Below, in pieces: positions 1-64,000 of a DNA stretch of 64,000 bases. The stretch covers positions 1 through 64,000 of the forward strand of contig NZ_JANKBZ010000020.1 in the NCBI RefSeq assembly GCF_024623785.1. The letters are read 5' to 3'. The notes beneath the pieces are model-generated. The model searched no databases. It was not told where the DNA came from and saw only the letters and a program-made list of their open reading frames with translations. The position numbers and the translations under genes were made by a program. The stretch comes from Archangium lipolyticum (lineage in GTDB: Bacteria; Myxococcota; Myxococcia; Myxococcales; Myxococcaceae). The first letter of the stretch is position 1, and each line of letters starts with the position of its first letter.

Positions 1-113
1 ACTACCAGGCCATTCCCATGATGCCCGAAGACACGCTTCTGCCCTTGATGGCTCGATTCGTTGAATTGCTGGCCGAACAACCCGTTTTCCGGGAAGTTTT
101 CGGTCCAATATGA
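1..113 (+). CDS. C-terminal end of an upstream protein (partial)
   Basis: A reading frame entering from the left edge (first full codon at base 3) ends at TGA 111-113. It encodes about 36 residues ending ...EVFGPI. The visible tail is helical-looking and Leu-rich, with no motif I recognise. The next gene starts four bases after the stop (TGA GGGG ATG), so the two are probably co-transcribed. Only the tail is present and no function can be assigned. Confidence 0.55.
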   Translation, partial: YQAIPMMPEDTLLPLMARFVELLAEQPVFREVFGPI

Positions 114-117
114 GGGG

Positions 118-483
118 ATGGCTCAGGTTGGGGACAGCAGCACGGCTTTGTTCCCCGATTGGGAGAAGCGCAAGTCCGTCCCCGTGAAGGATGGCGCCTT
201 CTCGCTCGAGTTGGGGGGGGCCTGGTTGGTGGGTGAGGATCCCGTGGGCCGGGGTGGGCGAGTCGTGTTGCCAGACGGCACGCGGCTCTTCGGGCAGCTC
301 TGCATTGGGGAGAAGCGTGTTTACGGCCGCATTACCCAGGCCGTCACTCCCGCTGGGGACACGTTCGCCGTCTGCATGGAGTTGTACGACGAAATAGTTC
401 GTGGTGTTGAGAGCGAGCCTGACGGAGGAGCCGTCAAGGTTTGGCCCATCGCGGAGGTGAGAGCGGTGGACCGCTTCGAATAG
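118..483 (+). CDS. Small hypothetical protein of the DUF2381 gene neighbourhood
   Basis: A 121-residue protein starting at ATG 118. An in-frame TTG at 61 would add 19 residues but has no better ribosome site and would overlap the upstream gene. There is no signal peptide or membrane segment. The body looks beta-rich, with alternating hydrophobics around VVLPDGTRLFG and VYGRIT, and an acidic end. I do not recognise a named domain. It lies 120 bases before a DUF2381 gene and follows the upstream stop by four bases. From memory, small proteins of this general look recur beside DUF2381 and kinase genes in myxobacteria, so a role in the same module is a plausible inference. Base composition here looks less GC-rich than the rest of the window. 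Confidence 0.6.
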   Translation: MAQVGDSSTALFPDWEKRKSVPVKDGAFSLELGGAWLVGEDPVGRGGRVVLPDGTRLFGQLCIGEKRVYGRITQAVTPAGDTFAVCMELYDEIVRGVESEPDGGAVKVWPIAEVRAVDRFE

Positions 484-603
484 CACCATCCTGGGTCTTG
501 GCGGATTGGAAGCCCGGACTGGCGCGCGCACGACCGGGCAGGACGGTGTGTTGGAGGCCCACGTCTCCGGTCTCTTCCTCGTTTCCGTGGAGGTTCCCGC
601 TCC

Positions 604-1530
604 GTGTTTGCCCCGTCCTCCATCGCTCTGCTCGGGCTGGCCCTGCTCGCCGCCCCTGCTGATGCCGCCGAGCGGGCTCCGCTCCCTACCTGTGAGACGG
701 GCACGCGCTACATCGAGCTGACGGCGGACGCACCCAGCATGATACCGGAGGTGTGCATCCGGCCAGAGCTGTCCGTCAACCTGTTCTTCGACACCAAACT
801 GGCGCGGGTGGAAGTGGAGGAGCGGGAGCGGTTCCGCCGGGTGGATCTGGCAGCGGCATCTCTGACGCTCGTGGCCTCGGAGGCGCTGCACGATGGAGAG
901 CGCGTACCGGTGACAGTCTACTTCCAGGATGATGCGGTGCCGACGAGTGCCACCTTCGTGCTGGTGGTCCACCCCGCTCATGCGGAGCGGCAGGTGGAGG
1001 TGTCACGCAACGAGCGCACGATGGCCTCCCTCCGGCAGGGCGAGCAGCAGGCGCGAGCCGAGGCCAGGCTTTGCCGAGAGGAGAAGGCGCGTCTTCAGGC
1101 TGAGTGCAGTGATCAGTTGGGGCTCACGAGCCTCATCGTCAACGGATGGCTCGGCAAGACAGGTGTCGTTGCCCGGCTGCTCAAGGAAGTCACCTCGCGC
1201 CCGGGAGGATCGCTCGTCGCGCAGAACGTCATCAGCTACCGGGCCGTTGGGCCCAAAGGGCGGGGCCGGGTGGCCGTGGAGATGGAACTACGCAATCAGG
1301 GAACGGTGGCCTGGACGCCCTCGGGTGCGGCCTTGGTGGGCTCGAATCGCGAGGCGCTGACGGAGCTGACGGTATGGCCCCTGGAGCCCGTCCCACCGGG
1401 CAGATCGCTGAACATCGTGGTGGAACTGGACACTGCGCACAGAGAGGCCCGGGGCACCTACACGCTCAAGCTGTGGGCGGGAGAAGCCGGAACCGAGGGC
1501 GTGAGTCTCGACGGCGTGACGTTCCCGTAG
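604..1530 (+). CDS. DUF2381 (TIGR02268) family secreted protein
   Basis: A 308-residue protein from GTG 604, preceded by a GGAGG-like site about ten bases upstream. Residues 1-21 form a signal peptide (hydrophobic LLGLALLAA core, cleavage after ADA), so the product is exported. The N-terminal half (IPEVCIRPELSVNLFFD, then ARVEVEERERFRRV) matches the myxobacterial paralogous family TIGR02268/DUF2381 as I know it. The function of that family is not established. A charged stretch around residues 140-165 (many E, R, Q) could be a short coiled coil before a second beta-rich domain. It is followed by a hairpin and then by a kinase-like gene, an arrangement that suggests envelope sensing or signalling but proves nothing. 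Confidence 0.85.
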   Translation: MFAPSSIALLGLALLAAPADAAERAPLPTCETGTRYIELTADAPSMIPEVCIRPELSVNLFFDTKLARVEVEERERFRRVDLAAASLTLVASEALHDGERVPVTVYFQDDAVPTSATFVLVVHPAHAERQVEVSRNERTMASLRQGEQQARAEARLCREEKARLQAECSDQLGLTSLIVNGWLGKTGVVARLLKEVTSRPGGSLVAQNVISYRAVGPKGRGRVAVEMELRNQGTVAWTPSGAALVGSNREALTELTVWPLEPVPPGRSLNIVVELDTAHREARGTYTLKLWAGEAGTEGVSLDGVTFP

Positions 1531-1554
1531 ACGGCTCAGTTACAACGTTCGCAT

Positions 1555-1573
1555 CCGTCCAATGGATGGACGG
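1555..1573 (+). terminator. Terminator-like hairpin after the DUF2381 gene
   Basis: CCGTCCA (1555-1561) pairs perfectly with TGGACGG (1567-1573) across a five-base loop, 25 bases after the DUF2381 stop. There is no U-tract, so termination efficiency is uncertain. Confidence 0.4.
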
Positions 1574-1602
1574 CGCTGGGTCGATTCGGCTCTTCTGCTC
1601 CA

Positions 1603-1629
1603 ACAGGTCGAGTCAGGGAATTGACCTGT
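1603..1629. repeat. Inverted repeat upstream of the pseudokinase gene
   Basis: ACAGGTC (1603-1609) and GACCTGT (1623-1629) are perfect 7-bp arms separated by 13 bases, about 100 bases before the kinase-like start. The right arm overlaps a TTGACC hexamer (1621-1626) that could serve as a -35 element, although the -10 region is poor. It could be an operator or an RNA hairpin. Confidence 0.3.
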
Positions 1630-1725
1630 CTGGTTGGCTGGTGCTTTCTTTCGACGGTCTCCCGTGTTGCCTCAAAGGAACCCGGTCCTGACGCAGAGAA
1701 CCCGAAAGGTTCAGGAGATGCCCTC

Positions 1726-2895
1726 GTGAAAGGCCCAGCGCGCAACGACAGCTTCCCCATCCAACCCATGGGTCCTGGCGGTCTTCTCTTCGAGGGACCC
1801 GAGTACCGCTACACCTTCTTTGCCCCCCTGCGGGACGGGCATGACCCCCTGGCCATCGCCTGGCGCACCTCCTCGCGGGACGAAAGCATTCCGTGCCTCG
1901 TCATCCTCAAGCGCGTGGAGATGCCGCCCGGGGAAGAGCGCCGCCAGCGGGCCGTGGAGGAGGTGCGGCTCGCCACGCGTCTGCGCCACCCAGGGATCGC
2001 CCAGGTGTACGAGTTGGTGGAGCACCAGGGCACGCCCTACGTGGTGATGGAGCACACCCCGGGACTCTTCCTGGAGACGGCCATGGAGACGGCGCTCTTG
2101 CTGCGCAGGACGCTCGCACCGGCCCATGCCGTCTACATCGCCGCCCAGGTGGCCGACGCGCTCCACTACGCCTGGAACAGCCAGGACGAGGACGGCCGCC
2201 CGCTGCACGTCGTCCACCGGGCGGTGAGCCCCATGAACATCCGGCTGGAGTCCAATGGCCGGGTGAAGCTCACCGACTTCGGCGTGGCGTACTCGCTCCT
2301 GGCGGGCCGGTTGAATACGCCCTCCAAGGTCCTTCGTGCGGAGCTGGCCTACGCCGCCCCCGAGCTGATGCGTTGTCAGAAGCCCGATGGGCGGGCGGAC
2401 CTCTACTCGCTGGGCATGGTGCTGCTGGAGATGCTGTCGGGTCAGTACCCGCTGGATCCGCCGGACGTGAACCCGCCCGCGGGCGAGTCCCCGGAGGTGG
2501 CCCGGTACGACGCCCGTATGCGCGCCGAGCGCCCCTCCTGGACGAGCGCGGGGGTGCTGGCCGACCGCATCCAGACTTTCGGCCCGGAGGACGTGGAGCG
2601 GGTGGCCCGGAAGGTACCCGAGCCGCTCAAACGCATCCTCCACAAGGCGCTGCGAGCCCATCCGGACGACCGCTACCAGAGCGGGGGAGAGATGCGCGAC
2701 GAGCTGTGCGAGTGGCTGCGCGGCCAGGGCAAGCGGTTCGGACGCGCCAGGGCGGCGGCGGAGCTGAGAGCCCTCGTGCGCGAGAAGCCCTCTCCCCAGG
2801 AGACGCGCGCCTTCCCCATCGAGAGAGGCGTGCTGCCCACCCCCGAGGAGGAAGCCACGGCCGAGATTGAAGAGAAGAAGGCCCGGATCGGGTGA
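1726..2895 (+). CDS. Ser/Thr kinase-fold protein, predicted pseudokinase (HRD changed to HRA)
   Basis: GTG 1726 is chosen because AGGAG lies at 1713-1717; a TTG at 1621 would add residues unlike a kinase N-terminus. The 389-residue product has a kinase fold: an ILK lysine near residue 66, the APE-like YAAPEL, and subdomain IX RADLYSLGMVLLEML. The catalytic loop reads HRAVSPMNI. Alanine 166 (GCG, 2221-2223) replaces the catalytic aspartate, while the loop asparagine and DFG (D184) remain. The glycine-rich loop is also degenerate. Loss of the catalytic base normally abolishes phosphotransfer, so this is probably a pseudokinase that binds nucleotide or scaffolds partners. There is no transmembrane segment. 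It follows the DUF2381 gene on the same strand. Confidence 0.85.
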   Translation: MKGPARNDSFPIQPMGPGGLLFEGPEYRYTFFAPLRDGHDPLAIAWRTSSRDESIPCLVILKRVEMPPGEERRQRAVEEVRLATRLRHPGIAQVYELVEHQGTPYVVMEHTPGLFLETAMETALLLRRTLAPAHAVYIAAQVADALHYAWNSQDEDGRPLHVVHRAVSPMNIRLESNGRVKLTDFGVAYSLLAGRLNTPSKVLRAELAYAAPELMRCQKPDGRADLYSLGMVLLEMLSGQYPLDPPDVNPPAGESPEVARYDARMRAERPSWTSAGVLADRIQTFGPEDVERVARKVPEPLKRILHKALRAHPDDRYQSGGEMRDELCEWLRGQGKRFGRARAAAELRALVREKPSPQETRAFPIERGVLPTPEEEATAEIEEKKARIG

Positions 2896-2927
2896 CCCAG
2901 AAGAAGATCACCGGTGGGGTCTGCCTC

Positions 2928-3812
2928 TCACCCCGCGTCTTCCTTCGACCGTGCGCGCACCTCCGACGCGAACAGCTCCGCCGCCGGTGTGCGCGGCGCG
3001 CCCTTGCGCCAGAGGAGCGCCGCGAGCTCGGTTCGCGGTGCCGGGGACAGACGTTTCACCACCAGCCGTTCGGCGTCGGGGAGCCGTGGCTCGGGCAGCA
3101 CGGTGATGGCGAGGCCCGCGCGCACCATCGCGAGCACCGTGGCCACCGCGTTCGACTCGAGCGCGATGTGCGGCGCGAGCCGCATGGCATCGAAGTAGGC
3201 GTCCACTCGCGCGCGGACGCGCAGCCCTCGCGAGAGCAACGCGAATGGCTCGCCCGCGAGCTGCTTCGCCCCCACGGACTCCGCTCCGGCCAGCGGGTGC
3301 CCCCGCGCCACCACGAGCCCCAGCCTGCTGTCGAACACCGGCTCCGTGTCGAGGTCCGGTGAGCGCGCGGGCGAGTACCCCAGCCCCACATCCAGCTTGC
3401 CGTCCGTGAGCCGCCGTTCCACCCGTCTTACCACCGCCTCCTCGGCGCTCAGGGCCAGGCGAGGATGTCTGCGCAGCACGGCGGCCAATGCGGGCACCAC
3501 GACACCGCGCATGCTCGGTGGGTAGCCCACGCGCAGCGTCCCCGTGGCCAGCCCGCGCAGCGCGCTCACCGCCACCCGGCCGGCGTCCACGTCCTCCAGC
3601 GCTCGTGACGCGTACGTGCGGAATAGCTCGCCCGCCTGCGTCAGCCGCACGCCACTGCGCGCCCGTTCGAAGAGCGGCGAGCCGAGCTCCTCCTCGAGCT
3701 GGCGGATCTGCTGCGACAGCGTGGGCTGCGAGACGTGGATGCGCCGCGCGGCGCGTCCGAAATGCAGCGTGTCGGCGACGGCGGAGAAGTAGCGGAGGTG
3801 GCGGAGCTCCAT
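2928..3812 (-). CDS. LysR-family transcriptional regulator
   Basis: 294 residues. The N-terminus MELRHLRYFSAVAD is a classic LysR start, with a winged helix-turn-helix over about residues 1-60 (AARRIHVSQPTLSQQIRQLE). The rest is a periplasmic-binding-protein-like effector domain beginning near TLRVGYPPS. Length is normal for the family. An upstream extension of the frame was rejected because the LysR N-terminus begins exactly here. It is transcribed divergently from the TPP enzyme gene 100 bases away, with a T-N11-A palindrome only ten bases upstream of its own start codon. It most likely represses itself and activates the enzyme pair in response to a metabolite. The inducer is unknown. Confidence 0.93.
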   Translation of the reverse strand: MELRHLRYFSAVADTLHFGRAARRIHVSQPTLSQQIRQLEEELGSPLFERARSGVRLTQAGELFRTYASRALEDVDAGRVAVSALRGLATGTLRVGYPPSMRGVVVPALAAVLRRHPRLALSAEEAVVRRVERRLTDGKLDVGLGYSPARSPDLDTEPVFDSRLGLVVARGHPLAGAESVGAKQLAGEPFALLSRGLRVRARVDAYFDAMRLAPHIALESNAVATVLAMVRAGLAITVLPEPRLPDAERLVVKRLSPAPRTELAALLWRKGAPRTPAAELFASEVRARSKEDAG

Positions 3813-3821
3813 TCCCCCATC

Positions 3822-3836
3822 ATAGGCATTGCCTAT
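3822..3836. promoter_or_regulatory. LysR-type operator (perfect T-N11-A palindrome)
   Basis: ATAGGCATTGCCTAT is a perfect 7-1-7 palindrome containing T-N11-A (T3823, A3835), the LysR recognition signature. Its centre lies about 64 bases upstream of the start point implied by the TAGATT -10 candidate. LysR recognition sites usually sit near -65. It also lies just upstream of the regulator's own start codon. Confidence 0.75.
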
Positions 3837-3857
3837 CGGGTCCATGGGAACAAACGA

Positions 3858-3886
3858 ATGTACCAATCGATGGCGGCGCGTAGATT
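3858..3886 (+). promoter_or_regulatory. Candidate activator-dependent promoter of the TPP enzyme/ALDH pair
   Basis: TAGATT (3881-3886) is a fair -10 element. The hexamer 17 bases upstream (ATGTAC, 3858-3863) is a poor -35, as expected for a LysR-activated promoter. The implied start point near 3893 leaves a leader of about 20 bases containing AAGGAG before ATG 3913. Confidence 0.4.
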
Positions 3887-3912
3887 TCCCCTCGTCTCGA
3901 AGGAGAAATCCC

Positions 3913-5550
3913 ATGAAGGCATCGGATCTGTTCGTCAAAGCGCTCGAAGCGGAGGGCGTGCGTTGCGTCTTCGGTCTTCCCGGCGAGGAGAACCTGGACC
4001 TGCTCGAGTCGTTGCGCGCCTCGGGCGTACGCTTCGTCCTCACGCGCCACGAGCAGGCCGCGGGCTTCATGGCCGCCACCTGGGGCAGGCTCACCGGGCG
4101 CGCGGGCGTGTGCCTCGCCACGCTCGGGCCTGGCGCCACCAACCTCGTCACCGCCGCGGCGTACGCCCAGCTCGGCGCCATGCCCATGGTGATGCTCACC
4201 GGGCAGAAGCCCATCAAGGCCGGCAAGCAGGGCCACTTCCAGATCGTCGACGTCGTGGGGATGATGCGGCCGCTCACCAAGTCCACCCGCACGCTCGTCT
4301 CCGCGGAGCACGTCCCCTCGGCGGTGCGCGAGGCCTTCCGCCGGGCCGAGGAGGAGCGCCCCGGTGCCACCCACCTGGAGCTGCCCGAGGACGTGGCGCG
4401 TGAGTCCTCCGACGCCGTGCCTCTCTCTCCCAGCGCCTACCGCCGGCCCGTGGCCGACGAATCCTCCATCGCCCTGGCCGTCGAGGCCATCGCGTCCGCC
4501 CGCCGCCCGCTGCTCATGATCGGCGCGGGCGCCAACCGCAAGCTCACCTCGGAGATGCTCCGCGTCTTCGTGGACCGCGTGGGGATGCCCTTCTTCAGCA
4601 CCCAGATGGGCAAGGGAGTCGTGGATGAGACCCATCCGCTCTGGATGGGAACGGCGGCGCTCTCGGATGGGGACTTCGTCCACCGGGCCATCGAGGCCTC
4701 GGACTGCATCGTCAACGTGGGCCACGACGTCATCGAGAAGCCGCTGTTCGTCATGCGCGACAAACAGCGCACGGTGGTCCACTTGAACTTCTCGTCCGCC
4801 GAGGTGGACCCCGTGTACTTCCCGCAGGTGGAGGTGACCGGCGACATCGCCAACGCGGTGTGGCGCATCGCGGAGGGGGTCGGCTCGCGCTCCCACTGGG
4901 ACTTCGCGCCCTTCGAGCGCGCCCGCGCCGGGCTCGACGCGCAGCTCGCGCGCGGCATCGATGACGAGCGCTTCCCCATCTACCCCGCGCGGCTCGTCGC
5001 CGAGGTGCGGCGCGCGATGCCGGATGACGGCATCGTGTGTCTGGACAACGGCATGTACAAGCTCTGGTTCGCCCGCTACTACCGCTGCCGTCGGCCCAAC
5101 ACGCTGCTGCTCGACAACGCGCTCGCGACGATGGGGGCGGGGCTCCCGTCCGCCATCGCGGCCAGGCTGGTCCACCCCCGGCGCAAGGTGCTCGCGGTCT
5201 GCGGCGACGGCGGGTTCATGATGAACTCGCAGGAGCTCGAGACGGCGGTGCGCCTGAAGCTGGACTTGACGGTGGTCGTGGTGCGCGACGACGGTTACGG
5301 GATGATTCGCTGGAAGCAGGGGGAGATGGGGCTCCCGGACTTCGGCATGGAGCTGGGCAACCCGGACTTCGTCCGCTACGCGGAGGCGTATGGCGCGCGC
5401 GGGCACCGGCCGGCGAGTGCCTCGGAGTTCGGGGCCACGCTCGCGCGCTGCCTGGAATCCGGCGGAGTGCACGTCATCGACCTGCCCATCGACTACTCGG
5501 ACAACACGCGTGCGCTCGGAGCCGGTGTCGAGGACGGCGCCGCCCGGTGA
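3913..5550 (+). CDS. Thiamine-pyrophosphate enzyme, acetolactate-synthase-like
   Basis: 545 residues from ATG 3913, with AAGGAG eight bases upstream. The three-domain TPP-enzyme layout is present: Pyr domain with the cofactor-activating glutamate E47 (RHEQAAGFMA), central domain, and PP domain with GDG at 431-433. The usual NN that closes the metal/TPP motif reads DD here (residues 459-460, RDDGYGM). The family includes acetolactate synthase, glyoxylate carboligase and 2-oxo-acid decarboxylases. No small regulatory subunit and no other ilv genes are nearby, which argues against a biosynthetic IlvB. With the aldehyde dehydrogenase 33 bases downstream, a likely role is decarboxylating a 2-oxo acid to an aldehyde that is then oxidised. 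The substrate is unknown. Confidence 0.88.
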   Translation: MKASDLFVKALEAEGVRCVFGLPGEENLDLLESLRASGVRFVLTRHEQAAGFMAATWGRLTGRAGVCLATLGPGATNLVTAAAYAQLGAMPMVMLTGQKPIKAGKQGHFQIVDVVGMMRPLTKSTRTLVSAEHVPSAVREAFRRAEEERPGATHLELPEDVARESSDAVPLSPSAYRRPVADESSIALAVEAIASARRPLLMIGAGANRKLTSEMLRVFVDRVGMPFFSTQMGKGVVDETHPLWMGTAALSDGDFVHRAIEASDCIVNVGHDVIEKPLFVMRDKQRTVVHLNFSSAEVDPVYFPQVEVTGDIANAVWRIAEGVGSRSHWDFAPFERARAGLDAQLARGIDDERFPIYPARLVAEVRRAMPDDGIVCLDNGMYKLWFARYYRCRRPNTLLLDNALATMGAGLPSAIAARLVHPRRKVLAVCGDGGFMMNSQELETAVRLKLDLTVVVVRDDGYGMIRWKQGEMGLPDFGMELGNPDFVRYAEAYGARGHRPASASEFGATLARCLESGGVHVIDLPIDYSDNTRALGAGVEDGAAR

Positions 5551-5583
5551 GCCACGAGCACATGAAGGAAAGAGAGGAACGTC

Positions 5584-7017
5584 ATGCTGGCTGAGCGCTA
5601 CCCGTATTACCTGGCCAACCGCCCGCGGCAGCCCAACGCGGACCTGGCCGTGACCGACAAGTATTCGGGCGAGACCGTGGCGCGTGTCGCCCTCGCGGAC
5701 GCGAGCGCCGTGGAGGAGGCCATCGCCGCCGCCGTGCGCGCGGCCGGCCCGATGCGGCGGTTGGCTCCGTACGCCCGGCAGGAGGTCCTGGAGCACTGCG
5801 TGCGTCGCTTCCGCGAGCGGACCGAAGAGCTCGCGCTCGCGCTCTGCATCGAGGCGGGCAAGCCCATCCGCGACGCGCGTGGCGAGGTCTCCCGGCTGAT
5901 CGACACGTTCAAGGCGGCGGCAGAGGAGGCCGTGCGAGGCGACGGCGAGGTGCTGAACCTGGAGGTGTCGCGGCGTGCGGCCGGCTACCGGGGCTTCACC
6001 CAGCGCGTGCCCGTGGGCCCGTGCTCGTTCATCACGCCGTTCAACTTCCCGCTCAACCTGGTGGCGCACAAGGTGGCGCCCGCCATCGCCGCGGGCTGCC
6101 CGTTCGTGCTCAAGCCCTCGGACCGCACGCCCGTGAGCGCGATGATCATGGCCGAAGTGCTCGCCGAGACGGACCTCCCCGAGGGCGCCTTCTCGGTCCT
6201 CCCGACGCGCCTCGAGGACGTGAGGCCGTTCATCGAGGATGACCGGCTGAAGCTGCTCTCATTCACCGGCTCGGAGAAGGTGGGGTGGGAGCTCAAGGCG
6301 CGTGCTGGCCGCAAGAAGGTGGTCCTGGAGCTCGGTGGCAACGCGGCCTGCGTGGTGGACCAGGACCAGGGCGAGCGCCTGGACTTCGTCGCGGATCGCG
6401 TGGCCCACGGCGCCTTCTTCCAGGCGGGGCAGAGCTGCATCTCGGTGCAACGCGTTCTCGTGCACGAGTCGCTGTACGACGCACTGCGCGAGCGGCTCGT
6501 CGCGCGGGCACGGGCGCTGCGCGCGGGGAACCCCAGGGACGAGGCCACCACGCTCGGTCCCATGATCGACGAACCCGCCGCACGGCGGCTGGAGGGGTGG
6601 ATCCAGAGCGCGGTGGGGCGTGGAGCGCGCGTGCTGGCCGGGGGAGGGCGGCGTGGCGCGCTGCTCGAAGCCACCGTGCTGGAGGGTGTGCCGGCAGACG
6701 AGCCGCTGAGCGCGGAGGAGGCGTTCGGGCCGGTCGTGTTGCTCCAGCCCTTCCGCACGTTCGACGACGCGCTCCGCGCGGTGAATGACGGGCGCTACGG
6801 ACTGCAGGCGGGCGTCTTCACCCAGGACCTGTCACGGGCCATGCGGGCGTGGGACGAGCTGGAGGTGGGGGGCGTCGTCGTGGGAGACGTCCCGAGCTTC
6901 CGCGTCGACACCATGCCCTACGGTGGCGTGAAGGGCTCGGGGCTGGGGCGCGAGGGCGTGAAGTACGCCATCGAGGACATGACCGAGTTGCGCCTGTTGG
7001 TGTTGCGCCAGGAGTGA
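5584..7017 (+). CDS. NAD(P)+-dependent aldehyde dehydrogenase
   Basis: 477 residues from ATG 5584, preceded by a GGAAAGAGAGGAAC purine-rich site. All hallmarks of the ALDH superfamily are visible: FITPFNFPLNL, the cofactor segment VLKPSDRTP, FTGSEKVG, the general-base glutamate E249 in LELGGN, and the nucleophile C285 in GQSCIS. It oxidises an aldehyde to a carboxylate. It resembles the lactaldehyde/succinate-semialdehyde/non-phosphorylating glyceraldehyde-phosphate group, but the substrate cannot be read from the sequence. It forms an apparent two-gene operon with the TPP enzyme under the divergent LysR regulator, so it probably consumes that enzyme's product. A strong hairpin follows 13 bases after the stop. 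Confidence 0.92.
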   Translation: MLAERYPYYLANRPRQPNADLAVTDKYSGETVARVALADASAVEEAIAAAVRAAGPMRRLAPYARQEVLEHCVRRFRERTEELALALCIEAGKPIRDARGEVSRLIDTFKAAAEEAVRGDGEVLNLEVSRRAAGYRGFTQRVPVGPCSFITPFNFPLNLVAHKVAPAIAAGCPFVLKPSDRTPVSAMIMAEVLAETDLPEGAFSVLPTRLEDVRPFIEDDRLKLLSFTGSEKVGWELKARAGRKKVVLELGGNAACVVDQDQGERLDFVADRVAHGAFFQAGQSCISVQRVLVHESLYDALRERLVARARALRAGNPRDEATTLGPMIDEPAARRLEGWIQSAVGRGARVLAGGGRRGALLEATVLEGVPADEPLSAEEAFGPVVLLQPFRTFDDALRAVNDGRYGLQAGVFTQDLSRAMRAWDELEVGGVVVGDVPSFRVDTMPYGGVKGSGLGREGVKYAIEDMTELRLLVLRQE

Positions 7018-7030
7018 TGCGTCAGGGGAG

Positions 7031-7054
7031 GGGGCGGGCTACGTGGCCCGCCCC
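7031..7054. terminator. Bidirectional hairpin between convergent genes
   Basis: GGGGCGGGC (7031-7039) pairs perfectly with GCCCGCCCC (7046-7054) over a six-base loop. It sits just after the ALDH stop and overlaps the yjfF-like stop codon (7039-7041, minus strand). There is no U-tract on either strand, but the nine-bp GC stem is strong and the convergent position fits a shared terminator. Confidence 0.6.
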
Positions 7055-8001
7055 ACTCCGACGATCCGCCGCGTCAGCAGCTTCTGCATCAGCACGAACC
7101 CGAGCAGGAGGGCCCCGATGGCGACACGGGTCAGCCCCGAGCTCAGCATGCCCTCGTATGTCGTGATCGACGTCAGGACGAGGCCGAGCATCAGCACCCC
7201 GACGAGCGTGCCGAACACGGAGCCGACCCCGCCCGCGAGCAGCGTCCCGCCAATCACCACGGTCGCGATCGCATCGAGCTCCATCCCGACACCTTCCAGG
7301 TGGCTGCCACTCGACAGGTAGAAGGTGAGCACGGCGCCAGCGAAGGACGCACAGAAGCCGCTCAACGCGTAGACGGCGATCCGGGTGCGCTTGACGGGCA
7401 ATCCCATCAGCAGCGCGGCCTCCTCGCCCCCTCCGAGTGCGTAGACATTCCGGCCGAAGGGCGTGAACACCGCGACGTACCAACCGATGGCGACGAACGC
7501 CAGGAACAGGACCGCGGTCAGGGGCAGGGAGCCGATCCGCGTGATCGCGATGGCGGTATGGCGCGGATCCACGATGGCGATCGACTCGAGGTGGATGATG
7601 AACGCGAGTCCCCGCACGAAGAACATCCCGGCCAGCGTGACGATGAAAGGCTTGATGCCGGTCGTGTGGATGATTGTTCCCAGCAGGGCTCCCAGGGTGG
7701 TCCCGCACGCGAGCGCCACTCCGATCGCGGCGAAGACGTTCCAGTGGTGGTCCATGACGAGGACCCCGATGAGCACACTGGAGAAGGACATGACGGCCCC
7801 GACGGAGAGATCGATGCCTCCCGAGAGGATGACGAACGTCATGCCCACCGCGACGATGCCGAGCACCGCGTTGTTGGAGAGGAAGTTGATGAAGATCGGG
7901 AGAGAGAAGAAGCCGTCGTACCTCAGCGCCGCGGCGGCATAGAGCAGTACGTAGGCCAGCACTCCGGCCAGCACCGTGACGTGTTTGCGGAGGAAGTTCA
8001 T
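7039..8001 (-). CDS. yjfF: Galactofuranose-type sugar ABC transporter, permease YjfF-like
   Basis: 320 residues, beginning MNFLRKHVTVLAG. An all-helical inner-membrane protein of the BPD_transp_2 (RbsC/YjfF) family, with the family signature VGMTFVILSGGIDLSVGAVM near residues 50-70 and GG-rich VVIGGTLLAGGVGSVFGT near the C-terminus. It would form half of the membrane channel, paired with the next permease. Its start overlaps the preceding ytfT-like stop by four bases (ATGA), so translation is coupled. E. coli has the same four-part arrangement (ytfQ, ytfR, ytfT, yjfF) for galactofuranose uptake. The gene order and the similarity of all four parts support that system rather than ribose or xylose. 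Confidence 0.85.
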   Translation of the reverse strand: MNFLRKHVTVLAGVLAYVLLYAAAALRYDGFFSLPIFINFLSNNAVLGIVAVGMTFVILSGGIDLSVGAVMSFSSVLIGVLVMDHHWNVFAAIGVALACGTTLGALLGTIIHTTGIKPFIVTLAGMFFVRGLAFIIHLESIAIVDPRHTAIAITRIGSLPLTAVLFLAFVAIGWYVAVFTPFGRNVYALGGGEEAALLMGLPVKRTRIAVYALSGFCASFAGAVLTFYLSSGSHLEGVGMELDAIATVVIGGTLLAGGVGSVFGTLVGVLMLGLVLTSITTYEGMLSSGLTRVAIGALLLGFVLMQKLLTRRIVGVGRAT

Positions 8002-8978
8002 GCGCCCTCCGCCGGGCGGAACCGCCGGACCATGCGCTCGAACGCCGCCGTCTGCATGAAGCAGACACCGAGCGCCACGATCGCCTTGATGATGAGCGTG
8101 TGCTCGGTGATGACACCTCGCATCTGGAGCATGATGGTGAGGGTCTGGATGAAGGTGGCGCCGATGATCGAGCCCACGAGGTTGGCCCGGCCACCCGTCA
8201 GGCTCGTCCCGCCCAGCACCACGGCCAGGATGGCGTCCAGCTCGAGGTAGAGCCCGCTGTTGGCGACGTCCGCCTCCTTGATGTCGGCCGCCGCGATGAG
8301 GCCGGCGAGTCCCGCGCACAGCCCGCTGGCCATGTAGGCCGTCATCTGGATGGTGTGCACCCTCAGGCCACACAGCCGGGCCGCCTGGGGGTTGCCGCCC
8401 GTGGCCTCGATGTAGAGGCCCGTCGCCGTCTTCCTCAGCAGCAGGGCCACGAGGACGAACACGGTCGCGACGATCAGGACCGGGACCGGCAGGCCCACCA
8501 CGGTGCCGTTCCCGAGGAACTCGAAGGCCGGGTTCTCGAAGCGGACCTTCTGGTCCTGGGTGAGCGCCTGGGCCAGTCCCCGTCCCATCACCAGCGTCAC
8601 CAGCGTGACGATGATGGGTTGGATGCCACCGTAGGTGACGAGCGCCCCGTTGAGGGCCCCAATCACCAGGGCCGTGCCGAGGGCCGCCGCGACCGACAGG
8701 GGCACGGGTTGCGCCTGCTCGGTCATCAGCAGCGCCGCCACCGCGCCCGCGAGCGCCATCACCGAGCCGACCGACAGGTCGATTCCACCCAGTGCGATCA
8801 CCAACGTCATGCCCACCGCGAGCAGCATCACGGGGGCGCCGTTCTGGAAGATGTCCACGAGCGCGCCGAAGAGCCGGCCGTCCCGGAACTCGAGCCGGGC
8901 GAAGCCCGTGGTGAAGACGAGGTTGAAGACAATCAGGGCCGCCAGGGCCACCAGCGGCCAGAAATTCCTAGGACTCAT
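7998..8978 (-). CDS. ytfT: Galactofuranose-type sugar ABC transporter, permease YtfT-like
   Basis: 326 residues, multi-spanning, of the same BPD_transp_2 family as its downstream neighbour. The signature LAVGMTLVIALGGIDLSVGSVM lies near residues 53-75, the conserved ATGGNPQAARLCGL lies in the cytoplasmic loop that contacts the ATPase, and VVLGGTSLTGG lies near the end. It overlaps the ATPase gene by 11 bases and the yjfF-like gene by four, so all are on one transcript. It is the partner channel subunit of the importer. The exact sugar is inferred from the four-gene resemblance to E. coli ytfQRT-yjfF. Confidence 0.86.
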   Translation of the reverse strand: MSPRNFWPLVALAALIVFNLVFTTGFARLEFRDGRLFGALVDIFQNGAPVMLLAVGMTLVIALGGIDLSVGSVMALAGAVAALLMTEQAQPVPLSVAAALGTALVIGALNGALVTYGGIQPIIVTLVTLVMGRGLAQALTQDQKVRFENPAFEFLGNGTVVGLPVPVLIVATVFVLVALLLRKTATGLYIEATGGNPQAARLCGLRVHTIQMTAYMASGLCAGLAGLIAAADIKEADVANSGLYLELDAILAVVLGGTSLTGGRANLVGSIIGATFIQTLTIMLQMRGVITEHTLIIKAIVALGVCFMQTAAFERMVRRFRPAEGA

Positions 8979-10446
8979 GGTGCTCCTCTCCGGCGATCAG
9001 CTTCATGACCTCCGGAAGTCCCGCGCTGGTGAGCTCTCCCACCTTCTTCCGGTCGCGGAAGACGGCGATCCGGTGCGACAGCCGCAGCACCTCCTCCAGC
9101 GCGGCTGAGATGAAGAGGACCGAGAGCCCTTTCCGCGAGAGCTCGTGGATGAGGCGCTCGATCTCTCCCTTCGCGCCCACGTCGATACCGCGGGTCGGCT
9201 CGTCGAGGATCAGCACGCTCGGATCGTAGGCCAGCCACCGGGCGAGGATGACCTTCTGCTGATTGCCTCCACTGAGCAACCGCACGGGCTGCTCGACCGA
9301 GGGCGTCTTGATGCCGAGCTTCGTCACGAACTCCTGGGCGATCCGCTCCTGCTGCGCGCGCGAGACGGTGAAACCCAGCTTGCGCTGCACGACCAGCGCG
9401 ATGTTCTCCCGCACCGACAGGTCCGGGATGATGCCCTCCGCCTTGCGATCCTCGGGGCAGAACGCCAGGCCCCGCTCGATGGCTTGCCGGGGGCTCTTGG
9501 GAACCGCGCCGTTCACCGTGCCGCTCCGCACGCGATCGGCGCCGAAGAGCAGGCGGGCGGCCTCCGTGCGTCCGGAGCCGAGCAGGCCCGCGAACCCGAC
9601 CACCTCGCCCTGGTGCATCGTCAGATCGAACGGAGCGATCCCCTTGCGTGACAGCCCCTGCGCGGCGATGACCGCCGGCCGCGTCTCCTCGCTCCGCGCG
9701 TGGAGCGCCGGCTCCTCGGGGACCTTGCCCAGCATGTGGGAGACGAGGTCGAGCTTCGAGAGCTGGGACGCCTCATACGTCCCGACGAGCGCTCCGTTGC
9801 GCAGGACGGTGATGCGGTCGCTGACCTTGTAGACCTGATCCAGGAAGTGGGTGACGAAGACGATGCCGATTCCCCGCGCCTTCAGCCGCCCGATGATGTC
9901 GAGCAGCAGCTCCGTCTCGTGGCTGTCCAGGCTCGAGGTCGGCTCATCCATGATGATGACCCGCGCATCCGTCTGGACGGCGCGGGCGATCGCCACGAGC
10001 TGCTGGACCGCGGTGGACATGGTCCCCAGCTGCTGGTCGACGTCGACCTTCAGCTCGAAGGTGGCGAGGAGCTCCTCCGCCTTGCGCCGCATGGTGCGCC
10101 AGTCGATGCCGAACCAGCGCCGGGGCGCACGGCCCAGGAAGAGGTTCTCCGCGACCGTCAGGGTCGGGATGAGGTTCACTTCCTGGTAGATGGTGCTGAT
10201 GCCCTTGCGCTGGGCATCTCCCGGTGAGGTGGGGCGGAAGTCCCGCCCCTGGAAGGTGAGCGTCCCCCCGTCGCGCGGGTAGACACCCGTCAGGAGCTTG
10301 ATGAGCGTCGACTTCCCGGCGCCGTTCTGCCCCATCAGGGCATGGACCTCGCCGGCCCTTACATCCAGGTCCACGCCTCGCAGCGCGTGGACCCCGGGGA
10401 AACGCTTCTCCACTCCTCTCGCGACGAGGATCGGCTCAGTACTCAC
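8968..10446 (-). CDS. ytfR: Galactofuranose-type sugar ABC transporter, double ATPase YtfR-like
   Basis: 492 residues with two ATPase domains in tandem, as in RbsA/MglA/YtfR. Domain 1 has Walker A GQNGAGKST near residue 40, the degenerate signature STAVQQLVAIARA and Walker B VIIMDEPTSSL. Domain 2 has a degenerate Walker A (GLLGSGRTEAARLLFG), the canonical signature LSGGNQQKVILARW and Walker B VLILDEPTRGIDVG. This asymmetry is normal for the family. Length is also normal. It energises the two permeases and overlaps both neighbours (11 bases each), showing tight translational coupling. Confidence 0.93.
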   Translation of the reverse strand: MSTEPILVARGVEKRFPGVHALRGVDLDVRAGEVHALMGQNGAGKSTLIKLLTGVYPRDGGTLTFQGRDFRPTSPGDAQRKGISTIYQEVNLIPTLTVAENLFLGRAPRRWFGIDWRTMRRKAEELLATFELKVDVDQQLGTMSTAVQQLVAIARAVQTDARVIIMDEPTSSLDSHETELLLDIIGRLKARGIGIVFVTHFLDQVYKVSDRITVLRNGALVGTYEASQLSKLDLVSHMLGKVPEEPALHARSEETRPAVIAAQGLSRKGIAPFDLTMHQGEVVGFAGLLGSGRTEAARLLFGADRVRSGTVNGAVPKSPRQAIERGLAFCPEDRKAEGIIPDLSVRENIALVVQRKLGFTVSRAQQERIAQEFVTKLGIKTPSVEQPVRLLSGGNQQKVILARWLAYDPSVLILDEPTRGIDVGAKGEIERLIHELSRKGLSVLFISAALEEVLRLSHRIAVFRDRKKVGELTSAGLPEVMKLIAGEEHHES

Positions 10447-11422
10447 GGGTGCTGATCACCTGGGCGGCGGTGGACTGCTCGAAGAGCTGGTCCTTGCTCT
10501 GGATGAACTTCGGAACCTTCTCGCCCGCCTTCACCTTGGTGATGGTGTCGAAGACGATCGGGCCCATCAGCGGGTTGCACTCGACGGTGGCGTTGAGCTT
10601 GCCCGCGACCATCGCCTCGAAGGCCCCCTTCACGCCGTCGATGGAGATCAGCGTGACGTCCTTGCCCGGGTTCATGCCGGCCTCCTCGAGCGCCTGGATG
10701 GCCCCGAGCGCCATGTCGTCGTTGTGCGCGTAGACAGCCTGGATCTTCTCGCGGTCCGACTTGATGAAGGCCTCCATGACCTCCTTGCCCTTGGCGCGGG
10801 TGAAGTCGGCGCTCTGGCTCTTGATGATGGTCATCTCGGGGTACTTCTTGAGCGCCTCCTCGAAGCCCTTCTTGCGATCGATCGCCGGGGCGGCGCCGGT
10901 GGTGCCCTGCAGCTCGAAGATGTTGGCCTTGCCATTCGTCTTCTTCGCGAGCCACTCGGCCGCCATCCGGCCCTCCTCCACGAAGTCGCTGGCGATCAGC
11001 GTGGTGTAGAGGCTCTCGTCGCTCACCTTGATGCCGCGGTCCACGAGGATGACCGGGATGTTGGCCTCCTTGGCCTGCATCAGCACGGACTCCCAGCCGG
11101 TCTCCACGACCGGGGCGAGCACGATGGCGTCCACCTTCTGCGCGATGAAGGAGGTGAGGGCGTTGATCTGGTTGGCCTGCTTGCCCTGCGCGTCCGCGAA
11201 CTTCAGCTCGACGCCGCGCTTCTCGGCCTCGCCCCGGATGGACTTCGTCTCGGCGGTGCGCCAGGCGCTCTCCGCTCCCACCTGGGAGAACCCGATGACG
11301 AGCTTCTTGGCGGCGGCGGGAGCGCCCGCGCCGGCTCCCTCGGCGGCTTGCTGCTGCTTCTCCGAAGGTTGCTGCTTACATCCGACCAGCGCGAACAGGG
11401 CAACCGCGATCAACCATCTCAT
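10436..11422 (-). CDS. ytfQ: Galactofuranose-type sugar ABC transporter, substrate-binding lipoprotein YtfQ-like
   Basis: 328 residues from ATG 11422, preceded by GGAGAG six bases upstream; a GTG four codons earlier lies inside that ribosome site. The start MRWLIAVALFALVGC is a lipoprotein signal with cysteine at residue 15, followed by a Gln/Ala-rich linker. The mature part is a type-I periplasmic sugar-binding fold (LVIGFSQVGAESAWRTAET, VDAIVLAPVVETGWESVL, VYAHNDDMALGAIQALEEAG). The SQVGAESAWRTAE segment is the one I associate with YtfQ. It captures the sugar outside the inner membrane. The preceding GH43 gene ends 32 bases upstream, so hydrolase and importer are probably one operon. Confidence 0.87.
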   Translation of the reverse strand: MRWLIAVALFALVGCKQQPSEKQQQAAEGAGAGAPAAAKKLVIGFSQVGAESAWRTAETKSIRGEAEKRGVELKFADAQGKQANQINALTSFIAQKVDAIVLAPVVETGWESVLMQAKEANIPVILVDRGIKVSDESLYTTLIASDFVEEGRMAAEWLAKKTNGKANIFELQGTTGAAPAIDRKKGFEEALKKYPEMTIIKSQSADFTRAKGKEVMEAFIKSDREKIQAVYAHNDDMALGAIQALEEAGMNPGKDVTLISIDGVKGAFEAMVAGKLNATVECNPLMGPIVFDTITKVKAGEKVPKFIQSKDQLFEQSTAAQVISTREY

Positions 11423-11454
11423 GTGTCTCTCCACGTTGTGGTGCCTGCAACCCT

Positions 11455-13257
11455 TTACATTCCCGCGGCCAGTTCATGGACGCGGACGTACTCGAAGCGG
11501 GCGATGAAGCCGCCTCCACTCATCGAGACCAGTCCGATCCTGGCCTCGGAGCCCAGCTGGTGCGTCCACGTGCCAGCCCGGGTCCAGGTCGAACCATCCC
11601 GGCTGGAGTACGCCGTGTAATGCTGTTCCCCGCCCACGTCGCGTTTGGCGATCCTCAGCCAGACGGTCTCGTCCGCGGGGCCGCCGAACGTCTCGCCATA
11701 GCGCGGCGAGCTCTCCGGCCCCACCTCCTTGGCGAACGCGATCTGCCGGGTCTCCCAGTTCGAGACGTGGGTCAGCTTGACGTAGTGGTTGTCATCTCCA
11801 TGGATGACGAGCCCCGCCTGCACGTAGTTGTGGCAGCAGCTCACCGGGGGAAGGTTCAGCGAGACCTGGGTCTCGACGAGGTAGTTGCCCACCGGCGCTG
11901 GCAGGGTGAGGACCGAGGCGCTGTTGTCGTCCTGGTGGAGCTCCTTGCCCTGGGTTGCGAAGCGCAGGGAGCCACTCTCCAGGCCGAAGTCGTTCTCGGC
12001 CGGCGGGCGGATCCAGGTCCACTGAGAGCCGAGCGAGGTGCCGTCGAACTCGTCCGAGGTGATGACGGCTCCCGGCGCGTCATCCTTCGCCCGGGTCATC
12101 TGATAGCGGCTCTTCTCGCCGGGCTGGGCCGCCGGTGCCGGCTGCTCGGTGTCCGAGGCCCACGAGCCACCGCGCACGGTCGGCCAACCGTCGACCCAGT
12201 CCAGCGGATCCATCATCACGTGGCGCTTGACCGGACGCGCGCCCTTCTCCGGCGGTGCGAAGTAGGGGCTGTCCCTGTCGACCGCGTGGTAGACGAGCCA
12301 GTCCTGGCCCCCGAAGTCGGTCAGCACTCCATTGTGGCCCGTACCGACCCAGCGGTTTCCGTTCAGCCCCAGGACGGGCGTCCCACCGACGCGGTTGTAC
12401 GTGAGGCGCACGCCCTCGCGATCCACGAAGGGCCCCAGGGGACTCTTCGACCGCCCGGCGAAGATGTTGTAGCCCGTGACCGCGCCATTGCAGCAGTCTC
12501 CGGACGAGCCCAGCAGGTAGTAGTACTCACCGCGCTTGATGATGCTGGCGCCCTCGTAGCGGTTGGCGACCGTGACCTCCACCTGGCTGTACGGGTCGGA
12601 GCTCGCGCCATCCGCCGAGAGCTTCCGCACCGAGATGCCCCCGTAGTAGCTGCCGTAGTAGATGTATTTGTCGCCGTTCGGCTCGACGAGCACCTCGGGG
12701 TCGTACACCCAGCGCTGTGAACCCCCGCAGCAGGGCGCCTCGTGCGGCTCCACCACCGGCTTCGCGGCGTGCGTCCACGGCCCCGTCGGACTGTCGCTGG
12801 TGGCAACGCCGATGGCGCTGTCTCCCTGCTTCGAGTCGGTCACGGTGTAATAGAGGTGGTACTTGTTCCCGAAGTACTCGATCTCGGGGGCCCAGAGTCC
12901 GGCCGTGGGCTCCGCCCAGTCCGGCCGCTCGGTGAAGGCATCCCCGACGTATGTCCATTCCACCAGATCGTTCGACTTCAGCATCGCGATCAGGTGCTGC
13001 CTGTACTGGCCCTCGGAGTCCCTGTCCTGATCATTCAGGGGATCCGAAGTGCAGTACATGTACCAGGCGTAATCCCCGGTCTGCTTCCCTCGGATGATCG
13101 TCGGGTCGGCACAGTTCTCCACCGTGCCTCCACCCGGGATCGAGACGCTCAGGGGATTGGTATAGCTCTTGTGGAGCGGGGTCTCCGTGCAGGCCGCGGC
13201 GGTCAGCAGTAGCACCGCTCCCACCCACCAACGTGACGAGAACACACCTCTCCGCAT
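11455..13257 (-). CDS. Family 43 glycoside hydrolase, secreted lipoprotein
   Basis: 600 residues from ATG 13257, with GGAGGAAG six bases upstream. The signal peptide ends in TAAAC (lipidated C23). The catalytic five-bladed propeller shows the expected acids: D51 in CADPTIIR (base), Asp in VYDPEVLVEPNG (modulator), and Glu in YEGASIIKRGEYYYL (acid). After about residue 390 a beta-sandwich domain begins (DEFDGTSLGSQWTW), of the accessory type attached to many GH43 enzymes. It is probably anchored in the envelope and releases arabinosyl, xylosyl or galactosyl units. The N-terminal half most resembles arabinan hydrolases, whereas the linked importer suggests galactofuranose or galactose. It is the first gene of the leftward import operon. 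Confidence 0.88.
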   Translation of the reverse strand: MRRGVFSSRWWVGAVLLLTAAACTETPLHKSYTNPLSVSIPGGGTVENCADPTIIRGKQTGDYAWYMYCTSDPLNDQDRDSEGQYRQHLIAMLKSNDLVEWTYVGDAFTERPDWAEPTAGLWAPEIEYFGNKYHLYYTVTDSKQGDSAIGVATSDSPTGPWTHAAKPVVEPHEAPCCGGSQRWVYDPEVLVEPNGDKYIYYGSYYGGISVRKLSADGASSDPYSQVEVTVANRYEGASIIKRGEYYYLLGSSGDCCNGAVTGYNIFAGRSKSPLGPFVDREGVRLTYNRVGGTPVLGLNGNRWVGTGHNGVLTDFGGQDWLVYHAVDRDSPYFAPPEKGARPVKRHVMMDPLDWVDGWPTVRGGSWASDTEQPAPAAQPGEKSRYQMTRAKDDAPGAVITSDEFDGTSLGSQWTWIRPPAENDFGLESGSLRFATQGKELHQDDNSASVLTLPAPVGNYLVETQVSLNLPPVSCCHNYVQAGLVIHGDDNHYVKLTHVSNWETRQIAFAKEVGPESSPRYGETFGGPADETVWLRIAKRDVGGEQHYTAYSSRDGSTWTRAGTWTHQLGSEARIGLVSMSGGGFIARFEYVRVHELAAGM

Positions 13258-13342
13258 GTCGACTTCCTCCCCTGTGGGAGAGCAGGAACGGCTCGGTGCT
13301 CCGGCCTGGTTCCGCCCGTGATGCACTGTAAAAAAGTGGCGC

Positions 13343-13371
13343 ATCTCATCCATGCCCGTGGAATGTGTCAA
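13343..13371 (-). promoter_or_regulatory. Candidate promoter of the leftward GH43-ytf operon
   Basis: Read on the minus strand: a perfect TTGACA -35 (13371-13366), a 17-base spacer, and TGAGAT as -10 (13348-13343). The implied start near 13336 gives a leader of about 79 bases before ATG 13257, long enough to hold regulation. Found by eye. Confidence 0.45.
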
Positions 13372-13511
13372 GGATGACATCTGCCTGCCCTCGGGGGAGG
13401 GGTCGTCGAGGACCTGGCTCCCGTGCATCCGGAGAGGAATTATCGAAAGACAGACAAAATGACGCGGCAAGTCGTTGGGAATCGGACGGAGTGGGAGCCG
13501 CCCGGACTTGA

Positions 13512-13540
13512 TTGACCACTGTTGAGCAGCTCCCTAGCCT
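13512..13540 (+). promoter_or_regulatory. Candidate promoter of the rightward GH43-galK operon
   Basis: TTGACC (13512-13517), a 17-base spacer, and TAGCCT (13535-13540). The implied start near 13547 leaves a leader of about 20 bases with GAGGA before ATG 13568. The same -35/17/TA pattern appears before other genes in this window. Confidence 0.45.
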
Positions 13541-13567
13541 GCGCGCCCCCACGTCGAGGATTCCCCC

Positions 13568-15154
13568 ATGCGTTCACGCGGTGTCGTCCTGCCCGCAGCC
13601 GTGCTCTCCCTGGCCGTGCTGGCGGCCCTCTCCACTCCGAGCTGTACCTCTCAACCGCCGCCGCCCCCGCCGCCCCCGCCGCCGCTCGAGGTGACGAACC
13701 CGGTCCTGTCCGGTGACTTCGCCGACCCTTCGGTGATCCGCGTGGGGGATGAGTACTGGGCCTCCGCGACGTCGTCCGAGTGGGCTCCCCACTTCCCGTT
13801 GCTGCACTCGAAGGACCTGGTCAACTGGGAGCTGGTGGGCCCGATCTTCCAGACCGCGCCGGCCTGGTCGGACGGCAACTATTGGGCGCCGGAGCTGGCG
13901 GCCGACAACGGCCGCTACTTCGTCTTCTACACCGCGCGCAAGAAGGGCGGTCCCCTGTGCGTCGCCGTGGCGACCGCGTCCCAGCCCTCGGGGCCCTATA
14001 CCGATCACGGTCCGCTGGTCTGCCAGGAGCTCGGCTCCATCGACGGCGCGTTGATCCGCGACGAGAACGACACGCTCTACCTGGTCTGGAAGGAGGACGG
14101 AAACAGCCGCGGGCTGCCCACCCCCCTCTGGGCGCAGCCCCTGTCGGAGGATGGCACCCGGCTCATCGGCGAGCGGACGCAGATCATGATGAACGATACG
14201 CCGTGGGAGGGGCAGCTCATCGAGGGTCCGCACCTCATCAAGCGCGATGGCTGGTTCTACCTCTTCTACGCCGGCTCCGGGTGCTGCGGTCTCCAGTGCA
14301 ACTATGGCGTGGGTGTGGCGCGCTCGCGGAAGCTGCTCGAGGGCTGGGAGAAGAACCCCATCAATCCCATCATGAAGACCAACCAGGACTGGAAGTGCCC
14401 GGGGCACGGGAGCGTGGTGACGGACACGCAGGGCCGGGACTACTTCCTGTACCACGCCTACAGCACCCAGAGCTCCGTCTACGTCGGACGCCAGGGATTG
14501 TTGGATCCGATCCAATGGGGGGCGGATGGCTGGCCCTCGATCAACGAGCGCAAGGGGCCCGGGGGACGGCTGCTGTCGAAGCCCGTGGCCTTCTCCGATG
14601 ACTTCACCTCCTCGTCCCTGGTGCTCGGCTGGCAGTGGCCCAATGGACGTCAGCCCACCACGAGCCTCACGGATGGCCTGCTGACCCTCGCTCCTCCCGC
14701 GGAGCAGGCGGCCAATCCCATCGGTGCGGCCCTCGCGCGCTCCACCAACGCGGGCAACTACACGGCCGAGACCGTCGTGGACGTGGGCGGGCTCACGGAG
14801 GGCATGTCGGCGGGGCTGTCGGCCTACGGCGACCCGGACAACGCGCTCTGGCTCGCCGTCAGGTCCGGCAAGGTGGAGGCGTGGCGCCGGCAGGCCGGCA
14901 AGGACCAGCTGCTCGGCGGCATCGACGCGCCCGCGACGATGAACGGCAAGCTGCACCTGCGCATGCGGGCGACGAACGGCAAGGTGTTCGGCTTCGCGGT
15001 GAGCGCGGAGGGCTCCTCCTGGATCGACGTTGACTCGGAGGAGGAGGGCTCGTATCTGCCCCCCTGGGATCGCGGCGTGCGCGTGGCGCTCGTCGCTGGA
15101 GGCGTCGCGGGTGCCTCCGCCCGGTTCGACTCGCTGCGGATCACCCCCGAGTAG
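13568..15154 (+). CDS. Family 43 glycoside hydrolase, secreted lipoprotein with polyproline linker
   Basis: 528 residues. The signal peptide ends with C26 (STPSC), followed by a run of ten prolines (residues 30-39) that would space the enzyme from the membrane. The GH43 propeller has D53 in FADPSVIR (base), Asp in SIDGALIRDENDTLYLVW (modulator) and Glu in LIEGPHLIKRDGWFYL (general acid). A beta-sandwich domain follows from about residue 345 (FSDDFTSSSLVLGWQW). The paired cysteines in GSGCCGLQC are unusual. It is a paralogue in layout of the divergent GH43, but not a close copy. It heads a rightward set with galactokinase 27 bases downstream, which points to a galactose-releasing role; GH43 also includes arabinofuranosidases, xylosidases and galactanases. 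Confidence 0.88.
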   Translation: MRSRGVVLPAAVLSLAVLAALSTPSCTSQPPPPPPPPPPLEVTNPVLSGDFADPSVIRVGDEYWASATSSEWAPHFPLLHSKDLVNWELVGPIFQTAPAWSDGNYWAPELAADNGRYFVFYTARKKGGPLCVAVATASQPSGPYTDHGPLVCQELGSIDGALIRDENDTLYLVWKEDGNSRGLPTPLWAQPLSEDGTRLIGERTQIMMNDTPWEGQLIEGPHLIKRDGWFYLFYAGSGCCGLQCNYGVGVARSRKLLEGWEKNPINPIMKTNQDWKCPGHGSVVTDTQGRDYFLYHAYSTQSSVYVGRQGLLDPIQWGADGWPSINERKGPGGRLLSKPVAFSDDFTSSSLVLGWQWPNGRQPTTSLTDGLLTLAPPAEQAANPIGAALARSTNAGNYTAETVVDVGGLTEGMSAGLSAYGDPDNALWLAVRSGKVEAWRRQAGKDQLLGGIDAPATMNGKLHLRMRATNGKVFGFAVSAEGSSWIDVDSEEEGSYLPPWDRGVRVALVAGGVAGASARFDSLRITPE

Positions 15155-15181
15155 TCCTGCCCGCTCAAGGTGTGCTCGACG

Positions 15182-16288
15182 ATGGAAACTGGCGCTGCCC
15201 CTCACTTCGAAGCGTTGTTCGGACACCCTCCCAGCGTCGTGGCGCATGCGCCGGGCCGGGTGAATCTCATCGGCGAGCACACCGACTACAACGGTGGCTT
15301 CGTGCTGCCCATGGCCATCCCCCAGCGGACGCGCGTGGAGCTGCGGCCTCGCGAGGGCCGCACCGTCCGGGCCTTCAGTGCCACGGTGGGGAGCCAGGAG
15401 GGGGTGCAGGAGTTCGTCCTCGGCCAGCAGGCGCCGGGGCGCGGGTGGCTCGACTACGTGCAGGGCGTCACCCTCATCCTCCAGCGCGAGGGCTTCTCGC
15501 TGGGCGGCTTCGACGTGCGTGTCTCCTCGGAGGTGCCCGTGGGCAGCGGGTTGTCCTCGAGCGCGGCCCTGGACGTGTGCCTCCTGCGCGCCCTTCGTGA
15601 GGCCTTCTCGCTCGCGCTGGACGACGTGAGGCTGGCGCTGCTGGGGCAGAAGGTGGAGAACGACTTCGTCGGCGCTCCGGTGGGGGTGATGGACCCGATG
15701 GCCTGTCACCTGGCGGACGAGGGCTCCGCGCTCTTCCTCGACACGCGCAGCATGCGCTACGAGCGGGTGTCGCTGCCCGCTGGGGTGGAGTCCATCGTCA
15801 TCAACTCGGGGGTGGCGCACAACCACGCGGCTGGCGACTACCGCACCCGCAGGGCCGAGTGCGAGCGCGCGGCGGCGCTGCTGGGCGTGCCTCAGTTGCG
15901 CGATCTGACGGAGGCGGACCTGCCTCGGATCGCCGCCCTTCCCGAGCCCCTGGGCCGGCGCGCTCGCCACGTGGTGACCGAGGATGCGCGGGTGCTGGCG
16001 ACCGTCCAGGCCCTGCGGTCCGGTGATCTGGCCGCCCTCGGGCCTCTGCTGTACGCCTCGCACGTCTCGCAGCGTGACGACTACGAGGTCTCCGTGCCGC
16101 AGATCGATCTGCTGGTGGAGCTGGCCCGGGGTGAGCCGGACGTGCTCGGGGCCCGCCTCACGGGCGGAGGCTTCGGTGGCTCCATCGTCGCGTTGGCGCG
16201 CACGGGCACCGGGGCCGGCGTGGCCGAGCGCATCGCCCGGGCCTATTCGGCTCGCTCGGGCCATACCGCCACGGTGCTGGTGCCCTGA
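15182..16288 (+). CDS. galK: Galactokinase
   Basis: 368 residues from ATG 15182; AAGG lies 11 bases upstream, while an in-frame GTG at 15170 would overlap that site. GHMP-kinase motifs are complete: the galactokinase signature GRVNLIGEHTDYNGG at residues 25-39, the ATP loop PVGSGLSSSAAL at 119-130, and GARLTGGGFGG near the C-terminus. It phosphorylates galactose to galactose 1-phosphate in the cytoplasm, the first step of the Leloir pathway. It lies 27 bases after the GH43 gene and is followed by a UDPGP-family pyrophosphorylase; no galT or galE is present in the window. Together with the divergent importer this marks the locus as galactose-related. Confidence 0.95.
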   Translation: METGAAPHFEALFGHPPSVVAHAPGRVNLIGEHTDYNGGFVLPMAIPQRTRVELRPREGRTVRAFSATVGSQEGVQEFVLGQQAPGRGWLDYVQGVTLILQREGFSLGGFDVRVSSEVPVGSGLSSSAALDVCLLRALREAFSLALDDVRLALLGQKVENDFVGAPVGVMDPMACHLADEGSALFLDTRSMRYERVSLPAGVESIVINSGVAHNHAAGDYRTRRAECERAAALLGVPQLRDLTEADLPRIAALPEPLGRRARHVVTEDARVLATVQALRSGDLAALGPLLYASHVSQRDDYEVSVPQIDLLVELARGEPDVLGARLTGGGFGGSIVALARTGTGAGVAERIARAYSARSGHTATVLVP

Positions 16289-16321
16289 AGGCCGTCAGCG
16301 CACCCGGGAAGGTTGGCCAGT

Positions 16322-16351
16322 CCCGTCCTGGATGGTTCGAATCCGGACGGG
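16322..16351. repeat. Imperfect hairpin between galK and the pyrophosphorylase gene
   Basis: CCCGTCC (16322-16328) and GGACGGG (16345-16351) form a perfect 7-bp outer stem. After one bulged T, GGAT/ATCC adds four more pairs around a seven-base loop. It could be a terminator/attenuator or a processing site. Its position supports a downstream start for the next gene. Confidence 0.45.
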
Positions 16352-16381
16352 CATCGCCTCCACGCACACTGGCGATTGCAC

Positions 16382-17542
16382 ATGCCGCGAGGATCGCGGA
16401 ACCTTGGTGCCGTGCCAGGACAACCGACCGACACTGAACTCGACAATCCCAGTCTCGCGCGCGATGGCTTCGATGCCGCGAGCTTCCGTGAACTGCTCGC
16501 CCGGTTCAAGCGGGGTGAGCTCGTCGAAGCGCCGCCGCTCGCGGGCTCGCTCGAGCCGCTCCGGGAGGGTGACATCCAACCGCTCCCGCGAGAGGGGACT
16601 CCCGCGTACGAGGAGTGCCGCGCGCTCGGAGAGGAGGCGTTCCGCAAGGGCCAGGTGGCCGCCCTCGTGGTGGCCGGTGGCGCCGGTACCCGCTTCGGCG
16701 GCGGGGTGAAGGGGCTCATCCCCGTGGTGGGGGAGCGCACCTTCCTCGACTTCAAGCTCTCGGAGGCGCGCCGGCTGGGGGCTCGCCATGGGCGCCCGGT
16801 GCCCGTGGCGTTGATGACGTCCTACCTCACCCATGACGACATCGCCGCGTACCTGGCGAAGCGGGGCGAGCAGGAGGGCGTGTTCCTCTTCCGTCAGCGG
16901 ATGCTCCCCCGGCTCACACCGAGCGGCGAGCTGTTCCGCGAGGATGACGGCAAGCTGTCGTTCGCCCCTTCCGGGCATGGCGACGTCTTCCGGGCCCTGC
17001 GCGAGAGCGGGGTGGGAGAGGAGCTGCGCCGGCGGGGTGTTCGCCACATGTACTTCTCCAACGTGGACAACCTGGCGGCGACGCTCGACCCGGTCGTCAT
17101 CGGGCTGCACATCAAGCAGGGCGGGGCCATGACGGTGGAGGTGACCCCGCGCGCCAACCCCAGCGGAGCGCTCGACGCGGGCGCCGCGCCCGTGCGCCTG
17201 AAGGGGCAGTTGCAGCTCGTCGAGAAGGTGGACCCGACCCAGCATCCGTTCATCTCGACGAACAACATCACCTTCGAGCTGGAGGCCATGATCGGACAGG
17301 AGGTCCCGATTCCCTACCGCGTGGTCTCCAAGAAGGTGGAGGGCAAGCCCGTGCTCCAGCTCGAGCAGGTGACGGCGGAGGCCAGCAGCCTCACCCGTCC
17401 CGATGGCAAGCCGCTCCTCCCCGCGGCCTTCATCGAGGTGAGCCGCTCGGATCCCGCGACCAGCCGGTTCGAGCCCGTGAAGGCTCCCGATGATCTGCCG
17501 CGCGTGGCGGAGCGCCTCCGCACGCGCCTCATGGCCCTCTGA
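16382..17542 (+). CDS. UDPGP-family sugar-1-phosphate uridylyltransferase (possible UDP-galactose/UDP-sugar pyrophosphorylase)
   Basis: 386 residues if ATG 16382 is the start; TTG 16313 (with AAGG directly before it) would add 23 residues and run through a hairpin, and GTG 16412 is also possible. The nucleotide-binding signature [21 protein letters not shown] covers about residues 95-115, and the rest ([48 protein letters not shown]) matches the eukaryotic-type UDPGP/UAP family rather than bacterial GalU. The reaction is UTP plus sugar 1-phosphate giving UDP-sugar. Next to galK, galactose 1-phosphate is the obvious substrate, so it may replace GalT. UDP-GlcNAc or UDP-glucose synthesis are the alternatives. 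Confidence 0.85.
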
Positions 17543-17559
17543 GGGGACTCGAGGTCCAG

Positions 17560-17591
17560 ACCGCCCGGCCGTCATGCCATGGCCGGGCGGT
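17560..17591 (+). terminator. Strong hairpin terminator after the sugar operon
   Basis: ACCGCCCGGCC (17560-17570) and GGCCGGGCGGT (17581-17591) form a perfect 11-bp stem with a ten-base loop, 18 bases after the stop. It lacks a U-tract, but the stem is long and well placed. Confidence 0.65.
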
Positions 17592-17645
17592 CCCTCCGCG
17601 GGTTGGTGTAGCATTCGCGGTCTCCCCACCCCCCGGAGAGCTCGG

Positions 17646-18446
17646 ATGGTCCGCATCGCAAGAAGCGCAGTCGTCGCGTTGGTGTTGCTCCTCGCCATGA
17701 CGGAGACGGCCCGCGCCGACGGTCTCGGTACCATCCCCTACGGTGATGATTGCTGGGGCTCCGGTACGGATGCCGATCGCGACGGGCTCGAGGATGACTG
17801 CGAATACCAGGTCGCCTTCTGGTTCATGCCGCTCTTCTGGTTCGACAGTGGCGAGAGCGGCCATGCCCGGCGTCCCTACTACGCGGTGAAGAGCACCAGC
17901 TTCTCCACCCGCACGCTGCAGATCTTCTACATGGACACCTTCTTCGAGGACTCCGGTGTCACCACCGGACACGATGGAGATCCCGAGTTCCAGATCCTCG
18001 AGGTCCATTACTCCGGTGGCAGGTGGTACCTCGATTGGGTCTACATGTCCGCCCATCGAAAGAGCGCCTGTGACTCGTCCGCCTGGTACTCGTACAGCCA
18101 GCTCGAGTACGACAGCGCGATCGATTCGCGCAATGCCTATCGCGGCTGGCCCACGCTCTACGTCGCCGAAGACAAACACGCCACCTACAACAACCTGGCC
18201 AACTGCGACAAAGGCTGCTTCTCCCAGGACTATTGCAGCCGCCATACCTATCAGTACCTCGACTCCACGGACCGGCTCGTCTCCCGCAACGTGGGCTCGA
18301 CTGGAGTGCAGTTGATCAACCAGATCCTCCTCAACGGCAAGACCGAGCGGCTGCTCGACGATGTGGATTTCAAGGGTTGGGATGACCAGTGGTATCGCCC
18401 CAACTCGCAGGGCTACCGCCGCCACCTGAACGACTTCGGCTTCTAG
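17646..18446 (+). CDS. Secreted Cys/Tyr-rich protein, Vps62-like in part
   Basis: 266 residues from ATG 17646, with GGAG seven bases upstream. A signal peptide (cleavage after ARA, about residue 25) exports it. The mature protein is rich in Trp, Tyr and Asp with paired cysteines, starts with a calcium-binding-like [12 protein letters not shown], and contains [17 protein letters not shown]. That segment resembles the YVA..KHA.Y core of Vps62/DUF946-type proteins. I cannot assign a function; a secreted beta-sandwich that binds ions or membranes is possible. The gene seems less GC-biased than its neighbours. It stands alone between a terminator and the next gene. Confidence 0.75.
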
Positions 18447-18452
18447 CGCTTC

Positions 18453-19748
18453 GTGCGGAACGCTCGCGTGCCACCAGGAATCCCGGGACGCCCCGCCAGG
18501 GCGCCCCTGCGCTTCTTCGTGGGACTCGCGCTCCTGGGGGTGCTGCTCGCGGCGTTCATCTTCATGTTCTGGCCCCGGCACCACGCTGGCGAGGCGCCTC
18601 GGCCGCCCCTCGTCGCCCAGCGCCGTGCCCCCGCCCCGGAGGTATCGCCAGCGGCGCCCCTCGCTCCACCGTTGCCTCCTTCCCGTGTGCCCGTCTCGCC
18701 GGCCAACCGCGGGAACATGCTCTCGGCGGCGCTCCATGAGGAGCGGGTGCTCCTCGCGTCCAGTGTCGTGATCCAGGGAATCGACCAGGACCGGCCCTGG
18801 GTGTGCGCGGGTGAAGCCATGGGCCTGTCCGCCCGTGTCGGAGGTGTTCCCGAGCCGGGCGCGGTCCACCGGTGGGTCTGGCCTGTCGCCGGAGGCGGTG
18901 CCGAGCTGCATCCGGGCCCGGCGCTCCAGTGGCGGGCTCCAGAGGAGCCCGGCAAGTACTTCGTGCGCTTCCAGGTCTGCACGGACCTCGGAGGGCGGCG
19001 CGTCGGTGTCCTGGCGGAGCGCGACGTCGAGGTCGACGTGCGCCGGTGCGGCGAAGGGGAGGGGCAGCGGGATGAGCCGCTCCGCCTCGGCGTCGTGCAG
19101 CAAGGGCAGGGGACCTTCGCCTTCGAGGCGCTGTACCGGGGTGGCGAGCGCGCCGTGGCGTTCGCATGGGACTTCGGGGATGGCACCGCCACGGCTACCT
19201 CCGAGCCTCGCGTCGAGCACTCCTACCCGCTCCAGGGTCTCGAGCCCCAGGAGGTGAGGAGCTTCACCGTGAGGCTCCAGGTCCGGCTCGCCCGGGGTGG
19301 GCCCCTGGAGGCCACGGCGTTCGCGCTCATTCGCGGGCAGCCCCCCTCCGGCGTGACGCCTCCCGTGGACCTGCGGGTCTCCCGCTGGCGTCCGCTCCCC
19401 GGGGACGGAGGGTGGCGCAGTGACGTGGTGGTGCGTGTCCCGGACGGCACGGCCATCACCTGGGAGCGCCTCGAGCGCATCTCCCTGCACTGGGACGGTC
19501 AGGCGGACACCTCCACGCGTGGCTGGAGCGAGGCCATCCACGTGGAGGAACACCTCGAGCACGGCGGCTTCCGCGGCTACGTGACGGTGAGCGCCTCCGA
19601 GGCGGCTCCCGACATCAAGCAGATCCTCGACTTCCTGTCTGGCCGTGACGCAGCGGGCCAGGAGGTGGTGGTGTCCTGGAGCCCCTTCAAGCGCGAGGCT
19701 CCCCCAGGGCCGCCTTCCGAGACCCCCGCACCTCCTCCCCGGAAGTAG
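18453..19748 (+). CDS. Membrane-anchored PKD-domain protein, unknown role
   Basis: 431 residues from GTG 18453; GTG 18468 (MPPGIPGRP...) is an equally possible start, and neither has a strong ribosome site. One N-terminal membrane segment (FFVGLALLGVLLAAFIFMFW, about residues 21-40) is followed by a Pro/Ala-rich linker (to about 80). The exported part has an Ig-like region, then a PKD-type domain (VAFAWDFGDGTATATSEPRVEHSY, about 230-255). The C-terminus is Pro-rich. PKD domains commonly mediate protein or polysaccharide contacts in secreted enzymes, but no catalytic domain is visible. It starts six bases after the preceding stop, so the two may be co-transcribed. Function unknown. Confidence 0.75.
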   Translation: MRNARVPPGIPGRPARAPLRFFVGLALLGVLLAAFIFMFWPRHHAGEAPRPPLVAQRRAPAPEVSPAAPLAPPLPPSRVPVSPANRGNMLSAALHEERVLLASSVVIQGIDQDRPWVCAGEAMGLSARVGGVPEPGAVHRWVWPVAGGGAELHPGPALQWRAPEEPGKYFVRFQVCTDLGGRRVGVLAERDVEVDVRRCGEGEGQRDEPLRLGVVQQGQGTFAFEALYRGGERAVAFAWDFGDGTATATSEPRVEHSYPLQGLEPQEVRSFTVRLQVRLARGGPLEATAFALIRGQPPSGVTPPVDLRVSRWRPLPGDGGWRSDVVVRVPDGTAITWERLERISLHWDGQADTSTRGWSEAIHVEEHLEHGGFRGYVTVSASEAAPDIKQILDFLSGRDAAGQEVVVSWSPFKREAPPGPPSETPAPPPRK

Positions 19749-19781
19749 CGGCCAAAGGCATACATTCCCCGGCATCATCCG

Positions 19782-19801
19782 CGTGTCTCGTTTCGGACAC
19801 G
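19782..19801. repeat. Inverted repeat upstream of the protease gene
   Basis: CGTGTC (19782-19787) and GACACG (19796-19801) flank eight bases, about 93 bases before the protease start. It is a possible operator; the arms are short and could arise by chance. Confidence 0.25.
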
Positions 19802-19893
19802 TGCGCGCGAAGCGTGAATCAAAAGGAACCACGTCAGACGTCCCTTTAAATTGAAACACGCAGTCTGGAATTTCATCGCAACAGGGGGAAAAC

Positions 19894-21183
19894 ATGCGTC
19901 TGCACACCGCGTCGTGGGTGGCCGTGTCCGCCGTGTCCTTGTCCTTGCTGGTGGCTTGTCCGGCCAAGAACATTCCCGACCCCTCTAAACCCAACCCCTC
20001 GGACCCTTGTGCCAAGGCCAGCGCCGTGGGGAGTGAGCCCCGCCCCGGGAAGTTCGTCGTCTCGCCCCAGGCGGTGCCGGGTGAGTACATCGTCGTGCTC
20101 AGGACGCCGGGCGCGGGTGAGAAGACGCTCGAGCCCTCCGTGGCCGCGGAGAGCCTCTCGGCCCGCTACGGCGGCAGCGTGTTCTTCACCTACGCGCACG
20201 CGCTGCGCGGCTTCGCCAGCCGGATGACCGCCGAGCAGGCCCGCGCCATGGCCGCCGACTCCGAGGTGGAGTACGTCCAGGAGAACGGGGTGATGACCAT
20301 CAGCGAGAGCCAGCCCGATGCCACCTGGGGCATCGACCGCGTCGACCAGCGCGAGCTCCCGCTGGACAAGACCTACCTCTACAACGCCAACGGCAAGGGC
20401 GTGCACGCGTACATCCTCGATACGGGCATCCGCGTCTCGCACGCCGAGTTCGGTGGACGGGCCGACGTTGGCTTCGATGCCATCGGCGACAATCAGAAGG
20501 GCAATGACTGCAACGGCCATGGCACCCACGTGGCCGCCACCGTCGGCGGCAACATGTATGGCATCGCCAAGAACGTCCGCCTCCACGGGGTGCGCGTGCT
20601 CAATTGCCGTGGCTCCGGCACGACCGCCGGGGTGATCGCCGGCGTGGACTGGGTGACCAGCAACCGTGAGCTCCCCGCGGTGGCCAACATGAGCCTGGGC
20701 GGCGCCAAGAACACCGCGCTCGATGACGCCATCCGCAAGTCCATCGCCTCGGGTGTCACCTTCATCCTCGCGGCGGGCAATGAGAACCAGAATGCCTGCA
20801 GCGTCTCCCCGGCGCGGACGGCCGAGGCCATCACCGTCGGGGCCACCACGAGCTCCGACTCGCGTGCCTCCTTCTCCAACTGGGGCAGCTGCGTGGATGT
20901 CTTCGCTCCGGGAGATGAGATCCTCTCGGCCTGGTTCTCGAATGACAACGAAACCCGGCTCCTCAGCGGGACCTCGATGGCCGCTCCGCACGTCACCGGG
21001 CTCGCCGCGCTCTTCCTGGAGCGCAACCCCACCGCCACGCCCGATGCCGTGGCCGCCGCGCTCGTCGACAACTCCACCCCCGGCAAGGTGGCCAACCCGG
21101 GCGCGTGCTCGCCCAACCGGCTGATGTTCTCCGGCTTCATCGGCGGCCCTCCCTCCCTCCAGATGGCCCAGGAGGGGCGGTAG
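19894..21183 (+). CDS. Subtilisin-like serine protease (S8, proteinase K type), lipoprotein
   Basis: 429 residues from ATG 19894, with AGGGGGAAAA upstream. The signal region ends SLSLLVAC, suggesting lipidation at C22. Residues about 62-132 are an inhibitor I9-type propeptide (GEYIVVLRTPG ... EVEYVQEN). The catalytic domain carries D176 (YILDTGI), H209 (GHGTHVAATVGG), oxyanion N295 (AAGNEN) and S361 (SGTSMAAPH), so all key residues are present. WGIDRVDQRELPLD marks the proteinase K subgroup. It should be a secreted or surface-bound, self-activated endopeptidase, typical of predatory myxobacteria. There is no C-terminal sorting or binding domain. A 145-base gap precedes it. Confidence 0.93.
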   Translation: MRLHTASWVAVSAVSLSLLVACPAKNIPDPSKPNPSDPCAKASAVGSEPRPGKFVVSPQAVPGEYIVVLRTPGAGEKTLEPSVAAESLSARYGGSVFFTYAHALRGFASRMTAEQARAMAADSEVEYVQENGVMTISESQPDATWGIDRVDQRELPLDKTYLYNANGKGVHAYILDTGIRVSHAEFGGRADVGFDAIGDNQKGNDCNGHGTHVAATVGGNMYGIAKNVRLHGVRVLNCRGSGTTAGVIAGVDWVTSNRELPAVANMSLGGAKNTALDDAIRKSIASGVTFILAAGNENQNACSVSPARTAEAITVGATTSSDSRASFSNWGSCVDVFAPGDEILSAWFSNDNETRLLSGTSMAAPHVTGLAALFLERNPTATPDAVAAALVDNSTPGKVANPGACSPNRLMFSGFIGGPPSLQMAQEGR

Positions 21184-21206
21184 GAGGGCCGTCCGGACGA
21201 GGCGGG

Positions 21207-21590
21207 TTACTGGGCCCGCGGCTGGGGCGCGTTGGCCTTCATGGCCGCGCGCACCTTCTCGCGCAGGGCCTGCTTGCGCTGGTGGAACTGCTGCCGCTGC
21301 TCCTCGGTCAACTTGCCCCCGCTGGACTGACGCAGGGCGAGCGCCTCGTCGCGGAGCTGCCGGGCCTCGGCGATGAATTGATCGGCCTGGGCGCGTGAGA
21401 GGCGGCCGCGCTCGACGGCGCGGTTCATCCGATGCTCCATGCGCTCGAACCGGCGCATCATCCTCGCCTCCCGGCGCGCCGCCTTGTCTTCGGGGGCCGT
21501 CGGGTTGGCGGGGGCGGGCTCCTCGGCGAACACGGGAGCGGCGAACAGCAGCGAGGCAACGGCGGCGGACAGGGCGAGCTTCAGGCGCAT
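21207..21590 (-). CDS. Small helical periplasmic protein (Spy/CpxP-like in style)
   Basis: 127 residues with AAGGAG upstream of ATG 21590. The signal peptide cleaves after VFA (about residue 22). The mature protein is almost entirely charged alpha helix (RREARMMRRFERMEHRMNRA, then LSRAQADQFIAEARQLRDEA and LTEEQRQQFHQRKQALREKV). Short Met/Arg-rich helices of this kind occur in Spy/CpxP-type periplasmic chaperones, although the LTxxQ signature appears only as LTEEQ. It may be a chaperone or metal-binding stress protein. Convergent with the protease, 23 bases between the stops. Confidence 0.7.
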   Translation of the reverse strand: MRLKLALSAAVASLLFAAPVFAEEPAPANPTAPEDKAARREARMMRRFERMEHRMNRAVERGRLSRAQADQFIAEARQLRDEALALRQSSGGKLTEEQRQQFHQRKQALREKVRAAMKANAPQPRAQ

Positions 21591-21683
21591 GACAGGGTTC
21601 TCCTTCAGGGCGTGACGCCGGGATGGCCTCCCGGCGTCTCCTGCCCTTGAAAACCCCGGAACCGGAGAAGGGTTAAATCCGGC

Positions 21684-22766
21684 TCAGGCGCGCTTGCGGG
21701 TGGCCACGGGCGCGAAGGGCGCCGCGTCGATGCGCACACCCACGTACGAGGGGAAGCGCGGCACGCCGTCGTTGGACAGCTCCTGGTAGCGGAAGGTGAT
21801 GATGGTGCCCACCTGGGGCGGGTTCTCGCGCTCCGCGTCGGAGAGGCCGGTGCCCACGGAGAAGCGGGTGCCGTCGCGCAGCTCCACTTCCAGCGCTCCC
21901 AGCCGGCCCTTGTGCCTGCCCGCGCCCGCGACGTGCCCCACCACGCGCGCCTCGTCGTCCTTGAAGCTCTTCACCTTCAGCAGCGTGTGGGAGCGGCCCG
22001 CCTCGTAGCGCGAGCCCGGCTGGCGCAGCATCAGCCCCTCGCCCCCGAGTCCCTCCACCCGCGCCAGCTCCTCGCGCAGGTGCGTCACGCCCTTGCAGGG
22101 CTCGTGCGGCAACCACTCGGCGTACGGCGGCGCCACGTCCTCCACGAATTGCTGGCAGCGCGCCAGCCGCTCCTCGAAGGGCGCGTCGAGGCCCGGCGCG
22201 TCGAAGATGACGAAGGCCAGCTCCTTCCATTCCTCTCCGCGGTCCTGGCGCCGCACGACGCTCACCGTGCGCTGGAACTTCTTGCGCCCGCCGAACAGCT
22301 CCCCGTCGAGCGGGAAGTCGGGCAGCTTCTCGGTGAACCAGTCGGGCGCGAAGAAGGGGTTGCCCTGGCGGGACAGGAACTGCTTGCCGTCCCAGTAGGC
22401 CCGCACGCCATCGAGCTTCTCGCTCATCCACCAGCCCGTCAGGTCGACGTCGTTCTCCCACGAGTGCGCCAGCAGCAGCGGAGGCACGGCGGTGTCCGCA
22501 TCCTCGCTCGTGCCCGCCCGGGGACGGACGTTGCGGGCCGCGGGCTTCGCCGGAGCGCTCGTCTCCGAGGCGCTCACCCGTGCGTCCTCCGCTTCATCCC
22601 CTCGAACCTTGCGCAGGTGCTTGCACGTCCGCCGCTCGATGGCCACCGACTGGTTGCGCCAGGCCGGACACGAGCACGAGTACACGCCCCCGGTGTTCTT
22701 CAGGATGTACGGCTTGGAACCAGAGCCCTTCATCTCGAGCTGGGCGCCGTCCGCGATGTCTGCCAC
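21684..22766 (-). CDS. ATP-dependent DNA ligase with N-terminal SWIM-type zinc finger
   Basis: 360 residues from GTG 22766, chosen for GGAGGG a few bases upstream; ATG 22790 is the alternative. Residues 31-50 form a SWIM-type zinc site (C31-x-C33 ... C48-x-H50). After an Ala/Pro linker the ligase domain starts near residue 95. The adenylation lysine is K117 in SEKLDGVRAYWDG, followed by PLDGELF, FVIFDAPG, EGLMLRQPGSRYEAGRS and LLKVKSF, the nucleotidyltransferase motifs in order. A compact OB-like domain ends the protein. It seals nicks using ATP and is probably an accessory repair ligase beside the replicative NAD ligase. No Ku or primase gene is nearby. Confidence 0.85.
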   Translation of the reverse strand: MADIADGAQLEMKGSGSKPYILKNTGGVYSCSCPAWRNQSVAIERRTCKHLRKVRGDEAEDARVSASETSAPAKPAARNVRPRAGTSEDADTAVPPLLLAHSWENDVDLTGWWMSEKLDGVRAYWDGKQFLSRQGNPFFAPDWFTEKLPDFPLDGELFGGRKKFQRTVSVVRRQDRGEEWKELAFVIFDAPGLDAPFEERLARCQQFVEDVAPPYAEWLPHEPCKGVTHLREELARVEGLGGEGLMLRQPGSRYEAGRSHTLLKVKSFKDDEARVVGHVAGAGRHKGRLGALEVELRDGTRFSVGTGLSDAERENPPQVGTIITFRYQELSNDGVPRFPSYVGVRIDAAPFAPVATRKRA

Positions 22767-23004
22767 GAATCCCTCCGTTGCGCGCCGCATCTCCCTCGCG
22801 GCGACAAGGGAATCGTATCCGGTGGGTCCGACATGAACGGAGGACCGGACAGGGCGGATGGGTTGCGTGACTTCCGAGGGGAGGTGGTGGGCATCGCGGA
22901 CGAGGGTCTTCGCTGTCCGCTGGACAATGGGCCTGTATCCCTGGGCCCATGGGCGGGTGGGGGGGCCATGCCCACTCATCAGCACCTCCTCGTGAGGTGT
23001 TCCA

Positions 23005-24267
23005 ATGTTCTTCCGAAGAATCTGGGTGCTTCCCTGCCTGCTGTGTGGCCTGTTTGTCCATGACGTGGGGGCCGTCCCGGTCGAGCCCCTCCCGGAGGCG
23101 GATCCATCCCTGGCGGCGCTCGCGCCCAAGGAGCGGCTCGGCAAGCTGCTGTTCTTCGACAAGGGACTCTCCGAGCCGCCCGGTCAGTCATGTGCCGCCT
23201 GCCATCTTCCCTCGGCGGGCTGGACGGGACCGGACATGCACATCAATGAGACCGGGGCCGTCTACGAGGGCGCCGTCCCCGGGCGGTTCGGCAATCGCAA
23301 GCCGACCTCCACCGCCTACGCCACTCCCGCGCCCATCCTCCACCCGGTCGGCGGGGCGGAGGGCCTCTTCGTGGGAGGCAGCTTCTGGGACGGCCGAGCC
23401 ACGGGGGAGGAGCTGGGCAATCCCGCCGCGGATCAGGCGCAGGGGCCCTTCCTCAACCCGGTGGAGCAGAACAATCCCAGCGAGCTGGCCGTCGTCATCA
23501 AGGTGTGTCACGGGCCCTACGCGGGGCTCTTCCGCCTCGTCTACGGGGCGGCCATCTGCCACCCGGCTCAGGTGGCGCGGGCCTACGACGGCATCGCCCT
23601 GGCCATCGCGGCCTACGAGGCCTCGCCCGAGGTGAATGCCTTCTCCTCCAAATACGATGCGTACCTGGCCGGGCGCGCCCGGCTGACGGAGAAGGAGCAA
23701 CTGGGTCTCCAGCTCTTCGAGGGCAAGGCGAAGTGCTCCGGCTGCCACCCGAGCCAGCCGGGTCCCGGTGGCGAGCCGCCCCTCTTCACCGACTACTCCT
23801 ATGACAACCTCGGTGTGCCGCGAAATCCGCTCAACCCCTGGTATGAGCAGCTCGAATTCAACCCGCTGGGCCATGCGTGGACGGACCGCGGTCTGGGGGC
23901 CTTCCTGCTGACGCGCCCGGAGTGGCGGCGGTATGCGCGTGTGAATCTCGGGATGCAGAAGGTCCCCACCCTGCGCAACGTGGACAAGCGGCCCTTCCCG
24001 TCCTTCATCAAGGCCTACATGCACAACGGCTTCTTCAAGAGCCTGGAGAGCGTGGTCCACTTCTACAACACGCGCGACGTGCTCCCCGGCTGTCTCGCGG
24101 AGTTCCCCGCGGTACCCGGCGTTCCTGGCGTCGACTGCTGGCCACCGCCCGAGGTGGGGCTGAACGTCAACACCGCCGAGCTGGGCAACCTCGGCCTCAC
24201 CCCCGAGGAGGAGGACGCCCTCGTCGCTTTCTTGAGGACCTTGTCGGACGGCTACTTCCAGCCCTGA
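23005..24267 (+). CDS. Di-heme cytochrome c peroxidase/MauG-family protein
   Basis: 420 residues with a signal peptide (cleavage near residue 23). Two CxxCH heme sites are visible, C63-H67 (SCAACH) and C244-H248 (CSGCH), with the conserved SFWDGRA between them and VPTLRNVDKRPFPSFIKAYMHNG after them. This is the CcpA/MauG layout and normal length. It acts in the periplasm, either reducing hydrogen peroxide or oxidising a protein partner. An internal insertion with extra cysteines (KVCHGPY, AAICHP) is unusual for plain peroxidases and favours a MauG-like or other specialised role. A hairpin follows 20 bases after the stop. No partner gene is adjacent. Confidence 0.88.
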   Translation: MFFRRIWVLPCLLCGLFVHDVGAVPVEPLPEADPSLAALAPKERLGKLLFFDKGLSEPPGQSCAACHLPSAGWTGPDMHINETGAVYEGAVPGRFGNRKPTSTAYATPAPILHPVGGAEGLFVGGSFWDGRATGEELGNPAADQAQGPFLNPVEQNNPSELAVVIKVCHGPYAGLFRLVYGAAICHPAQVARAYDGIALAIAAYEASPEVNAFSSKYDAYLAGRARLTEKEQLGLQLFEGKAKCSGCHPSQPGPGGEPPLFTDYSYDNLGVPRNPLNPWYEQLEFNPLGHAWTDRGLGAFLLTRPEWRRYARVNLGMQKVPTLRNVDKRPFPSFIKAYMHNGFFKSLESVVHFYNTRDVLPGCLAEFPAVPGVPGVDCWPPPEVGLNVNTAELGNLGLTPEEEDALVAFLRTLSDGYFQP

Positions 24268-24287
24268 GCGAGTGGAGGGGGGCGCGC

Positions 24288-24307
24288 CCTCCCGCATGCC
24301 CGGGAGG
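24288..24307 (+). terminator. Terminator-like hairpin after the di-heme gene
   Basis: CCTCCCG (24288-24294) pairs with CGGGAGG (24301-24307) over a six-base loop. No U-tract follows. Confidence 0.5.
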
Positions 24308-24383
24308 ACGAGGCGGACGTCCGATGTTGTGATGTCATGTCTACCTTCATGAGAGGATGCTGCGCACGCCTGGCTCGGAGCAC

Positions 24384-25514
24384 ATGAGCGATCTTCCTTC
24401 CCAGGAGAGCTCCCTCACCATCTTCCTCTGCGGCGACGTGATGACCGGGCGGGGCATCGACCAGGTGTTTCCCCACCCGTGTCCGCCCGACCTGCACGAG
24501 CCCTATGTGCGGGATGCCCGGGACTACATCGAGCTGGCCGAGGAGCGGAACGGTCCCATTTCCAGGCCCGTGGGCCTCGGCTACGTCTGGGGTGATGCGC
24601 TCGCCGAGCTGGAGCGGTGTGCTCCGGACGTGCGGTTGATCAACCTCGAGACCAGCATCACCACCAGCGAGGCGTGGTGGCCGGACAAGGGCATCCACTA
24701 TCGGATGCATCCAGAGCACATCGCCTGCCTCACGGCCGCCCGTATCGGGTGCTGCGCGCTGGCGAACAACCATGTGCTCGACTGGGGGGACGAGGGGCTA
24801 CGGGAGACGCTGGCCACCCTGCGCGGCGCGGGCATCGCCACCGCGGGAGCGGGAGCCCACCTGGAGGAGGCACGGGCTCCCGCCGTGCTGGACGTTCCGG
24901 GCAAGGGCCGGGTGCTCGTGTTCTCGCTCGGGACGGAGAGCAGTGGCATCCCCCCGGAGTGGGCGGCGAAGGTGGACCGGCCTGGGGTGGAACTGCTGGA
25001 GGACCTGTCGCCCACCACGGCCCGGCGAATCGGTGCGCGGGTGCGAGCCATCAAGCGCGCGGGTGACCTCGTCATCGCTTCCATCCACTGGGGGAGCAAC
25101 TGGGGTTACCAGGTGCCCTCCGCGCAGCGGGAATTCGCCCGGGCCCTCATCGACGAAGCGGGCGTGGATGTCGTCCACGGCCACTCTTCCCACCATCCCC
25201 GCGGCATCGAGGTCTATCGGGAGCGCCCCATCCTTTATGGCTGCGGGGACTTCCTGAACGACTACGAGGGCATCCGTGGCTACGAAGGCTTTCGCGGCGA
25301 CCTGACCCTGATGTACTTCGTCACCCTGGAGCCCGGGAGCGGCCGGCTGCTCTCCCTCCGCATGACGCCCATGCAGGTGCGCCGCTTCCAGGAGTGCCGG
25401 GTCTCCGCCACCGACACCGGGTGGCTGAGGATCGTCCTGGACCGGGAGGGCCGCCGGTTCGGAACTCACGTCCTCCTGGAAGAGGACGGCACGCTCACCC
25501 TCCAGTGGAGTTGA
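24384..25514 (+). CDS. CapA-family (PgsA-like) metallophosphatase-fold protein
   Basis: 376 residues from ATG 24384, with CGGAG close upstream; ATG 24357 would add nine residues and directly abuts a GAGAGG. Motifs of the CapA family appear in order: FLCGDVMTGRG near residue 15, INLETSIT, ALANNHVLDWGDEG, IASIHWGSNW, and HGHSSHHPRGIEVY. Family members take part in poly-gamma-glutamate/capsule synthesis or share a calcineurin-like fold with unknown substrates. There is no signal peptide or membrane anchor, unlike CapA of bacilli, and no capB/capC is nearby. A cytoplasmic phosphatase-like role is equally possible. Confidence 0.82.
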   Translation: MSDLPSQESSLTIFLCGDVMTGRGIDQVFPHPCPPDLHEPYVRDARDYIELAEERNGPISRPVGLGYVWGDALAELERCAPDVRLINLETSITTSEAWWPDKGIHYRMHPEHIACLTAARIGCCALANNHVLDWGDEGLRETLATLRGAGIATAGAGAHLEEARAPAVLDVPGKGRVLVFSLGTESSGIPPEWAAKVDRPGVELLEDLSPTTARRIGARVRAIKRAGDLVIASIHWGSNWGYQVPSAQREFARALIDEAGVDVVHGHSSHHPRGIEVYRERPILYGCGDFLNDYEGIRGYEGFRGDLTLMYFVTLEPGSGRLLSLRMTPMQVRRFQECRVSATDTGWLRIVLDREGRRFGTHVLLEEDGTLTLQWS

Positions 25515-25524
25515 GGCTGGAACA

Positions 25525-26085
25525 TCAGTTGGAGCCGTCCTCCCGGGCGGGGACTTCGTAGAGGTAGATGGGGGTGCGGTACAGGTCGTCCACCACGAGG
25601 GCGCGCAGCGGTTTCCACCCTCGAAGGGCGAAGGTGTGGCTGAGGACGCGCGTTCCCGGGGCGAGCTCCCCGGCCAGCCTGGGCGCCAGCCGCGTCATCG
25701 CACCGGGGAAGAGGTAGCAGACGACGGCCGAGGCCTCCGAGAAGGAGGCGCGGAAGAAGTCCTCGCGCAGGAGCCGGAGGTTGGGGCGTGGCGCGAGGCG
25801 CTGGCGCAGCCACGAGAAGGCGTAGGGCAGGGGAGACAGCTCGAAGGCCACCACCCGGGCGCGAGGGCAGCGGTCGGCCAGCGCGAAGGCCAGCGTCCCC
25901 CAGCCCGAGCCCAGCTCGAGCACGGTGCCCTCGAGGTCCTCGGGCAGCAGGGAGAGCAACTGGTGGCGCACCTTCCCGGAGGTGGGCATGGGGGAGATGC
26001 CGGTCTTCAGCGTGTGGAAGACGATGGACAACATCCCCGCGAGCAGGACGGCGAGCAGCAGCAGGAAGAGGAGGGTGCCCGTCAC
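25525..26085 (-). CDS. Membrane-anchored class I SAM-dependent methyltransferase
   Basis: 186 residues. An N-terminal membrane segment (LLFLLLLAVLLAGMLSIVF, about residues 4-22) anchors it. A short Rossmann methyltransferase follows, with motif I VLELGSGWGTLAFALA near residue 54 and an acidic end to beta-2 (VVAFELSP). It lacks clear substrate-specific motifs, so the substrate (lipid, quinone or protein) is unknown. Its start overlaps the response regulator stop by four bases, which makes it the last gene of the VWA/kinase/regulator operon. Small methyltransferases of this type are often labelled only by fold. Confidence 0.78.
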   Translation of the reverse strand: MTGTLLFLLLLAVLLAGMLSIVFHTLKTGISPMPTSGKVRHQLLSLLPEDLEGTVLELGSGWGTLAFALADRCPRARVVAFELSPLPYAFSWLRQRLAPRPNLRLLREDFFRASFSEASAVVCYLFPGAMTRLAPRLAGELAPGTRVLSHTFALRGWKPLRALVVDDLYRTPIYLYEVPAREDGSN

Positions 26086-26780
26086 CCCTCCACCTCCAGG
26101 CGGTAGCCCACGCCGCGCACCGTCTGGAGGGCGAAGCGCGAGGCGCTGTTCCAGCCCAGCTTGCGTTTGAGGCTCGAGACGAAATTGTCCACCGTGTGCG
26201 GATCCACGACGACGTCACGCCCCCACACCGCGTCGAGGATTTCGTCCCGGCGCAGGACTCGCTCGCGCTCGCGCACGAAGAAGGCGAGCAGGTCGAACTC
26301 GGTGCGGGTCAGCTCCACCGTCTTCCCTTCGGGGGTCTCCACCTTGCGCCGGTCGAGGTCCAGCTTGTAGTCCGCGAAGCGCACCACCTGCGTGGGCACT
26401 CCCCCGCCGCGCCGCACCAGCGCTCCCACCCGGGCGAGCAGCTCGCGCAGGCGGTAGGGCTTGCCCAGGTAGTCCTGGGCGCCCGACTCGAAGCCTCGCA
26501 CCACGTCGTCCTCGAGCGTGCGCGCGGTGAGCATCATCACCGGGGTCTCCAGCCCCTCCCGGCGCAGGGTGCTGCACAGCGTGTAGCCGTCCCCATCCGG
26601 CAGCATCACGTCGAGCAGGATGAGCTGGAAGGTGCGCCGGCCCAGGTGCGCGCGCGCCTCGGCCACGGTGGTTGCCTCCTCCACGGTGTAGCCACCCTGG
26701 TTCTCCAGGTTGTCGCGCAGCGCGAGCCGCAGGTTGAGATCGTCCTCCACGAGGAGGATGGCGGGATGGGGGGACGTCAT
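26082..26780 (-). CDS. OmpR-family response regulator
   Basis: 232 residues. The receiver domain (about 1-120) has acidic DD at 13-14, the phosphoacceptor Asp in LILLDVMLPDGDG, Thr in MLTARTLED and Lys in GKPYRLRELL. The C-terminal winged helix (about 135-230) contains LTRTEFDLLAFFVRE, VLRRDEILDAVWG, the recognition helix VDNFVSSLKRKLG and VRGVGYRLE. It starts immediately after the histidine kinase stop with no gap, so the two form a cognate pair. Likely targets include its own operon; an inverted repeat lies upstream of the first gene. Confidence 0.93.
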   Translation of the reverse strand: MTSPHPAILLVEDDLNLRLALRDNLENQGGYTVEEATTVAEARAHLGRRTFQLILLDVMLPDGDGYTLCSTLRREGLETPVMMLTARTLEDDVVRGFESGAQDYLGKPYRLRELLARVGALVRRGGGVPTQVVRFADYKLDLDRRKVETPEGKTVELTRTEFDLLAFFVRERERVLRRDEILDAVWGRDVVVDPHTVDNFVSSLKRKLGWNSASRFALQTVRGVGYRLEVEG

Positions 26781-28598
26781 TCAGCGTCGCTCCGGAAAGG
26801 TGAGCTCGAACGTGGTGCCCTCGGGGCTGGAGGCGGCCACGCGCAGGGTGCCTCCGTGCAGGCGCATGATGCGCTGACACAGGGCGAGGCCGAGGCCACT
26901 GCCGGGCACCTCGCGCCCCTGCCCGCGCAGCCGGTAGAACTCGCCGAAGATGCGCTCCCACTCGGCCTCGGGGATGCCCACGCCGTTGTCCGAGAAGCGC
27001 ACCCGTCCGTCCGGGAGCGCTTCCACGCGCAGGCGCACGGGGTTGCGCGTGTTGTAGGCACAGGCGTTGCGCGCGAGGTTGGCCAGCAGCAGCCGCAGGA
27101 GCTGCGGGTCCGCGAGCAGCTCGCGCTCACCCACCTCGGACGTCAGCTCCACCGGCACCCGGGCCCAGCCTTCGAGGTCTCGCCGCAGCGTGGCCACCAG
27201 CTCCTCCAGCCGCACGAGCGAGAGGTGGGGCACCCAGCGGCCCTTGTCGATGCGGTTGAAGGAGAGGAGGTTCTCCACGAGGAATCCCAGCCCGTCCGCC
27301 TCGTGGATGATGCGCGCGGGGTAGTCGCGCGACTCGACTCCTTGCGCCAGCCGCCACTCGAGCGTCTCGGCGAGCAGCCGGATGGAGGCCAGCGGCGTGC
27401 GCAGCTCGTGGGAGACGGTGGCCACGAAGTCACTCTTCAGCTCGAGGAACCGGGACTTGCGCTGCTGGCCCAGGAAGGCGAGCGCGGCGATGGTGAGGGC
27501 GAGCCCCGCGCACAGCACCACCATGCCCGTCTTCAGCTGGTAGCGCTGCTCCATCGCGTTCTCCTCTCGCGCCCACTCGGGTGTCTCCACGTCCAGACGC
27601 AGGGTCGCGAGTGGCAGGACCTCCTCTGTTCCGCGCAGGCGCACGTGTCCCTCGGGGCCGAGCAGCCCGCGCTCGCGCATCTCCCGGGAGAGGGACTCCA
27701 ACAGCGCCCCAGGGTCCACCGCCACGCCCCGGGCATGCCCCTCGCCTCGCGGCTCCAGGTACCAGCCGGAGCGCACCAGCGAGGGCCCCGGGAGCGACGC
27801 GGGCAGGGGCAGGGGCGCGGCGGCGAGCTCCGCGGTGCGTGCCTCGAAATCCATCACCGGCGTTCCCGTCCGCGTGGACAGCGCCACCACGCGCTCGCGC
27901 AGGAAGTCGAAGTCGGCGCGGGTGAAGCGCGAGCGTTTGAGGAGGAGCAGCCGTTGCAGCCCGTCCAGCCGTCCGCCCTGGCTCTCGTCCAGCCCCTCAC
28001 GGACCAGCGACTGCATGAGCTGAGGGACCACGTTGCCCCGCTCCGCCAGCGTCTCCAGCACCACGAGGTGGCCGGGTACGTCCCGTGTGGAGGTGAGCAC
28101 GTACCGGCTGCGATGGTGGAGGAAGGCCACGAGCGCCTCGGTGGCGGCGCGCCCGTCTCTCCGGTCGAGCGCCCTTTCCACCGCGCGCATCAGGGCGAGC
28201 CGCTCCACCCAGGGACCGTCCTCCTCGTCGGCCACCTCGGTACCGGCGCGCAGCCGTGTGTACCGGTCGCGCGCGGGCGTGTCCTGCCCCGAGTCATGGA
28301 GGGCCAGCCGTGGCAGGAGTTGCTCCCCACGCTCGCGCAGATAGAGGCCCTGGGCGGGTGCGAGCGGGTCGGCGGCGGCGAGCTCCAGCGCGGGCCGTGC
28401 CGCTTCCAGCTTCTCCCTCACCGCCTGGCTCAGGGAGACGCGGGCGTACTGCTCGAGGGCCTCGCGCCGGGAGCGGAGCGAGGCCCGGGCATCCTCGCGC
28501 TCGGTGGCGAAGATGCGCTGCAGTTGCCACAGACCCCACCCGAGCCCGGCGAGGCCGAGCACGAGGGCACAGAGGGTGGGGAGCAGCCTGCGGAGCAT
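26781..28598 (-). CDS. Sensor histidine kinase with large extracytoplasmic domain
   Basis: 605 residues. A first membrane segment lies near residues 8-28 and a second near 362-382, leaving about 330 residues outside. That sensor part is mostly helical and not a recognised domain. The cytoplasmic part has H397 in the H-box (VATVSHELRTPL), the N-box (LLANLARNACAYNT), G1 (FSDNGVGIP), F (FGEFYRL) and G2 (GSGLGLAL), so the kinase should be active. It lies 10 bases after the VWA-protein gene and abuts its response regulator. The VWA protein, which is also exported, may be its ligand or partner. Confidence 0.92.
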   Translation of the reverse strand: MLRRLLPTLCALVLGLAGLGWGLWQLQRIFATEREDARASLRSRREALEQYARVSLSQAVREKLEAARPALELAAADPLAPAQGLYLRERGEQLLPRLALHDSGQDTPARDRYTRLRAGTEVADEEDGPWVERLALMRAVERALDRRDGRAATEALVAFLHHRSRYVLTSTRDVPGHLVVLETLAERGNVVPQLMQSLVREGLDESQGGRLDGLQRLLLLKRSRFTRADFDFLRERVVALSTRTGTPVMDFEARTAELAAAPLPLPASLPGPSLVRSGWYLEPRGEGHARGVAVDPGALLESLSREMRERGLLGPEGHVRLRGTEEVLPLATLRLDVETPEWAREENAMEQRYQLKTGMVVLCAGLALTIAALAFLGQQRKSRFLELKSDFVATVSHELRTPLASIRLLAETLEWRLAQGVESRDYPARIIHEADGLGFLVENLLSFNRIDKGRWVPHLSLVRLEELVATLRRDLEGWARVPVELTSEVGERELLADPQLLRLLLANLARNACAYNTRNPVRLRVEALPDGRVRFSDNGVGIPEAEWERIFGEFYRLRGQGREVPGSGLGLALCQRIMRLHGGTLRVAASSPEGTTFELTFPERR

Positions 28599-28608
28599 GG
28601 GGGCGGGG

Positions 28609-30576
28609 CTACTGGATGGCCGGGACCCGGTCGAAGTCCATGGTGCTCACGGGCGCGAGCTGCTCGAAGCGGTCCTTTCGCCGATCGAGCGTCTGGGCCT
28701 TGCGGATGAGGGACCCGAGCTCCGCCACGTCCGGACGGTCACGCAGGGGCTCGCCCACCTCCTCCCAGAGGGAGACGAGCTGGGACCAGGAGAGCGGGCG
28801 GACCCAGTAGGAGCCGCGCAGCTTCTCGGCGAAGGCGGCCGCCACGTAGGACAGGCGCGTGGGGGGCGCGGCGCGGCCATACGCCGGCCTCAGGAGGCTG
28901 GCGGGCAGCTCCTTCTCCACCAGCCGCGAGTCGCCCCCTTCCGGCGCCTTGTAGCGGATGCGCAGGGTGGCGAACGAGGGGGTGGGCTCGCGCAGCTTCA
29001 CCTCGTAGATGGCGGTGACTGCATGGCCCGCGCCCACCTCTCCCGCGTCCACCCGGTCATCGGCGAACTGCTCCTTGGCGAGCATCCGGTTCTCGTAGCC
29101 CACCAGCCGGTAGCGGGCCACGGCCTTGCGGTCGAACTCGAGCTGCAGCTTCACGTCCTTGGCCACCACCTGGAGGGTGCCGGCGAGGTTGTTCACGAAG
29201 AGGCGGCGCGCTTCCTCCAGCTGGTCCACGTACGCGTAGTGGCCCTCTCCCACCTGGGCCAGCCGCTCCATCAGCACGTCGTTGTAGTTGCCCATGCCGA
29301 AGCCGACGGTGGTCAGGGTGATGCCCTTGGCGGCCTGCCCGCGCACGCGCTGCCAGATGCCGTCCGCGTCGGTGATGCCGTTGTTGGCGACTCCGTCCGA
29401 GCACAGGATGACGCGGTTGATGCCACCCTCCAGGAAGTGCTCCGTGGCCATGCTGTACCCGAGCTCGATGCCGGCCTGGGCGTTGGTGGAGCCCTCGGAG
29501 TGGAGGCCGTCGATGGCGGCCATCAGCTTGTGCTTCTCGGTGGCGCGGGTGGGCCCGAGCACCGGGTGCGCCGTCGTGCCGTAGACGGCGATGGACACCC
29601 GGTCGCGCTCGTCGAGCTCGTTCACCAGCAGCCGCAGCGCCTGCTTCACCAACCCGAGCCGGTTCTCGAGATCCATGGAGCCGGACACGTCGATGACGAA
29701 GACGAGGTGGGAGGGCTTGCGCTGCTCGCGGCTCACCTCGCGCGCCTTCAGCCCGATGTGCACCACGTGGTAGCCCTTGCGGCTCGGTGAGGGGAAGCCC
29801 TCCACGTGCACGCTGAAGGGGGACTCGGAGTCGCCCTGGTAGCCGTAGTCGAAGCTGTTGACGAACTCCTCCACCCGCACCGCCTGCTCATCGGGCAGCG
29901 CCCCCCGCTCCAGGTAGCTCCGCGCGAGCGCGTAGGACGCGCGGTCCACGTCCACGGAGAAGGTGGAGAAGCGCTCCTCCTCGGTGTCGATGGTGGGGTT
30001 CACCCCGTAGCTCTTGAAGTACATGTCCGCGAAGGGCTGCTGGGGAGGCAGCGCGGTGCGCTCGGGCGGCGGAGGCGCCTGATGGGGCATGCTGGGAGCA
30101 GGGGGAGCGCTGGCCGTGGTGCTGCCCTGGCTTCCCTTGTTGCCGGAGCTCGCGAGGCGCTCGAAGAAGCCGCTGACGCCTCTTCCGATGGCCCCGAGGT
30201 CGATGAGGGGCGCCGGTGCGCCCACCACCACCATCTCTTCCACATACGCGCCGTCGAGCACCACGTCCACGCGGAGGGTGGCGCCCTCGCGCAGCTGGAG
30301 GTTCGAACGCATCTTCCCCCTGAAGTCCTGATGATCGAACCGCAGGGTGTAGACGCCCTCGGGCAGCCCGGAGATGCGGTACTGGCCCTGGGCATCGGTC
30401 TCCACGATCCGCTCACCCTGGAGGGCGGGAGAGGTCGCGGTGACCACCACGAAGGGGATGGGATCGCGGATGTCGGCGGCGGTGACCGTGCCGAGGAGGG
30501 TGCCGGTCTGGGCGAGGGCCGGCGCGGCCAGGAGCAGGAGGACACAACAGAGGAGACTGGAGAGAACGGGCTTCAT
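28609..30576 (-). CDS. Exported VWA-domain protein with carboxypeptidase-regulatory-like domain
   Basis: 655 residues from ATG 30576 (GAGGTGG upstream). The signal peptide cleaves after ALA (about 22). Residues 25-108 are a CarboxypepD_reg-like beta-sandwich (GTLLGTVTAADIRDPIPFVVV), followed by VEEMVVVGA, a stretch resembling a TonB box. After a Pro-rich linker comes the domain seen before VWA in YfbK-type proteins (TFSVDVDRASYALARSYL), then VWA at about 290-470 with an intact MIDAS (DVSGS 296-300) and LCSDGVANNG, and a C-terminal DUF3520-like part. It is probably a periplasmic metal-dependent adhesion or scaffold protein. It is the first gene of an operon with a histidine kinase, response regulator and methyltransferase. 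Confidence 0.88.
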   Translation of the reverse strand: MKPVLSSLLCCVLLLLAAPALAQTGTLLGTVTAADIRDPIPFVVVTATSPALQGERIVETDAQGQYRISGLPEGVYTLRFDHQDFRGKMRSNLQLREGATLRVDVVLDGAYVEEMVVVGAPAPLIDLGAIGRGVSGFFERLASSGNKGSQGSTTASAPPAPSMPHQAPPPPERTALPPQQPFADMYFKSYGVNPTIDTEEERFSTFSVDVDRASYALARSYLERGALPDEQAVRVEEFVNSFDYGYQGDSESPFSVHVEGFPSPSRKGYHVVHIGLKAREVSREQRKPSHLVFVIDVSGSMDLENRLGLVKQALRLLVNELDERDRVSIAVYGTTAHPVLGPTRATEKHKLMAAIDGLHSEGSTNAQAGIELGYSMATEHFLEGGINRVILCSDGVANNGITDADGIWQRVRGQAAKGITLTTVGFGMGNYNDVLMERLAQVGEGHYAYVDQLEEARRLFVNNLAGTLQVVAKDVKLQLEFDRKAVARYRLVGYENRMLAKEQFADDRVDAGEVGAGHAVTAIYEVKLREPTPSFATLRIRYKAPEGGDSRLVEKELPASLLRPAYGRAAPPTRLSYVAAAFAEKLRGSYWVRPLSWSQLVSLWEEVGEPLRDRPDVAELGSLIRKAQTLDRRKDRFEQLAPVSTMDFDRVPAIQ

Positions 30577-30619
30577 CGTGGAGGCCACCTCGGGCATCGG
30601 GATGAACGCCATCATCCAG

Positions 30620-30642
30620 ATGCGGCCCGCATCGTGCCGCAT
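30620..30642. repeat. Inverted repeat upstream of the VWA operon
   Basis: ATGCGGC (30620-30626) and GCCGCAT (30636-30642) are perfect 7-bp arms around nine bases, about 44 bases before the operon start. A candidate operator for the operon's own regulator or another factor. Confidence 0.35.
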
Positions 30643-30701
30643 GCGGGGCTCCGCTCTTCATCATGGTTTCATCACGGCCCACCGGCTGGAGGCGGCACCG
30701 G

Positions 30702-30727
30702 GCCCGCCTCAGCGCTCCGCGGCGGGC
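30702..30727 (-). terminator. Hairpin across the histidine kinase stop codon
   Basis: GCCCGCC (30702-30708) pairs with GGCGGGC (30721-30727). The loop contains the stop codon of the leftward kinase gene. Terminator-like, without a U-tract. Confidence 0.4.
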
Positions 30728-32958
30728 AGGCGGACGGTGAAGGTGCTGCCCTTGCCGGGCTCGCTCTGCACGTCGATGCGGCCCTTGTGGCGGGTGATGA
30801 TGCCGTAGCTGACGGACAGCCCCAGGCCCGTGCCCTGGCCGCGCGGCTTGGTGGTGAAGAAGGGCGTGAAGAGCTTGGAGAGCGTCTCCTGCGTCATGCC
30901 CTTGCCCGTGTCGGAGATCTCCACCACCACCTCCTCGCCCTCGTGGCGGGTGCGGATGCGGATCTCCCCCTTCGTCTCCATGGCCTGGGCCGCGTTGACG
31001 AGCAGGTTGGTGAACACCTGGGCCAGCTGCGTGGGGTGGCAGCTCACGGGGGGCAGCGGACCGAAGTCACGCTTCACCTCGCATTTGTACTTCAGCTCGT
31101 TCCACACCATCTTCAGCGTGGAGGCCAGCTCCGTGTTCACGTCCACCAGCTGCGGCTCTCCCGAGTCCTCACGGGCGAACGAGCGCAGGCTCTGGGCGAT
31201 CTCCTTGATGTGCCGCGTGCCCGACAGCGACTCCTCGATGAGCTCGGGCATGTCCTCGAGGATGAAGCCCGCGTCGGCCCGATCCCACAGCTCGCGCAGC
31301 CGCTCGAGCATCTCCACCGGGGCGGGTTCGCCGGACTCCATGATGTGCACGATTTCGCCCTGGAGCTGGAGCAGCGGGGAGATCGACGAGACGTACTGGT
31401 CGAGCGTCCCCAGGTTGCTCATCACGTAGCTCACCGGGTTGTTGACCTCGTGCGCGACGCCGGCCGCCATCTGCCCCAGCGAGGCCAGCTTCTCGGCCTG
31501 GATGAGCTGGCTCTGCTGCTCCTCCAGCTCGAGCGTGGCCTGGCGCAGCCGCTCGCTGCGGTTGCGCACCTGCTCCTCGAGGCTGTCGCGGTGGCGCCGC
31601 AGCTCCTCCTCCTGCTGGCGCACGCGCTGCTCGGCCTGCTTGCGCTCGGTGATGTTGCGGACGATGGACACGGCCTCGTCCGGCCCGCTGCGGAACATCC
31701 TCGCCTCGAAGTACCGGGGCCCCAGGGGCATATCCAGCGTGTACTCGAAGACCTCCAGGCTCTCGTCACGGATGGCGCGCCCCAGGTGCGCGAACATCTT
31801 GTCGATGAGCTGCGGCGCCATCGGCATCTGGCGGATGTTGGTGCCGATGACGGTCTCCGGAGGAATCAGCAGATCCTCGTGGTCGTTGACCTGGCAGTCC
31901 AGGTAGGTGCCGTCCGCGCTGATGCGGAAGATGATGTCCGGCAGGGTGCGGACCAGGGCGCGCAGGCGCTCCTCCGCGAGCTTCCGGGCGGTGATGTCCA
32001 CGTTGGTGCCCACCATGCGCAGCGGCCGGCCCTGCTCGTCGCGCGCCACCACCCTGGCCCGGCTCAGCACCCAGGCCCACCCGCCGTCCTTGCGCCGCAG
32101 GCGCTGCTCCCGTTCGATGAAGGGACTGTGGCCCGCCACGTGCTCCTGGAAGAGCCGCTCGCTCTCGGCCGCGTCATCGGGGTGGATCAGGAGGGTCCAC
32201 GTGGAGAAGGTGTGCGGCAGCTCGTTCCACTCGTAGCCCAGCATGCCCAGCCAGTGCCGGTTCACGAACAACTGGCCACTGACCAGGTCCAGCTCCCACA
32301 CGCCATCATGGATGCCGTCGATCAGCATCCGCAGGCGCTCCTCGTAGGAGTCCTGGGAGTGGCGCGGCTCCCGCGGCTCCTGCCCGGCCCGCCGCCGCTC
32401 GTCGCGATAGCCGAGCAGCATGCTGCCGCAGGCCTCGATGAAGGGCTGCAGGAAGTCGATGTGCCCGGCGTCGTAGCCGCCGGGGCGGCCAGCGAGGAGC
32501 ACCTGGCCCACCTGCTCTCCGCCGCAGTCGAGTGGCAGGCCCAGGAAGGTCTCTCCCAGCACGGGCCTGCCGGAGACGTGGACGGCGCGTACGAGCGCGC
32601 GCGGCTCACGCGGGTCCTGCTCCTTCTCCTCGGTCGGAGTGGGGAGCGGCCAGGGTGCATCCCCTTCTTCCCGGGGAATGCTGGCGAGGAGCTGGAGCGA
32701 GGGGCGTGTGGCGGGCGCGTGGATCACCTCGCCGATGAGGCCGGAGCCGCTGCCCGTCAGCTCCAGCACCACCGCGAGCAATCGCTCGAACAGGGAGGGC
32801 GCGTCACTCCCTCGGATGAACTCCGATTGGATTTCTGTGATGGACCGCAGGAGTTGGTGGCTGGCCCGCATCGTCTCCTCGGCGGCGCTCTGGCCTGCGA
32901 TGGCCAGACCGGGACGCTCCCGGGAGACCGGACCTGAGCCTTGGGGGAGGGAGGGCAT
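30709..32958 (-). CDS. Cytosolic GAF-PAS-PAS sensor histidine kinase
   Basis: 749 residues from ATG 32958, preceded by AAGG nine bases upstream; a GTG 27 bases earlier lacks a site. The order is: N-terminal GAF-like domain (about 40-195, ending GHIDFLQPFIEACGSMLLGY), a PAS with PAC (about 225-340, GVWELDLVSGQLF ... MVGTNVDITARKLAEE), a second PAS (about 345-465), coiled coil with many E/Q/R, then HisKA with H-box AAGVAHEVNNPVSYVMSNL, and HATPase (VNAAQAMETKG, SDTGKGM, GTGLGLSVSYGI). There is no membrane segment, so it senses cytoplasmic cues. It is an orphan: no response regulator adjoins. It closely resembles the kinase at 34983-36545 in GAF and catalytic parts. Confidence 0.92.
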   Translation of the reverse strand: MPSLPQGSGPVSRERPGLAIAGQSAAEETMRASHQLLRSITEIQSEFIRGSDAPSLFERLLAVVLELTGSGSGLIGEVIHAPATRPSLQLLASIPREEGDAPWPLPTPTEEKEQDPREPRALVRAVHVSGRPVLGETFLGLPLDCGGEQVGQVLLAGRPGGYDAGHIDFLQPFIEACGSMLLGYRDERRRAGQEPREPRHSQDSYEERLRMLIDGIHDGVWELDLVSGQLFVNRHWLGMLGYEWNELPHTFSTWTLLIHPDDAAESERLFQEHVAGHSPFIEREQRLRRKDGGWAWVLSRARVVARDEQGRPLRMVGTNVDITARKLAEERLRALVRTLPDIIFRISADGTYLDCQVNDHEDLLIPPETVIGTNIRQMPMAPQLIDKMFAHLGRAIRDESLEVFEYTLDMPLGPRYFEARMFRSGPDEAVSIVRNITERKQAEQRVRQQEEELRRHRDSLEEQVRNRSERLRQATLELEEQQSQLIQAEKLASLGQMAAGVAHEVNNPVSYVMSNLGTLDQYVSSISPLLQLQGEIVHIMESGEPAPVEMLERLRELWDRADAGFILEDMPELIEESLSGTRHIKEIAQSLRSFAREDSGEPQLVDVNTELASTLKMVWNELKYKCEVKRDFGPLPPVSCHPTQLAQVFTNLLVNAAQAMETKGEIRIRTRHEGEEVVVEISDTGKGMTQETLSKLFTPFFTTKPRGQGTGLGLSVSYGIITRHKGRIDVQSEPGKGSTFTVRLPAAER

Positions 32959-33061
32959 GGAACAGAACCTTGGGTTGTGCGGCACGGAGCCCGGGGAGTG
33001 GGGGGAAATCTACCTGAAATCTCCCAGAGTTACACCCGTTCCGCCTTCGTGCCTCTCCTGG

Positions 33062-34318
33062 TCAGTCGAGGAGCTTCCACATCAGGTCCATCAGGCCGGT
33101 GAACATCAGGGCGGAGACGGCCAGGAGTCCGAGCAGGAAGACGTTTGGACGCTGGTCGACCAGGCGGAGGGCCTTGTGGAGCCCGTTCTTGAGCAGGGTC
33201 CGCTGGCAGTGCACGTCGATGCGCCCGTCCATGACGCGCATCAGCACGTCCTTCATCTCGTCGACGGACTGGTAGCGCTCGGCTGGATTCTTCGCGAGCC
33301 CCTTCATGATGAACCAGCCGAGCTCGGCGGGGAGGGTGGGCTGAAGGGGGTGTGGCTCGAGCATGCTCATCCCGGGGCTCGCGTTCTGTACGCCATCGAG
33401 CACCTCGGCCAGCGTCTCACGCCCTTCCAGGTAGTGGTGCAGGCAGAGGAACTCGTGGAACAGCGCGGTCAGGCTGTAGGTGTCGCTGCGCACGTCCACC
33501 GCGTCGTGCTGCCCCCGGGCCTGCTCGGGAGACATGTAGAGCGGGGTCCCCACCACGGCGCCCAGCTGCGTCTGCATGGAGATGGCCTCGCGCAGGTTCG
33601 CCGGGGTGCTGGCCGGGGTCGCGGTCCGGGCCACGGTGTCCGGCTGGCGGACGCGCCGGGCCAGGCCCCAGTCCACCACGGTGACCTCTCCATAGGGCCC
33701 CACCATGATGTTCGCGGGCTTGAGGTCCCGGTGGATGATGCCCTTGCGATGCGCATAGGCCACCGCGTTGAGCACGCCCAGGAACACCTGCACCCGCATG
33801 GGAAAGGTGAAGCGCGCGTGCATGGCGGCATCCCCCTGGCGGAGCTTGTCGATGATGGACTCGAGCGTCTCGCCCTGCAGGTGCTTCATCACGAAGAAGT
33901 ACCGGCCGCGCTGGTCGATGCCAACGTCGTGCACCGGGACGATGTTCGGATGATCCAACTGCCCGACGGTGCGGATCTCCTCCACGAAACGCAGCACGCG
34001 ATCCAGATCGGCGCCCTCCGGCAGGCGCTTGAGGGCCACCATCCGCTCGATGTCGTGGTCCTTGAGCAGCACCACCTCGCCCATCCCGCCCTGGCCCAGC
34101 TGGCTGACCTCCTCGAAACGCTCACGCTCGAAGGGCACCACGTCGGGACGGTCCCCGTTCCATTGTATCCGGGGGAGGACGGTGCTGCGCCGCGCGAAGG
34201 CGGCCACCGCCTGGGCGTCATTCCGGGTGACGATGGGCGCGGGGACGTTGTCCTGCCGCGAGGAGATCAGGGTCGCGTCCGTGGCTTCTTCCGGGACGTA
34301 TCTGAGCGTGTCCGTCAT
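33062..34318 (-). CDS. Ser/Thr protein kinase with C-terminal membrane anchor
   Basis: 418 residues from ATG 34318, with AGGGGAA upstream. The kinase domain occupies about residues 70-360: LGQGGMGEVVLL, VALKRL, the catalytic HRDLKPANI, VVDWGLARR (DWG in place of DFG, with the metal-binding Asp retained), TPLYMSPEQARG and VRSDTYSLTALFHE. It should therefore be active. One membrane segment near the end (VFLLGLLAVSALMFTGLMDL) leaves almost nothing outside, so it is anchored rather than a receptor. It sits between two paralogous histidine kinases on the same strand, with a small gene 108 bases upstream. Cross-talk between the kinases is conceivable. Confidence 0.9.
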   Translation of the reverse strand: MTDTLRYVPEEATDATLISSRQDNVPAPIVTRNDAQAVAAFARRSTVLPRIQWNGDRPDVVPFERERFEEVSQLGQGGMGEVVLLKDHDIERMVALKRLPEGADLDRVLRFVEEIRTVGQLDHPNIVPVHDVGIDQRGRYFFVMKHLQGETLESIIDKLRQGDAAMHARFTFPMRVQVFLGVLNAVAYAHRKGIIHRDLKPANIMVGPYGEVTVVDWGLARRVRQPDTVARTATPASTPANLREAISMQTQLGAVVGTPLYMSPEQARGQHDAVDVRSDTYSLTALFHEFLCLHHYLEGRETLAEVLDGVQNASPGMSMLEPHPLQPTLPAELGWFIMKGLAKNPAERYQSVDEMKDVLMRVMDGRIDVHCQRTLLKNGLHKALRLVDQRPNVFLLGLLAVSALMFTGLMDLMWKLLD

Positions 34319-34358
34319 GGTTCCCCTGAATAACAGAACCTCCGCCGTCCTGCCCGGG

Positions 34359-34373
34359 GGCCTCCCGGAGGCC
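34359..34373. repeat. Near-perfect palindrome upstream of the Ser/Thr kinase
   Basis: GGCCTCC (34359-34365) and GGAGGCC (34367-34373) are separated by one base, 41 bases before the kinase start codon. A possible operator or a short hairpin after the small upstream gene. Confidence 0.3.
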
Positions 34374-34426
34374 GGAGCCCTCCCTTCAGGCATGTGGGAC
34401 AGAAGACCACCTCAGGGCGGAACCCT

Positions 34427-34717
34427 TCAGAATGCCGTGAAGGAGAGGGAGCGCCCCGCCTCGAAGCGTGGCTCCTTCTGGAGCTCCTCCAACACCTGGG
34501 AGGTGCAGTGGAGCGTCACCATGGCGATGCTGCCCGGATCGCTGACCCACTTCACCGCGTCCATCAGGTTCTGGGACTGGAGGTAGCTCAGCACGGAGTC
34601 CCGGAACTGCTCGCCCATGGCACACGCGGCGGCGTGTCCGGCCGTGCGGTCTCGCTGGGGGGCGGGGCGGTAGTGGGCTGGCTCTTCCCGGGGCATGACG
34701 ATGGTTTCGATCCACAT
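34427..34717 (-). CDS. Small hypothetical protein between signalling genes
   Basis: 96 residues from ATG 34717, with GGAGG eight bases upstream, which makes translation credible. There is no signal peptide. The first 35 residues are polar. The second part (SVLSYLQSQNLMDAVKWV, then SIAMVTLHCTSQVLEELQKEP) alternates helix and strand in a way that loosely recalls the small ferredoxin-like fold of protease propeptides or inhibitors. This is a weak impression. It lies between a histidine kinase and a Ser/Thr kinase on the same strand and may belong to that signalling group. Confidence 0.6.
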   Translation of the reverse strand: MWIETIVMPREEPAHYRPAPQRDRTAGHAAACAMGEQFRDSVLSYLQSQNLMDAVKWVSDPGSIAMVTLHCTSQVLEELQKEPRFEAGRSLSFTAF

Positions 34718-34946
34718 GGCGTGAGCCTCCGGTCTCAGGAGCCAAGAAAGCGGCCTGTGACATTATCGCAAGGAACACAGCTTCGGTTGCGTCATCTCGT
34801 CATTTGTTTTCTGGCGCGTGTACGCCGTGCGGCGGGGATGTATCCCGCTCGGAGGCCGGGGGAGTACCAGCCACCCGGCGTCACCTTCGCTCTTCCCTGC
34901 CTGTCTAGATGCCCGCGGAGCGGCTTTGTGACAGCGCCTCGGCGGG

Positions 34947-34982
34947 CGGACCGCTGGACGGGCGGGCGGAGGGAGCGGTCCG
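34947..34982 (-). terminator. Hairpin just after the second histidine kinase
   Basis: CGGACCGCT (34947-34955) pairs with AGCGGTCCG (34974-34982), a nine-bp perfect stem over 18 bases, directly next to the stop codon of the leftward kinase. Confidence 0.5.
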
Positions 34983-36545
34983 TCAGTAGAAGTCCCTGGC
35001 GACGGGGAGCCGGATGGTGAAGGTGCTGCCCTGGCCGGGCTGGCTGCGCACCTCGATGCGGCCGTGGTGGCGCGAGACGATGCCCTCGCTGATGGACAAG
35101 CCCAGCCCCACGCCCTTTCCGGGAGGACGGGTGGTGAAGAAGGGGGTGAAGAGCTTGGAGAGCACCTCCGGCGTCATTCCGTGCCCGGTGTCGGAGATGT
35201 CCACCAGCACCTCGTTCGCCTCGTGGCGGGTGCTGACGTGGATGACGCCGCGCTGGGAGATGGCCTGGGCGGCGTTGAGCAGCAGGTGGGTGAACACTTG
35301 GTTGAGCTGGGCGGGCTGGCCGAGGATGGGGGGAATCTGCCCGTAGTCGCTCTTCACCTCGCACCGGTACTTGAGCTGGTTCCACACCACCTTCAGCGTG
35401 GTGGCCAGCTCCTTGTTCACGTCGACCAGCTCCGGTTGCCCGGAGTCGTCCCGGACATAGGCCTTCAGGCTCTGGACCATGTCCGCCACGCGCTGGGCGC
35501 CCTCGCGCGAGTCCTTGAGCAGCTCCTTCACGTCACTCAGCAGGTAGTCGAGATCCTCCTCGTCCTGGAGGGCCCGGATGCGCGCGAGCAGGTCGGCCGC
35601 GGGGCCGTGGAGTCCCGGGCCCACGGCCGTCGCGAGCTCGCGGTAGTCGTTGAGCAGCTCGGTGAAGACGGAGAGGTACTGGGTGAGCGTGGCCAGGTTG
35701 CTCGTCATGTAGCCCAGCGGGTTGTTGATCTCATGGGCGATACCGGCCACGAGATGTCCCAGCGAGGCCATCCGCTCGGCCTGGATGAGCTGGGCCTGCC
35801 GCTCCTCCAGCGCCTGGGTGGTGAAGCGCAGCTTCTCGGTGCGGCTCTGCACCAGCTCCTCGAGCTGGGACCGGTGGCGCCGCAGCTCCTCCTCCCGTTG
35901 GCGCAACAGCTCCTCGGCGTTCCGCCGCTGCCGCTCGCTGCGCCAGCCCACGATGATGCTGCAGCAGGTGGCGACGAAGGGCTGGAGGAACTCGATGACG
36001 TCGGGGCCGTAGCCGTCGGGACGGTTGGCGATGCCCAGCATGCCCACCATCTCATCGCCGAACTTGAGGGGCAGGCCCAGGAAAGCGACCAGGGGAGGGT
36101 GGCCGGGGGGAAGGCCGCCCCGGCGGGGATCCGTCGCGGGCTCGTTGGCCACCACGATCTCCCCCGAGGTGAGCACGGCGCCGAAGAGCGTGTGCGCGTT
36201 GCGGAACTCCAGGCCCAGGGGAATCTGCCGGGCGACGTGCTCCCGCAGCTCCTCCGTCCAGGCGATGTTGGTGATGGCGTGACTGCGAAAATAGGGCTCG
36301 CCGTCCGGATCTCGGAGGACCTCGCCGATGAAGCCGTACTCGCTCTGGGTCAACTCGAGCAGGACCTGCAGCAGCTTGTCGAAGAGGTTGTGGGCGTCGC
36401 TGCCCCGGGTGAACTCCAGATGCGCTTCGGTGAGAGCCTGGAGCAGGAGGTTGCTGGCTTGAAGCGCCCTCTCCGTCGCCTTCTGGCGAGAGGGGGGACG
36501 CTCCCGCGTGGTAGCCGGCCGACGACCCGAGACTGCTTTCTTCAT
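34983..36545 (-). CDS. Cytosolic GAF sensor histidine kinase, paralogue of its downstream neighbour
   Basis: 520 residues. The N-terminal GAF-like domain (about 30-200) contains QSEYGFIGEVL, LVAFLGLPLKFGDEMVGMLGIANRPDG and VIEFLQPFVATCCSIIVGW. A long coiled coil (about 205-255) leads to HisKA with H-box VAGIAHEINNPLGYMTSNLAT and an HATPase with LLNAAQAISQRG, SDTGHGM and GVGLGLSISEGI. It lacks the two PAS domains of the kinase at 30709-32958 but shares the same GAF type and catalytic core, including FTPFFTT and the SYGI/SEGI ending, so the two look like duplicates that diverged in sensing. No membrane segment and no adjacent response regulator. Confidence 0.92.
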   Translation of the reverse strand: MKKAVSGRRPATTRERPPSRQKATERALQASNLLLQALTEAHLEFTRGSDAHNLFDKLLQVLLELTQSEYGFIGEVLRDPDGEPYFRSHAITNIAWTEELREHVARQIPLGLEFRNAHTLFGAVLTSGEIVVANEPATDPRRGGLPPGHPPLVAFLGLPLKFGDEMVGMLGIANRPDGYGPDVIEFLQPFVATCCSIIVGWRSERQRRNAEELLRQREEELRRHRSQLEELVQSRTEKLRFTTQALEERQAQLIQAERMASLGHLVAGIAHEINNPLGYMTSNLATLTQYLSVFTELLNDYRELATAVGPGLHGPAADLLARIRALQDEEDLDYLLSDVKELLKDSREGAQRVADMVQSLKAYVRDDSGQPELVDVNKELATTLKVVWNQLKYRCEVKSDYGQIPPILGQPAQLNQVFTHLLLNAAQAISQRGVIHVSTRHEANEVLVDISDTGHGMTPEVLSKLFTPFFTTRPPGKGVGLGLSISEGIVSRHHGRIEVRSQPGQGSTFTIRLPVARDFY

Positions 36546-36651
36546 CGTTTCCCCATGCTAGCCCGCCCTGGGGGAGGGGCGGCAGTGGGCCATCATCGGT
36601 CCTGTTGGCGAGATGTCCAAGCCCGCACGCCCGGCTCCAGGGCAGACGGGC

Positions 36652-38058
36652 CTACACCCGCCGCAGCTTCCACCGTCCGCGGCGGAACGCCCAGGCGCCC
36701 AGCAGGGCGCTGAGGGAGAAGGCGATGGAGATGGATGTGAACGTGCCCGAGGGTCCCATGCCGAGCGGGTTCGTCAGGAGCCAGGCCAGCGGGAGCTCCA
36801 CGGCCCAGAAGCAGACGAGGTTGATCAGCGTCGGGGTGGCGGTGTCTCCGGCCCCATTGAGGGCCTGGGTCAACACCATGCCATAGGCATAGAAGATGAA
36901 GCCGGCGCTCACGATGCGCAGGCACCGCACCGCGATGGCGCGCACCTCGGGCTCCTGCGTGAAGGTGCCGATCAGCGGCTCGGCGAAGAGGATGAACGCC
37001 AGCCCCACCAGACCCAGGAACACCATGTTGTAGAAGCCCGCGCGCCAGACGGCCTGCTCGGCGCGCTCCGGCTTGCGGGCGCCCAGGTTCTGCCCCACCA
37101 ACGTGGCCGCGGCGTTGCTCATCCCCCACGAGGGCAGGAGCGCGAACAGGATGATGCGCATGCCGATGGTGTAGCCCGCCACCGCGGCGCTGCCGGCCGC
37201 CGCCACGATGCGTACCAGCACCGTCCAGCTCGCGGTGCCGAGGAGCATCTGGAAGATGGCGCTGCCCGACAGCTGCGTCATGACGAGCATGGTGGCCGGC
37301 TCGAAGCGCAGGTGCTCGCGGCGGACGGCCACCCGCCCCTTGCCCAGGAAGAGCCGGTAGAGCTGGTAGCAGACGCCCACGCCGCGTCCGATGGTGGTCG
37401 CCGTGGCCGCGCCCACCACGCCCAGCTCGGGGAAGGGCCCCAGGCCGAGGACGAGCAGCGGGCAGAGGACGATGTTGATGGAGTTGGAGATCCACAGCAC
37501 GCGCATGGCCACGGAGGCATCGCCCGCGCCGCGGAAGATGGCGTTGATGAGGAAGAGCAGCAGGATGATGCCGTTGCCGCCGAGCATGAGCTGCGTGTAG
37601 CGGAACCCGTGCTCCACGACCCAGGGCGAGCCGCCCAGCATCATGAGCAGGGGTTTGGCGAACAGCACGCCGGCCACGCCGATGGGGATCGACACGAGGA
37701 CGCCCAGGCCAATGGCCTGCACGGCCACGCGCGCGGCCGCCTCCGGATCCTTCTCCCCCGTGCGCCGGGCGATCATCGCCGAGGCCCCGATGCTCAGCCC
37801 CATGGCCAGCGCGTACAGGAGCGCCAGGATGGATTCGGTGAGCCCGACGGTGGCGATGGCCTCGGCCCCGAGCCGGGACACGAAGAACACGTCCACGACG
37901 GCGAAGATGGACTCCATCACCATCTCGAGGACCATGGGAATGGCCAGCAGCAGGATGGCGCGCCCCACGGGGGCCTCGGTGAAGTCCTGCTCGGTACCGT
38001 GGACGGCCTCTTTCAGGGAGGCCCAGAGGCTCGGGGCAGGACTCTCGTCGGTGCTCAT
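36652..38058 (-). CDS. MATE-family efflux transporter
   Basis: 468 residues from ATG 38058, preceded by GGAGGA. Twelve hydrophobic segments arranged as two halves, each starting with a MATE-type helix (LLLAIPMVLEMVMESIFAVVDVFFVSRLGAEAIATVGL in two parts), and LINAIFRGAGDA/LTQALNGAGDT in corresponding places of the two halves. Such proteins export drugs or metabolites by Na+ or H+ antiport. The cytoplasmic N-terminus of about 30 residues is polar. It lies 41 bases after thiD on the same strand, possibly co-transcribed, but a functional link to thiamine is not evident. The substrate is unknown. Confidence 0.92.
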   Translation of the reverse strand: MSTDESPAPSLWASLKEAVHGTEQDFTEAPVGRAILLLAIPMVLEMVMESIFAVVDVFFVSRLGAEAIATVGLTESILALLYALAMGLSIGASAMIARRTGEKDPEAAARVAVQAIGLGVLVSIPIGVAGVLFAKPLLMMLGGSPWVVEHGFRYTQLMLGGNGIILLLFLINAIFRGAGDASVAMRVLWISNSINIVLCPLLVLGLGPFPELGVVGAATATTIGRGVGVCYQLYRLFLGKGRVAVRREHLRFEPATMLVMTQLSGSAIFQMLLGTASWTVLVRIVAAAGSAAVAGYTIGMRIILFALLPSWGMSNAAATLVGQNLGARKPERAEQAVWRAGFYNMVFLGLVGLAFILFAEPLIGTFTQEPEVRAIAVRCLRIVSAGFIFYAYGMVLTQALNGAGDTATPTLINLVCFWAVELPLAWLLTNPLGMGPSGTFTSISIAFSLSALLGAWAFRRGRWKLRRV

Positions 38059-38099
38059 GGGTCCTCCCATACCCCGAACCGAAGCCGGGTGGAGGAAAC

Positions 38100-38912
38100 T
38101 CAGTCCTCGAGCAACGGAAAGAAGTGGCCGATGGGGCCATTTCCCCGGCCCACCGCGAGCGGGTGTTGCAGCGCCCGGGTGACGTACTCCTTGGCGTGCA
38201 GGGTGGCGTCGAACAACCCCTGTCCCAGGGCCAGGTTGGCGGCGATGGCGGCCGACAGCGTGCACCCGGTGCCGTGCGTGTTGGGCGTCTCCACCGAGGT
38301 GAGGTGCAGCGTCTCCAGCCGCTCACCGTCGAACCAGACATCGGTGCCGCACAGGGCGCCCGGCATCGCGCCTCCCTTGACGAGCACCACCTTCGGTCCC
38401 AGCCGGTGGATGCGGCGTGCCGCCTCCTGCATGTCCGCCAGCGTGTGGAGCTCCAGGCCCGCCAGGAGCTGCGCCTCGTGCCGGTTGGGGGTGACGAGGG
38501 TCGCCAGCGGCAGGAGCTGCTCGCGCAGCGCCGCCACGGCCTCGTCGTCGATGAGCCGGGAGCCCGCCCGCGACACCATGACCGGATCCACGACGAGCCG
38601 GGTGATGCCCAGGGCCCGCACGCGCGAGGCCACCACGGAGATGATCTCCCGGTTGAACAGCATGCCCGTCTTCGCGGCATCGACACCGATGTCCGTCGCC
38701 ACCGCGTCGATCTGGGCCGCCACCGCCTCGGGGGGGACGACATCCACCCGGGTGACACCCAGGGTGTTCTGGGCCGTCAGCGCGGTCAGCGCGCTGGTTC
38801 CATGGACGCGGTGGAACGCGAAGGTCCGCAGATCCGCCTGGATGCCCGCGCCACCGCCACTGTCCGAGCCCGCGATCGTGAGCGCGGTCGCTACCTTCCT
38901 GGGGTGCTCCAT
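38100..38912 (-). CDS. thiD: Hydroxymethylpyrimidine/phosphomethylpyrimidine kinase
   Basis: 270 residues from ATG 38912. A ribokinase-like fold with the ThiD start ALTIAGSDSGGGAGIQADLRTF, the substrate region GTSALTALTAQNT, VVDPVMVSRAGSRL, TPNRHEAQLL, and the catalytic anion-hole motif NTHGTGCTLSAAIAA with the base Asp replaced in context by the usual GTGC motif arrangement (T-H-G-T-G-C). It phosphorylates HMP and HMP-phosphate in thiamine synthesis or salvage. No other thi genes or TPP riboswitch were seen nearby, so it may serve salvage or vitamin B6-type substrates. A TATAAA -10-like element lies 18 bases upstream of the start. Confidence 0.94.
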   Translation of the reverse strand: MEHPRKVATALTIAGSDSGGGAGIQADLRTFAFHRVHGTSALTALTAQNTLGVTRVDVVPPEAVAAQIDAVATDIGVDAAKTGMLFNREIISVVASRVRALGITRLVVDPVMVSRAGSRLIDDEAVAALREQLLPLATLVTPNRHEAQLLAGLELHTLADMQEAARRIHRLGPKVVLVKGGAMPGALCGTDVWFDGERLETLHLTSVETPNTHGTGCTLSAAIAANLALGQGLFDATLHAKEYVTRALQHPLAVGRGNGPIGHFFPLLED

Positions 38913-38929
38913 CCTCTTGCCATCTCTCC

Positions 38930-38935
38930 TTTATA
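38930..38935 (-). promoter_or_regulatory. Candidate -10 element for thiD
   Basis: TATAAA on the minus strand, 18 bases before the thiD start, in an otherwise GC-rich context. No consensus -35 was found at 16-18 bases upstream. The implied leader is very short. Confidence 0.3.
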
Positions 38936-39030
38936 AGGGAGGCTGGACCATAGCCGATCCGTGGACGGCGGAATTCCCCCAGGCAACTCCGGGCCGGGTT
39001 CGGCGATAATGGGAAGGAACTGGAGGTTTC

Positions 39031-39396
39031 ATGTCCACCATCAACGGTCTGACCGGTCCCCGCGTCCCCACCTCGAGCCCGTCCGCGACGCGCGAGGCCC
39101 CGCGCACCAGCTTCATTTCGCGTGTGCAGGTGGGGGCCAGCGGCGCCACGCCCCAGCCGAGGAGTGGTGCGGTCGTCTCCGGCCGGGACATCGTCTCCAG
39201 TACCATCAACTCCGCCCGGCAGTCCCAATCCGCCAACTCCGCCGCCGGCTCGGAGTTCAATGGCGAGATGCAGGCGATGTTCGAGGGTCAGCAGCAGCTG
39301 AAGGCCATCCATGAGATGGCCCGTGCCTCCCTGATGAGCACCATGCAGTCCCTCTTCAAGGGCTTCGGCGAGGGTCCCAAGATCGAGCAGGAGTGA
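39031..39396 (+). CDS. Small hypothetical protein, Ser-rich
   Basis: 121 residues from ATG 39031 with a good GGAGG four bases upstream. The first 60 residues are Ser/Thr/Pro-rich and probably disordered; the last 50 (GEMQAMFEGQQQLKAIHEMARASLMSTM) look helical and amphipathic. No signal peptide or membrane segment is present. I do not recognise the family. It is 47 bases upstream of a ThrE-type exporter on the same strand, but nothing links the functions. The combination of a disordered N-terminus and helical C-terminus is typical of small adaptor or secreted effector-like proteins, which is only an impression. Confidence 0.65.
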   Translation: MSTINGLTGPRVPTSSPSATREAPRTSFISRVQVGASGATPQPRSGAVVSGRDIVSSTINSARQSQSANSAAGSEFNGEMQAMFEGQQQLKAIHEMARASLMSTMQSLFKGFGEGPKIEQE

Positions 39397-39443
39397 CATC
39401 GGGTGCTCGTCCGGGCAGGTGCTTGATGTAGTTTCCGGCCCGG

Positions 39444-40685
39444 ATGGAAACACGCACCCTCAGCAGTCAGGAGCTCGGCGAGGTGCTCGCCGTGGCGCTT
39501 CGTGCCGGGCAGATCATGTTGGAGAACGGCGCCAACATGGCCCGGGTGGAGGAGGCTGTCACCCGCTTCGGTACGGCCCTGGGCGCCGAGCGGCTGGACG
39601 TGTTCGCCACTCCCACCGGCATCGTCACCACGGCGCTCTGCCAGGAGCAGCACCGCACCCGCATCGTGCGGGTGGTGAGGACGGGGATCGACCTGAACCG
39701 GGTGGCCGCCGTCAACACGCTCGCCGAGCGAGCGGGCTCCGGAGAGCTGAGCCGGGCGCAACTGCGCGAGGAACTGGAGCGGATCGCCCATGCGCCCCGG
39801 CGCTTCGGGGATGTCCCCACGGTCCTGGCGGTGGGCGCCGCCTGCGCGTGCTTCGCGCTCCTCTTCGGGGGCGGGGCCGCCGATGCCGCGGTGGCGGGCG
39901 TGGCGGCGGCCGCGGGGCAGGCCTTGCGCGAGGTGCTGGGCCGGCTGCAGATGGGCCGGCTGGCGTCGACATTCCTGGTGACGGTGCTGGCCGCTGGCCT
40001 CGGGCTGGTGGGGGCGCGCGTGGTGGGCACCCCCTCGCCGGGCCTCTCCCTGGCCGCCTCGGTGCTCCTCCTGGTGCCGGGCGTCCTCATGGTCAGCTCC
40101 GTGGCGGACCTGTTCCGGGGGGACACCCTGTCCGGCCTGGCGCGCGCCACCTCCGCGGCGCTCGTCATCTCCACCGTCGGGGCGGGGCTGTTCGTGGTGC
40201 TGCTCGTCTCCGGCGTCGATCTGGCGCTCGCCACCCTCGAGCCGCCACCGTTCTGGCTCGCCACCCTGCTGGGGCTCGCGTCCACCACCGGCTTCGCGGT
40301 GCTCTTCGACGTGCCCCGCCGCGCGCTGCTGCCCTGTGCCCTCGTGGGGGCGGTGGGTTATGCCGTGCGGGGTGGCTCCGTGCTGCTCGCCCCGTCCCTG
40401 CCTCCCGAGGGCGCCATGTTCCTGGCCGGGTTCGCCATCGTGCTCCTCTCCGAGCCCATCTCGTACGCCTTGCGCATGCCCACCAGCATCTTCGTCATCC
40501 CGGGCTTCATCCCGCTCGTGCCCGGAGTGCTGGCCTTCCGCACCGTGATGGAGCTGGCCGAGCAGGACTACTCGGCTGGTACCGCCAGCCTGGTGCAGAC
40601 GGCGCTGCGCGTGGGCGCGCTCGCCGCGGGCATCGGCACCTCCCAGGCGCTCACCCGGCGCAAGTGGTGGCCCGTCACCAAATAG
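39444..40685 (+). CDS. ThrE-type threonine/serine exporter family protein (fused two-domain form)
   Basis: 413 residues from ATG 39444. Residues about 10-250 correspond to the ThrE/YjjP domain: a cytoplasmic start with ENGANMARVEEAVTRFG and VFATPTGI, then five membrane helices. Residues about 260-405 are the ThrE_2/YjjB-like domain, with membrane helices and FVIPGFIPLVPGV. E. coli carries these as separate proteins, whereas actinobacterial ThrE is fused as here. Members export threonine, serine or dicarboxylates such as succinate, using the proton gradient. No ribosome site is obvious. It converges with pssA, with 12 bases between the stops. Confidence 0.88.
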   Translation: METRTLSSQELGEVLAVALRAGQIMLENGANMARVEEAVTRFGTALGAERLDVFATPTGIVTTALCQEQHRTRIVRVVRTGIDLNRVAAVNTLAERAGSGELSRAQLREELERIAHAPRRFGDVPTVLAVGAACACFALLFGGGAADAAVAGVAAAAGQALREVLGRLQMGRLASTFLVTVLAAGLGLVGARVVGTPSPGLSLAASVLLLVPGVLMVSSVADLFRGDTLSGLARATSAALVISTVGAGLFVVLLVSGVDLALATLEPPPFWLATLLGLASTTGFAVLFDVPRRALLPCALVGAVGYAVRGGSVLLAPSLPPEGAMFLAGFAIVLLSEPISYALRMPTSIFVIPGFIPLVPGVLAFRTVMELAEQDYSAGTASLVQTALRVGALAAGIGTSQALTRRKWWPVTK

Positions 40686-40697
40686 CCCGGGAGCGGT

Positions 40698-41339
40698 TCA
40701 GAACTTGGGGATGCGCAGCGTCTTGCTGATCATCGCGCTGCCGCTGGCCAGATACATCAGCACCAGGGGGTGGAACTGGAAGGGCCCGATGTCCCACACG
40801 CCGAAGGGGAGCGTGTCCCCGGTGCGGCCCCGCCAGAAGAAGTAGGCGAGCACCATCACCAGCGCCAGGCTGGTGGGGATGGGGGTGCCCTCGAAGTACT
40901 TCACCTTGCCGGTGCCGTCCGAGAGGCTGGCCGCGGTGACGTTGAAGCGCGCCAGGCGGCTGACGCCACAGCCGACGAAGTAGAGCAGCACCATCACGTC
41001 CAGCGTGCCGCGCAGCCCCATGGTGAAGGCCAGCGCCGCGGGTGCCACGCCGAAGGAGATGACGTCCGACAGCGAGTCCAGGTCCGCTCCCAGGGGCGAG
41101 GACTGGAAGCGCCAGCGCGCGATGCGTCCGTCCAGCGCGTCGAGGATGAAGGCCAGGGGCATCAGCCCGAAGGCCAGCCACATCCAGTGGGACACGCCGG
41201 TGGCCAGGTACTGCATCTGCGCCAGGATGGAGGCCGAGCCCGAGAAGGCATTGCCCAGTGTGACGAAGTCCGCGGGCGTGAAGGTGCGAATCATCGAGAA
41301 GTGGCGCGGTTCACGTTTCTGCTGCGACTCCGTCGTCAT
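40698..41339 (-). CDS. pssA: CDP-diacylglycerol-serine O-phosphatidyltransferase
   Basis: 213 residues from ATG 41339, with GGAGGCATC eight bases upstream. The CDP-alcohol phosphotransferase signature DG-x2-AR-x8-G-x3-D-x3-D is complete (DALDGRIARWRF, then GADLDSLSD, about residues 64-88). Seven or so hydrophobic segments place it in the inner membrane. The segment FGVAPAALAFTMG and the phosphatidylserine-synthase-like C-terminal extension fit PssA better than PgsA. It makes phosphatidylserine from CDP-diacylglycerol and serine. No decarboxylase (psd) is nearby. The two genes upstream (an SDR and a glycerolipid acyltransferase) suggest a lipid group. Confidence 0.88.
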   Translation of the reverse strand: MTTESQQKREPRHFSMIRTFTPADFVTLGNAFSGSASILAQMQYLATGVSHWMWLAFGLMPLAFILDALDGRIARWRFQSSPLGADLDSLSDVISFGVAPAALAFTMGLRGTLDVMVLLYFVGCGVSRLARFNVTAASLSDGTGKVKYFEGTPIPTSLALVMVLAYFFWRGRTGDTLPFGVWDIGPFQFHPLVLMYLASGSAMISKTLRIPKF

Positions 41340-41443
41340 TGCGATGCCTCCGCGGCCCCAGGGGGGCGTGGGATCCATGGCTTAGCGCATCTTGCGGCCT
41401 TCGCCGTGAACTTTACGGGCATGTTGCACCCACCGTCCGACGT

Positions 41444-42427
41444 TCAGCGTCGGGTGGAGGGCCAGTCCACCCGGTGGCGGGGCTCGTAACCCAGCTCCCG
41501 GCGGGCGGAAGTCCCGTCCAGCACGGCCGCGAGGTGGAAGCGGCCCCGGTTGATGCGGTAGGAGAACTGGGCTCCCCTCAGCCGGCGCCGGGCCTCGTAG
41601 ATGGGCGCGAGCAGGGGCCCCGGGACCGGCACGTCCAGCCGCCCCGACAGGCGGATGCAGGCGGACAGGGGCAGGGTGTCCGCGCCGGGGATGTTGAAGG
41701 TGCCCTGGGTGCCCCCGGCGTACACCGCCAGTCTCAGGGCCTCCGTGGCGTCCTCCAGGGTCAGCACGTTGAGCATGGGATCGAACCCCGCCGAGCGCAG
41801 GCACACCGGCGCGGAGAGGTAGTCGTGCAGCTGTGAGCCCTCGTCGGGGGCCAGCAGCTCGGCGCAGCGCAGCACGGCGATCTCCAGTCCGGCCGCCATG
41901 CCCATCTGCGCGCACGCCAGCAGGTCCGCCTCCACCCGGTCCCGCACCCACTGGGGGGCGTCGGGGGACAGCTCCAGCGGGTGGTCCTCGGTGATGACGG
42001 ACGGCAAGCCGCGCTCCACGCGGTACACCTCCGCATGGGAGCGGAACACCAGCCGCCGCAGGGTGGGGTGCCGGTCCGACAGGGACAGCAGCCACCGCAG
42101 GGACTCCACGTTCTGCACGTGCACCGGGGCCCCGAAGTCGTTGGCCCGGTGCAGGGCCAGGTGCACCACCACGTCCACCCCGAGATCGCGCGCCGCGCCG
42201 AAGAGCATGTCGTGCACCGGCCGCGCGTGGGTGATGTCCACCCGCTGGTACGTCAGCCGCGCGTCCTCCGGGAGGCGCACCTGCTCACGAGGCTCCCGGC
42301 CCACGGCCAGCACCGCGCCCAGGGAGCGGTCCTTCAGCAGCGTCCGGCACAGCTCCCCTCCCAGGGGAGTGCTCGCGCCCAGCACCAGCACGCCTCTGGG
42401 GGCCCGCCAGCCGGAGCGCGCGCTCAT
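41444..42427 (-). CDS. NAD-dependent epimerase/dehydratase-like SDR with degenerate active site
   Basis: 327 residues. The N-terminus VLVLGASTPLGGELCRTLL is an SDR nucleotide-binding loop, then VDVVVHLAL and the central Rossmann strands follow. The catalytic YxxxK is missing: the equivalent helix reads APQWVRDRVEAD, giving WxxxR. The C-terminal part (FNIPGADTLPLSACIRL) matches extended SDRs. The protein probably binds a nucleotide but may not catalyse the usual redox step; it may act as a regulator or chaperone-like partner. Its start overlaps the acyltransferase stop by four bases (ATGA), so the two are translationally coupled. Confidence 0.82.
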   Translation of the reverse strand: MSARSGWRAPRGVLVLGASTPLGGELCRTLLKDRSLGAVLAVGREPREQVRLPEDARLTYQRVDITHARPVHDMLFGAARDLGVDVVVHLALHRANDFGAPVHVQNVESLRWLLSLSDRHPTLRRLVFRSHAEVYRVERGLPSVITEDHPLELSPDAPQWVRDRVEADLLACAQMGMAAGLEIAVLRCAELLAPDEGSQLHDYLSAPVCLRSAGFDPMLNVLTLEDATEALRLAVYAGGTQGTFNIPGADTLPLSACIRLSGRLDVPVPGPLLAPIYEARRRLRGAQFSYRINRGRFHLAAVLDGTSARRELGYEPRHRVDWPSTRR

Positions 42428-43281
42428 CGGAATACTCCCTTTCTCAGCCGCAGGCCCTTGTCCACGAGTGCCTGGACGGCCCGCCGCACCCGCTCGGCGG
42501 CGCGTTGCACCACCTGGGGATCATCGGCGTCCTCGGGGCGCAGGCCCTCGTGGAGGTGCAGGGGCTCGCCATAGTGGAGGTGGTAGCGCACCGGCAGGGG
42601 CACGGGCGTCAGCGGCAGGGGCAGGTAGGGGACACCGAAGGCATGCACGGGCACGCGTGCGAGCTGCGGCATCTGCTCCTCCGCGCCCACGATGCCCACC
42701 GGTATCACGGGTGTCCGCTGGCGGATGGCCAGCTCGGCGTGGCCCACGCGGAACTCCTTCAGCTGGTAGCGCTCGCGGAAGGGCTTGGAGATGCCGGGCA
42801 CGCCCTCTGGGAAGATCATCAACAGCTCGCCGGCATCCAGCAGCACGCGGAGGTTGCCGGCCGTGCCGCCCACCACGCCGCCGCGCGCGTACAGGGTGCT
42901 CACGAAGGGCATGCCGGAGACGAAATGGTCGGCCACCATCCGCGGCAGCCGCCGGCGCCGCAGGACGATGTCCGTCCACACCATCATCCCATCGAAGGGC
43001 AGGGTGCCCGAGTGGTTGCCCGCGAGGAGGGCCGGACCCCGGGCCGGCACGTGCTCCACCCCGTACGAGCGGACGCGGAACCAGTGCCGGTATACCGGCT
43101 CCAGCGCGGCCAGGGCGAGCGCCGCGTGCAGGGGCTCGTATCCGAACACGTCATAGCCGTGCCCCGCGTCCCGGAAGGGGATGGAGCGCATGTGCTCCAG
43201 GGGCTCGGCCAACAACCTGGAGGCGAGCTGCCGTCTGGCCCGCCCCAGCAGGGATTGCAGCACCGCGGGCTGCGCGTTCAT
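42424..43281 (-). CDS. Lysophospholipid acyltransferase-like protein
   Basis: 285 residues from ATG 43281, with GGGGG five bases upstream. The acyltransferase core starts at about residue 65: LLAGNHSGTLPFDGMM contains a histidine and aspartate with six residues between them (HX6D rather than the common HX4D), followed by GGVVGGT and FPEGVPGISKP, the substrate-binding EG motif. The HSG.LP.D form is seen in membrane acyltransferases related to diacylglycerol or wax synthesis. It is probably a peripheral inner-membrane enzyme acylating a glycerolipid. It is coupled to the downstream SDR, with pssA 104 bases further on. Confidence 0.85.
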   Translation of the reverse strand: MNAQPAVLQSLLGRARRQLASRLLAEPLEHMRSIPFRDAGHGYDVFGYEPLHAALALAALEPVYRHWFRVRSYGVEHVPARGPALLAGNHSGTLPFDGMMVWTDIVLRRRRLPRMVADHFVSGMPFVSTLYARGGVVGGTAGNLRVLLDAGELLMIFPEGVPGISKPFRERYQLKEFRVGHAELAIRQRTPVIPVGIVGAEEQMPQLARVPVHAFGVPYLPLPLTPVPLPVRYHLHYGEPLHLHEGLRPEDADDPQVVQRAAERVRRAVQALVDKGLRLRKGVFR

Positions 43282-43386
43282 AAGGCCCCCAACATGGAGC
43301 GGGACGGTGGGCCCGGCCAGTGGGGGCCGCGGTACCGGTGCATTGCCTGCGGTCGTGGAGGCGGTGTCACGCAAGGATTGCGCGTG

Positions 43387-43650
43387 CTACGCCTGCCCGC
43401 CCGGCCGGTGGTAGCGGACCGACTCGCGGAAGTGGCGGAACTTCTCCACCATCTCCTCCATGGCCCGGCGCGAGACGTCCGTCACATCTTCCGCCAGCTT
43501 CTCCGCGTCGCGCACCACGGGCTCCAGCTCCTTCCACTTGTCCTTGGCATCCATGCCCGCCAGGTGGATGTCCACGCGGATCTCATCACGCAGCGTCTTC
43601 AGCCGCCCGAGGTTCTCCTTCATCCAGTCGCGCATCTGTCGCTCGTTCAT
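43387..43650 (-). CDS. Small helical hypothetical protein
   Basis: 87 residues from ATG 43650, chosen for GGAGGAAAG eight bases upstream; an in-frame start 42 bases earlier lacks a site. The sequence is almost entirely charged helix (MKENLGRLKTLRDEIRVDIHL, KDKWKELEPVVRDAEKLAED), likely an antiparallel coiled coil. No signal peptide. I do not recognise the family. It lies 105 bases before the acyltransferase on the same strand. Small soluble helical proteins of this type are common as stress or scaffold proteins. Confidence 0.7.
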   Translation of the reverse strand: MNERQMRDWMKENLGRLKTLRDEIRVDIHLAGMDAKDKWKELEPVVRDAEKLAEDVTDVSRRAMEEMVEKFRHFRESVRYHRPGGQA

Positions 43651-43808
43651 GACGTCTTTCCTCCGTTGGCTTCCCTCCCATGAGGAGAGCAATCGACGTG
43701 CCGTTCTCCGGCGGGCGGGGCGGCCGCGTTCCGACAGGAATCGGACACGCGGGAAAGGTGGGAGCTACAGGTGTGTACGAGTCCCGGACAATGGCCCCGG
43801 AGTGGCCG

Positions 43809-43837
43809 TTGCCCACCCCAGGGTGGGTGCCTAGCTT
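43809..43837 (+). promoter_or_regulatory. Candidate promoter of the ASH/VWA lipoprotein
   Basis: TTGCCC (43809-43814), 17 bases, TAGCTT (43832-43837). The implied start is near 43844, about 66 bases before ATG 43910. The spacer carries a palindrome (43812-43827), so a repressor bound there would block polymerase. Confidence 0.45.
43812..43827. repeat. Palindrome inside the promoter spacer
   Basis: CCCACCC (43812-43818) and GGGTGGG (43821-43827) are perfect arms with a two-base centre. It overlaps the -35 and most of the spacer of the candidate promoter. Possible operator. Confidence 0.4.
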
Positions 43838-43909
43838 CGCACCCTGATCCCGCGAGGTACTCGTGTGGGTCTTGGGCTGGGTGTGAGGGTGGGAAGGGGA
43901 ATGGGAGCC

Positions 43910-46864
43910 ATGAGCAGGCGCTGGGACCTGTGGGTCCTCGCAGTGCTGGTGGTGTTGACCGGGTGTGCTGATCGCGACCGCCCGGTCATCGCCGACGGCA
44001 GGTTGACGGCGACGCCAGGGGGAGTGGATTTCCAACGGGTGGCGGTCTTCGACGGGCGCGAAGCGGAGGTGGTGCTGCGCAATGTCGGCCGGGCCCGCAT
44101 CAACGTGGACGAGGCCTGGGTGGAGGGACCGGCCGGAGCCTGGCAGGTGGCCTTCACCCACGAGGGCCCGCACACGCTGGTGCCAGGAAGCGAGTGCACG
44201 CTGAAGGTGCGCTTCGCTCCGTCCGAGTCCGGGCCGCTGCCCGGGACGCTGGTGGTGCGCTCGGACGCGAAGCGGGAGCCGCTCATCCGCATTCCGCTGC
44301 AGGGCGCGGGCGTGGACGCGTGGGCGCGTGTGTCGCCGCGGCAGCTGGACTTCGGGCGCATCGAGGCCGAGTCCAGCAAGACGCTGAACGTCACCGTCAT
44401 CAACCCCACGGACATGGAGGTGGAGGTGACGCCGAAGGTGCTGGGGGCGGATCGCGACGAGTTCTCCGCGGCGACGGTGTCGCTGGGGCCGGGGGAGCAG
44501 CGCGAGGTGCCCATCACCTTCTCGCCGGGGCGGGTGGGGCGCAAGCAGGTGGCGCTGGCGGTGTCGCCGTGCCGGGGCTGCTCGGACGTGGCGGTGCAGG
44601 TGGCGGCCGAGTCGCTGGACAGGGCGGTGGTGGCCGAGCCGCCCGAGCTCGACTTCGGCTCCATCCCGGTGGACAAGGACAGCTTCCGGCTGGCGCGTCT
44701 GCACAACATCAGCACCGAGCCCATGACGGTGACGGCGCTCACCCTGGCGGGCACGGATGCCTCCTTCAGTCACGGGGCCCCGGGCCTTCCGCTGGTGCTG
44801 GCGCCCGGCGAGGTGCGCTCGTGGGAGATGCGCTACAGCCCGGGCCACATGGGGCCGGCCGAGAACAAGGCCTCCTTCCGCGTGGAGAGCAAGCGCAACC
44901 CCACCACGGACGTGCCACTGCGCGGCTTCGGCGGCGCGGCGGAGCTGTGCGTGTCGCCGCTCACCCATGACTTCGGACGCAAGCCGCTCGGCTCGAAGAC
45001 GGCGGTGGTCGTCAACGTGAAGAACTGTGGCGCCTCGAACGGAGGCCCGCTCACCCTCTACGGACTCGAGTTCCACTCCCTGGACGGGCACCCGGACACG
45101 GACGTGCAGTTCAACGTCACGCCGCAGCAACTGCCCCACCGGCTGCTGCCGGGCGAGGAAGTGAACCTCAAGGTCTTCTACGAGCCCATGCGGGCCGGGG
45201 CCGCGGCGGGCCGGCTGCTGATGACCACGGACGTGTACTCGGGCAACACCACGGAGATCGACTTCACGGGCACCGCGCAGGAGCACGCGCCGTGCACGCT
45301 GGACATCACCCCCGTGGCGCTGGACTTCGGCACGGTGGCGCCCGGGAAGGGCGCGGTGCTGGGCGTCAAGGTGGCCAACAATGGAGGGGATCTCTGCGCG
45401 GTGAAGAACATGCGCCTGCGCGACAACGGGGGCGGGGTGTTCACCATGCCCGGTGGCGAGCTGGACGGGCTCGTCATGTACCCGGGCGACTGGTTCAGCT
45501 TCATGGTGGCCTTCTCCGCGCCCGCGACGGGGGGCGACTTCTCGGGCGTGTTGCAGCTCGAGCCCGCCAACCCCACCCACCCGCTGGTGCTGGTGCCGTT
45601 GACGGCCCACTCGCAGAACGCGTGCCTGGTGCCCTCGCCGCGCTTCGTGGACTACGGCGTCGCGCGTCCGGACTGCCCGATGGTTCCGCGCGAGGTGAAC
45701 TACCTCAACGCCTGCCGGGCTCCGGTGACGGTGGCGGGCGTGAACATCGGGCCGGGCACCACGGATGGCGAGTTCGTGCTCAACGACACGCCGGGCACGC
45801 CCTTCACTCTCGCGCCGGGTGACGCCTTCACCGTGGAGGTGGGCTACCTGGCCCAGGTGAACGGGTTGAACCTGTCGCCGCTCTTCGTGGCGTCGTCGGA
45901 TCTGCCCGCGCCGCTGCTCGTCCCGCTCATCGGCGAGTCCTCCAAGAACGTGGAGAAGACGGACGCCTTCGTCCAGCAGGACGGCTCCAAGGTGGACGTC
46001 CTCTTCGTGGTGGACAACACCGCGTCCATGGTGGAGGAGCAGCCGCGCATCGTCTCGGCCATGCCCGCCTTCGCCGACGCGGCACTGGCCAAGGGCGTGG
46101 ACCTGCACGTGGCCGTCACCACCACCGGCATCGACTCCGCCACCAACGCCTGCCCTGGTGGGGCGCGCGGGGGCGAGGCGGGCCGCTTCTTCCCGGTGGA
46201 CAACAGCGGGCCGCGCATCCTCACCCACAACACGCCGGACCTGGCGGGGGTGCTGCGCAAGAACGTGGACGTGGGCCAGTGCGCCGCGGTGGAGCAGGGC
46301 TTCGAGGCCGTGCGCCGCGCCCTGTCGGAGCCGTTGGTGAACGGCGCGGATGACCCGCGCACGCCGGAGCCGAACGACGGCAACCGGGGCTTCCTGCGCG
46401 ACGAGGCGGCGTTGGTGGTCGTCTTCATGGGCGACGAGGACGACCACTCGCCCGACAGCGTGGACACCTACGTACGCTTCCTCCAGGGGCGCAAGGGCGC
46501 GAACCAGCCGCAGCGCATGACCATCTACGCCATCGCGCCCACGGCCTCGGGCTGCCCCACCTCGGGCGGCGCCGGCACGCGCTACGCGGAGGCCGCGGCC
46601 CGCACCGGCGGTGAGGTGCTCTCCGTGTGCACCCCCGACTACGCGCCCCTGCTGCGCGCCGTGGCCAACAAGGCCTTCTCCGCCCAGGACCGGTTTCCCC
46701 TGAGCGAGGCTCCGGACGCGGGCAGCCTGGTGGTGCGCGTGAATGGTTCGCAGGTGACCACGGGTTGGACATATGACGGCGCCACCAACAGCGTCGTCTT
46801 CTCCACGGCCCCCTCTCCGGGTGCGAAGGTGGAGATCCGTTACCGCCGCGCCTGCGGCGGTTGA
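43910..46864 (+). CDS. Giant lipoprotein with ASH/Ig-like repeats and a VWA-type domain
   Basis: 984 residues. ATG 43910 is preferred over ATG 43901 because it directly yields the lipoprotein signal MSRRWDLWVLAVLVVLTGC (cysteine 19). About six ASPM/SPD-2/Hydin-like Ig repeats follow to about residue 680, each opening with a variant of P..LDFG.......K...V.V.N.g (QLDFGRIEAESSKTLNVTV, ELDFGSIPVDKDSFRLARL, THDFGRKPLGSKTAVVVNV, ALDFGTVAPGKGAVLGV). A VWA-type domain starts at VDVLFVVDNTASMVEEQP (DNTAS in place of DxSxS), with ALVVVFMGDEDDHS, then a short final beta domain. It is exported and probably lipid-anchored; a role in surface adhesion or assembly is inferred. No enzyme domain is visible. 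Confidence 0.88.
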   Translation: MSRRWDLWVLAVLVVLTGCADRDRPVIADGRLTATPGGVDFQRVAVFDGREAEVVLRNVGRARINVDEAWVEGPAGAWQVAFTHEGPHTLVPGSECTLKVRFAPSESGPLPGTLVVRSDAKREPLIRIPLQGAGVDAWARVSPRQLDFGRIEAESSKTLNVTVINPTDMEVEVTPKVLGADRDEFSAATVSLGPGEQREVPITFSPGRVGRKQVALAVSPCRGCSDVAVQVAAESLDRAVVAEPPELDFGSIPVDKDSFRLARLHNISTEPMTVTALTLAGTDASFSHGAPGLPLVLAPGEVRSWEMRYSPGHMGPAENKASFRVESKRNPTTDVPLRGFGGAAELCVSPLTHDFGRKPLGSKTAVVVNVKNCGASNGGPLTLYGLEFHSLDGHPDTDVQFNVTPQQLPHRLLPGEEVNLKVFYEPMRAGAAAGRLLMTTDVYSGNTTEIDFTGTAQEHAPCTLDITPVALDFGTVAPGKGAVLGVKVANNGGDLCAVKNMRLRDNGGGVFTMPGGELDGLVMYPGDWFSFMVAFSAPATGGDFSGVLQLEPANPTHPLVLVPLTAHSQNACLVPSPRFVDYGVARPDCPMVPREVNYLNACRAPVTVAGVNIGPGTTDGEFVLNDTPGTPFTLAPGDAFTVEVGYLAQVNGLNLSPLFVASSDLPAPLLVPLIGESSKNVEKTDAFVQQDGSKVDVLFVVDNTASMVEEQPRIVSAMPAFADAALAKGVDLHVAVTTTGIDSATNACPGGARGGEAGRFFPVDNSGPRILTHNTPDLAGVLRKNVDVGQCAAVEQGFEAVRRALSEPLVNGADDPRTPEPNDGNRGFLRDEAALVVVFMGDEDDHSPDSVDTYVRFLQGRKGANQPQRMTIYAIAPTASGCPTSGGAGTRYAEAAARTGGEVLSVCTPDYAPLLRAVANKAFSAQDRFPLSEAPDAGSLVVRVNGSQVTTGWTYDGATNSVVFSTAPSPGAKVEIRYRRACGG

Positions 46865-46881
46865 GAGTGGGGGAGGGAAAC

Positions 46882-46914
46882 CTCGCCGGGGCCGATGAAT
46901 CGGCCTCCGGCGAG
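46882..46914 (+). terminator. Long hairpin terminator after the ASH/VWA gene
   Basis: CTCGCCGG-GGCCGAT (46882-46896) pairs with ATCGGCC-T-CCGGCGAG (46899-46914). This makes 15 pairs with one bulged T and a two-base loop, 18 bases after the stop. It is one of the longest hairpins noticed in the window; no U-tract follows. Confidence 0.65.
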
Positions 46915-46984
46915 ACATGTCGGCCCCGGGTGCTACAGCTCTGCACCGGTCTGTGCGGTTGACCGGAAAATTGGAGAGCAACCC

Positions 46985-47401
46985 ATGCTGAGTACCCTGA
47001 GGTCGTCCCCACAGCAGGAGGCGACGGTGAGCTCCCGACAGCACGACGACAACTCCCCCTCCGAGCGTCCGCTCACCGGCCGTACGTCCCCGCCTGCCCG
47101 CTCGCCTGGCGGCCTGCGCGTCATCGAAGGTGGAGGGCAGCGCCGGCAGGACGAGCCGCTGGTCTCCCGCGACGCGGTGGCCCGGGTCCTCATGGAGGCC
47201 GGAGTGGATCTGCTCCTGCGCCGCATCACCCCGGCCCGTGCCGCGGAGATCGAGCGCCGGGTGGACCGGGTGTTGGACCTGTTCGACCGGGTGGATGCCG
47301 CGCCGCTGCTGATGCCCGTGTTGCAGCGGCACCTGGACGAGCTGGAGGTGCTCATGCGCGAGACCCGCCAGGTCCGCGCGCCCGCCCGCCGAGGGGGGTA
47401 G
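46985..47401 (+). CDS. Hypothetical protein with disordered N-terminus
   Basis: 138 residues from ATG 46985 with GGAGAG seven bases upstream; a start at 46895 would run through the hairpin region. The first 60 residues are Ser/Pro/Arg-rich and probably disordered. The last 75 (DAVARVLMEAGVDLLLRRITPARAAEIERRVDRVLDLFDRV) are amphipathic helix that could form a helical bundle or coiled coil. No signal peptide. I do not recognise the family. It lies 80 bases before a Ser/Thr kinase gene that has its own promoter candidate. Confidence 0.65.
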   Translation: MLSTLRSSPQQEATVSSRQHDDNSPSERPLTGRTSPPARSPGGLRVIEGGGQRRQDEPLVSRDAVARVLMEAGVDLLLRRITPARAAEIERRVDRVLDLFDRVDAAPLLMPVLQRHLDELEVLMRETRQVRAPARRGG

Positions 47402-47424
47402 GAAGAGGACGTGCGACAGGAGGT

Positions 47425-47453
47425 TTGACCCTCCCCGCCGGGGCGCTTACGCT
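47425..47453 (+). promoter_or_regulatory. Candidate promoter of the first Ser/Thr kinase of the pair
   Basis: TTGACC (47425-47430), 17 bases, TACGCT (47448-47453). The implied start near 47460 leaves about 21 bases before GTG 47481. Confidence 0.45.
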
Positions 47454-47480
47454 CGGGGCCCTCAAGCGCCCGGGCGCACC

Positions 47481-49466
47481 GTGTCGATCGAAACCTACGG
47501 CAACTACCAGCTCATCAAGCGGCTCGCCATGGGCGGCATGGCGCAGATCTATCTCGCGCGCCAGCGGGGGCCCGAGGGCTTCGAGAAGCTGCTGGTCGTC
47601 AAGCGCATCCTCCCGCACCTGGCGGAGAACGAGGACTTCGTCCGGATGTTCCTGGACGAGGCGCGCATCGCCGCCCGGCTCAACCACCCCAACATCGTCC
47701 AGATCTTCAACCTGGGGGCGCAGGACGACAGCTTCTTCATCGCCATGGAGTACATCCATGGTGAGGATTTGCGGCGGGTGTGGAAGCGCGCCGAGCGCAG
47801 CGGGCAGCTCATCCCGGTGCCGCTGGTGTGCCGCGTCATCATCGAGGCCTGTGCCGGCCTGGACTACGCGCACAAGAAGACGGACGCCAACAACAAGCCG
47901 CTGGGCATCGTCCACCGGGACATCTCCCCGCAGAACATCCTGGTGACGTTCGAGGGGCGGGTGAAGGTGGTGGACTTCGGCATCGCCAAGGCGGCGGACC
48001 AGGCCACCGTCACGCGCTCGGGGGTGCTCAAGGGCAAGTACTCGTACATGTCGCCGGAGCAGGCGGCGGGGCAGAAGCTGGACCGCCGCAGCGACATCTT
48101 CGCCCTGGGCGTGGTGCTCTACGAGCTGCTCACCGGCACGCGCCTCTTCAAGCGCCCGAGCGACATGTCCACGCTTCAGGCGGTGGCCGAGTGCAAGATC
48201 CTGCCGCCCTCCCAGGTGAACTCGCGCGTCCCGGCGCACCTGGATCCCATCGTCATGAAGGCGCTGACGCGGGAGCCGGCGGACCGGTACTCGGAGGCGG
48301 TGCAGCTACAGCTCGCGTTGGAGGACTGGCTCGTCGCCCACCAGCTGCCGTCGTCCTCGGCGCATGTGGCGGCCTTCATGCAGGACCTCTACGCGGCGAG
48401 GCTGGCCGAGGAGGCCCGGCTGGGCGACGTGCTGGTGGAGGAGGCCGAGATCCTCTCGGGAGGCTACAAGGCGGTCGAGAAGTCCGGCGCCGAGACGATG
48501 GCGGCGCCACGCTCGCGGGAGGAGGCGAGCGCGCGCAACGGGGACGATCCCGCCCGGACCCAGCCCCTGGAGTCCTCGGACCAGTTCGGGACGGGGCGCC
48601 TACCGGCCCGGGCTTCCCGGAGCGAGTCGCGCGGCTCCTCGGAGCGCAAGGCGCTGGAGCCCCGGCGCACCGTGGACATCCGCCGGGCCCCGGCCCCCGA
48701 GCCCGGGGAGGAGCCGCCGCGCTCCACTCCCTCCGAGAAGCCAGCGGTGCGCTCGAGCCGGGCGAAGCAGCCGGCCGTGCCTCCACGCCGGAAGTCGAGA
48801 CGGCTCGCCGTGGTGGGAGTGGTGGCGGGGGTGGTGGTGGGTCTGGGCCTGGGCGCCTGGTGGGCCCTGAGCTCCGCGCCCGCCCCGGAGACCCGGCCCG
48901 CGACGGCGCAGCGCCCGGTGGAGCCAGCTCCGTCTCCGCGCGAGGCGCCGAAGCCGGCCGTGGCCGCGTCCGTGACGCTCACCCTGCGGACGAAGCCCGA
49001 GCAGGTGACCCTGACGGTGGATGGCAAGCCGCTCGAGAAGGGCCAGGGGGTGGTGTCGGCCACGCCTGGACAGGAGCTGAGCCTTCTGGCGGAGGCACCA
49101 CGTCACCGCCCGCTCTCCAAGACGGTGCGGGTGGGGGAGGGGCCCACGCAGGAGGTGGTGCTGGAGCTCGAGCCCCTGGCCGAGGCTCCCCGCGAGGAGC
49201 ACAAGCCGGAGCCCGTCCGGTCCACGGTGGCCGCGGTGGAGCGCCCGTCCTCGCAGGAGACGCGCCGGGGCTCGGTGCGCTTCGCGGTCACTCCGTGGGC
49301 CGAGGTGGCTTGCGGTGGGCGCAACCTGGGGACGACCCCGCTGCCGGATGTGCAACTGCCCGCCGGCGTGTACGAATGCAAGTTCTCGAACCCGGAGATG
49401 GGGACGCGCACCCAGCGGGTCGAGGTGAAGCCCAACACCCACACACGGGTGCTGGTGAAGTTCTAG
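47481..49466 (+). CDS. Ser/Thr protein kinase with C-terminal PEGA-like domain
   Basis: 661 residues from GTG 47481 (no strong ribosome site). The kinase domain (about 8-275) is complete: LAMGGMAQIYLARQ, VVKRIL, HRDISPQNIL, VVDFGIAKA, GKYSYMSPEQAAG, RSDIFALGVVLYELLTG. A disordered Pro/Ser/Arg-rich linker (about 340-435) leads to one membrane segment (LAVVGVVAGVVVGLGLGAWW, about 437-457). Outside lie two beta domains; the last (RRGSVRFAVTPWAEVACGGRNLGTTPLPDV, read in parts) is PEGA-like, a fold thought to bind envelope components. It is likely a transmembrane kinase sensing the cell surface. A second kinase of the same design begins 23 bases downstream. Confidence 0.93.
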   Translation: MSIETYGNYQLIKRLAMGGMAQIYLARQRGPEGFEKLLVVKRILPHLAENEDFVRMFLDEARIAARLNHPNIVQIFNLGAQDDSFFIAMEYIHGEDLRRVWKRAERSGQLIPVPLVCRVIIEACAGLDYAHKKTDANNKPLGIVHRDISPQNILVTFEGRVKVVDFGIAKAADQATVTRSGVLKGKYSYMSPEQAAGQKLDRRSDIFALGVVLYELLTGTRLFKRPSDMSTLQAVAECKILPPSQVNSRVPAHLDPIVMKALTREPADRYSEAVQLQLALEDWLVAHQLPSSSAHVAAFMQDLYAARLAEEARLGDVLVEEAEILSGGYKAVEKSGAETMAAPRSREEASARNGDDPARTQPLESSDQFGTGRLPARASRSESRGSSERKALEPRRTVDIRRAPAPEPGEEPPRSTPSEKPAVRSSRAKQPAVPPRRKSRRLAVVGVVAGVVVGLGLGAWWALSSAPAPETRPATAQRPVEPAPSPREAPKPAVAASVTLTLRTKPEQVTLTVDGKPLEKGQGVVSATPGQELSLLAEAPRHRPLSKTVRVGEGPTQEVVLELEPLAEAPREEHKPEPVRSTVAAVERPSSQETRRGSVRFAVTPWAEVACGGRNLGTTPLPDVQLPAGVYECKFSNPEMGTRTQRVEVKPNTHTRVLVKF

Positions 49467-49488
49467 CTCGTTCTCTGGGATATCCGTC

Positions 49489-51321
49489 TTGACTCTCGAA
49501 GCAGGCACCCCCATCGGCAAGTACGTCATCAAGCGCAAGCTCGCCGAGGGCGGGATGGCGGAGATCTACCTCGCCGCCTCCACGGGGCCCGAGGGCTTCG
49601 AGAAGGAAGTCGTCATCAAGCGGGTGCGCTCGTTCCTGGCGGATGACGAGGGCTTCGTGCGGATGTTCATCGAGGAGGCGCGGCTGGCCTCGCGGCTCAA
49701 CCACGCCAACGTGGTGCAGATCTTCGACTTCGACAAGCACGAGGACTCGTACTACCTGGCGATGGAGTACGTGCGCGGCTGCTCGCTGTGGGACCTGCGC
49801 AAGCGCTGCCGTGAGAAGGGCGTGGCCGTGCCTCCGGTGCTGGTGGCGCACATCGGCGCGCAGGTGGCGGCCGGGTTGCACTACGCGCACCGCCTCAAGG
49901 GCGCGGACGGGGAGTCGCTGCACCTGGTGCACCGCGATGTCACCCCGCACAACGTGCTGCTGTCGCTCGACGGCGCGGTGAAGCTCACCGACTTCGGCAT
50001 CGCCAAGGCGGGCAACAAGCTGACCCAGCCGGGCGTGCTCAAGGGCAAGTTCGCGTACATGTCCCCGGAGCAGGCGCGCGGCGAGGCGGTGGACGCGCGC
50101 ACGGACGTCTTCGCGCTCGGCGTGGTGCTCTGGGAGATGCTCACCGGAGGCCGGCTGTTCGACGGGGACTCGGAGCTCGCCGTGCTCCGGGCGGTCCAGG
50201 AGAGCGTCATCGCCTCGCCGGCCCGCCTCAACCCGGAAGTGCCGGAGGAGCTGGACGAGGTGGTGGCCATCGCGCTCGAGCGCGATCCGGAGGCCCGCTT
50301 CCAGTCGGCCGGCGAGCTGGAGCGCGCCCTGGCCCAGTGCGTGCTGAGCCATGCCCGGAGCGTGGACGACACGGACGTGGGCACCTTCGTGCGGCGGCTC
50401 CTCGACGCGCCCCTCACGCAGTTCATCCAGATGCCGGCCTCGCTGATGGATCGCTCGCAGCGGAGCGCGCGCCTACGGAGCCGCACGGGTGAGACGCCCT
50501 CCGCGGCGGACTCCACCGTTCCGCGGGCGTCCGTCCAGCGCGAGTCCACCGCGGTGTTGACTCCCACGGGCGCGGCCTCGGGGCGCAGCAGGTCCGTACG
50601 CGCCCCCCCGCCCGAGGACTCCCTGGTCTCGGCGTCCACCCAGGTGCTGTCTCGCGACGCCGAGAGGGTCGCGGAGACCCGGGCCGCTCCCTCCGAGGCT
50701 CCCGCTCCCGCGTCGAATCCCGCCGCCCCCCCGCGGATGGCCCAGACGCTGCCCGCGGTCACCTCTACGCAGGAAGCCCCTCCGGCGAAGCGCGGGGGCA
50801 AGGGACTCTGGGTGGGAGCGAGCGTGGGAGCCCTGGTGCTCATCGGCGGTGTGGTGGCCCTGGTGTTTCCGAAGCAGTCGGCGCCCCCGGCCCCGGCCGC
50901 GGGTCCCACCGTCACGGCGACTCCCTCCGCCCAGAAGGAGCCCGTCCCCGGGCCCGAGGTGAAGCCCGAGGCCGCCACACCACCTTCTTCCGATGCTGGT
51001 GCCGTGGTGGCCGTGGCGCCGCCGGCCGAGCCTCCTCCGGCCCAGGCGACGGGAGCCACGGGACAGAACCCGCCGCCGCCGGAGCCGCCCGCCGCGCCCG
51101 TCGCCCAGGCCAGGGGGACCCTCACCGTCCTGGTCACCCCGTACGCCGACGTCTACCTGGACAACAAACTCCTCAAGAAGGAAGTGCAGGGACGCGCCAG
51201 CTTCCAGGTGACGCCGGGCAACCATGTGCTCACTTTCAAGCACCCGGCCAGCACCGAGGCGGTGAGCTTCACCCTCGAGCCTGGTGGCAAGGTGATGAAG
51301 ACCTTCCGCGTCCGCCGGTAG
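49489..51321 (+). CDS. Ser/Thr protein kinase with C-terminal PEGA-like domain (second of a tandem pair)
   Basis: 610 residues from TTG 49489, an uncommon start codon with no clear ribosome site, so expression may be coupled to the upstream kinase. The kinase domain (about 10-275) is intact: LAEGGMAEIYLAAS, VIKRVR, HRDVTPHNVL, LTDFGIAKAG, GKFAYMSPEQARG, RTDVFALGVVLWEML. A Pro/Ala/Ser-rich linker follows, with a membrane segment at about 442-465 (GLWVGASVGALVLIGGVVALVF). The C-terminal PEGA-like part (ARGTLTVLVTPYADVYLDNKLL) faces out. The first 280 residues are clearly paralogous to the upstream kinase, whereas the linkers differ. A MerR-type regulator follows. Confidence 0.93.
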   Translation: MTLEAGTPIGKYVIKRKLAEGGMAEIYLAASTGPEGFEKEVVIKRVRSFLADDEGFVRMFIEEARLASRLNHANVVQIFDFDKHEDSYYLAMEYVRGCSLWDLRKRCREKGVAVPPVLVAHIGAQVAAGLHYAHRLKGADGESLHLVHRDVTPHNVLLSLDGAVKLTDFGIAKAGNKLTQPGVLKGKFAYMSPEQARGEAVDARTDVFALGVVLWEMLTGGRLFDGDSELAVLRAVQESVIASPARLNPEVPEELDEVVAIALERDPEARFQSAGELERALAQCVLSHARSVDDTDVGTFVRRLLDAPLTQFIQMPASLMDRSQRSARLRSRTGETPSAADSTVPRASVQRESTAVLTPTGAASGRSRSVRAPPPEDSLVSASTQVLSRDAERVAETRAAPSEAPAPASNPAAPPRMAQTLPAVTSTQEAPPAKRGGKGLWVGASVGALVLIGGVVALVFPKQSAPPAPAAGPTVTATPSAQKEPVPGPEVKPEAATPPSSDAGAVVAVAPPAEPPPAQATGATGQNPPPPEPPAAPVAQARGTLTVLVTPYADVYLDNKLLKKEVQGRASFQVTPGNHVLTFKHPASTEAVSFTLEPGGKVMKTFRVRR

Positions 51322-51429
51322 TGCCTCCTCCCGCGCCTCGCGCTCGCGCGTAACCCCCAACCCGCCCGGGTCCGCCCGGTCGCGCCCGGCATCCGTACGC
51401 CCGGTGCTACCGATCGCTACAGGTCTGTC

Positions 51430-51435
51430 TTGACA
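51430..51435 (+). promoter_or_regulatory. -35 element (TTGACA) of the MerR-type gene
   Basis: A perfect TTGACA sits 53 bases before ATG 51488. The -10 region at 17-18 bases spacing (GCATTC/CATTCA) is poor and overlaps the first of three direct repeats. The promoter may therefore need the regulator or be blocked by it. Confidence 0.4.
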
Positions 51436-51453
51436 GCTTCACGGCCTCTCTGG

Positions 51454-51495
51454 CATTCAATGCCGTCCATTCAGTAGCATCTATTCAATGGAAGG
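51454..51495 (+). repeat. Three 14-bp direct repeats overlapping the MerR-type start codon
   Basis: Units at 51454-51467, 51468-51481 and 51482-51495 each share (C/T)ATTCA(A/G)T; the first two agree at 10 of 14 positions. They run head to tail with no gaps, from the -10 region into the first codons (ATG 51488 lies in the third unit). Regular spacing suggests cooperative binding by one regulator, most simply autoregulation by the adjacent protein. Confidence 0.5.
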
Positions 51496-52012
51496 AACGC
51501 GGTTGCTGGATCCCGAGGAGCTAGAGCGCATCGAGCGCGACTTCGCTGGCGGTCTGCCCGCGAGGCAGATCGTCGAGATCTTCCAGCCCCGGGGTGTTCA
51601 GCTCTCCGAAGCCACGTTCCGGAAGTACGTGCAGGTAGGCCTGCTACCCCGGAGCCGCCGTGTGGGGCGCAAGGGGAAGCACCAGGGAAGCCGGGGCCTG
51701 TACCCGGTGGAATCAGTCCGGCGGATCAACGCCATCAAAAAAATGATGGCCGAGGGTCACACCCTGGAGGACATCAAGCGCTCCTTCCTCTTCCACAAGA
51801 ACCACATCGATCAGCTCGAGCGGGGTCTCTCCGAGGTGTTCGATGGTCTTCAGGATCAGCTGGGGGAGCGTGCCTTTGGTTCGGAGTACCGGCGTACACT
51901 GGAGGAGGAGCTGGCCACGTTGAGGGCGAGGGCCCGGGAACTGGTCAGGGACGTGGCCCGGTTGGGGAGTGCGGTCACCGCACACCGAGACGAAAAGCTC
52001 CGTTCTCAATAG
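51488..52012 (+). CDS. MerR-type helix-turn-helix regulator
   Basis: 174 residues from ATG 51488. The N-terminal part (about 5-105) is a MerR-like winged helix: EIFQPRGVQLSEATFRKYVQVGLLP, a basic GRKGKHQGSRG wing, then YPVESVRRINAIKKMMAEGHTLEDIKRSF. The remainder is a helical region suited to dimerisation (LEEELATLRARARELVRDVARL). No cysteine-based metal site is present, so it is not a classic metal sensor. No ribosome site precedes the start, suggesting a leaderless or short-leader mRNA. It lies after two transmembrane Ser/Thr kinases and before a sigma-region-4-like protein, and could be a phosphorylation target, which is inference. Confidence 0.85.
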   Translation: MEGTRLLDPEELERIERDFAGGLPARQIVEIFQPRGVQLSEATFRKYVQVGLLPRSRRVGRKGKHQGSRGLYPVESVRRINAIKKMMAEGHTLEDIKRSFLFHKNHIDQLERGLSEVFDGLQDQLGERAFGSEYRRTLEEELATLRARARELVRDVARLGSAVTAHRDEKLRSQ

Positions 52013-52059
52013 GATGGGGGGCTGGGGAGGGGTAGAGTGGAAACATTGCTGGAGGGGAC

Positions 52060-52554
<495 letters not shown>

Positions 52555-52598
52555 AAATCAGGCCGGGAGCCACTGGGCGACACGGACCGTACGCTTCG

Positions 52599-52627
52599 TT
52601 GACACCCAGGGGGGTGGTTGCTAGACG
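52599..52627 (+). promoter_or_regulatory. Candidate promoter of the purH-lpt operon
   Basis: TTGACA (52599-52604), 17 bases, TAGACG (52622-52627). The predicted start near 52634 places a small hairpin (52632-52650) at the very 5' end of the mRNA, with GTG 52661 about 27 bases downstream. Confidence 0.5.
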
Positions 52628-52631
52628 GGCC

Positions 52632-52650
52632 GCCTCTCTCTGACAGAGGC
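52632..52650 (+). repeat. 5'-end hairpin before purH
   Basis: GCCTCT (52632-52637) pairs with AGAGGC (52645-52650) over seven bases. The right arm holds AGAGG, the only ribosome-site-like sequence before GTG 52661, so folding would hide it. The first bases lie at the predicted transcription start. A translational control element is possible. Confidence 0.35.
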
Positions 52651-52660
52651 GTGCGATACC

Positions 52661-54205
52661 GTGCTGGCTCTCCTCAGCGTTTCCGATAAACGCGGTCTGG
52701 TCCCCTTCGCGCAGGGTCTCGTCCGGCTCGGCTTCGAGCTGCTCTCCACCGGGGGCACGCTCGCCGCGCTCCAGGCGGCGGGGGTCCCCGCGAAGAAGGT
52801 CTCCGAGCATACGCAGAGCCCGGAGATCCTCGGTGGGCGGGTGAAGACGCTCCACCCTCGCATCCACGGCGGCATCCTCGGCCGGGTGGATCTGGAGAGC
52901 GACCGGGCGGAGATGTCCGCCCATGGCATTGCTCCCATCTCCCTGGTGGCCGTCAACCTCTACCCCTTCCGGCAGACGGTGGCCTCCGGTGCCCCCGAGG
53001 CCGACGTCATCGAGCAGATCGACATCGGCGGGCCGGCCATGGTGCGCGCGTCGGCGAAGAACTTCCGCCACGTGACGGTGGTGGTGGACCCGGACGACTA
53101 CGAGGCCGTGCTGGCCGAGCTGGAGAAGAGCCGCGCCACCAGCGAGGAGACGCGCCGGCGGTTGATGCGCAAGGCCTTCGCGCACACCGCAGCCTATGAC
53201 GCCTCCATCGCGGGCTGGCTGTCGGCCCAGGCCGGCGAGCCGTTCCCCGAGGAGCTGGCGCTCCCGTTCCGGAAGGTGCAGGGCCTGCGCTACGGCGAGA
53301 ACCCGCACCAGCGCGGCGCCTTCTACCGCGAGCACGCCGCGCCCGCGGAGCCCACCGTGGCCTTCTCGCGCGTCCTCCAGGGCAAGGAGCTGTCGTACAA
53401 CAACATCCTGGACCTGGATGCGGCGCTCGGCCTGGTGCTGGAGTTCCCCGAGCAGCCCTGCGCCGTCATCATCAAGCACAACACCCCCTGTGGCGTGGCG
53501 GTGGATGCGTCCCTGACGACGGCCTACCGCACCGCGCGCGCTATCGACGAGGTGTCCGCCTTCGGTGGCATCGTGGCGCTCAACCGCGAGGTGGACCGCA
53601 CCTGCGCCGAGGCGCTCGCGGAGACGTTCCTGGAGGCGGTCATCGCCCCGACCTACTCCGCCGAGGCCCTCCAGGTGCTGGCGGCCAAGAAGAACCTGCG
53701 CCTGCTGGAGGCTGGTCCCGGGCTGGCCTCGCCGACCGCCCGCCCGAGGTCCCAGCTGGAGGCCCGGAGCGTGTCTGGCGGCCTGGTTCTCCAGGACAAG
53801 GACTCCGTCGAGCCGCCGCTCGAGTGGAAGGTCGTCAGCAAGCGGGCACCCACCCCCGAGGAGGAGCGCGCCCTGCGTTTCGCCTGGAAGGTGTGCAAGC
53901 ACGTGAAGAGCAACGCCATCGTGTTTTCCAATGGTTCCAGGCTCCTGGCGGCGGGTGGCGGGCAGACGAGCCGGGTGGACTCGGCGAAGATCGCCACCGC
54001 GCGGGGCGGAGAGGCCCTCAAGGGGAGCGCCGTGGCCTCGGATGCCTTCTTCCCCTTCAGGGATGGGCTCGACGAGGCCGCCCGGGCGGGGGCCACCTGC
54101 GTCATTCAGCCTGGCGGCTCGGTCCGCGACTCAGAGATCGTCGCGGCGGCCGATGAACATGGCATGGCCATGGTGCTCACGGGAGTGCGACACTTCCGCC
54201 ACTGA
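52661..54205 (+). CDS. purH: Bifunctional AICAR transformylase/IMP cyclohydrolase
   Basis: 514 residues from GTG 52661. The N-terminal IMP cyclohydrolase (about 1-190) starts [12 protein letters not shown] and contains [21 protein letters not shown] and NLYPF. The C-terminal AICAR formyltransferase contains [21 protein letters not shown], the catalytic KHNTPCGVA (Lys-His), [18 protein letters not shown] and [17 protein letters not shown]. It performs the last two steps of purine synthesis, using formyl-tetrahydrofolate, in the cytoplasm. Length is normal. It heads a long gene series; the next gene begins three bases after its stop, and purD lies two genes on. Confidence 0.96.
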
Positions 54206-54208
54206 GCC

Positions 54209-57200
54209 ATGCGGATTACCTGCCAGAAATGTGCGGCGGCCTACGCCATCGATGACCGGGTCATCACCCCCAAGGGTGTGCGCGCGCAATGTCCGCGCTG
54301 TCGCCACCTGCAGTTGGTGAAGCGCGAGGATGCTCCCGCGCAACCGGACGCAGCCCCGGCCGCCGCGCCGGTGGCGAAGCCCGCCGCCGCGCCGAAGCCC
54401 GCCGCGCCGGTGGCGAAGCCCGCCGCCGCGCCGAAACCCGCCGCGCCGGTGGCGAAGCCCGCCGCCGCTCCCTCCGTGGCCTCGAGGCCAGCGACGCCGT
54501 CCGCGTCCCTGACCGATGAGCTCTTCGGAGACCTCGGAGATCTCGAGCCCGCACCGGATCCCAACGATGGGGCGGACTCGTTGATGGACGACCTCTCCGC
54601 GATCGGCGGCAAGTCGTCCTCGCCGGCCCTGTCGAAGGACGCGCTGTTCGGCGACCTCGCCGATCTCACCCAGTCGTCTCCTTCCAATCCGATCAATCCG
54701 ATCCTCGACTCCAAGCCGGCCACGCCGGGCTACGCGATTCCGACGGGCGATCTGTTGTTCGACGACATCGCGCCGCCCCCGCCGCCCGTTCCGGCTCCGC
54801 AGCCGAAGCCGGCCGCGCCCGTGCAGGCCAGGCCCGCTGCCCCGGCTCCGCAGCCGAAGCCGGCCGCCCCGGTCTTCCCCGAGCCGTCGGACGACGCGCT
54901 GTTCGACTTCAACTCGCCCGCGCCCTCGCCAGCGCCCGTGCAGGCCAGGCCTACCGCTCCGGCCCCACAGCCGAAGCCGGCCGTGCCCGTGCAGGCCTCT
55001 CCCGCGCTCCCGGAGCCGGCGGACGACGGCATCTTCGATTTCAACGCGCCGCCTGGATTCAGCGCTCCTCCTCCAGCGGCCGCGCCCGTGCAGGCCTCTC
55101 CCGCGCTCCCGGAGCCGGCGGACGACGGCATCTTCGATTTCAACGCACCGCCGGGCTTCGACGCGCCGCCCGCCGCGGCTCCGGGGGGTGATCCGCTCCT
55201 CGACTTCTTCGGGTCGCCGCCTGCTCAGCCCCAGGCGGCTCCCGCCCCCGTGAGGGCCCAGGCTCCCGCCGCGACGCTCAAGGCGTGCCGCGAGTGTGGC
55301 AAGTCGCTGGTGGATCCGTTCGATCAGGCGCTCGGCGCGTGCGAGGACTGCCGGCAGCGCATCCAGAAGTCCACGGCCGCTCCCATGCCCGAGGTCCGGT
55401 CCGTGGAGGTGCTCGACCTGCCGCCGATGTCGGCGGGCGATGGGTCGGGTTCCATGGCCACGTCCCTGCCGCCCGAGCCGGGCAGTGGTGCACGGGCCAC
55501 GGCGCCCACGCTGTCGGCCGAGCCTCGCAGCGCCGCCCGTGCCGGGACGCAGCGTCCCGTGACGGCGGGAGTGGCCGTGACCGCCTCCAGCGGGCGGGGC
55601 GGACTCGTTGCCGCCCTAGTGGTCCTGCTGCTGGTGGGAGGCGGTGGCGCCGCGTACATGTTCGTGCCCCAGGTGAAGGAGCTGGTGGGCGGGCAGAGCG
55701 GCGGGGGTGGGGGTTCGTCCAAGTCGTCGAGCCAGTCCGCGGCGGCCGCGCTGCCTCCGGCGGTGGAGGCCGTGCTGCCTCGCTGGCGGCTCATGTTCGT
55801 GGATGCCAGTGGCGGTGACAGCAAGCAGCTGCTCGCCGAGGGGCAGACGCTGCTCACCAAGGATCAGCGGCTGGCGTACTCGCAGGCGGCGGAGTCCTTC
55901 CAGCGCGCGCTGCTGCTGGACCCGGGGAACGACACGGCCATCGGTGGCTACGTGCAGGCGATCGCGCTGGGGCTCGGCACGGGGATGGATGACCCGACCT
56001 TCGAGGAGGCGCGTGCGCTCATCGAGGCCGCGGAGAGCCGGGCCAGCCGCAACGCGGACCTGTTGGTGGCCCATGCCAACCTGCTGCTCGCGCGCTCCGG
56101 TCAGTCGGAGAACATGGAGCAGGCACGCAAGCTCGCCGAGGAGGTGTTGGCGGGGAGCGGCGAGGGTGTCGTGGCGCAGAAGGCCGAGGCCCACCTGGTG
56201 CTGGGCCGCGTGTTCCTGACGTCGTCCCGGGAGCTGGCCAACCAGCACTTCGACTCGGCGCTGGCGATCGCCTCGGATCTGCGGCGCGTGCACTACTACC
56301 GCGCGCTGGCCGACGAGACGGCGGGTGACTACTCGCTGGCGATCGAGCGGTTGCAGAAGCGGCTCGAGCAGGACCCCGACCACTGGGAGACCCGGTCCAC
56401 CCTGGCCCGCATCTACCTGGAGGTGGGCGAGACGGAGAAGGCGCGCCAGTTGTATGAGTCGCGTCTCAAGAGCTCGCCGGGGGACTTCCAGGCGCTGCTG
56501 GCGATCGCGGTGATGCGCTACCAGGTGGAGGGCGGCGTGTCCGGCTCCCTGGGGGCCCTGCGCGGCCTGCTGCGCAACCGTGACAAGTACGAGCCGCGCG
56601 AGGTGGCGGAGCTGCTGCTGCACCTGTCGGCGGTGGAGCGTCTGTCCAGGAACCTGGAGGCATCGGCCAAGGCGGCCCGCGAGTCCCTGGAGCTGGCGAA
56701 GAACAACCCGGCGCCGGGCCTGCAGCTCTTCCTGGTGTCCGTGGCGCGCAAGGACGCCGCGGCGGCGGCCGGTCACCTCGCCACCCTCCGGGGCCATCTC
56801 GACGATCCGGCGCTGGAGAAGATGCTGGAAGGCCGGCTGCGGCTGCTCGAGCGCAAGCCCGCCGAGGCGCTGGCGGTCCTCCTGGAGGCCGCGCGGATGG
56901 ATCCCCGCCGCGCGGACGCGATGCTGCTGGCCGGAGTGGCCGCCGCCCAGGACGGGCGCCGGGACGAGGCCTTCCGCGTGCTCGCCCAGGTGCTCCAGGC
57001 GGATCCGCTGCGGCTCGCTCCGCGGCCCGTCCTCACGCCCTTCTACCTGCGCTCGGCGGATCTGCTCGATGGGCTCGAGGGCTCCATCGTGGCCATCGCC
57101 CGGGGAGACGACGACCTGCTGCCCCACCTCTACGAGGGCCTGCTGCGCTTCCACCAGGGCGATGGCGCCGCGGCGGAGAAGATGCTGAAGAAGGTGGCCG

Positions 57201-57565
57201 AGGTGGACTCCAACAACGCCCCCTCGTTCGCCTACCGCACCCTCATCGCCATGGCACGCAAGGACATGAAGGCGGCGAAGGGGCACGCGGCCCGCGCGGT
57301 GGCCGGCGGCCGCCAGGTGGCCATCGCCCACCTCGTGTTGGGACTCGTGATGATGGAGTCCAAGCAGGAGGAGCAGGCCAAGCGCTCCCTGCGCGAGGCG
57401 GTGACGCTCTCCCCGAAGCTGTACGCGGCCGAGGTGAAGCTGGCCGAGCTGGAGGCGGCCACCAGCCGCAATGACGTGCGCACGCGGTTGGTGCGGCTCC
57501 TGGGGCTCGACCCGTCGTACCTGCCCGCCAAGCGCATCCTCTACCAGCTCGACAAACGAGGTTGA
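54209..57565 (+). CDS. Large zinc-ribbon/TPR membrane protein with low-complexity repeats
   Basis: 1118 residues from ATG 54209, three bases after purH. The N-terminus is an MJ0042-type zinc ribbon (C5-x2-C8 ... C28-x2-C31). It is followed by about 320 residues of Pro/Ala-rich sequence with direct repeats, a second CxxC pair (CRECGK ... CEDC, about 354-376), and one membrane segment ([22 protein letters not shown], about 464-485). The C-terminal 600 residues are TPR-like helical repeats, for example [19 protein letters not shown] and [22 protein letters not shown]. The topology suggests a cytoplasmic zinc-ribbon with TPRs across the membrane, as in some motility or secretion scaffolds. It sits between purH and purD in one transcript. 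Function unknown. Confidence 0.85.
54362..54468 (+). repeat. 39-bp in-frame tandem repeat in the zinc-ribbon/TPR gene
   Basis: A 39-bp unit starts at 54362, repeats at 54401 with one base change, and continues partially from 54440 to 54468. It encodes 13 residues ([13 protein letters not shown]). Near-identity of the DNA suggests recent expansion and length variation between strains. Confidence 0.8.
54985..55146 (+). repeat. Exact 63-bp direct repeat, 99-bp period
   Basis: Bases 54985-55047 are identical to 55084-55146 as read by eye. They encode two copies of a Pro-rich segment containing [20 protein letters not shown], 33 residues apart. Perfect identity, including third positions, indicates a recent duplication or active gene conversion. 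Confidence 0.8.
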
Positions 57566-57566
57566 C

Positions 57567-58835
57567 GTGAAGGTCCTTCTCCTCGGCTCCGGCGCGCGAG
57601 AGCACGCGCTCGCCTGGAAGCTGTCCCAGAGTCCGCTGCTGACGAAGCTGCTGATCGGTCCGGGCAATCCGGGCACCGCTCGCGTGGGAACCAACGTCCC
57701 ACTTCAAGCGGACGCTCCCGATTCGGTGGTGGCCGTCGCTCGGAGGGAGAAGGTGGACCTGGTGGTGGTGGGCCCCGAGGCGCCGCTGGTGGCGGGCGTG
57801 GCGGATGCGCTCGCCGCGGCGGGCATCCCCTGCTTCGGTCCGGTGGCCGGGGCCGCCCTCATCGAGGGCTCCAAGGCCTTCGCCAAGGAGATCATGGCCG
57901 AGGCGGGCGTGCCCACCGCCGGCTTCCAGGTCTTCGACAACGTGGCCGACGCCGAGGCCTACGCCATGGCCCAGGGCCGCATCGTCGTGAAGGCGGACGG
58001 GCTGGCCGCGGGCAAGGGCGTCATCGTGGCGCATGACGTCCAGGCCGCTCGCGAGGCGGTGCGCGCGGTGGGCCTCATGGGCGCGGCGGGCCAGCGCATG
58101 GTGCTGGAGGAGCTGCTCGAGGGCGAGGAGGTCTCCGTCATCGCCCTGTGCGACGGCGAGCGCTACGTGCTGCTCCCGCCGGCACAGGACCACAAGCGGG
58201 TGGGGGAGGGTGACACGGGGCCCAACACCGGCGGTATGGGCGCGTATGCACCGGCTCCCTTCCTGTCTCCCGCGCAGCTCTCCGAGGTGGGCGAGCAGGT
58301 GATCGCCCCGACGCTGGCGACGCTGCGGCGCAGGGGAATCCCCTTCCGGGGCGCGTTGTATGCGGGGCTGATGCTGACGCGCAATGGGCCCAGGGTGCTC
58401 GAGTTCAACGCGCGTTTCGGGGACCCCGAGACGCAGGTGTTGATGATGCAGCTGGCGGAGGACGTGCTGCCGCTGCTGGATGCGTGCGCCCGTGGCCGGC
58501 TGGAGTCCCGTCCGCTCGCCGTGCACCCGGGGGCCTCGGTGGGGGTGGTGCTCGCCGCCCACGGCTACCCGGAGGCGCCGAGGAAGGGTGACCGCATCGA
58601 GGGCGTCGACTCCGTTCCGGCCGACGCGCCCGTATTCGTCGCGGGCGTGGAGGACAAGGGCGGTGCGTGGCTCACGGCCGGTGGCCGGGTGCTCACCGCG
58701 TGCGCGCGTGGCGCGGACCTGGCGGAGGCCCGCGCCAAGGCGTACGCCGCCATCGAGCGCATCCGCTTCGAGGGCATGCACTTCCGCCGGGACATCGGCG
58801 CCAAGGGTCTGAGGGCGCCTGGCACGACGCCGTGA
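57567..58835 (+). CDS. purD: Phosphoribosylamine-glycine ligase
   Basis: 422 residues from GTG 57567, with GAGG five bases upstream and just one base after the preceding stop. ATP-grasp fold: N-terminal [18 protein letters not shown], then [39 protein letters not shown] (ATP loop), [34 protein letters not shown], and the metal-binding [13 protein letters not shown]. All are diagnostic for GARS. It catalyses the second step of purine synthesis. Its TGA overlaps the GTG of lptF by four bases, so the last genes are co-translated. Confidence 0.96.
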
Positions 58836-59944
58836 AGCTGCTCGCACGCTACCTGCTGAAGGAACTGGTCATCCCCCTCGTGGTGTGGGTGGCGTTCCTC
58901 TTCCTGCTGCTCTTCGTCATGCAGTTCCTGCGGGGCACGGACGTGCTCCTCGGGTCCGCGGTGACGCTGGAGGACATGGGGCAGCTCATCTTCTACCTCG
59001 CGCCGCACTTCCTGATGATGGCGCTGCCCATCGCCTTCCTGCTGGCCATCCTCCTGGGCCTGGGCCGGCTGTCGGAGGACCGGGAGCTCACCGCGCTGCA
59101 GGCGCTCGGCATCGGTCCGGTGCAGCTGCTCGCGGGGCCGCTGGCCATCGGCGCGGTGCTGGCCGCGTTGATGCTGCTGATCACCTCCACCGCCGAGCCG
59201 TGGGGGCTCACCAGCGTCAAGGAGTTCGTGGCGGAGATCATCAAGAAGAACGTGGTGGGCGACGTGAAGTCGGGCGTCTTCTACGAGGACCTGTCCAACC
59301 TCACCCTCTACGCCGAGACGGTGGAGGGCGAGGAGCGCCGGTGGACGAACGTGCTGCTGCACGATGACCGCGAGCCGTCCTCGCCCCTGCTGATGCTCGC
59401 GCAAAACGGGCAGGTGAACACGAACACCGCCGGCCAGGTGCTGACGCTGGTGCTCGGCGATGGCGAGGCGCACCGGGCCAATCAGACCTCCTCGGCCTAC
59501 TCGGTCGTCACCTTCCAGAAGGGTGAGATCGCCGTGGGCGTGGAGGGCTCCATGGGGCGCCGCAACCGCTTCCGCTCCCCCAAGGAGGAGCTGACGCCGG
59601 TGGAGCTGCTCCAGGCCGCCGACGAGGCCGAGCGCACCGGGGGAGATCCCCGGCCCTTCCTGATGGCGCTGCACAACCGCGTGGGGCACGCGCTCGCGCC
59701 GCTGTCCTTCGCGCTGCTGGGCACGCCGCTGGCCATCGGACGGAGGCAGGGCGGACGCGCGTGGGGCTACCTCTTCACGCTGGGCGGCTACGTGCTCTTC
59801 TACCTGCTCATGCGGCTCTTCGAGCAGATGGGCCAGCAGGGCAAGCTGCCGGTGCCGCTGGCGGGCCAGCTCGCCAACATCCTCTTCTGCGCGGCGGGCG
59901 TGGTGGCCATGTACCGCGTCAACCGCTCGGGGACGGTGCGGTGA
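58832..59944 (+). CDS. lptF: LPS export permease LptF (YjgP/YjgQ family)
   Basis: 370 residues from GTG 58832 (GTGA overlap with purD). Three membrane helices open the protein (LARYLLKELVIPLVVWVAFLFLL), with LGRLSEDRELTALQALGIGP as the conserved cytoplasmic loop that contacts LptB. A periplasmic beta-jellyroll domain follows from about 145 to 265, then three more helices (PLSFALLGTPLAIGRRQGGRA). This is the LptF/LptG layout. It forms, with LptG and the LptB ATPase, the inner-membrane complex that extracts lipopolysaccharide. lptA, lptB and lptC are not in the window. It is named F because it comes first, as in other bacteria. Confidence 0.86.
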   Translation: MKLLARYLLKELVIPLVVWVAFLFLLLFVMQFLRGTDVLLGSAVTLEDMGQLIFYLAPHFLMMALPIAFLLAILLGLGRLSEDRELTALQALGIGPVQLLAGPLAIGAVLAALMLLITSTAEPWGLTSVKEFVAEIIKKNVVGDVKSGVFYEDLSNLTLYAETVEGEERRWTNVLLHDDREPSSPLLMLAQNGQVNTNTAGQVLTLVLGDGEAHRANQTSSAYSVVTFQKGEIAVGVEGSMGRRNRFRSPKEELTPVELLQAADEAERTGGDPRPFLMALHNRVGHALAPLSFALLGTPLAIGRRQGGRAWGYLFTLGGYVLFYLLMRLFEQMGQQGKLPVPLAGQLANILFCAAGVVAMYRVNRSGTVR

Positions 59945-61041
59945 ACCGGACGCTCTTCCGCTACGTGGCGCGCACGTACCTCCAGTTCGCGGTGGGCATC
60001 CTCGCCGCGGTGGTGACGGTGTTCCTCGTCGTGGACTTCGTCGACCGGGCGCGCAACTACACCGGCGAGGGCTGGGTCTGGAACGTGATGTTGCTGTACG
60101 CCAACAAGGCGCTGGTCTCCACGCAGCAGGTGGGGCCGGCGGCGCTGCTGCTGGCCGCGGGGGCCTCGGTGTCCTCCCTGCGCAAGCGCGGCGAGGTGAC
60201 GGCGATGCGTGCCCTGACCTTTGGACCGGGCGCCCTCTACCTGCCCGTGGCGCTGTGCGTGGCGGTGGCCTGCGTGGGGCTCGTCGCGTTCGACGAGTGG
60301 GTCGTCGTCAAGGCGGCCCGGCGCGTGGAGCAGATCACCACCGAGAAGTTCAACCGCTGGGGCGACTGGGGCCTGTACCACAGCCCCAAGCAGTGGTTCC
60401 GCCGGGGCGACAACATCTTCTACCTGCGTGCGGGCAGTGCGCAGGAAGGCTTCCGCAACGTGGCGATCCTCACCGTCACCCCGGACTTCCGGTTGGCGAG
60501 GCGCCTGGACGCGCGGACGATGTCCCCGGTGGAGGGCAGCCGCTGGAAGCTGAGCGGCGTGGTGGAGCGCTCGTTCACGAAGGATGGCCAGTCCCAGGTG
60601 CACCAGGTGGACGAGGCCGAGTACGAGCTGGGCGTCACCCCGGACACCTTCCGCATCCGCCCTGGCCGGCCCGAGCAGATGGGGCTGCCGGTGCTGCGCG
60701 AGCAGATCCAGGCGCGCCGGGAGGTGGGACTGGAGACGGGGCGGTTCTCGCTCGCGTTCCACAACCGCTTCGCCTACCCGCTGGCGGGCTTTCCCGCGGC
60801 GCTGCTGGCGGTGGGACTGGCGCTGCGCCCGGGACGCAAGGGGCACCTGACGGTGGCCATCGTCGAGGGTCTGCTCGTCTCGGTGACGATGTGGGGCCTG
60901 ATGGTGGTGACCCGCACGCTGGCGATCTCCGAGCGCATGTCACCGGCGGTGGCCGCGTGGCTCCCGGTCGCGCTGCTGGTGGTGGCCGCGGCCCTGCTGT
61001 GGATGCAGGGCGAGGGCTGGCTGCGGAGACGAAGCACGTGA
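59941..61041 (+). CDS. lptG: LPS export permease LptG (YjgP/YjgQ family)
   Basis: 366 residues from GTG 59941, overlapping lptF by four bases. The start FRYVARTYLQFAVGILAAVVTVFLVVDFVDRARN and the loop SLRKRGEVTAMRALTFGP match LptG, which generally has YL...F and ..D..E..... at these places. A periplasmic jellyroll lies at about 120-250, and the final helices include FHNRFAYPLAGFPAALLAVGLALR. It should pair with LptF to move lipopolysaccharide out of the inner membrane toward the bridge. The next gene, an O-antigen-ligase-like protein, overlaps its stop by four bases, fitting an LPS function. Confidence 0.86.
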   Translation: MNRTLFRYVARTYLQFAVGILAAVVTVFLVVDFVDRARNYTGEGWVWNVMLLYANKALVSTQQVGPAALLLAAGASVSSLRKRGEVTAMRALTFGPGALYLPVALCVAVACVGLVAFDEWVVVKAARRVEQITTEKFNRWGDWGLYHSPKQWFRRGDNIFYLRAGSAQEGFRNVAILTVTPDFRLARRLDARTMSPVEGSRWKLSGVVERSFTKDGQSQVHQVDEAEYELGVTPDTFRIRPGRPEQMGLPVLREQIQARREVGLETGRFSLAFHNRFAYPLAGFPAALLAVGLALRPGRKGHLTVAIVEGLLVSVTMWGLMVVTRTLAISERMSPAVAAWLPVALLVVAAALLWMQGEGWLRRRST

Positions 61042-62267
61042 ACGTGCGGCCCGAGGCGCTCGAGCGCTGGCTGCTCGTGTTCCTGTCCCTGTGGGGCGTG
61101 GGCTGCCTGTTCCTGGAGGCCGTGTCCGCGGTGGGGTTCGTGGGGTGTGCGCTGGGCGCGGTGGTGGTGGCCCGGCGGAACGGCGTCACCGTGCGCGGGG
61201 CCTTGCGCGCCTGGGCGCCCCTGGTGGCCTTCCTCGCGTGGGCGCTGCTGGCGCCGCTGCTCTCCGGAAACCCACCGAGAGGCACGGGCGTGGCGCGCCT
61301 GCTGGACTTCGTGGGCATCCCCGTGGCGGCGGTGGCGCTCGGCGCCCTGTCGGAGGCGCGGCGGGTGCGCCTGGCGTGGGTGCTGGGTGGAGTGTTCCTC
61401 ATCTCGTGCGCGGTGGCGGGGCTGCAGCACTTCGGGGTGTGGCCGCCGCCGGAGGCCTGGGCGCCGCTGGCGTGGACGCGCATCCCGTTCGATCGCGTCT
61501 ACGAGCTCGTTCCCGGCACGGAGGATCGCTTCATGGCCGGGGGACTGCTGTTCCACCGGCTGAAGTTCTCGCACATCGGCGGCATGGCGGTGGCCTTCGC
61601 GCTGGGCGTGGGGCTGCACCTGCAAGGCCGGCGGCGCATTGCTGCGCTGACGGTGGCGGGGGTGGGGCTCGTCGCCGTGGGCCTCTTCCCGTACGCGCGA
61701 GCGGCCAGCGTGGCCCTGGTGGCGGTGATGGGGTTGGTGGTGGTGATTGGCCTGCCGAGGCGCGTGGGCCTGCCCGCGTGCGCCGCGGTGTTGGGGCTGG
61801 CCGGGTTGGCGCTGGCCCTCAACCAGCCCCTGCGCGAGCGCTTCCTCAACAGCACCACGGAGAAGGGCTCGGGGAGCCGGGCGGCGCTGCTGGAGACGGG
61901 GCTGTGCGCGGTGCGCCAGCACCCCGTCACCGGCGTGGGCGCGGGACGTTTCCAGGCCCGCCTCTACGCCACTCCCGACATGCCGCAGCAGGCGCGAGAG
62001 CACGCCGGCAAGTCTCACAACCAGTTCGTCAGCATGGCCGCCGAGGCGGGCGTACCGGGCGCCATCCTCTTCGTGGTGTTGCTGGGCTGGCTCGCCTGGC
62101 GTTTCCCGCTGAAGCGGCCCGAGGGCCTGGGCGCGCTCGGGGCACTTGCCTTCTTCTGCCTGCTGTCGCTGCTGCACGATCCGCTCTTCCACGTGCAGGC
62201 CTCGCAGGCCCTGATGCTGGTGCTGGGCGCGGGGTTGTACCGCCGGACGATGCCCCTTGGTGGTTGA
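61038..62267 (+). CDS. O-antigen ligase (WaaL/Wzy-like) family membrane protein
   Basis: 409 residues from GTG 61038, overlapping lptG by four bases. About eleven hydrophobic segments with a large periplasmic loop. The C-terminal region HPVTGVGAGRFQARLY ... HAGKSHNQFVSMAAEAGVPGAILFVVLL is the Wzy_C/WaaL signature: the GxG with GAGRF, and the catalytic-type H in KSHNQF. Such enzymes join O-polysaccharide to lipid A-core (WaaL) or polymerise repeat units (Wzy). Its position after lptF-lptG favours a role in lipopolysaccharide assembly. A hairpin follows seven bases after the stop, ending the operon. Confidence 0.88.
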   Translation: MNVRPEALERWLLVFLSLWGVGCLFLEAVSAVGFVGCALGAVVVARRNGVTVRGALRAWAPLVAFLAWALLAPLLSGNPPRGTGVARLLDFVGIPVAAVALGALSEARRVRLAWVLGGVFLISCAVAGLQHFGVWPPPEAWAPLAWTRIPFDRVYELVPGTEDRFMAGGLLFHRLKFSHIGGMAVAFALGVGLHLQGRRRIAALTVAGVGLVAVGLFPYARAASVALVAVMGLVVVIGLPRRVGLPACAAVLGLAGLALALNQPLRERFLNSTTEKGSGSRAALLETGLCAVRQHPVTGVGAGRFQARLYATPDMPQQAREHAGKSHNQFVSMAAEAGVPGAILFVVLLGWLAWRFPLKRPEGLGALGALAFFCLLSLLHDPLFHVQASQALMLVLGAGLYRRTMPLGG

Positions 62268-62273
62268 GGGCTT

Positions 62274-62291
62274 GACGCTGAAAGCAGCGTC
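62274..62291 (+). terminator. Hairpin terminator of the purH-lpt operon
   Basis: GACGCTG (62274-62280) pairs with CAGCGTC (62285-62291) over AAAG, seven bases after the O-antigen-ligase stop. Compact and stable; no U-tract. Confidence 0.5.
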
Positions 62292-62350
62292 CATCCCAGA
62301 ACATGCGCACTTCACATCGAGAGGTAGCCCACCAATTATTCTCGGTGCGT

Positions 62351-62704
62351 ATGGACAACGAGAAGAACAGGCTGTCCGGGGGGGGACAGTTGCCTCTCCG
62401 TTTCGGCGACCACATGCGGCGCCTCAGGAACGCAAGGAGACTCACCCAGGAGAAGCTCGCCGAGCGCAGTGAACTGTCCGTCGACGCCATCCGGCGCATC
62501 GAGCGCGGTTCGTTCTCCCCGTCTCTCGAAACGCTGTCGAAGCTGTCGGTGGGGCTCAATGTGTCCTTGAGGACGCTGTTCCACAACTTCGAGCGCGAGC
62601 GGCCCGATCATGTCGCGGAGATCTGCGACTTCCTCTCGCGCCGCTCGGGCCGCGAGGTCCAGCTCGCCTGGCGCGTCCTCCAGGCCATGTTCGAGGAGCA
62701 CTGA
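62351..62704 (+). CDS. XRE-family helix-turn-helix regulator
   Basis: 117 residues from ATG 62351; ATG 62303 would add 16 residues, and neither has a good ribosome site. The DNA-binding domain (about 17-75) reads FGDHMRRLRNARRLTQEKLAERSELSVDAIRRIERG, followed by PSLETLSKLSVGLNVSLRTLF, a full five-helix XRE fold. The C-terminal 35 residues (AEICDFLSRRSGREVQLAWRVLQAMFEEH) form helices probably used for dimerisation. It is a small cytoplasmic repressor-like protein. No phage or toxin-antitoxin partner is next to it. A hairpin starts directly after the stop. Confidence 0.9.
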   Translation: MDNEKNRLSGGGQLPLRFGDHMRRLRNARRLTQEKLAERSELSVDAIRRIERGSFSPSLETLSKLSVGLNVSLRTLFHNFERERPDHVAEICDFLSRRSGREVQLAWRVLQAMFEEH

Positions 62705-62726
62705 GACCCGGAGGATGCGCCGGGTC
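62705..62726 (+). terminator. Hairpin after the XRE gene
   Basis: GACCCGG (62705-62711) pairs with CCGGGTC (62720-62726), with an eight-base loop, immediately after the stop. Confidence 0.5.
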
Positions 62727-62783
62727 GGACCCGGCGGATGTTCCCTGGTTCTCCGCCGCCCGCTGGCCTAAGCAGCGCCCACC

Positions 62784-63152
62784 ATGTCCACCCCGGCCGG
62801 AGTTCCGCCTGTCATTCTCCTGGTCGAGGACGAGTCCGACCTGCGGGACACCATCGAGGAGCTGCTGAGGGACGAGGGCTTCCAGGTGACGTGCATGGCC
62901 GACGGCGAGAAAGCACTCGCGTGGCTCCACGGAGGTCAGAGACCGGCACTGGTGTTGCTCGACTTCATCATGCCCCGGATGAACGGCTGGGCCTTCCTCG
63001 AACGGATGCGGGCCGACCCGGGGCTCGATGGGGTGCCGGTGGTCGCCATCAGTGCCCTGCCGGTGTCGCATCCTTCCCTCGCGGGTGTGTTGCACAAGCC
63101 TTTCGATCTCTCCTCGCTGGTCGAGACCGCCCGGCGGTTCGCCCGGGGGTGA
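62784..63152 (+). CDS. Single-domain (CheY-like) response regulator
   Basis: 122 residues from ATG 62784. A receiver domain only: acidic EDE near 15-17, phosphoacceptor Asp in LVLLDFIMPRMNGW, the Thr/Ser switch in VVAISALP and conserved Lys in LHKPFDLSSL. There is no output domain. It may act by protein contact or as an intermediate in a phosphorelay, for example for the orphan histidine kinases elsewhere in the window, which is speculation. A Ser/Thr kinase gene starts 64 bases downstream on the same strand. Confidence 0.93.
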   Translation: MSTPAGVPPVILLVEDESDLRDTIEELLRDEGFQVTCMADGEKALAWLHGGQRPALVLLDFIMPRMNGWAFLERMRADPGLDGVPVVAISALPVSHPSLAGVLHKPFDLSSLVETARRFARG

Positions 63153-63216
63153 CTGGCGAAGGGGGGCCAAAGCGGACTAAGTCTCGGGAGGGGGCCCCTG
63201 GTGCGCCCGACTCTCC

Positions 63217-64000
63217 ATGACCCAACCGGCTGCCAGTGAAATTCGTGTGGGCACGGTCCTTCGGGACACGTACGAGATCACCTCGCTGCTCGGAAAGGGG
63301 GGCATGGGCTCGGTCTTCCTGGCCCAACATCGCCGGCTCTCCGGCCTCCAGGTAGCGGTCAAGGTCCTCCGGAACAGCGCGAGCCAGAACCCCGAGCTGT
63401 ACGCGCGCTTCCGCCGCGAGGCGGAGATCGCCTCCCAACTCGGCCATCCGAACATCGTCGAGGTGGTCGACTTCGACGCCCTGCCGGATGGCACGCCCTT
63501 CCTCGTCATGGAGTGCCTGCGCGGCGAGAGCCTCGAGCAGCGGCTGGAGCGGGGCCGGCTCCCGCTCGACAAGGCGCTCTCCATCGTCCGGCAGATCGGC
63601 TCGGCCCTCCAGGCGGCGCACCGCGCCGGGGTCGTCCACCGCGATCTCAAGCCCGCCAACGTGTTCCTCGTCCCCACCGACTCCGGCGGCGTGGTGGACG
63701 AGCGGGTGAAGCTGCTCGATTTCGGCATCTCGAAGATGCTCGACTCGCAGACGCTCCAGACCCAGGAAGCCGTGCTGATGGGCACGCCGCAGTACATGTC
63801 GCCCGAACAGGCGATGGGGAAGAACCGGGAGATCGATGCCCGGACGGACCTCTTCGCGCTCGGGTGCATCGTCTACGAGATGCTCACCGGGACGCCGCCG
63901 TTCGCCATCGAGGGGGATGGCGGGAGCGTCGTGCAGGTGATCTTCCGGATCGTCCACACGCAGCCCGAGCCCCTGGCGACGCTCTGTCCAGAGGTGCCCG
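63217..64000 (+). CDS. Ser/Thr protein kinase (N-terminal part, runs off the window)
   Basis: At least 261 residues from ATG 63217, open to the right edge. The kinase domain is intact as far as seen: LLGKGGMGSVFLAQH, VAVKVLRN, HPNIVEVVDF, VVHRDLKPANVFL, LLDFGISKM, MGTPQYMSPEQAMG and RTDLFALGCIVYEMLTG. All catalytic residues (VAVK lysine, HRD and DFG) are present. Compared with the paired PEGA kinases it has the more standard HRDLKPAN loop and an insertion (TDSGGVVDE) before DFG. The C-terminal domains, which define localisation, lie outside the window. No strong ribosome site was seen. Confidence 0.93.
   Translation, partial: MTQPAASEIRVGTVLRDTYEITSLLGKGGMGSVFLAQHRRLSGLQVAVKVLRNSASQNPELYARFRREAEIASQLGHPNIVEVVDFDALPDGTPFLVMECLRGESLEQRLERGRLPLDKALSIVRQIGSALQAAHRAGVVHRDLKPANVFLVPTDSGGVVDERVKLLDFGISKMLDSQTLQTQEAVLMGTPQYMSPEQAMGKNREIDARTDLFALGCIVYEMLTGTPPFAIEGDGGSVVQVIFRIVHTQPEPLATLCPEVP

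Follow-up and report, generated by a model that had tools for sequence, protein, structure and literature searches.

A DUF2381 protein and a predicted pseudokinase in a probable, damaged receptor-kinase module of Archangium lipolyticum

In T4SS, VirB9 docks on VirB10. The antenna of VirB10, its outer-membrane part, consists of two helices, according to PMC9371333. The PknB/PASTA receptor Ser/Thr kinases share with the proteins described here the order of kinase domain, TM segment and extracytoplasmic sensor domain, but the sensor here is predicted to be VirB10-like and to have a probably exported VirB9-like partner, and NCBIfam PASTA-kinase scores are far under cut-off. Hanks-type pseudokinases are recognized, in the review PMC12599244, by a kinase fold in profile searches together with the loss of at least one of the Lys, the HRD Asp and the DFG Asp. 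The bacterial families named there (ActPs1-3, GLW, CP1, DYD and DLHK) resemble the protein considered here in having a Hanks-type fold with catalytic residues lost, whereas the present group has HRA, mostly retains the β3 Lys, is soluble, has no extra domain and is linked to the genes of a VirB10-like kinase, DUF2381 and XRE regulators. In the same text, GLW has GLW in place of HRD, DLHK keeps the HRD Asp and ActPs2 has Asn for this Asp, none of which fits HRA, while CP1 has a linked COG3899 domain, unlike the protein here, for which a Pfam search returns kinase families only and no other domain. The review nowhere uses a word that starts with myxococc or myxobacter. M. xanthus has 11 pseudokinases among 99 kinases (Perez 2008, cited in PMC6791715), and their membership may overlap with that of the proteins described here. 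Among the literature matches listed for VirB10, VirB9 or core complex with kinase or Myxococcus, no title or abstract start mentions a kinase-VirB10 fusion, and a literature search found zero papers naming DUF2381 or TIGR02268.

The window is the whole stretch of 64,000 nucleotides of A. lipolyticum DNA that was analysed (contig NZ_JANKBZ010000020.1, positions 1 to 64,000). The locus at its start is probably a myxobacterial receptor-kinase module that has been damaged. An intact copy would comprise a kinase whose cytoplasmic domain has its catalytic residues and which continues through a TM helix and a Pro-rich stretch into a VirB10-like domain at its C-terminus, together with the exported VirB9-like protein DUF2381; a subset of copies would also carry a pseudokinase that is soluble and has HRA, as well as between one and three HTH regulators of the Cro/CI type. 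The features of the window are as follows, and a scan of positions 1-4000 found zero tRNA genes.

1 to 126, plus strand: right end of an insertion sequence (IS) with a DDE_Tnp_1 transposase, whose C-terminus is coded by 1-114; the IS boundary is at 126
127 to 135, no strand: 9-bp target-site duplication, GTTGGGGAC, identical to the 9 bp that lead into the left end of the IS on contig C73 (L277)
127 to 483, plus strand: 3' remnant of a TM Ser/Thr kinase gene, with a predicted VirB10-like C-terminal domain (comparison with L157, fold search)
604 to 1530, plus strand: DUF2381/TIGR02268 protein, with a predicted VirB9-like N domain (model residues 29-137) and an Ig-like C domain
1726 to 2895, plus strand: predicted pseudokinase (HRA), with a GTG start at 1726 suggested by relatives
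2221 to 2223, plus strand: GCG, the Ala codon in place of that for the HRD catalytic Asp, as read in the sequence
2275 to 2283, plus strand: intact DFG motif, as read in the sequence

Nine IS copies that were compared part in sequence directly after base 126, and the IS end in the window is 99% identical to the full copy in L266, which has a transposase ORF of 401 aa (PF01609, E 2.1e-9); the genome has the IS in at least 10 other places, eight of them contig ends. Positions 127-483 are the last ~118 codons of a TM Ser/Thr kinase with an active-looking catalytic domain. L157 is an intact relative: its residues 587-691 have 65% identity to 169-477 of the window, and its residues 2-369 and 379-582 match C73:4495-6165. 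The other half of the gene is on C73, and the 9-bp duplication flanks the IS. As read from the sequence, a mobile element has cut a live kinase gene in two. The small protein at 118-483, which the first-pass annotation had taken as a component of the module, does not count as a separate gene, because its ATG (118) lies inside the IS and all that follows the IS belongs to the 3' end of the kinase gene; the IS boundary, the match to the L157 tail and the half on C73 led to its rejection as an independent gene. The copy in the window is probably broken and, since its active kinase is split, the module is probably silent or decoupled. It is very improbable that this copy still functions through the ATG in the IS end, which would yield the VirB10-like domain as a stand-alone protein. 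From 118 on the reading frame is uninterrupted, the domain still shows signs of constraint (dN/dS 0.27-0.44) and two further DUF2381 places in the same genome have the tail without a kinase, but the small protein has no signal peptide or TM segment by eye, and the dN/dS would mostly date from before the insertion.

The HRD and Asn are retained in all 101 rows of TM kinases. Among the 87 rows with both kinase and tail, 76 have a hydrophobic TM stretch, and in every one Pro makes up at least 10% of the 80 residues that follow it (mean 16%), so that the layout of cytoplasmic part, TM segment, Pro-rich stretch and β domain is that of VirB10/TrbI/CagY/DotG. In Foldseek, the first ten rows for the AlphaFold model of the tail are all VirB10-type chains of T4SS core complexes (E 3e-3 to 2e-2), with zero PDB matches at E≤0.001. 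In VIA, the model matches X. citri VirB10 with a Z of 11.2 (rmsd 3.0 over 105), and T4SS core complexes supply each of the first 14 entries (Z 6.6-11.2), ahead of an unrelated one at Z 3.5. Weak sequence matches accompany these: the tails of 6 among 23 members match Transposon_TraM, the best at E 0.0039, and that of the window matches TrbI at E 0.052, a score of 13.8 that is below the 35-bit Pfam cut-off. The matches suggest for the kinase tail a fold like that of the C-terminal domain in VirB10, CagY and DotG. Unlike in those proteins, the cytoplasmic part is a Ser/Thr kinase, and the antenna seems to be missing from the tail, since the model has zero helices of four or more residues.

The DUF2381 protein of the window matches PF09544 (E 7e-35, 121.2 against a 29.2-bit cut-off) and TIGR02268 (E 1.2e-66, 225 against a 76.15-bit cut-off), and is probably exported, its N-terminus being hydrophobic and signal-like by eye. 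In a Foldseek search with its AlphaFold model (pTM 0.49), DotH, VirB9 and TrwF chains take the first five places, with E from 3e-9 to 3e-7, before an unrelated match at 5e-4, and the top eight in VIA are all of the VirB9/CagX/DotH/TraK type (Z 10.7-13.1). Five of these eight superpose on the N domain at 2.1-2.7 Å over 95-103 residues, while the other three cover both domains only at an rmsd of 11.9-20.2, a difference from DotH and VirB9; for the C domain, matches to Ig-like folds of a generic kind reach Z 9.3. These results suggest that DUF2381 folds like VirB9/CagX/DotH, the N domain being the part matched, and its gene adjoins that of a VirB10-like partner. It differs from that family in having no sequence-family match: Pfam CagX is found in 0 of 29 members at E≤1, and sequence-profile searches of PDB chains with the tail and DUF2381 alignments gave nothing credible (best E values 0.57, a coiled-coil vimentin, and 0.69, a fatty-acid-binding protein). 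A2 excludes L244 and the second, partial DUF2381 of L234, and A3 excludes L238-L244.

The likeness to VirB9 and VirB10 might instead be one of small β domains only, with DUF2381 an ordinary periplasmic ligand-binding regulator of the neighbouring receptor kinase. The Ig-like matches of the C domain, the lack of a Pfam or PDB sequence match of DUF2381 to CagX, the tail without antenna helices and its Foldseek E-values of at least 3e-3 are in keeping with this reading, but two adjoining proteins separately have as top matches the two interacting halves of one machine, and the Pro-rich TM layout is like that of VirB10, which leaves it rather unlikely. The idea that DUF2381 serves a conventional T4SS resident in this genome was rejected. 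The A. lipolyticum genome has zero matches to VirB4 (PF03135; the Caulobacter control was positive), which also sets the tail apart from the VirB10 of such systems, and zero detected members of the TrbI and CagX families (controls positive); there are zero T4SS genes among 10 flanking proteins from five loci.

In the same genome, DUF2381 lies no more than 400 bases from a TM kinase at 31 of 39 places, as it does in 26 of 29 named loci. The pseudokinase is present at only six of the 39, usually with Cro/CI-type regulators, and is therefore not essential to the module. Of the 61 partner-linked loci, 57 have XRE genes close to the kinase; among the 17 unlinked loci, only 1 does. In a mirror-tree comparison of 83 loci, excluding L087 and L156, the distances of DUF2381, tail and kinase correlate with r 0.70-0.78 (0/2000 permutations), which is not evidence of contact because co-inheritance predicts a high r. 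In L156, the locus orthologous and closest to that of the window, the TM kinase domain is likewise lost.

The pseudokinase has a kinase fold by profile search (Pfam Pkinase, E 3.6e-26) and no strongly hydrophobic segment. Its catalytic loop, HRAVSPMNI at 2215-2241, has Ala at the position of the HRD Asp and retains the Asn (2236-2238); the DFG, the β3 Lys and the αC Glu are also retained, while the Gly-rich loop is degenerate, with FFAPLRDGHDPLAI instead of GxGxxG. The Ala, Asn, DFG and Gly loop were correctly read in the first-pass annotation. With the fold and the loss of a key residue through HRA, the protein is a predicted Hanks-type pseudokinase. The GCG codon is not a sequencing error, because every one of the 50 HRA rows (47 once repeats are removed) has the same Ala, encoded by three different codons (GCC 40, GCG 7 and GCT 3). 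The 50 include the A. lansinium loci L229, L235 and L237 as 'named'; these are excluded from the tree, the residue-state and linkage counts and the XRE count because they repeat L198, L194 and L173.

The 47 HRA rows, at 43 loci, form a single clade (SH-aLRT 100, quick method), which rules out a single-strain loss of the HRD Asp. Forty-four of them have a DUF2381 gene within 6 kb, and the linkage to XRE and DUF2381 spans genera. The clade is under purifying selection: in the pairs that were compared, dN/dS is far less than 1 (0.26-0.50 for nine relatives against the window copy, 0.17 for L157 against L089). A pseudokinase that is a decaying relic without function would agree with the IS that splits its partner kinase and with the lost TM kinase domain of L156, but such a relic is hardly to be expected in a 47-row clade at 43 loci with these dN/dS values and with XRE and DUF2381 linkage across genera. 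SidJ and SelO are cases of other ATP-dependent chemistry (PMC12599244), and the HRA kinase could in principle still work through such chemistry or non-canonical phosphotransfer. The Lys in 42 and the Glu in 46 of the 47 rows, with the DFG and Asn of the window copy, speak for this; yet the Asn is gone in 45 rows and the DFG Asp in 36, and the Gly loop is degenerate, making a working enzyme quite unlikely. Since the Asn is retained in only two rows and the DFG Asp in 11, the window copy is atypical and among the least degraded.

Orthologues are divided at the HRD position. All 47 members of the window clade have HRA, whereas 11 of the 14 linked kinases in the DUF2381-anchored named set keep HRD. 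Each of these 11 (from Myxococcus, Citreicoccus and Pyxidicoccus) has lost another key residue: ten have K to R, accompanied by Asn to His or Arg in eight and by DFG to HFG in the other two, and the remaining one has DFG to HFG alone. In a collection picked by similarity to the window kinase, catalytic residues are lost in 62 of 64 rows linked to TMK/DUF2381 against 3 of 18 unlinked rows, an association that amounts to only three phylogenetically independent contrasts and is not significant in an underpowered test.

The envelope-linked signalling module with a pseudokinase that was first proposed is plausible, and the pseudokinase is conserved beside DUF2381, though the small protein has dropped out of the module; 'scaffold' is still a guess, and that reading lacked the usual direct partner of DUF2381, the active TM kinase, together with the T4SS-like folds and the regulators of the XRE type. 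The better account, which we consider probable, is a receptor kinase that uses T4SS core-complex-like parts as an envelope sensor, with the pseudokinase and XRE proteins as cytoplasmic output. By analogy with VirB9 and VirB10, DUF2381 would dock on the VirB10-like tail; the two may sense an envelope or extracellular signal, which would pass via the Pro-rich linker to the cytoplasmic kinase, and the pseudokinase may couple this kinase to the HTH regulators without catalysis of its own, as an allosteric partner, substrate or adaptor, although likeness of fold is not likeness of function. More tentatively, and with somewhat less than an even chance, myxobacteria may have converted the T4SS outer-membrane core complex into a family of trans-envelope receptor kinases, with dozens of paralogues per genome, in which the VirB10-like kinase and VirB9-like DUF2381 form an inner-to-outer-membrane sensor and a subset has an output switch made of Cro/CI-type repressors and a companion kinase that was inactivated repeatedly. 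If so, it would be clear what DUF2381 is structurally and with what it pairs, the unusually large number of kinases in myxobacteria would be explained in part, secretion-machine parts would have been reused for signalling, and the paralogous modules would offer a set for genetic tests of pseudokinase function.

At L158, an HRA kinase is present without a TM kinase or DUF2381. The seventh-best kinase of the same genome, L037 (C1:928816, 37% identity), which lies outside the alignment, has HRD, Asn to Ser and DFG.

DUF2381 genes have, as judged from sequence, an active-looking transmembrane Ser/Thr kinase (TM kinase) with a VirB10-like C-terminal tail as their usual partner. The window carries two of the genes concerned:

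604-1530, + strand: DUF2381 gene (PF09544, E 7e-35; TIGR02268, E 1.2e-66)
1726-2895, + strand: kinase-fold gene; a GTG start at 1726 is suggested by its relatives

A search with the window protein finds 39 DUF2381 places in the 12.6 Mb genome, of which the window forms the start of contig C20; this is a minimum, since the Pfam profile detects further ones. At 31 of these places a same-strand TM kinase lies no more than 400 bases away (25 upstream, 6 downstream); three have the tail only, four have neither, and one is degraded, where the profile does not re-detect DUF2381. The window-type kinase is present at six of the 39. The 29 loci found in named genomes with a DUF2381 alignment give a TM kinase at 26, the tail only at two and neither at one, with the window-type kinase at 14. 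HRD and Asn are kept in all 101 TM-kinase rows, as is the Asp of DFG/DYG/DFS, and Lys is kept in 99; the 101 count repeats of the A. lansinium loci as well as a few frames of TM-kinase type that lack DUF2381. Across the phylum, 78 of 195 genomes have DUF2381, against none of 14 control genomes. In L188, a comparison stretch, the TM kinase frame of another module (9296-12752) is in two pieces about 1.2 kb apart. A gene for a DUF932 protein lies just outside the module in two stretches (L182, 4398-5615; L089, 8650-9777).

The tail and DUF2381 both resemble parts of type IV secretion systems (T4SS). The tail model (window 127-480 with 22 relatives; pLDDT 87.6, pTM 0.80) has T4SS core-complex chains in Foldseek rows 1-10, at modest E-values of 3e-3 to 2e-2. 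In VIA, the top 14 entries are all T4SS, of VirB10, CagY, DotG, TraB or ComB10 type, with Z 11.2 to X. citri VirB10; unrelated entries begin at Z 3.5. Sequence support is weak, with Transposon_TraM matched in six of 23 tails (best E 0.0039) and TrbI in one (E 0.052). A clear hydrophobic segment is present in 76 of the 87 kinase-plus-tail rows, and in every row the 80 residues past the most hydrophobic stretch are 10% Pro or more. VirB10, according to PMC9371333, runs from the inner to the outer membrane with a two-helix antenna at its apex; the tail model has no such helices. The DUF2381 model (window protein with 28 relatives; pLDDT 82.1, pTM 0.49) has Dot/Icm, X. citri and R388 chains of DotH or VirB9 type as its five best Foldseek rows (E 3e-9 to 3e-7), unrelated folds starting at E 5e-4. 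Eight VirB9/CagX/DotH/TraK-type entries rank first in VIA (Z 10.7-13.1). Five of them superpose DUF2381 residues ~29-142 at 2.1-2.7 Å, while three cover both domains with rmsd 11.9-20.2, the domains being differently placed. Numerous Ig-type domains resemble residues 200-308, the highest Z being 9.3. Pfam matches none of the 29 DUF2381 members to CagX, and PDB sequence searches return nothing credible for either protein.

A conventional resident T4SS was considered and rejected: PF03135 (VirB4), PF03743 (TrbI) and PF03524 (CagX) have no match in this genome, although control genomes did match, and no T4SS component is found among ten flanking proteins at five module loci. The parts fit a receptor kinase whose envelope part would be like the VirB9-VirB10 pair, for which we infer contact, signal and output. 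The pseudokinase and Cro/CI-type (XRE) proteins may form an accessory cytoplasmic branch. A literature search by the names DUF2381 and TIGR02268 found no paper naming either.

The window kinase has the catalytic loop HRAVSPMNI, and the first-pass annotation's reading of Ala (GCG, 2221-2223) for the HRD Asp, with DFG and Asn kept, is borne out; the beta-3 Lys and alpha-C Glu are also retained and the glycine-rich loop is absent. For wider comparison, 96 family genomes were searched with this kinase and 60 stretches taken (the best matches and a hand-picked weaker sample), giving, with own and named loci, an alignment of 85 rows, or 82 once three repeats are dropped. The 47 rows with HRA, from 43 loci, form a single, conserved pseudokinase clade (SH-aLRT 100, quick method). 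Of these rows, 42 keep Lys, 46 Glu, two Asn and 11 the DFG Asp. For 44, a same-strand DUF2381 gene lies within 6 kb; the others are L164 (TM kinase only), a second copy in L188, and L158:

L158, 6847-8031: HRA kinase with XRE genes; the 15 kb stretch contains neither a TM kinase nor DUF2381

The dN/dS against the window kinase is 0.26-0.50 for nine relatives, and 0.17 for the pair L157-L089. In linked kinases outside this clade, loss of other residues is frequent (K to R, in some cases together with Asn to His/Arg; DFG to HFG; DFG to NFT). Overall, 62 of 64 rows linked to a TM kinase or DUF2381 are missing one or more of Lys, HRD-Asp, Asn and DFG-Asp, versus 3 of 18 unlinked rows; L201 and L212 are the linked exceptions, retaining all four. 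Related rows are non-independent and give only three independent contrasts, so the association is suggestive without reaching significance. PMC6791715 gives 99 Ser/Thr kinases in M. xanthus, 11 being pseudokinases, so myxobacterial pseudokinases as such are already known; a bacterial pseudokinase review (PMC12599244) has no word starting "myxococc" or "myxobacter". Four stretches (L185, L188, L192 and L193) have a second, lower-scoring HRA kinase immediately upstream of the first, with Lys changed to Leu, Thr and Arg in one each. In L206 (1678-11068) one HRA kinase lies between two opposite-strand DUF2381-TM kinase modules. Elsewhere in the window, adjoining long + strand frames at 47481-49466 and 49489-51321 both match kinases, as tandem Ser/Thr kinases.

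Cro/CI-type (HTH_3) genes, mostly one to three, lie between the pseudokinase and the TM kinase or just past the pseudokinase. Of 61 loci that have a TM kinase, tail or DUF2381 on either strand, 57 carry them within 2.2 kb of the kinase, as does one of 17 kinase loci lacking all three (L158, itself HRA). A Pfam search of five gap frames finds HTH_3 in four; that of L166 has no match. The window is among the four linked loci without HTH_3 genes: none is found in its first 8 kb, and the pseudokinase is followed by a convergent gene, LysR-type by eye.

The 121-residue protein upstream of DUF2381, previously proposed as a module component, proves to be a remnant of a TM kinase gene cut by an insertion sequence (IS). 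It has 26 matches in the genome, all but the window itself inside longer open frames; six of seven examined are Ser/Thr kinases, and the seventh (L092) is a tail alone. Window bases 1-114 encode the C-terminus of a transposase like the 401-residue DDE transposase of a complete IS copy (L266), and similarity to nine other IS copies stops past base 126. The ATG at 118 therefore lies inside the IS, the remainder being the 3' end of the interrupted gene, and a gene of its own is rejected. Contig C73 carries the rest, matching residues 2-369 and 379-582 of an intact relative (L157), of which the window tail is residues 587-691, and terminates in the left end of such an IS, 93% identical to the L266 copy. 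The nine bases GTTGGGGAC precede the IS on C73 and stand after it in the window, the pattern that a target-site duplication would leave. The kinase domain is also gone, with a different breakpoint, at the nearest orthologous locus:

L156 (genome G006), C1:8438500-8453500, 9296-10753: TM kinase domain lost; DUF2381 and HRA kinase still open

With its continuous TM kinase lost and no XRE genes adjoining, the window copy probably does not function as a module.

The window's first ~126 bases recur at ten or more further places in the genome. Among the ten listed, identity is 99-100% in nine and 90% in one. Eight are located at the end of a contig, and several assembly breaks are therefore probably due to this IS. 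Contig C56 (L271, L275) has the same IS right end at both of its ends.
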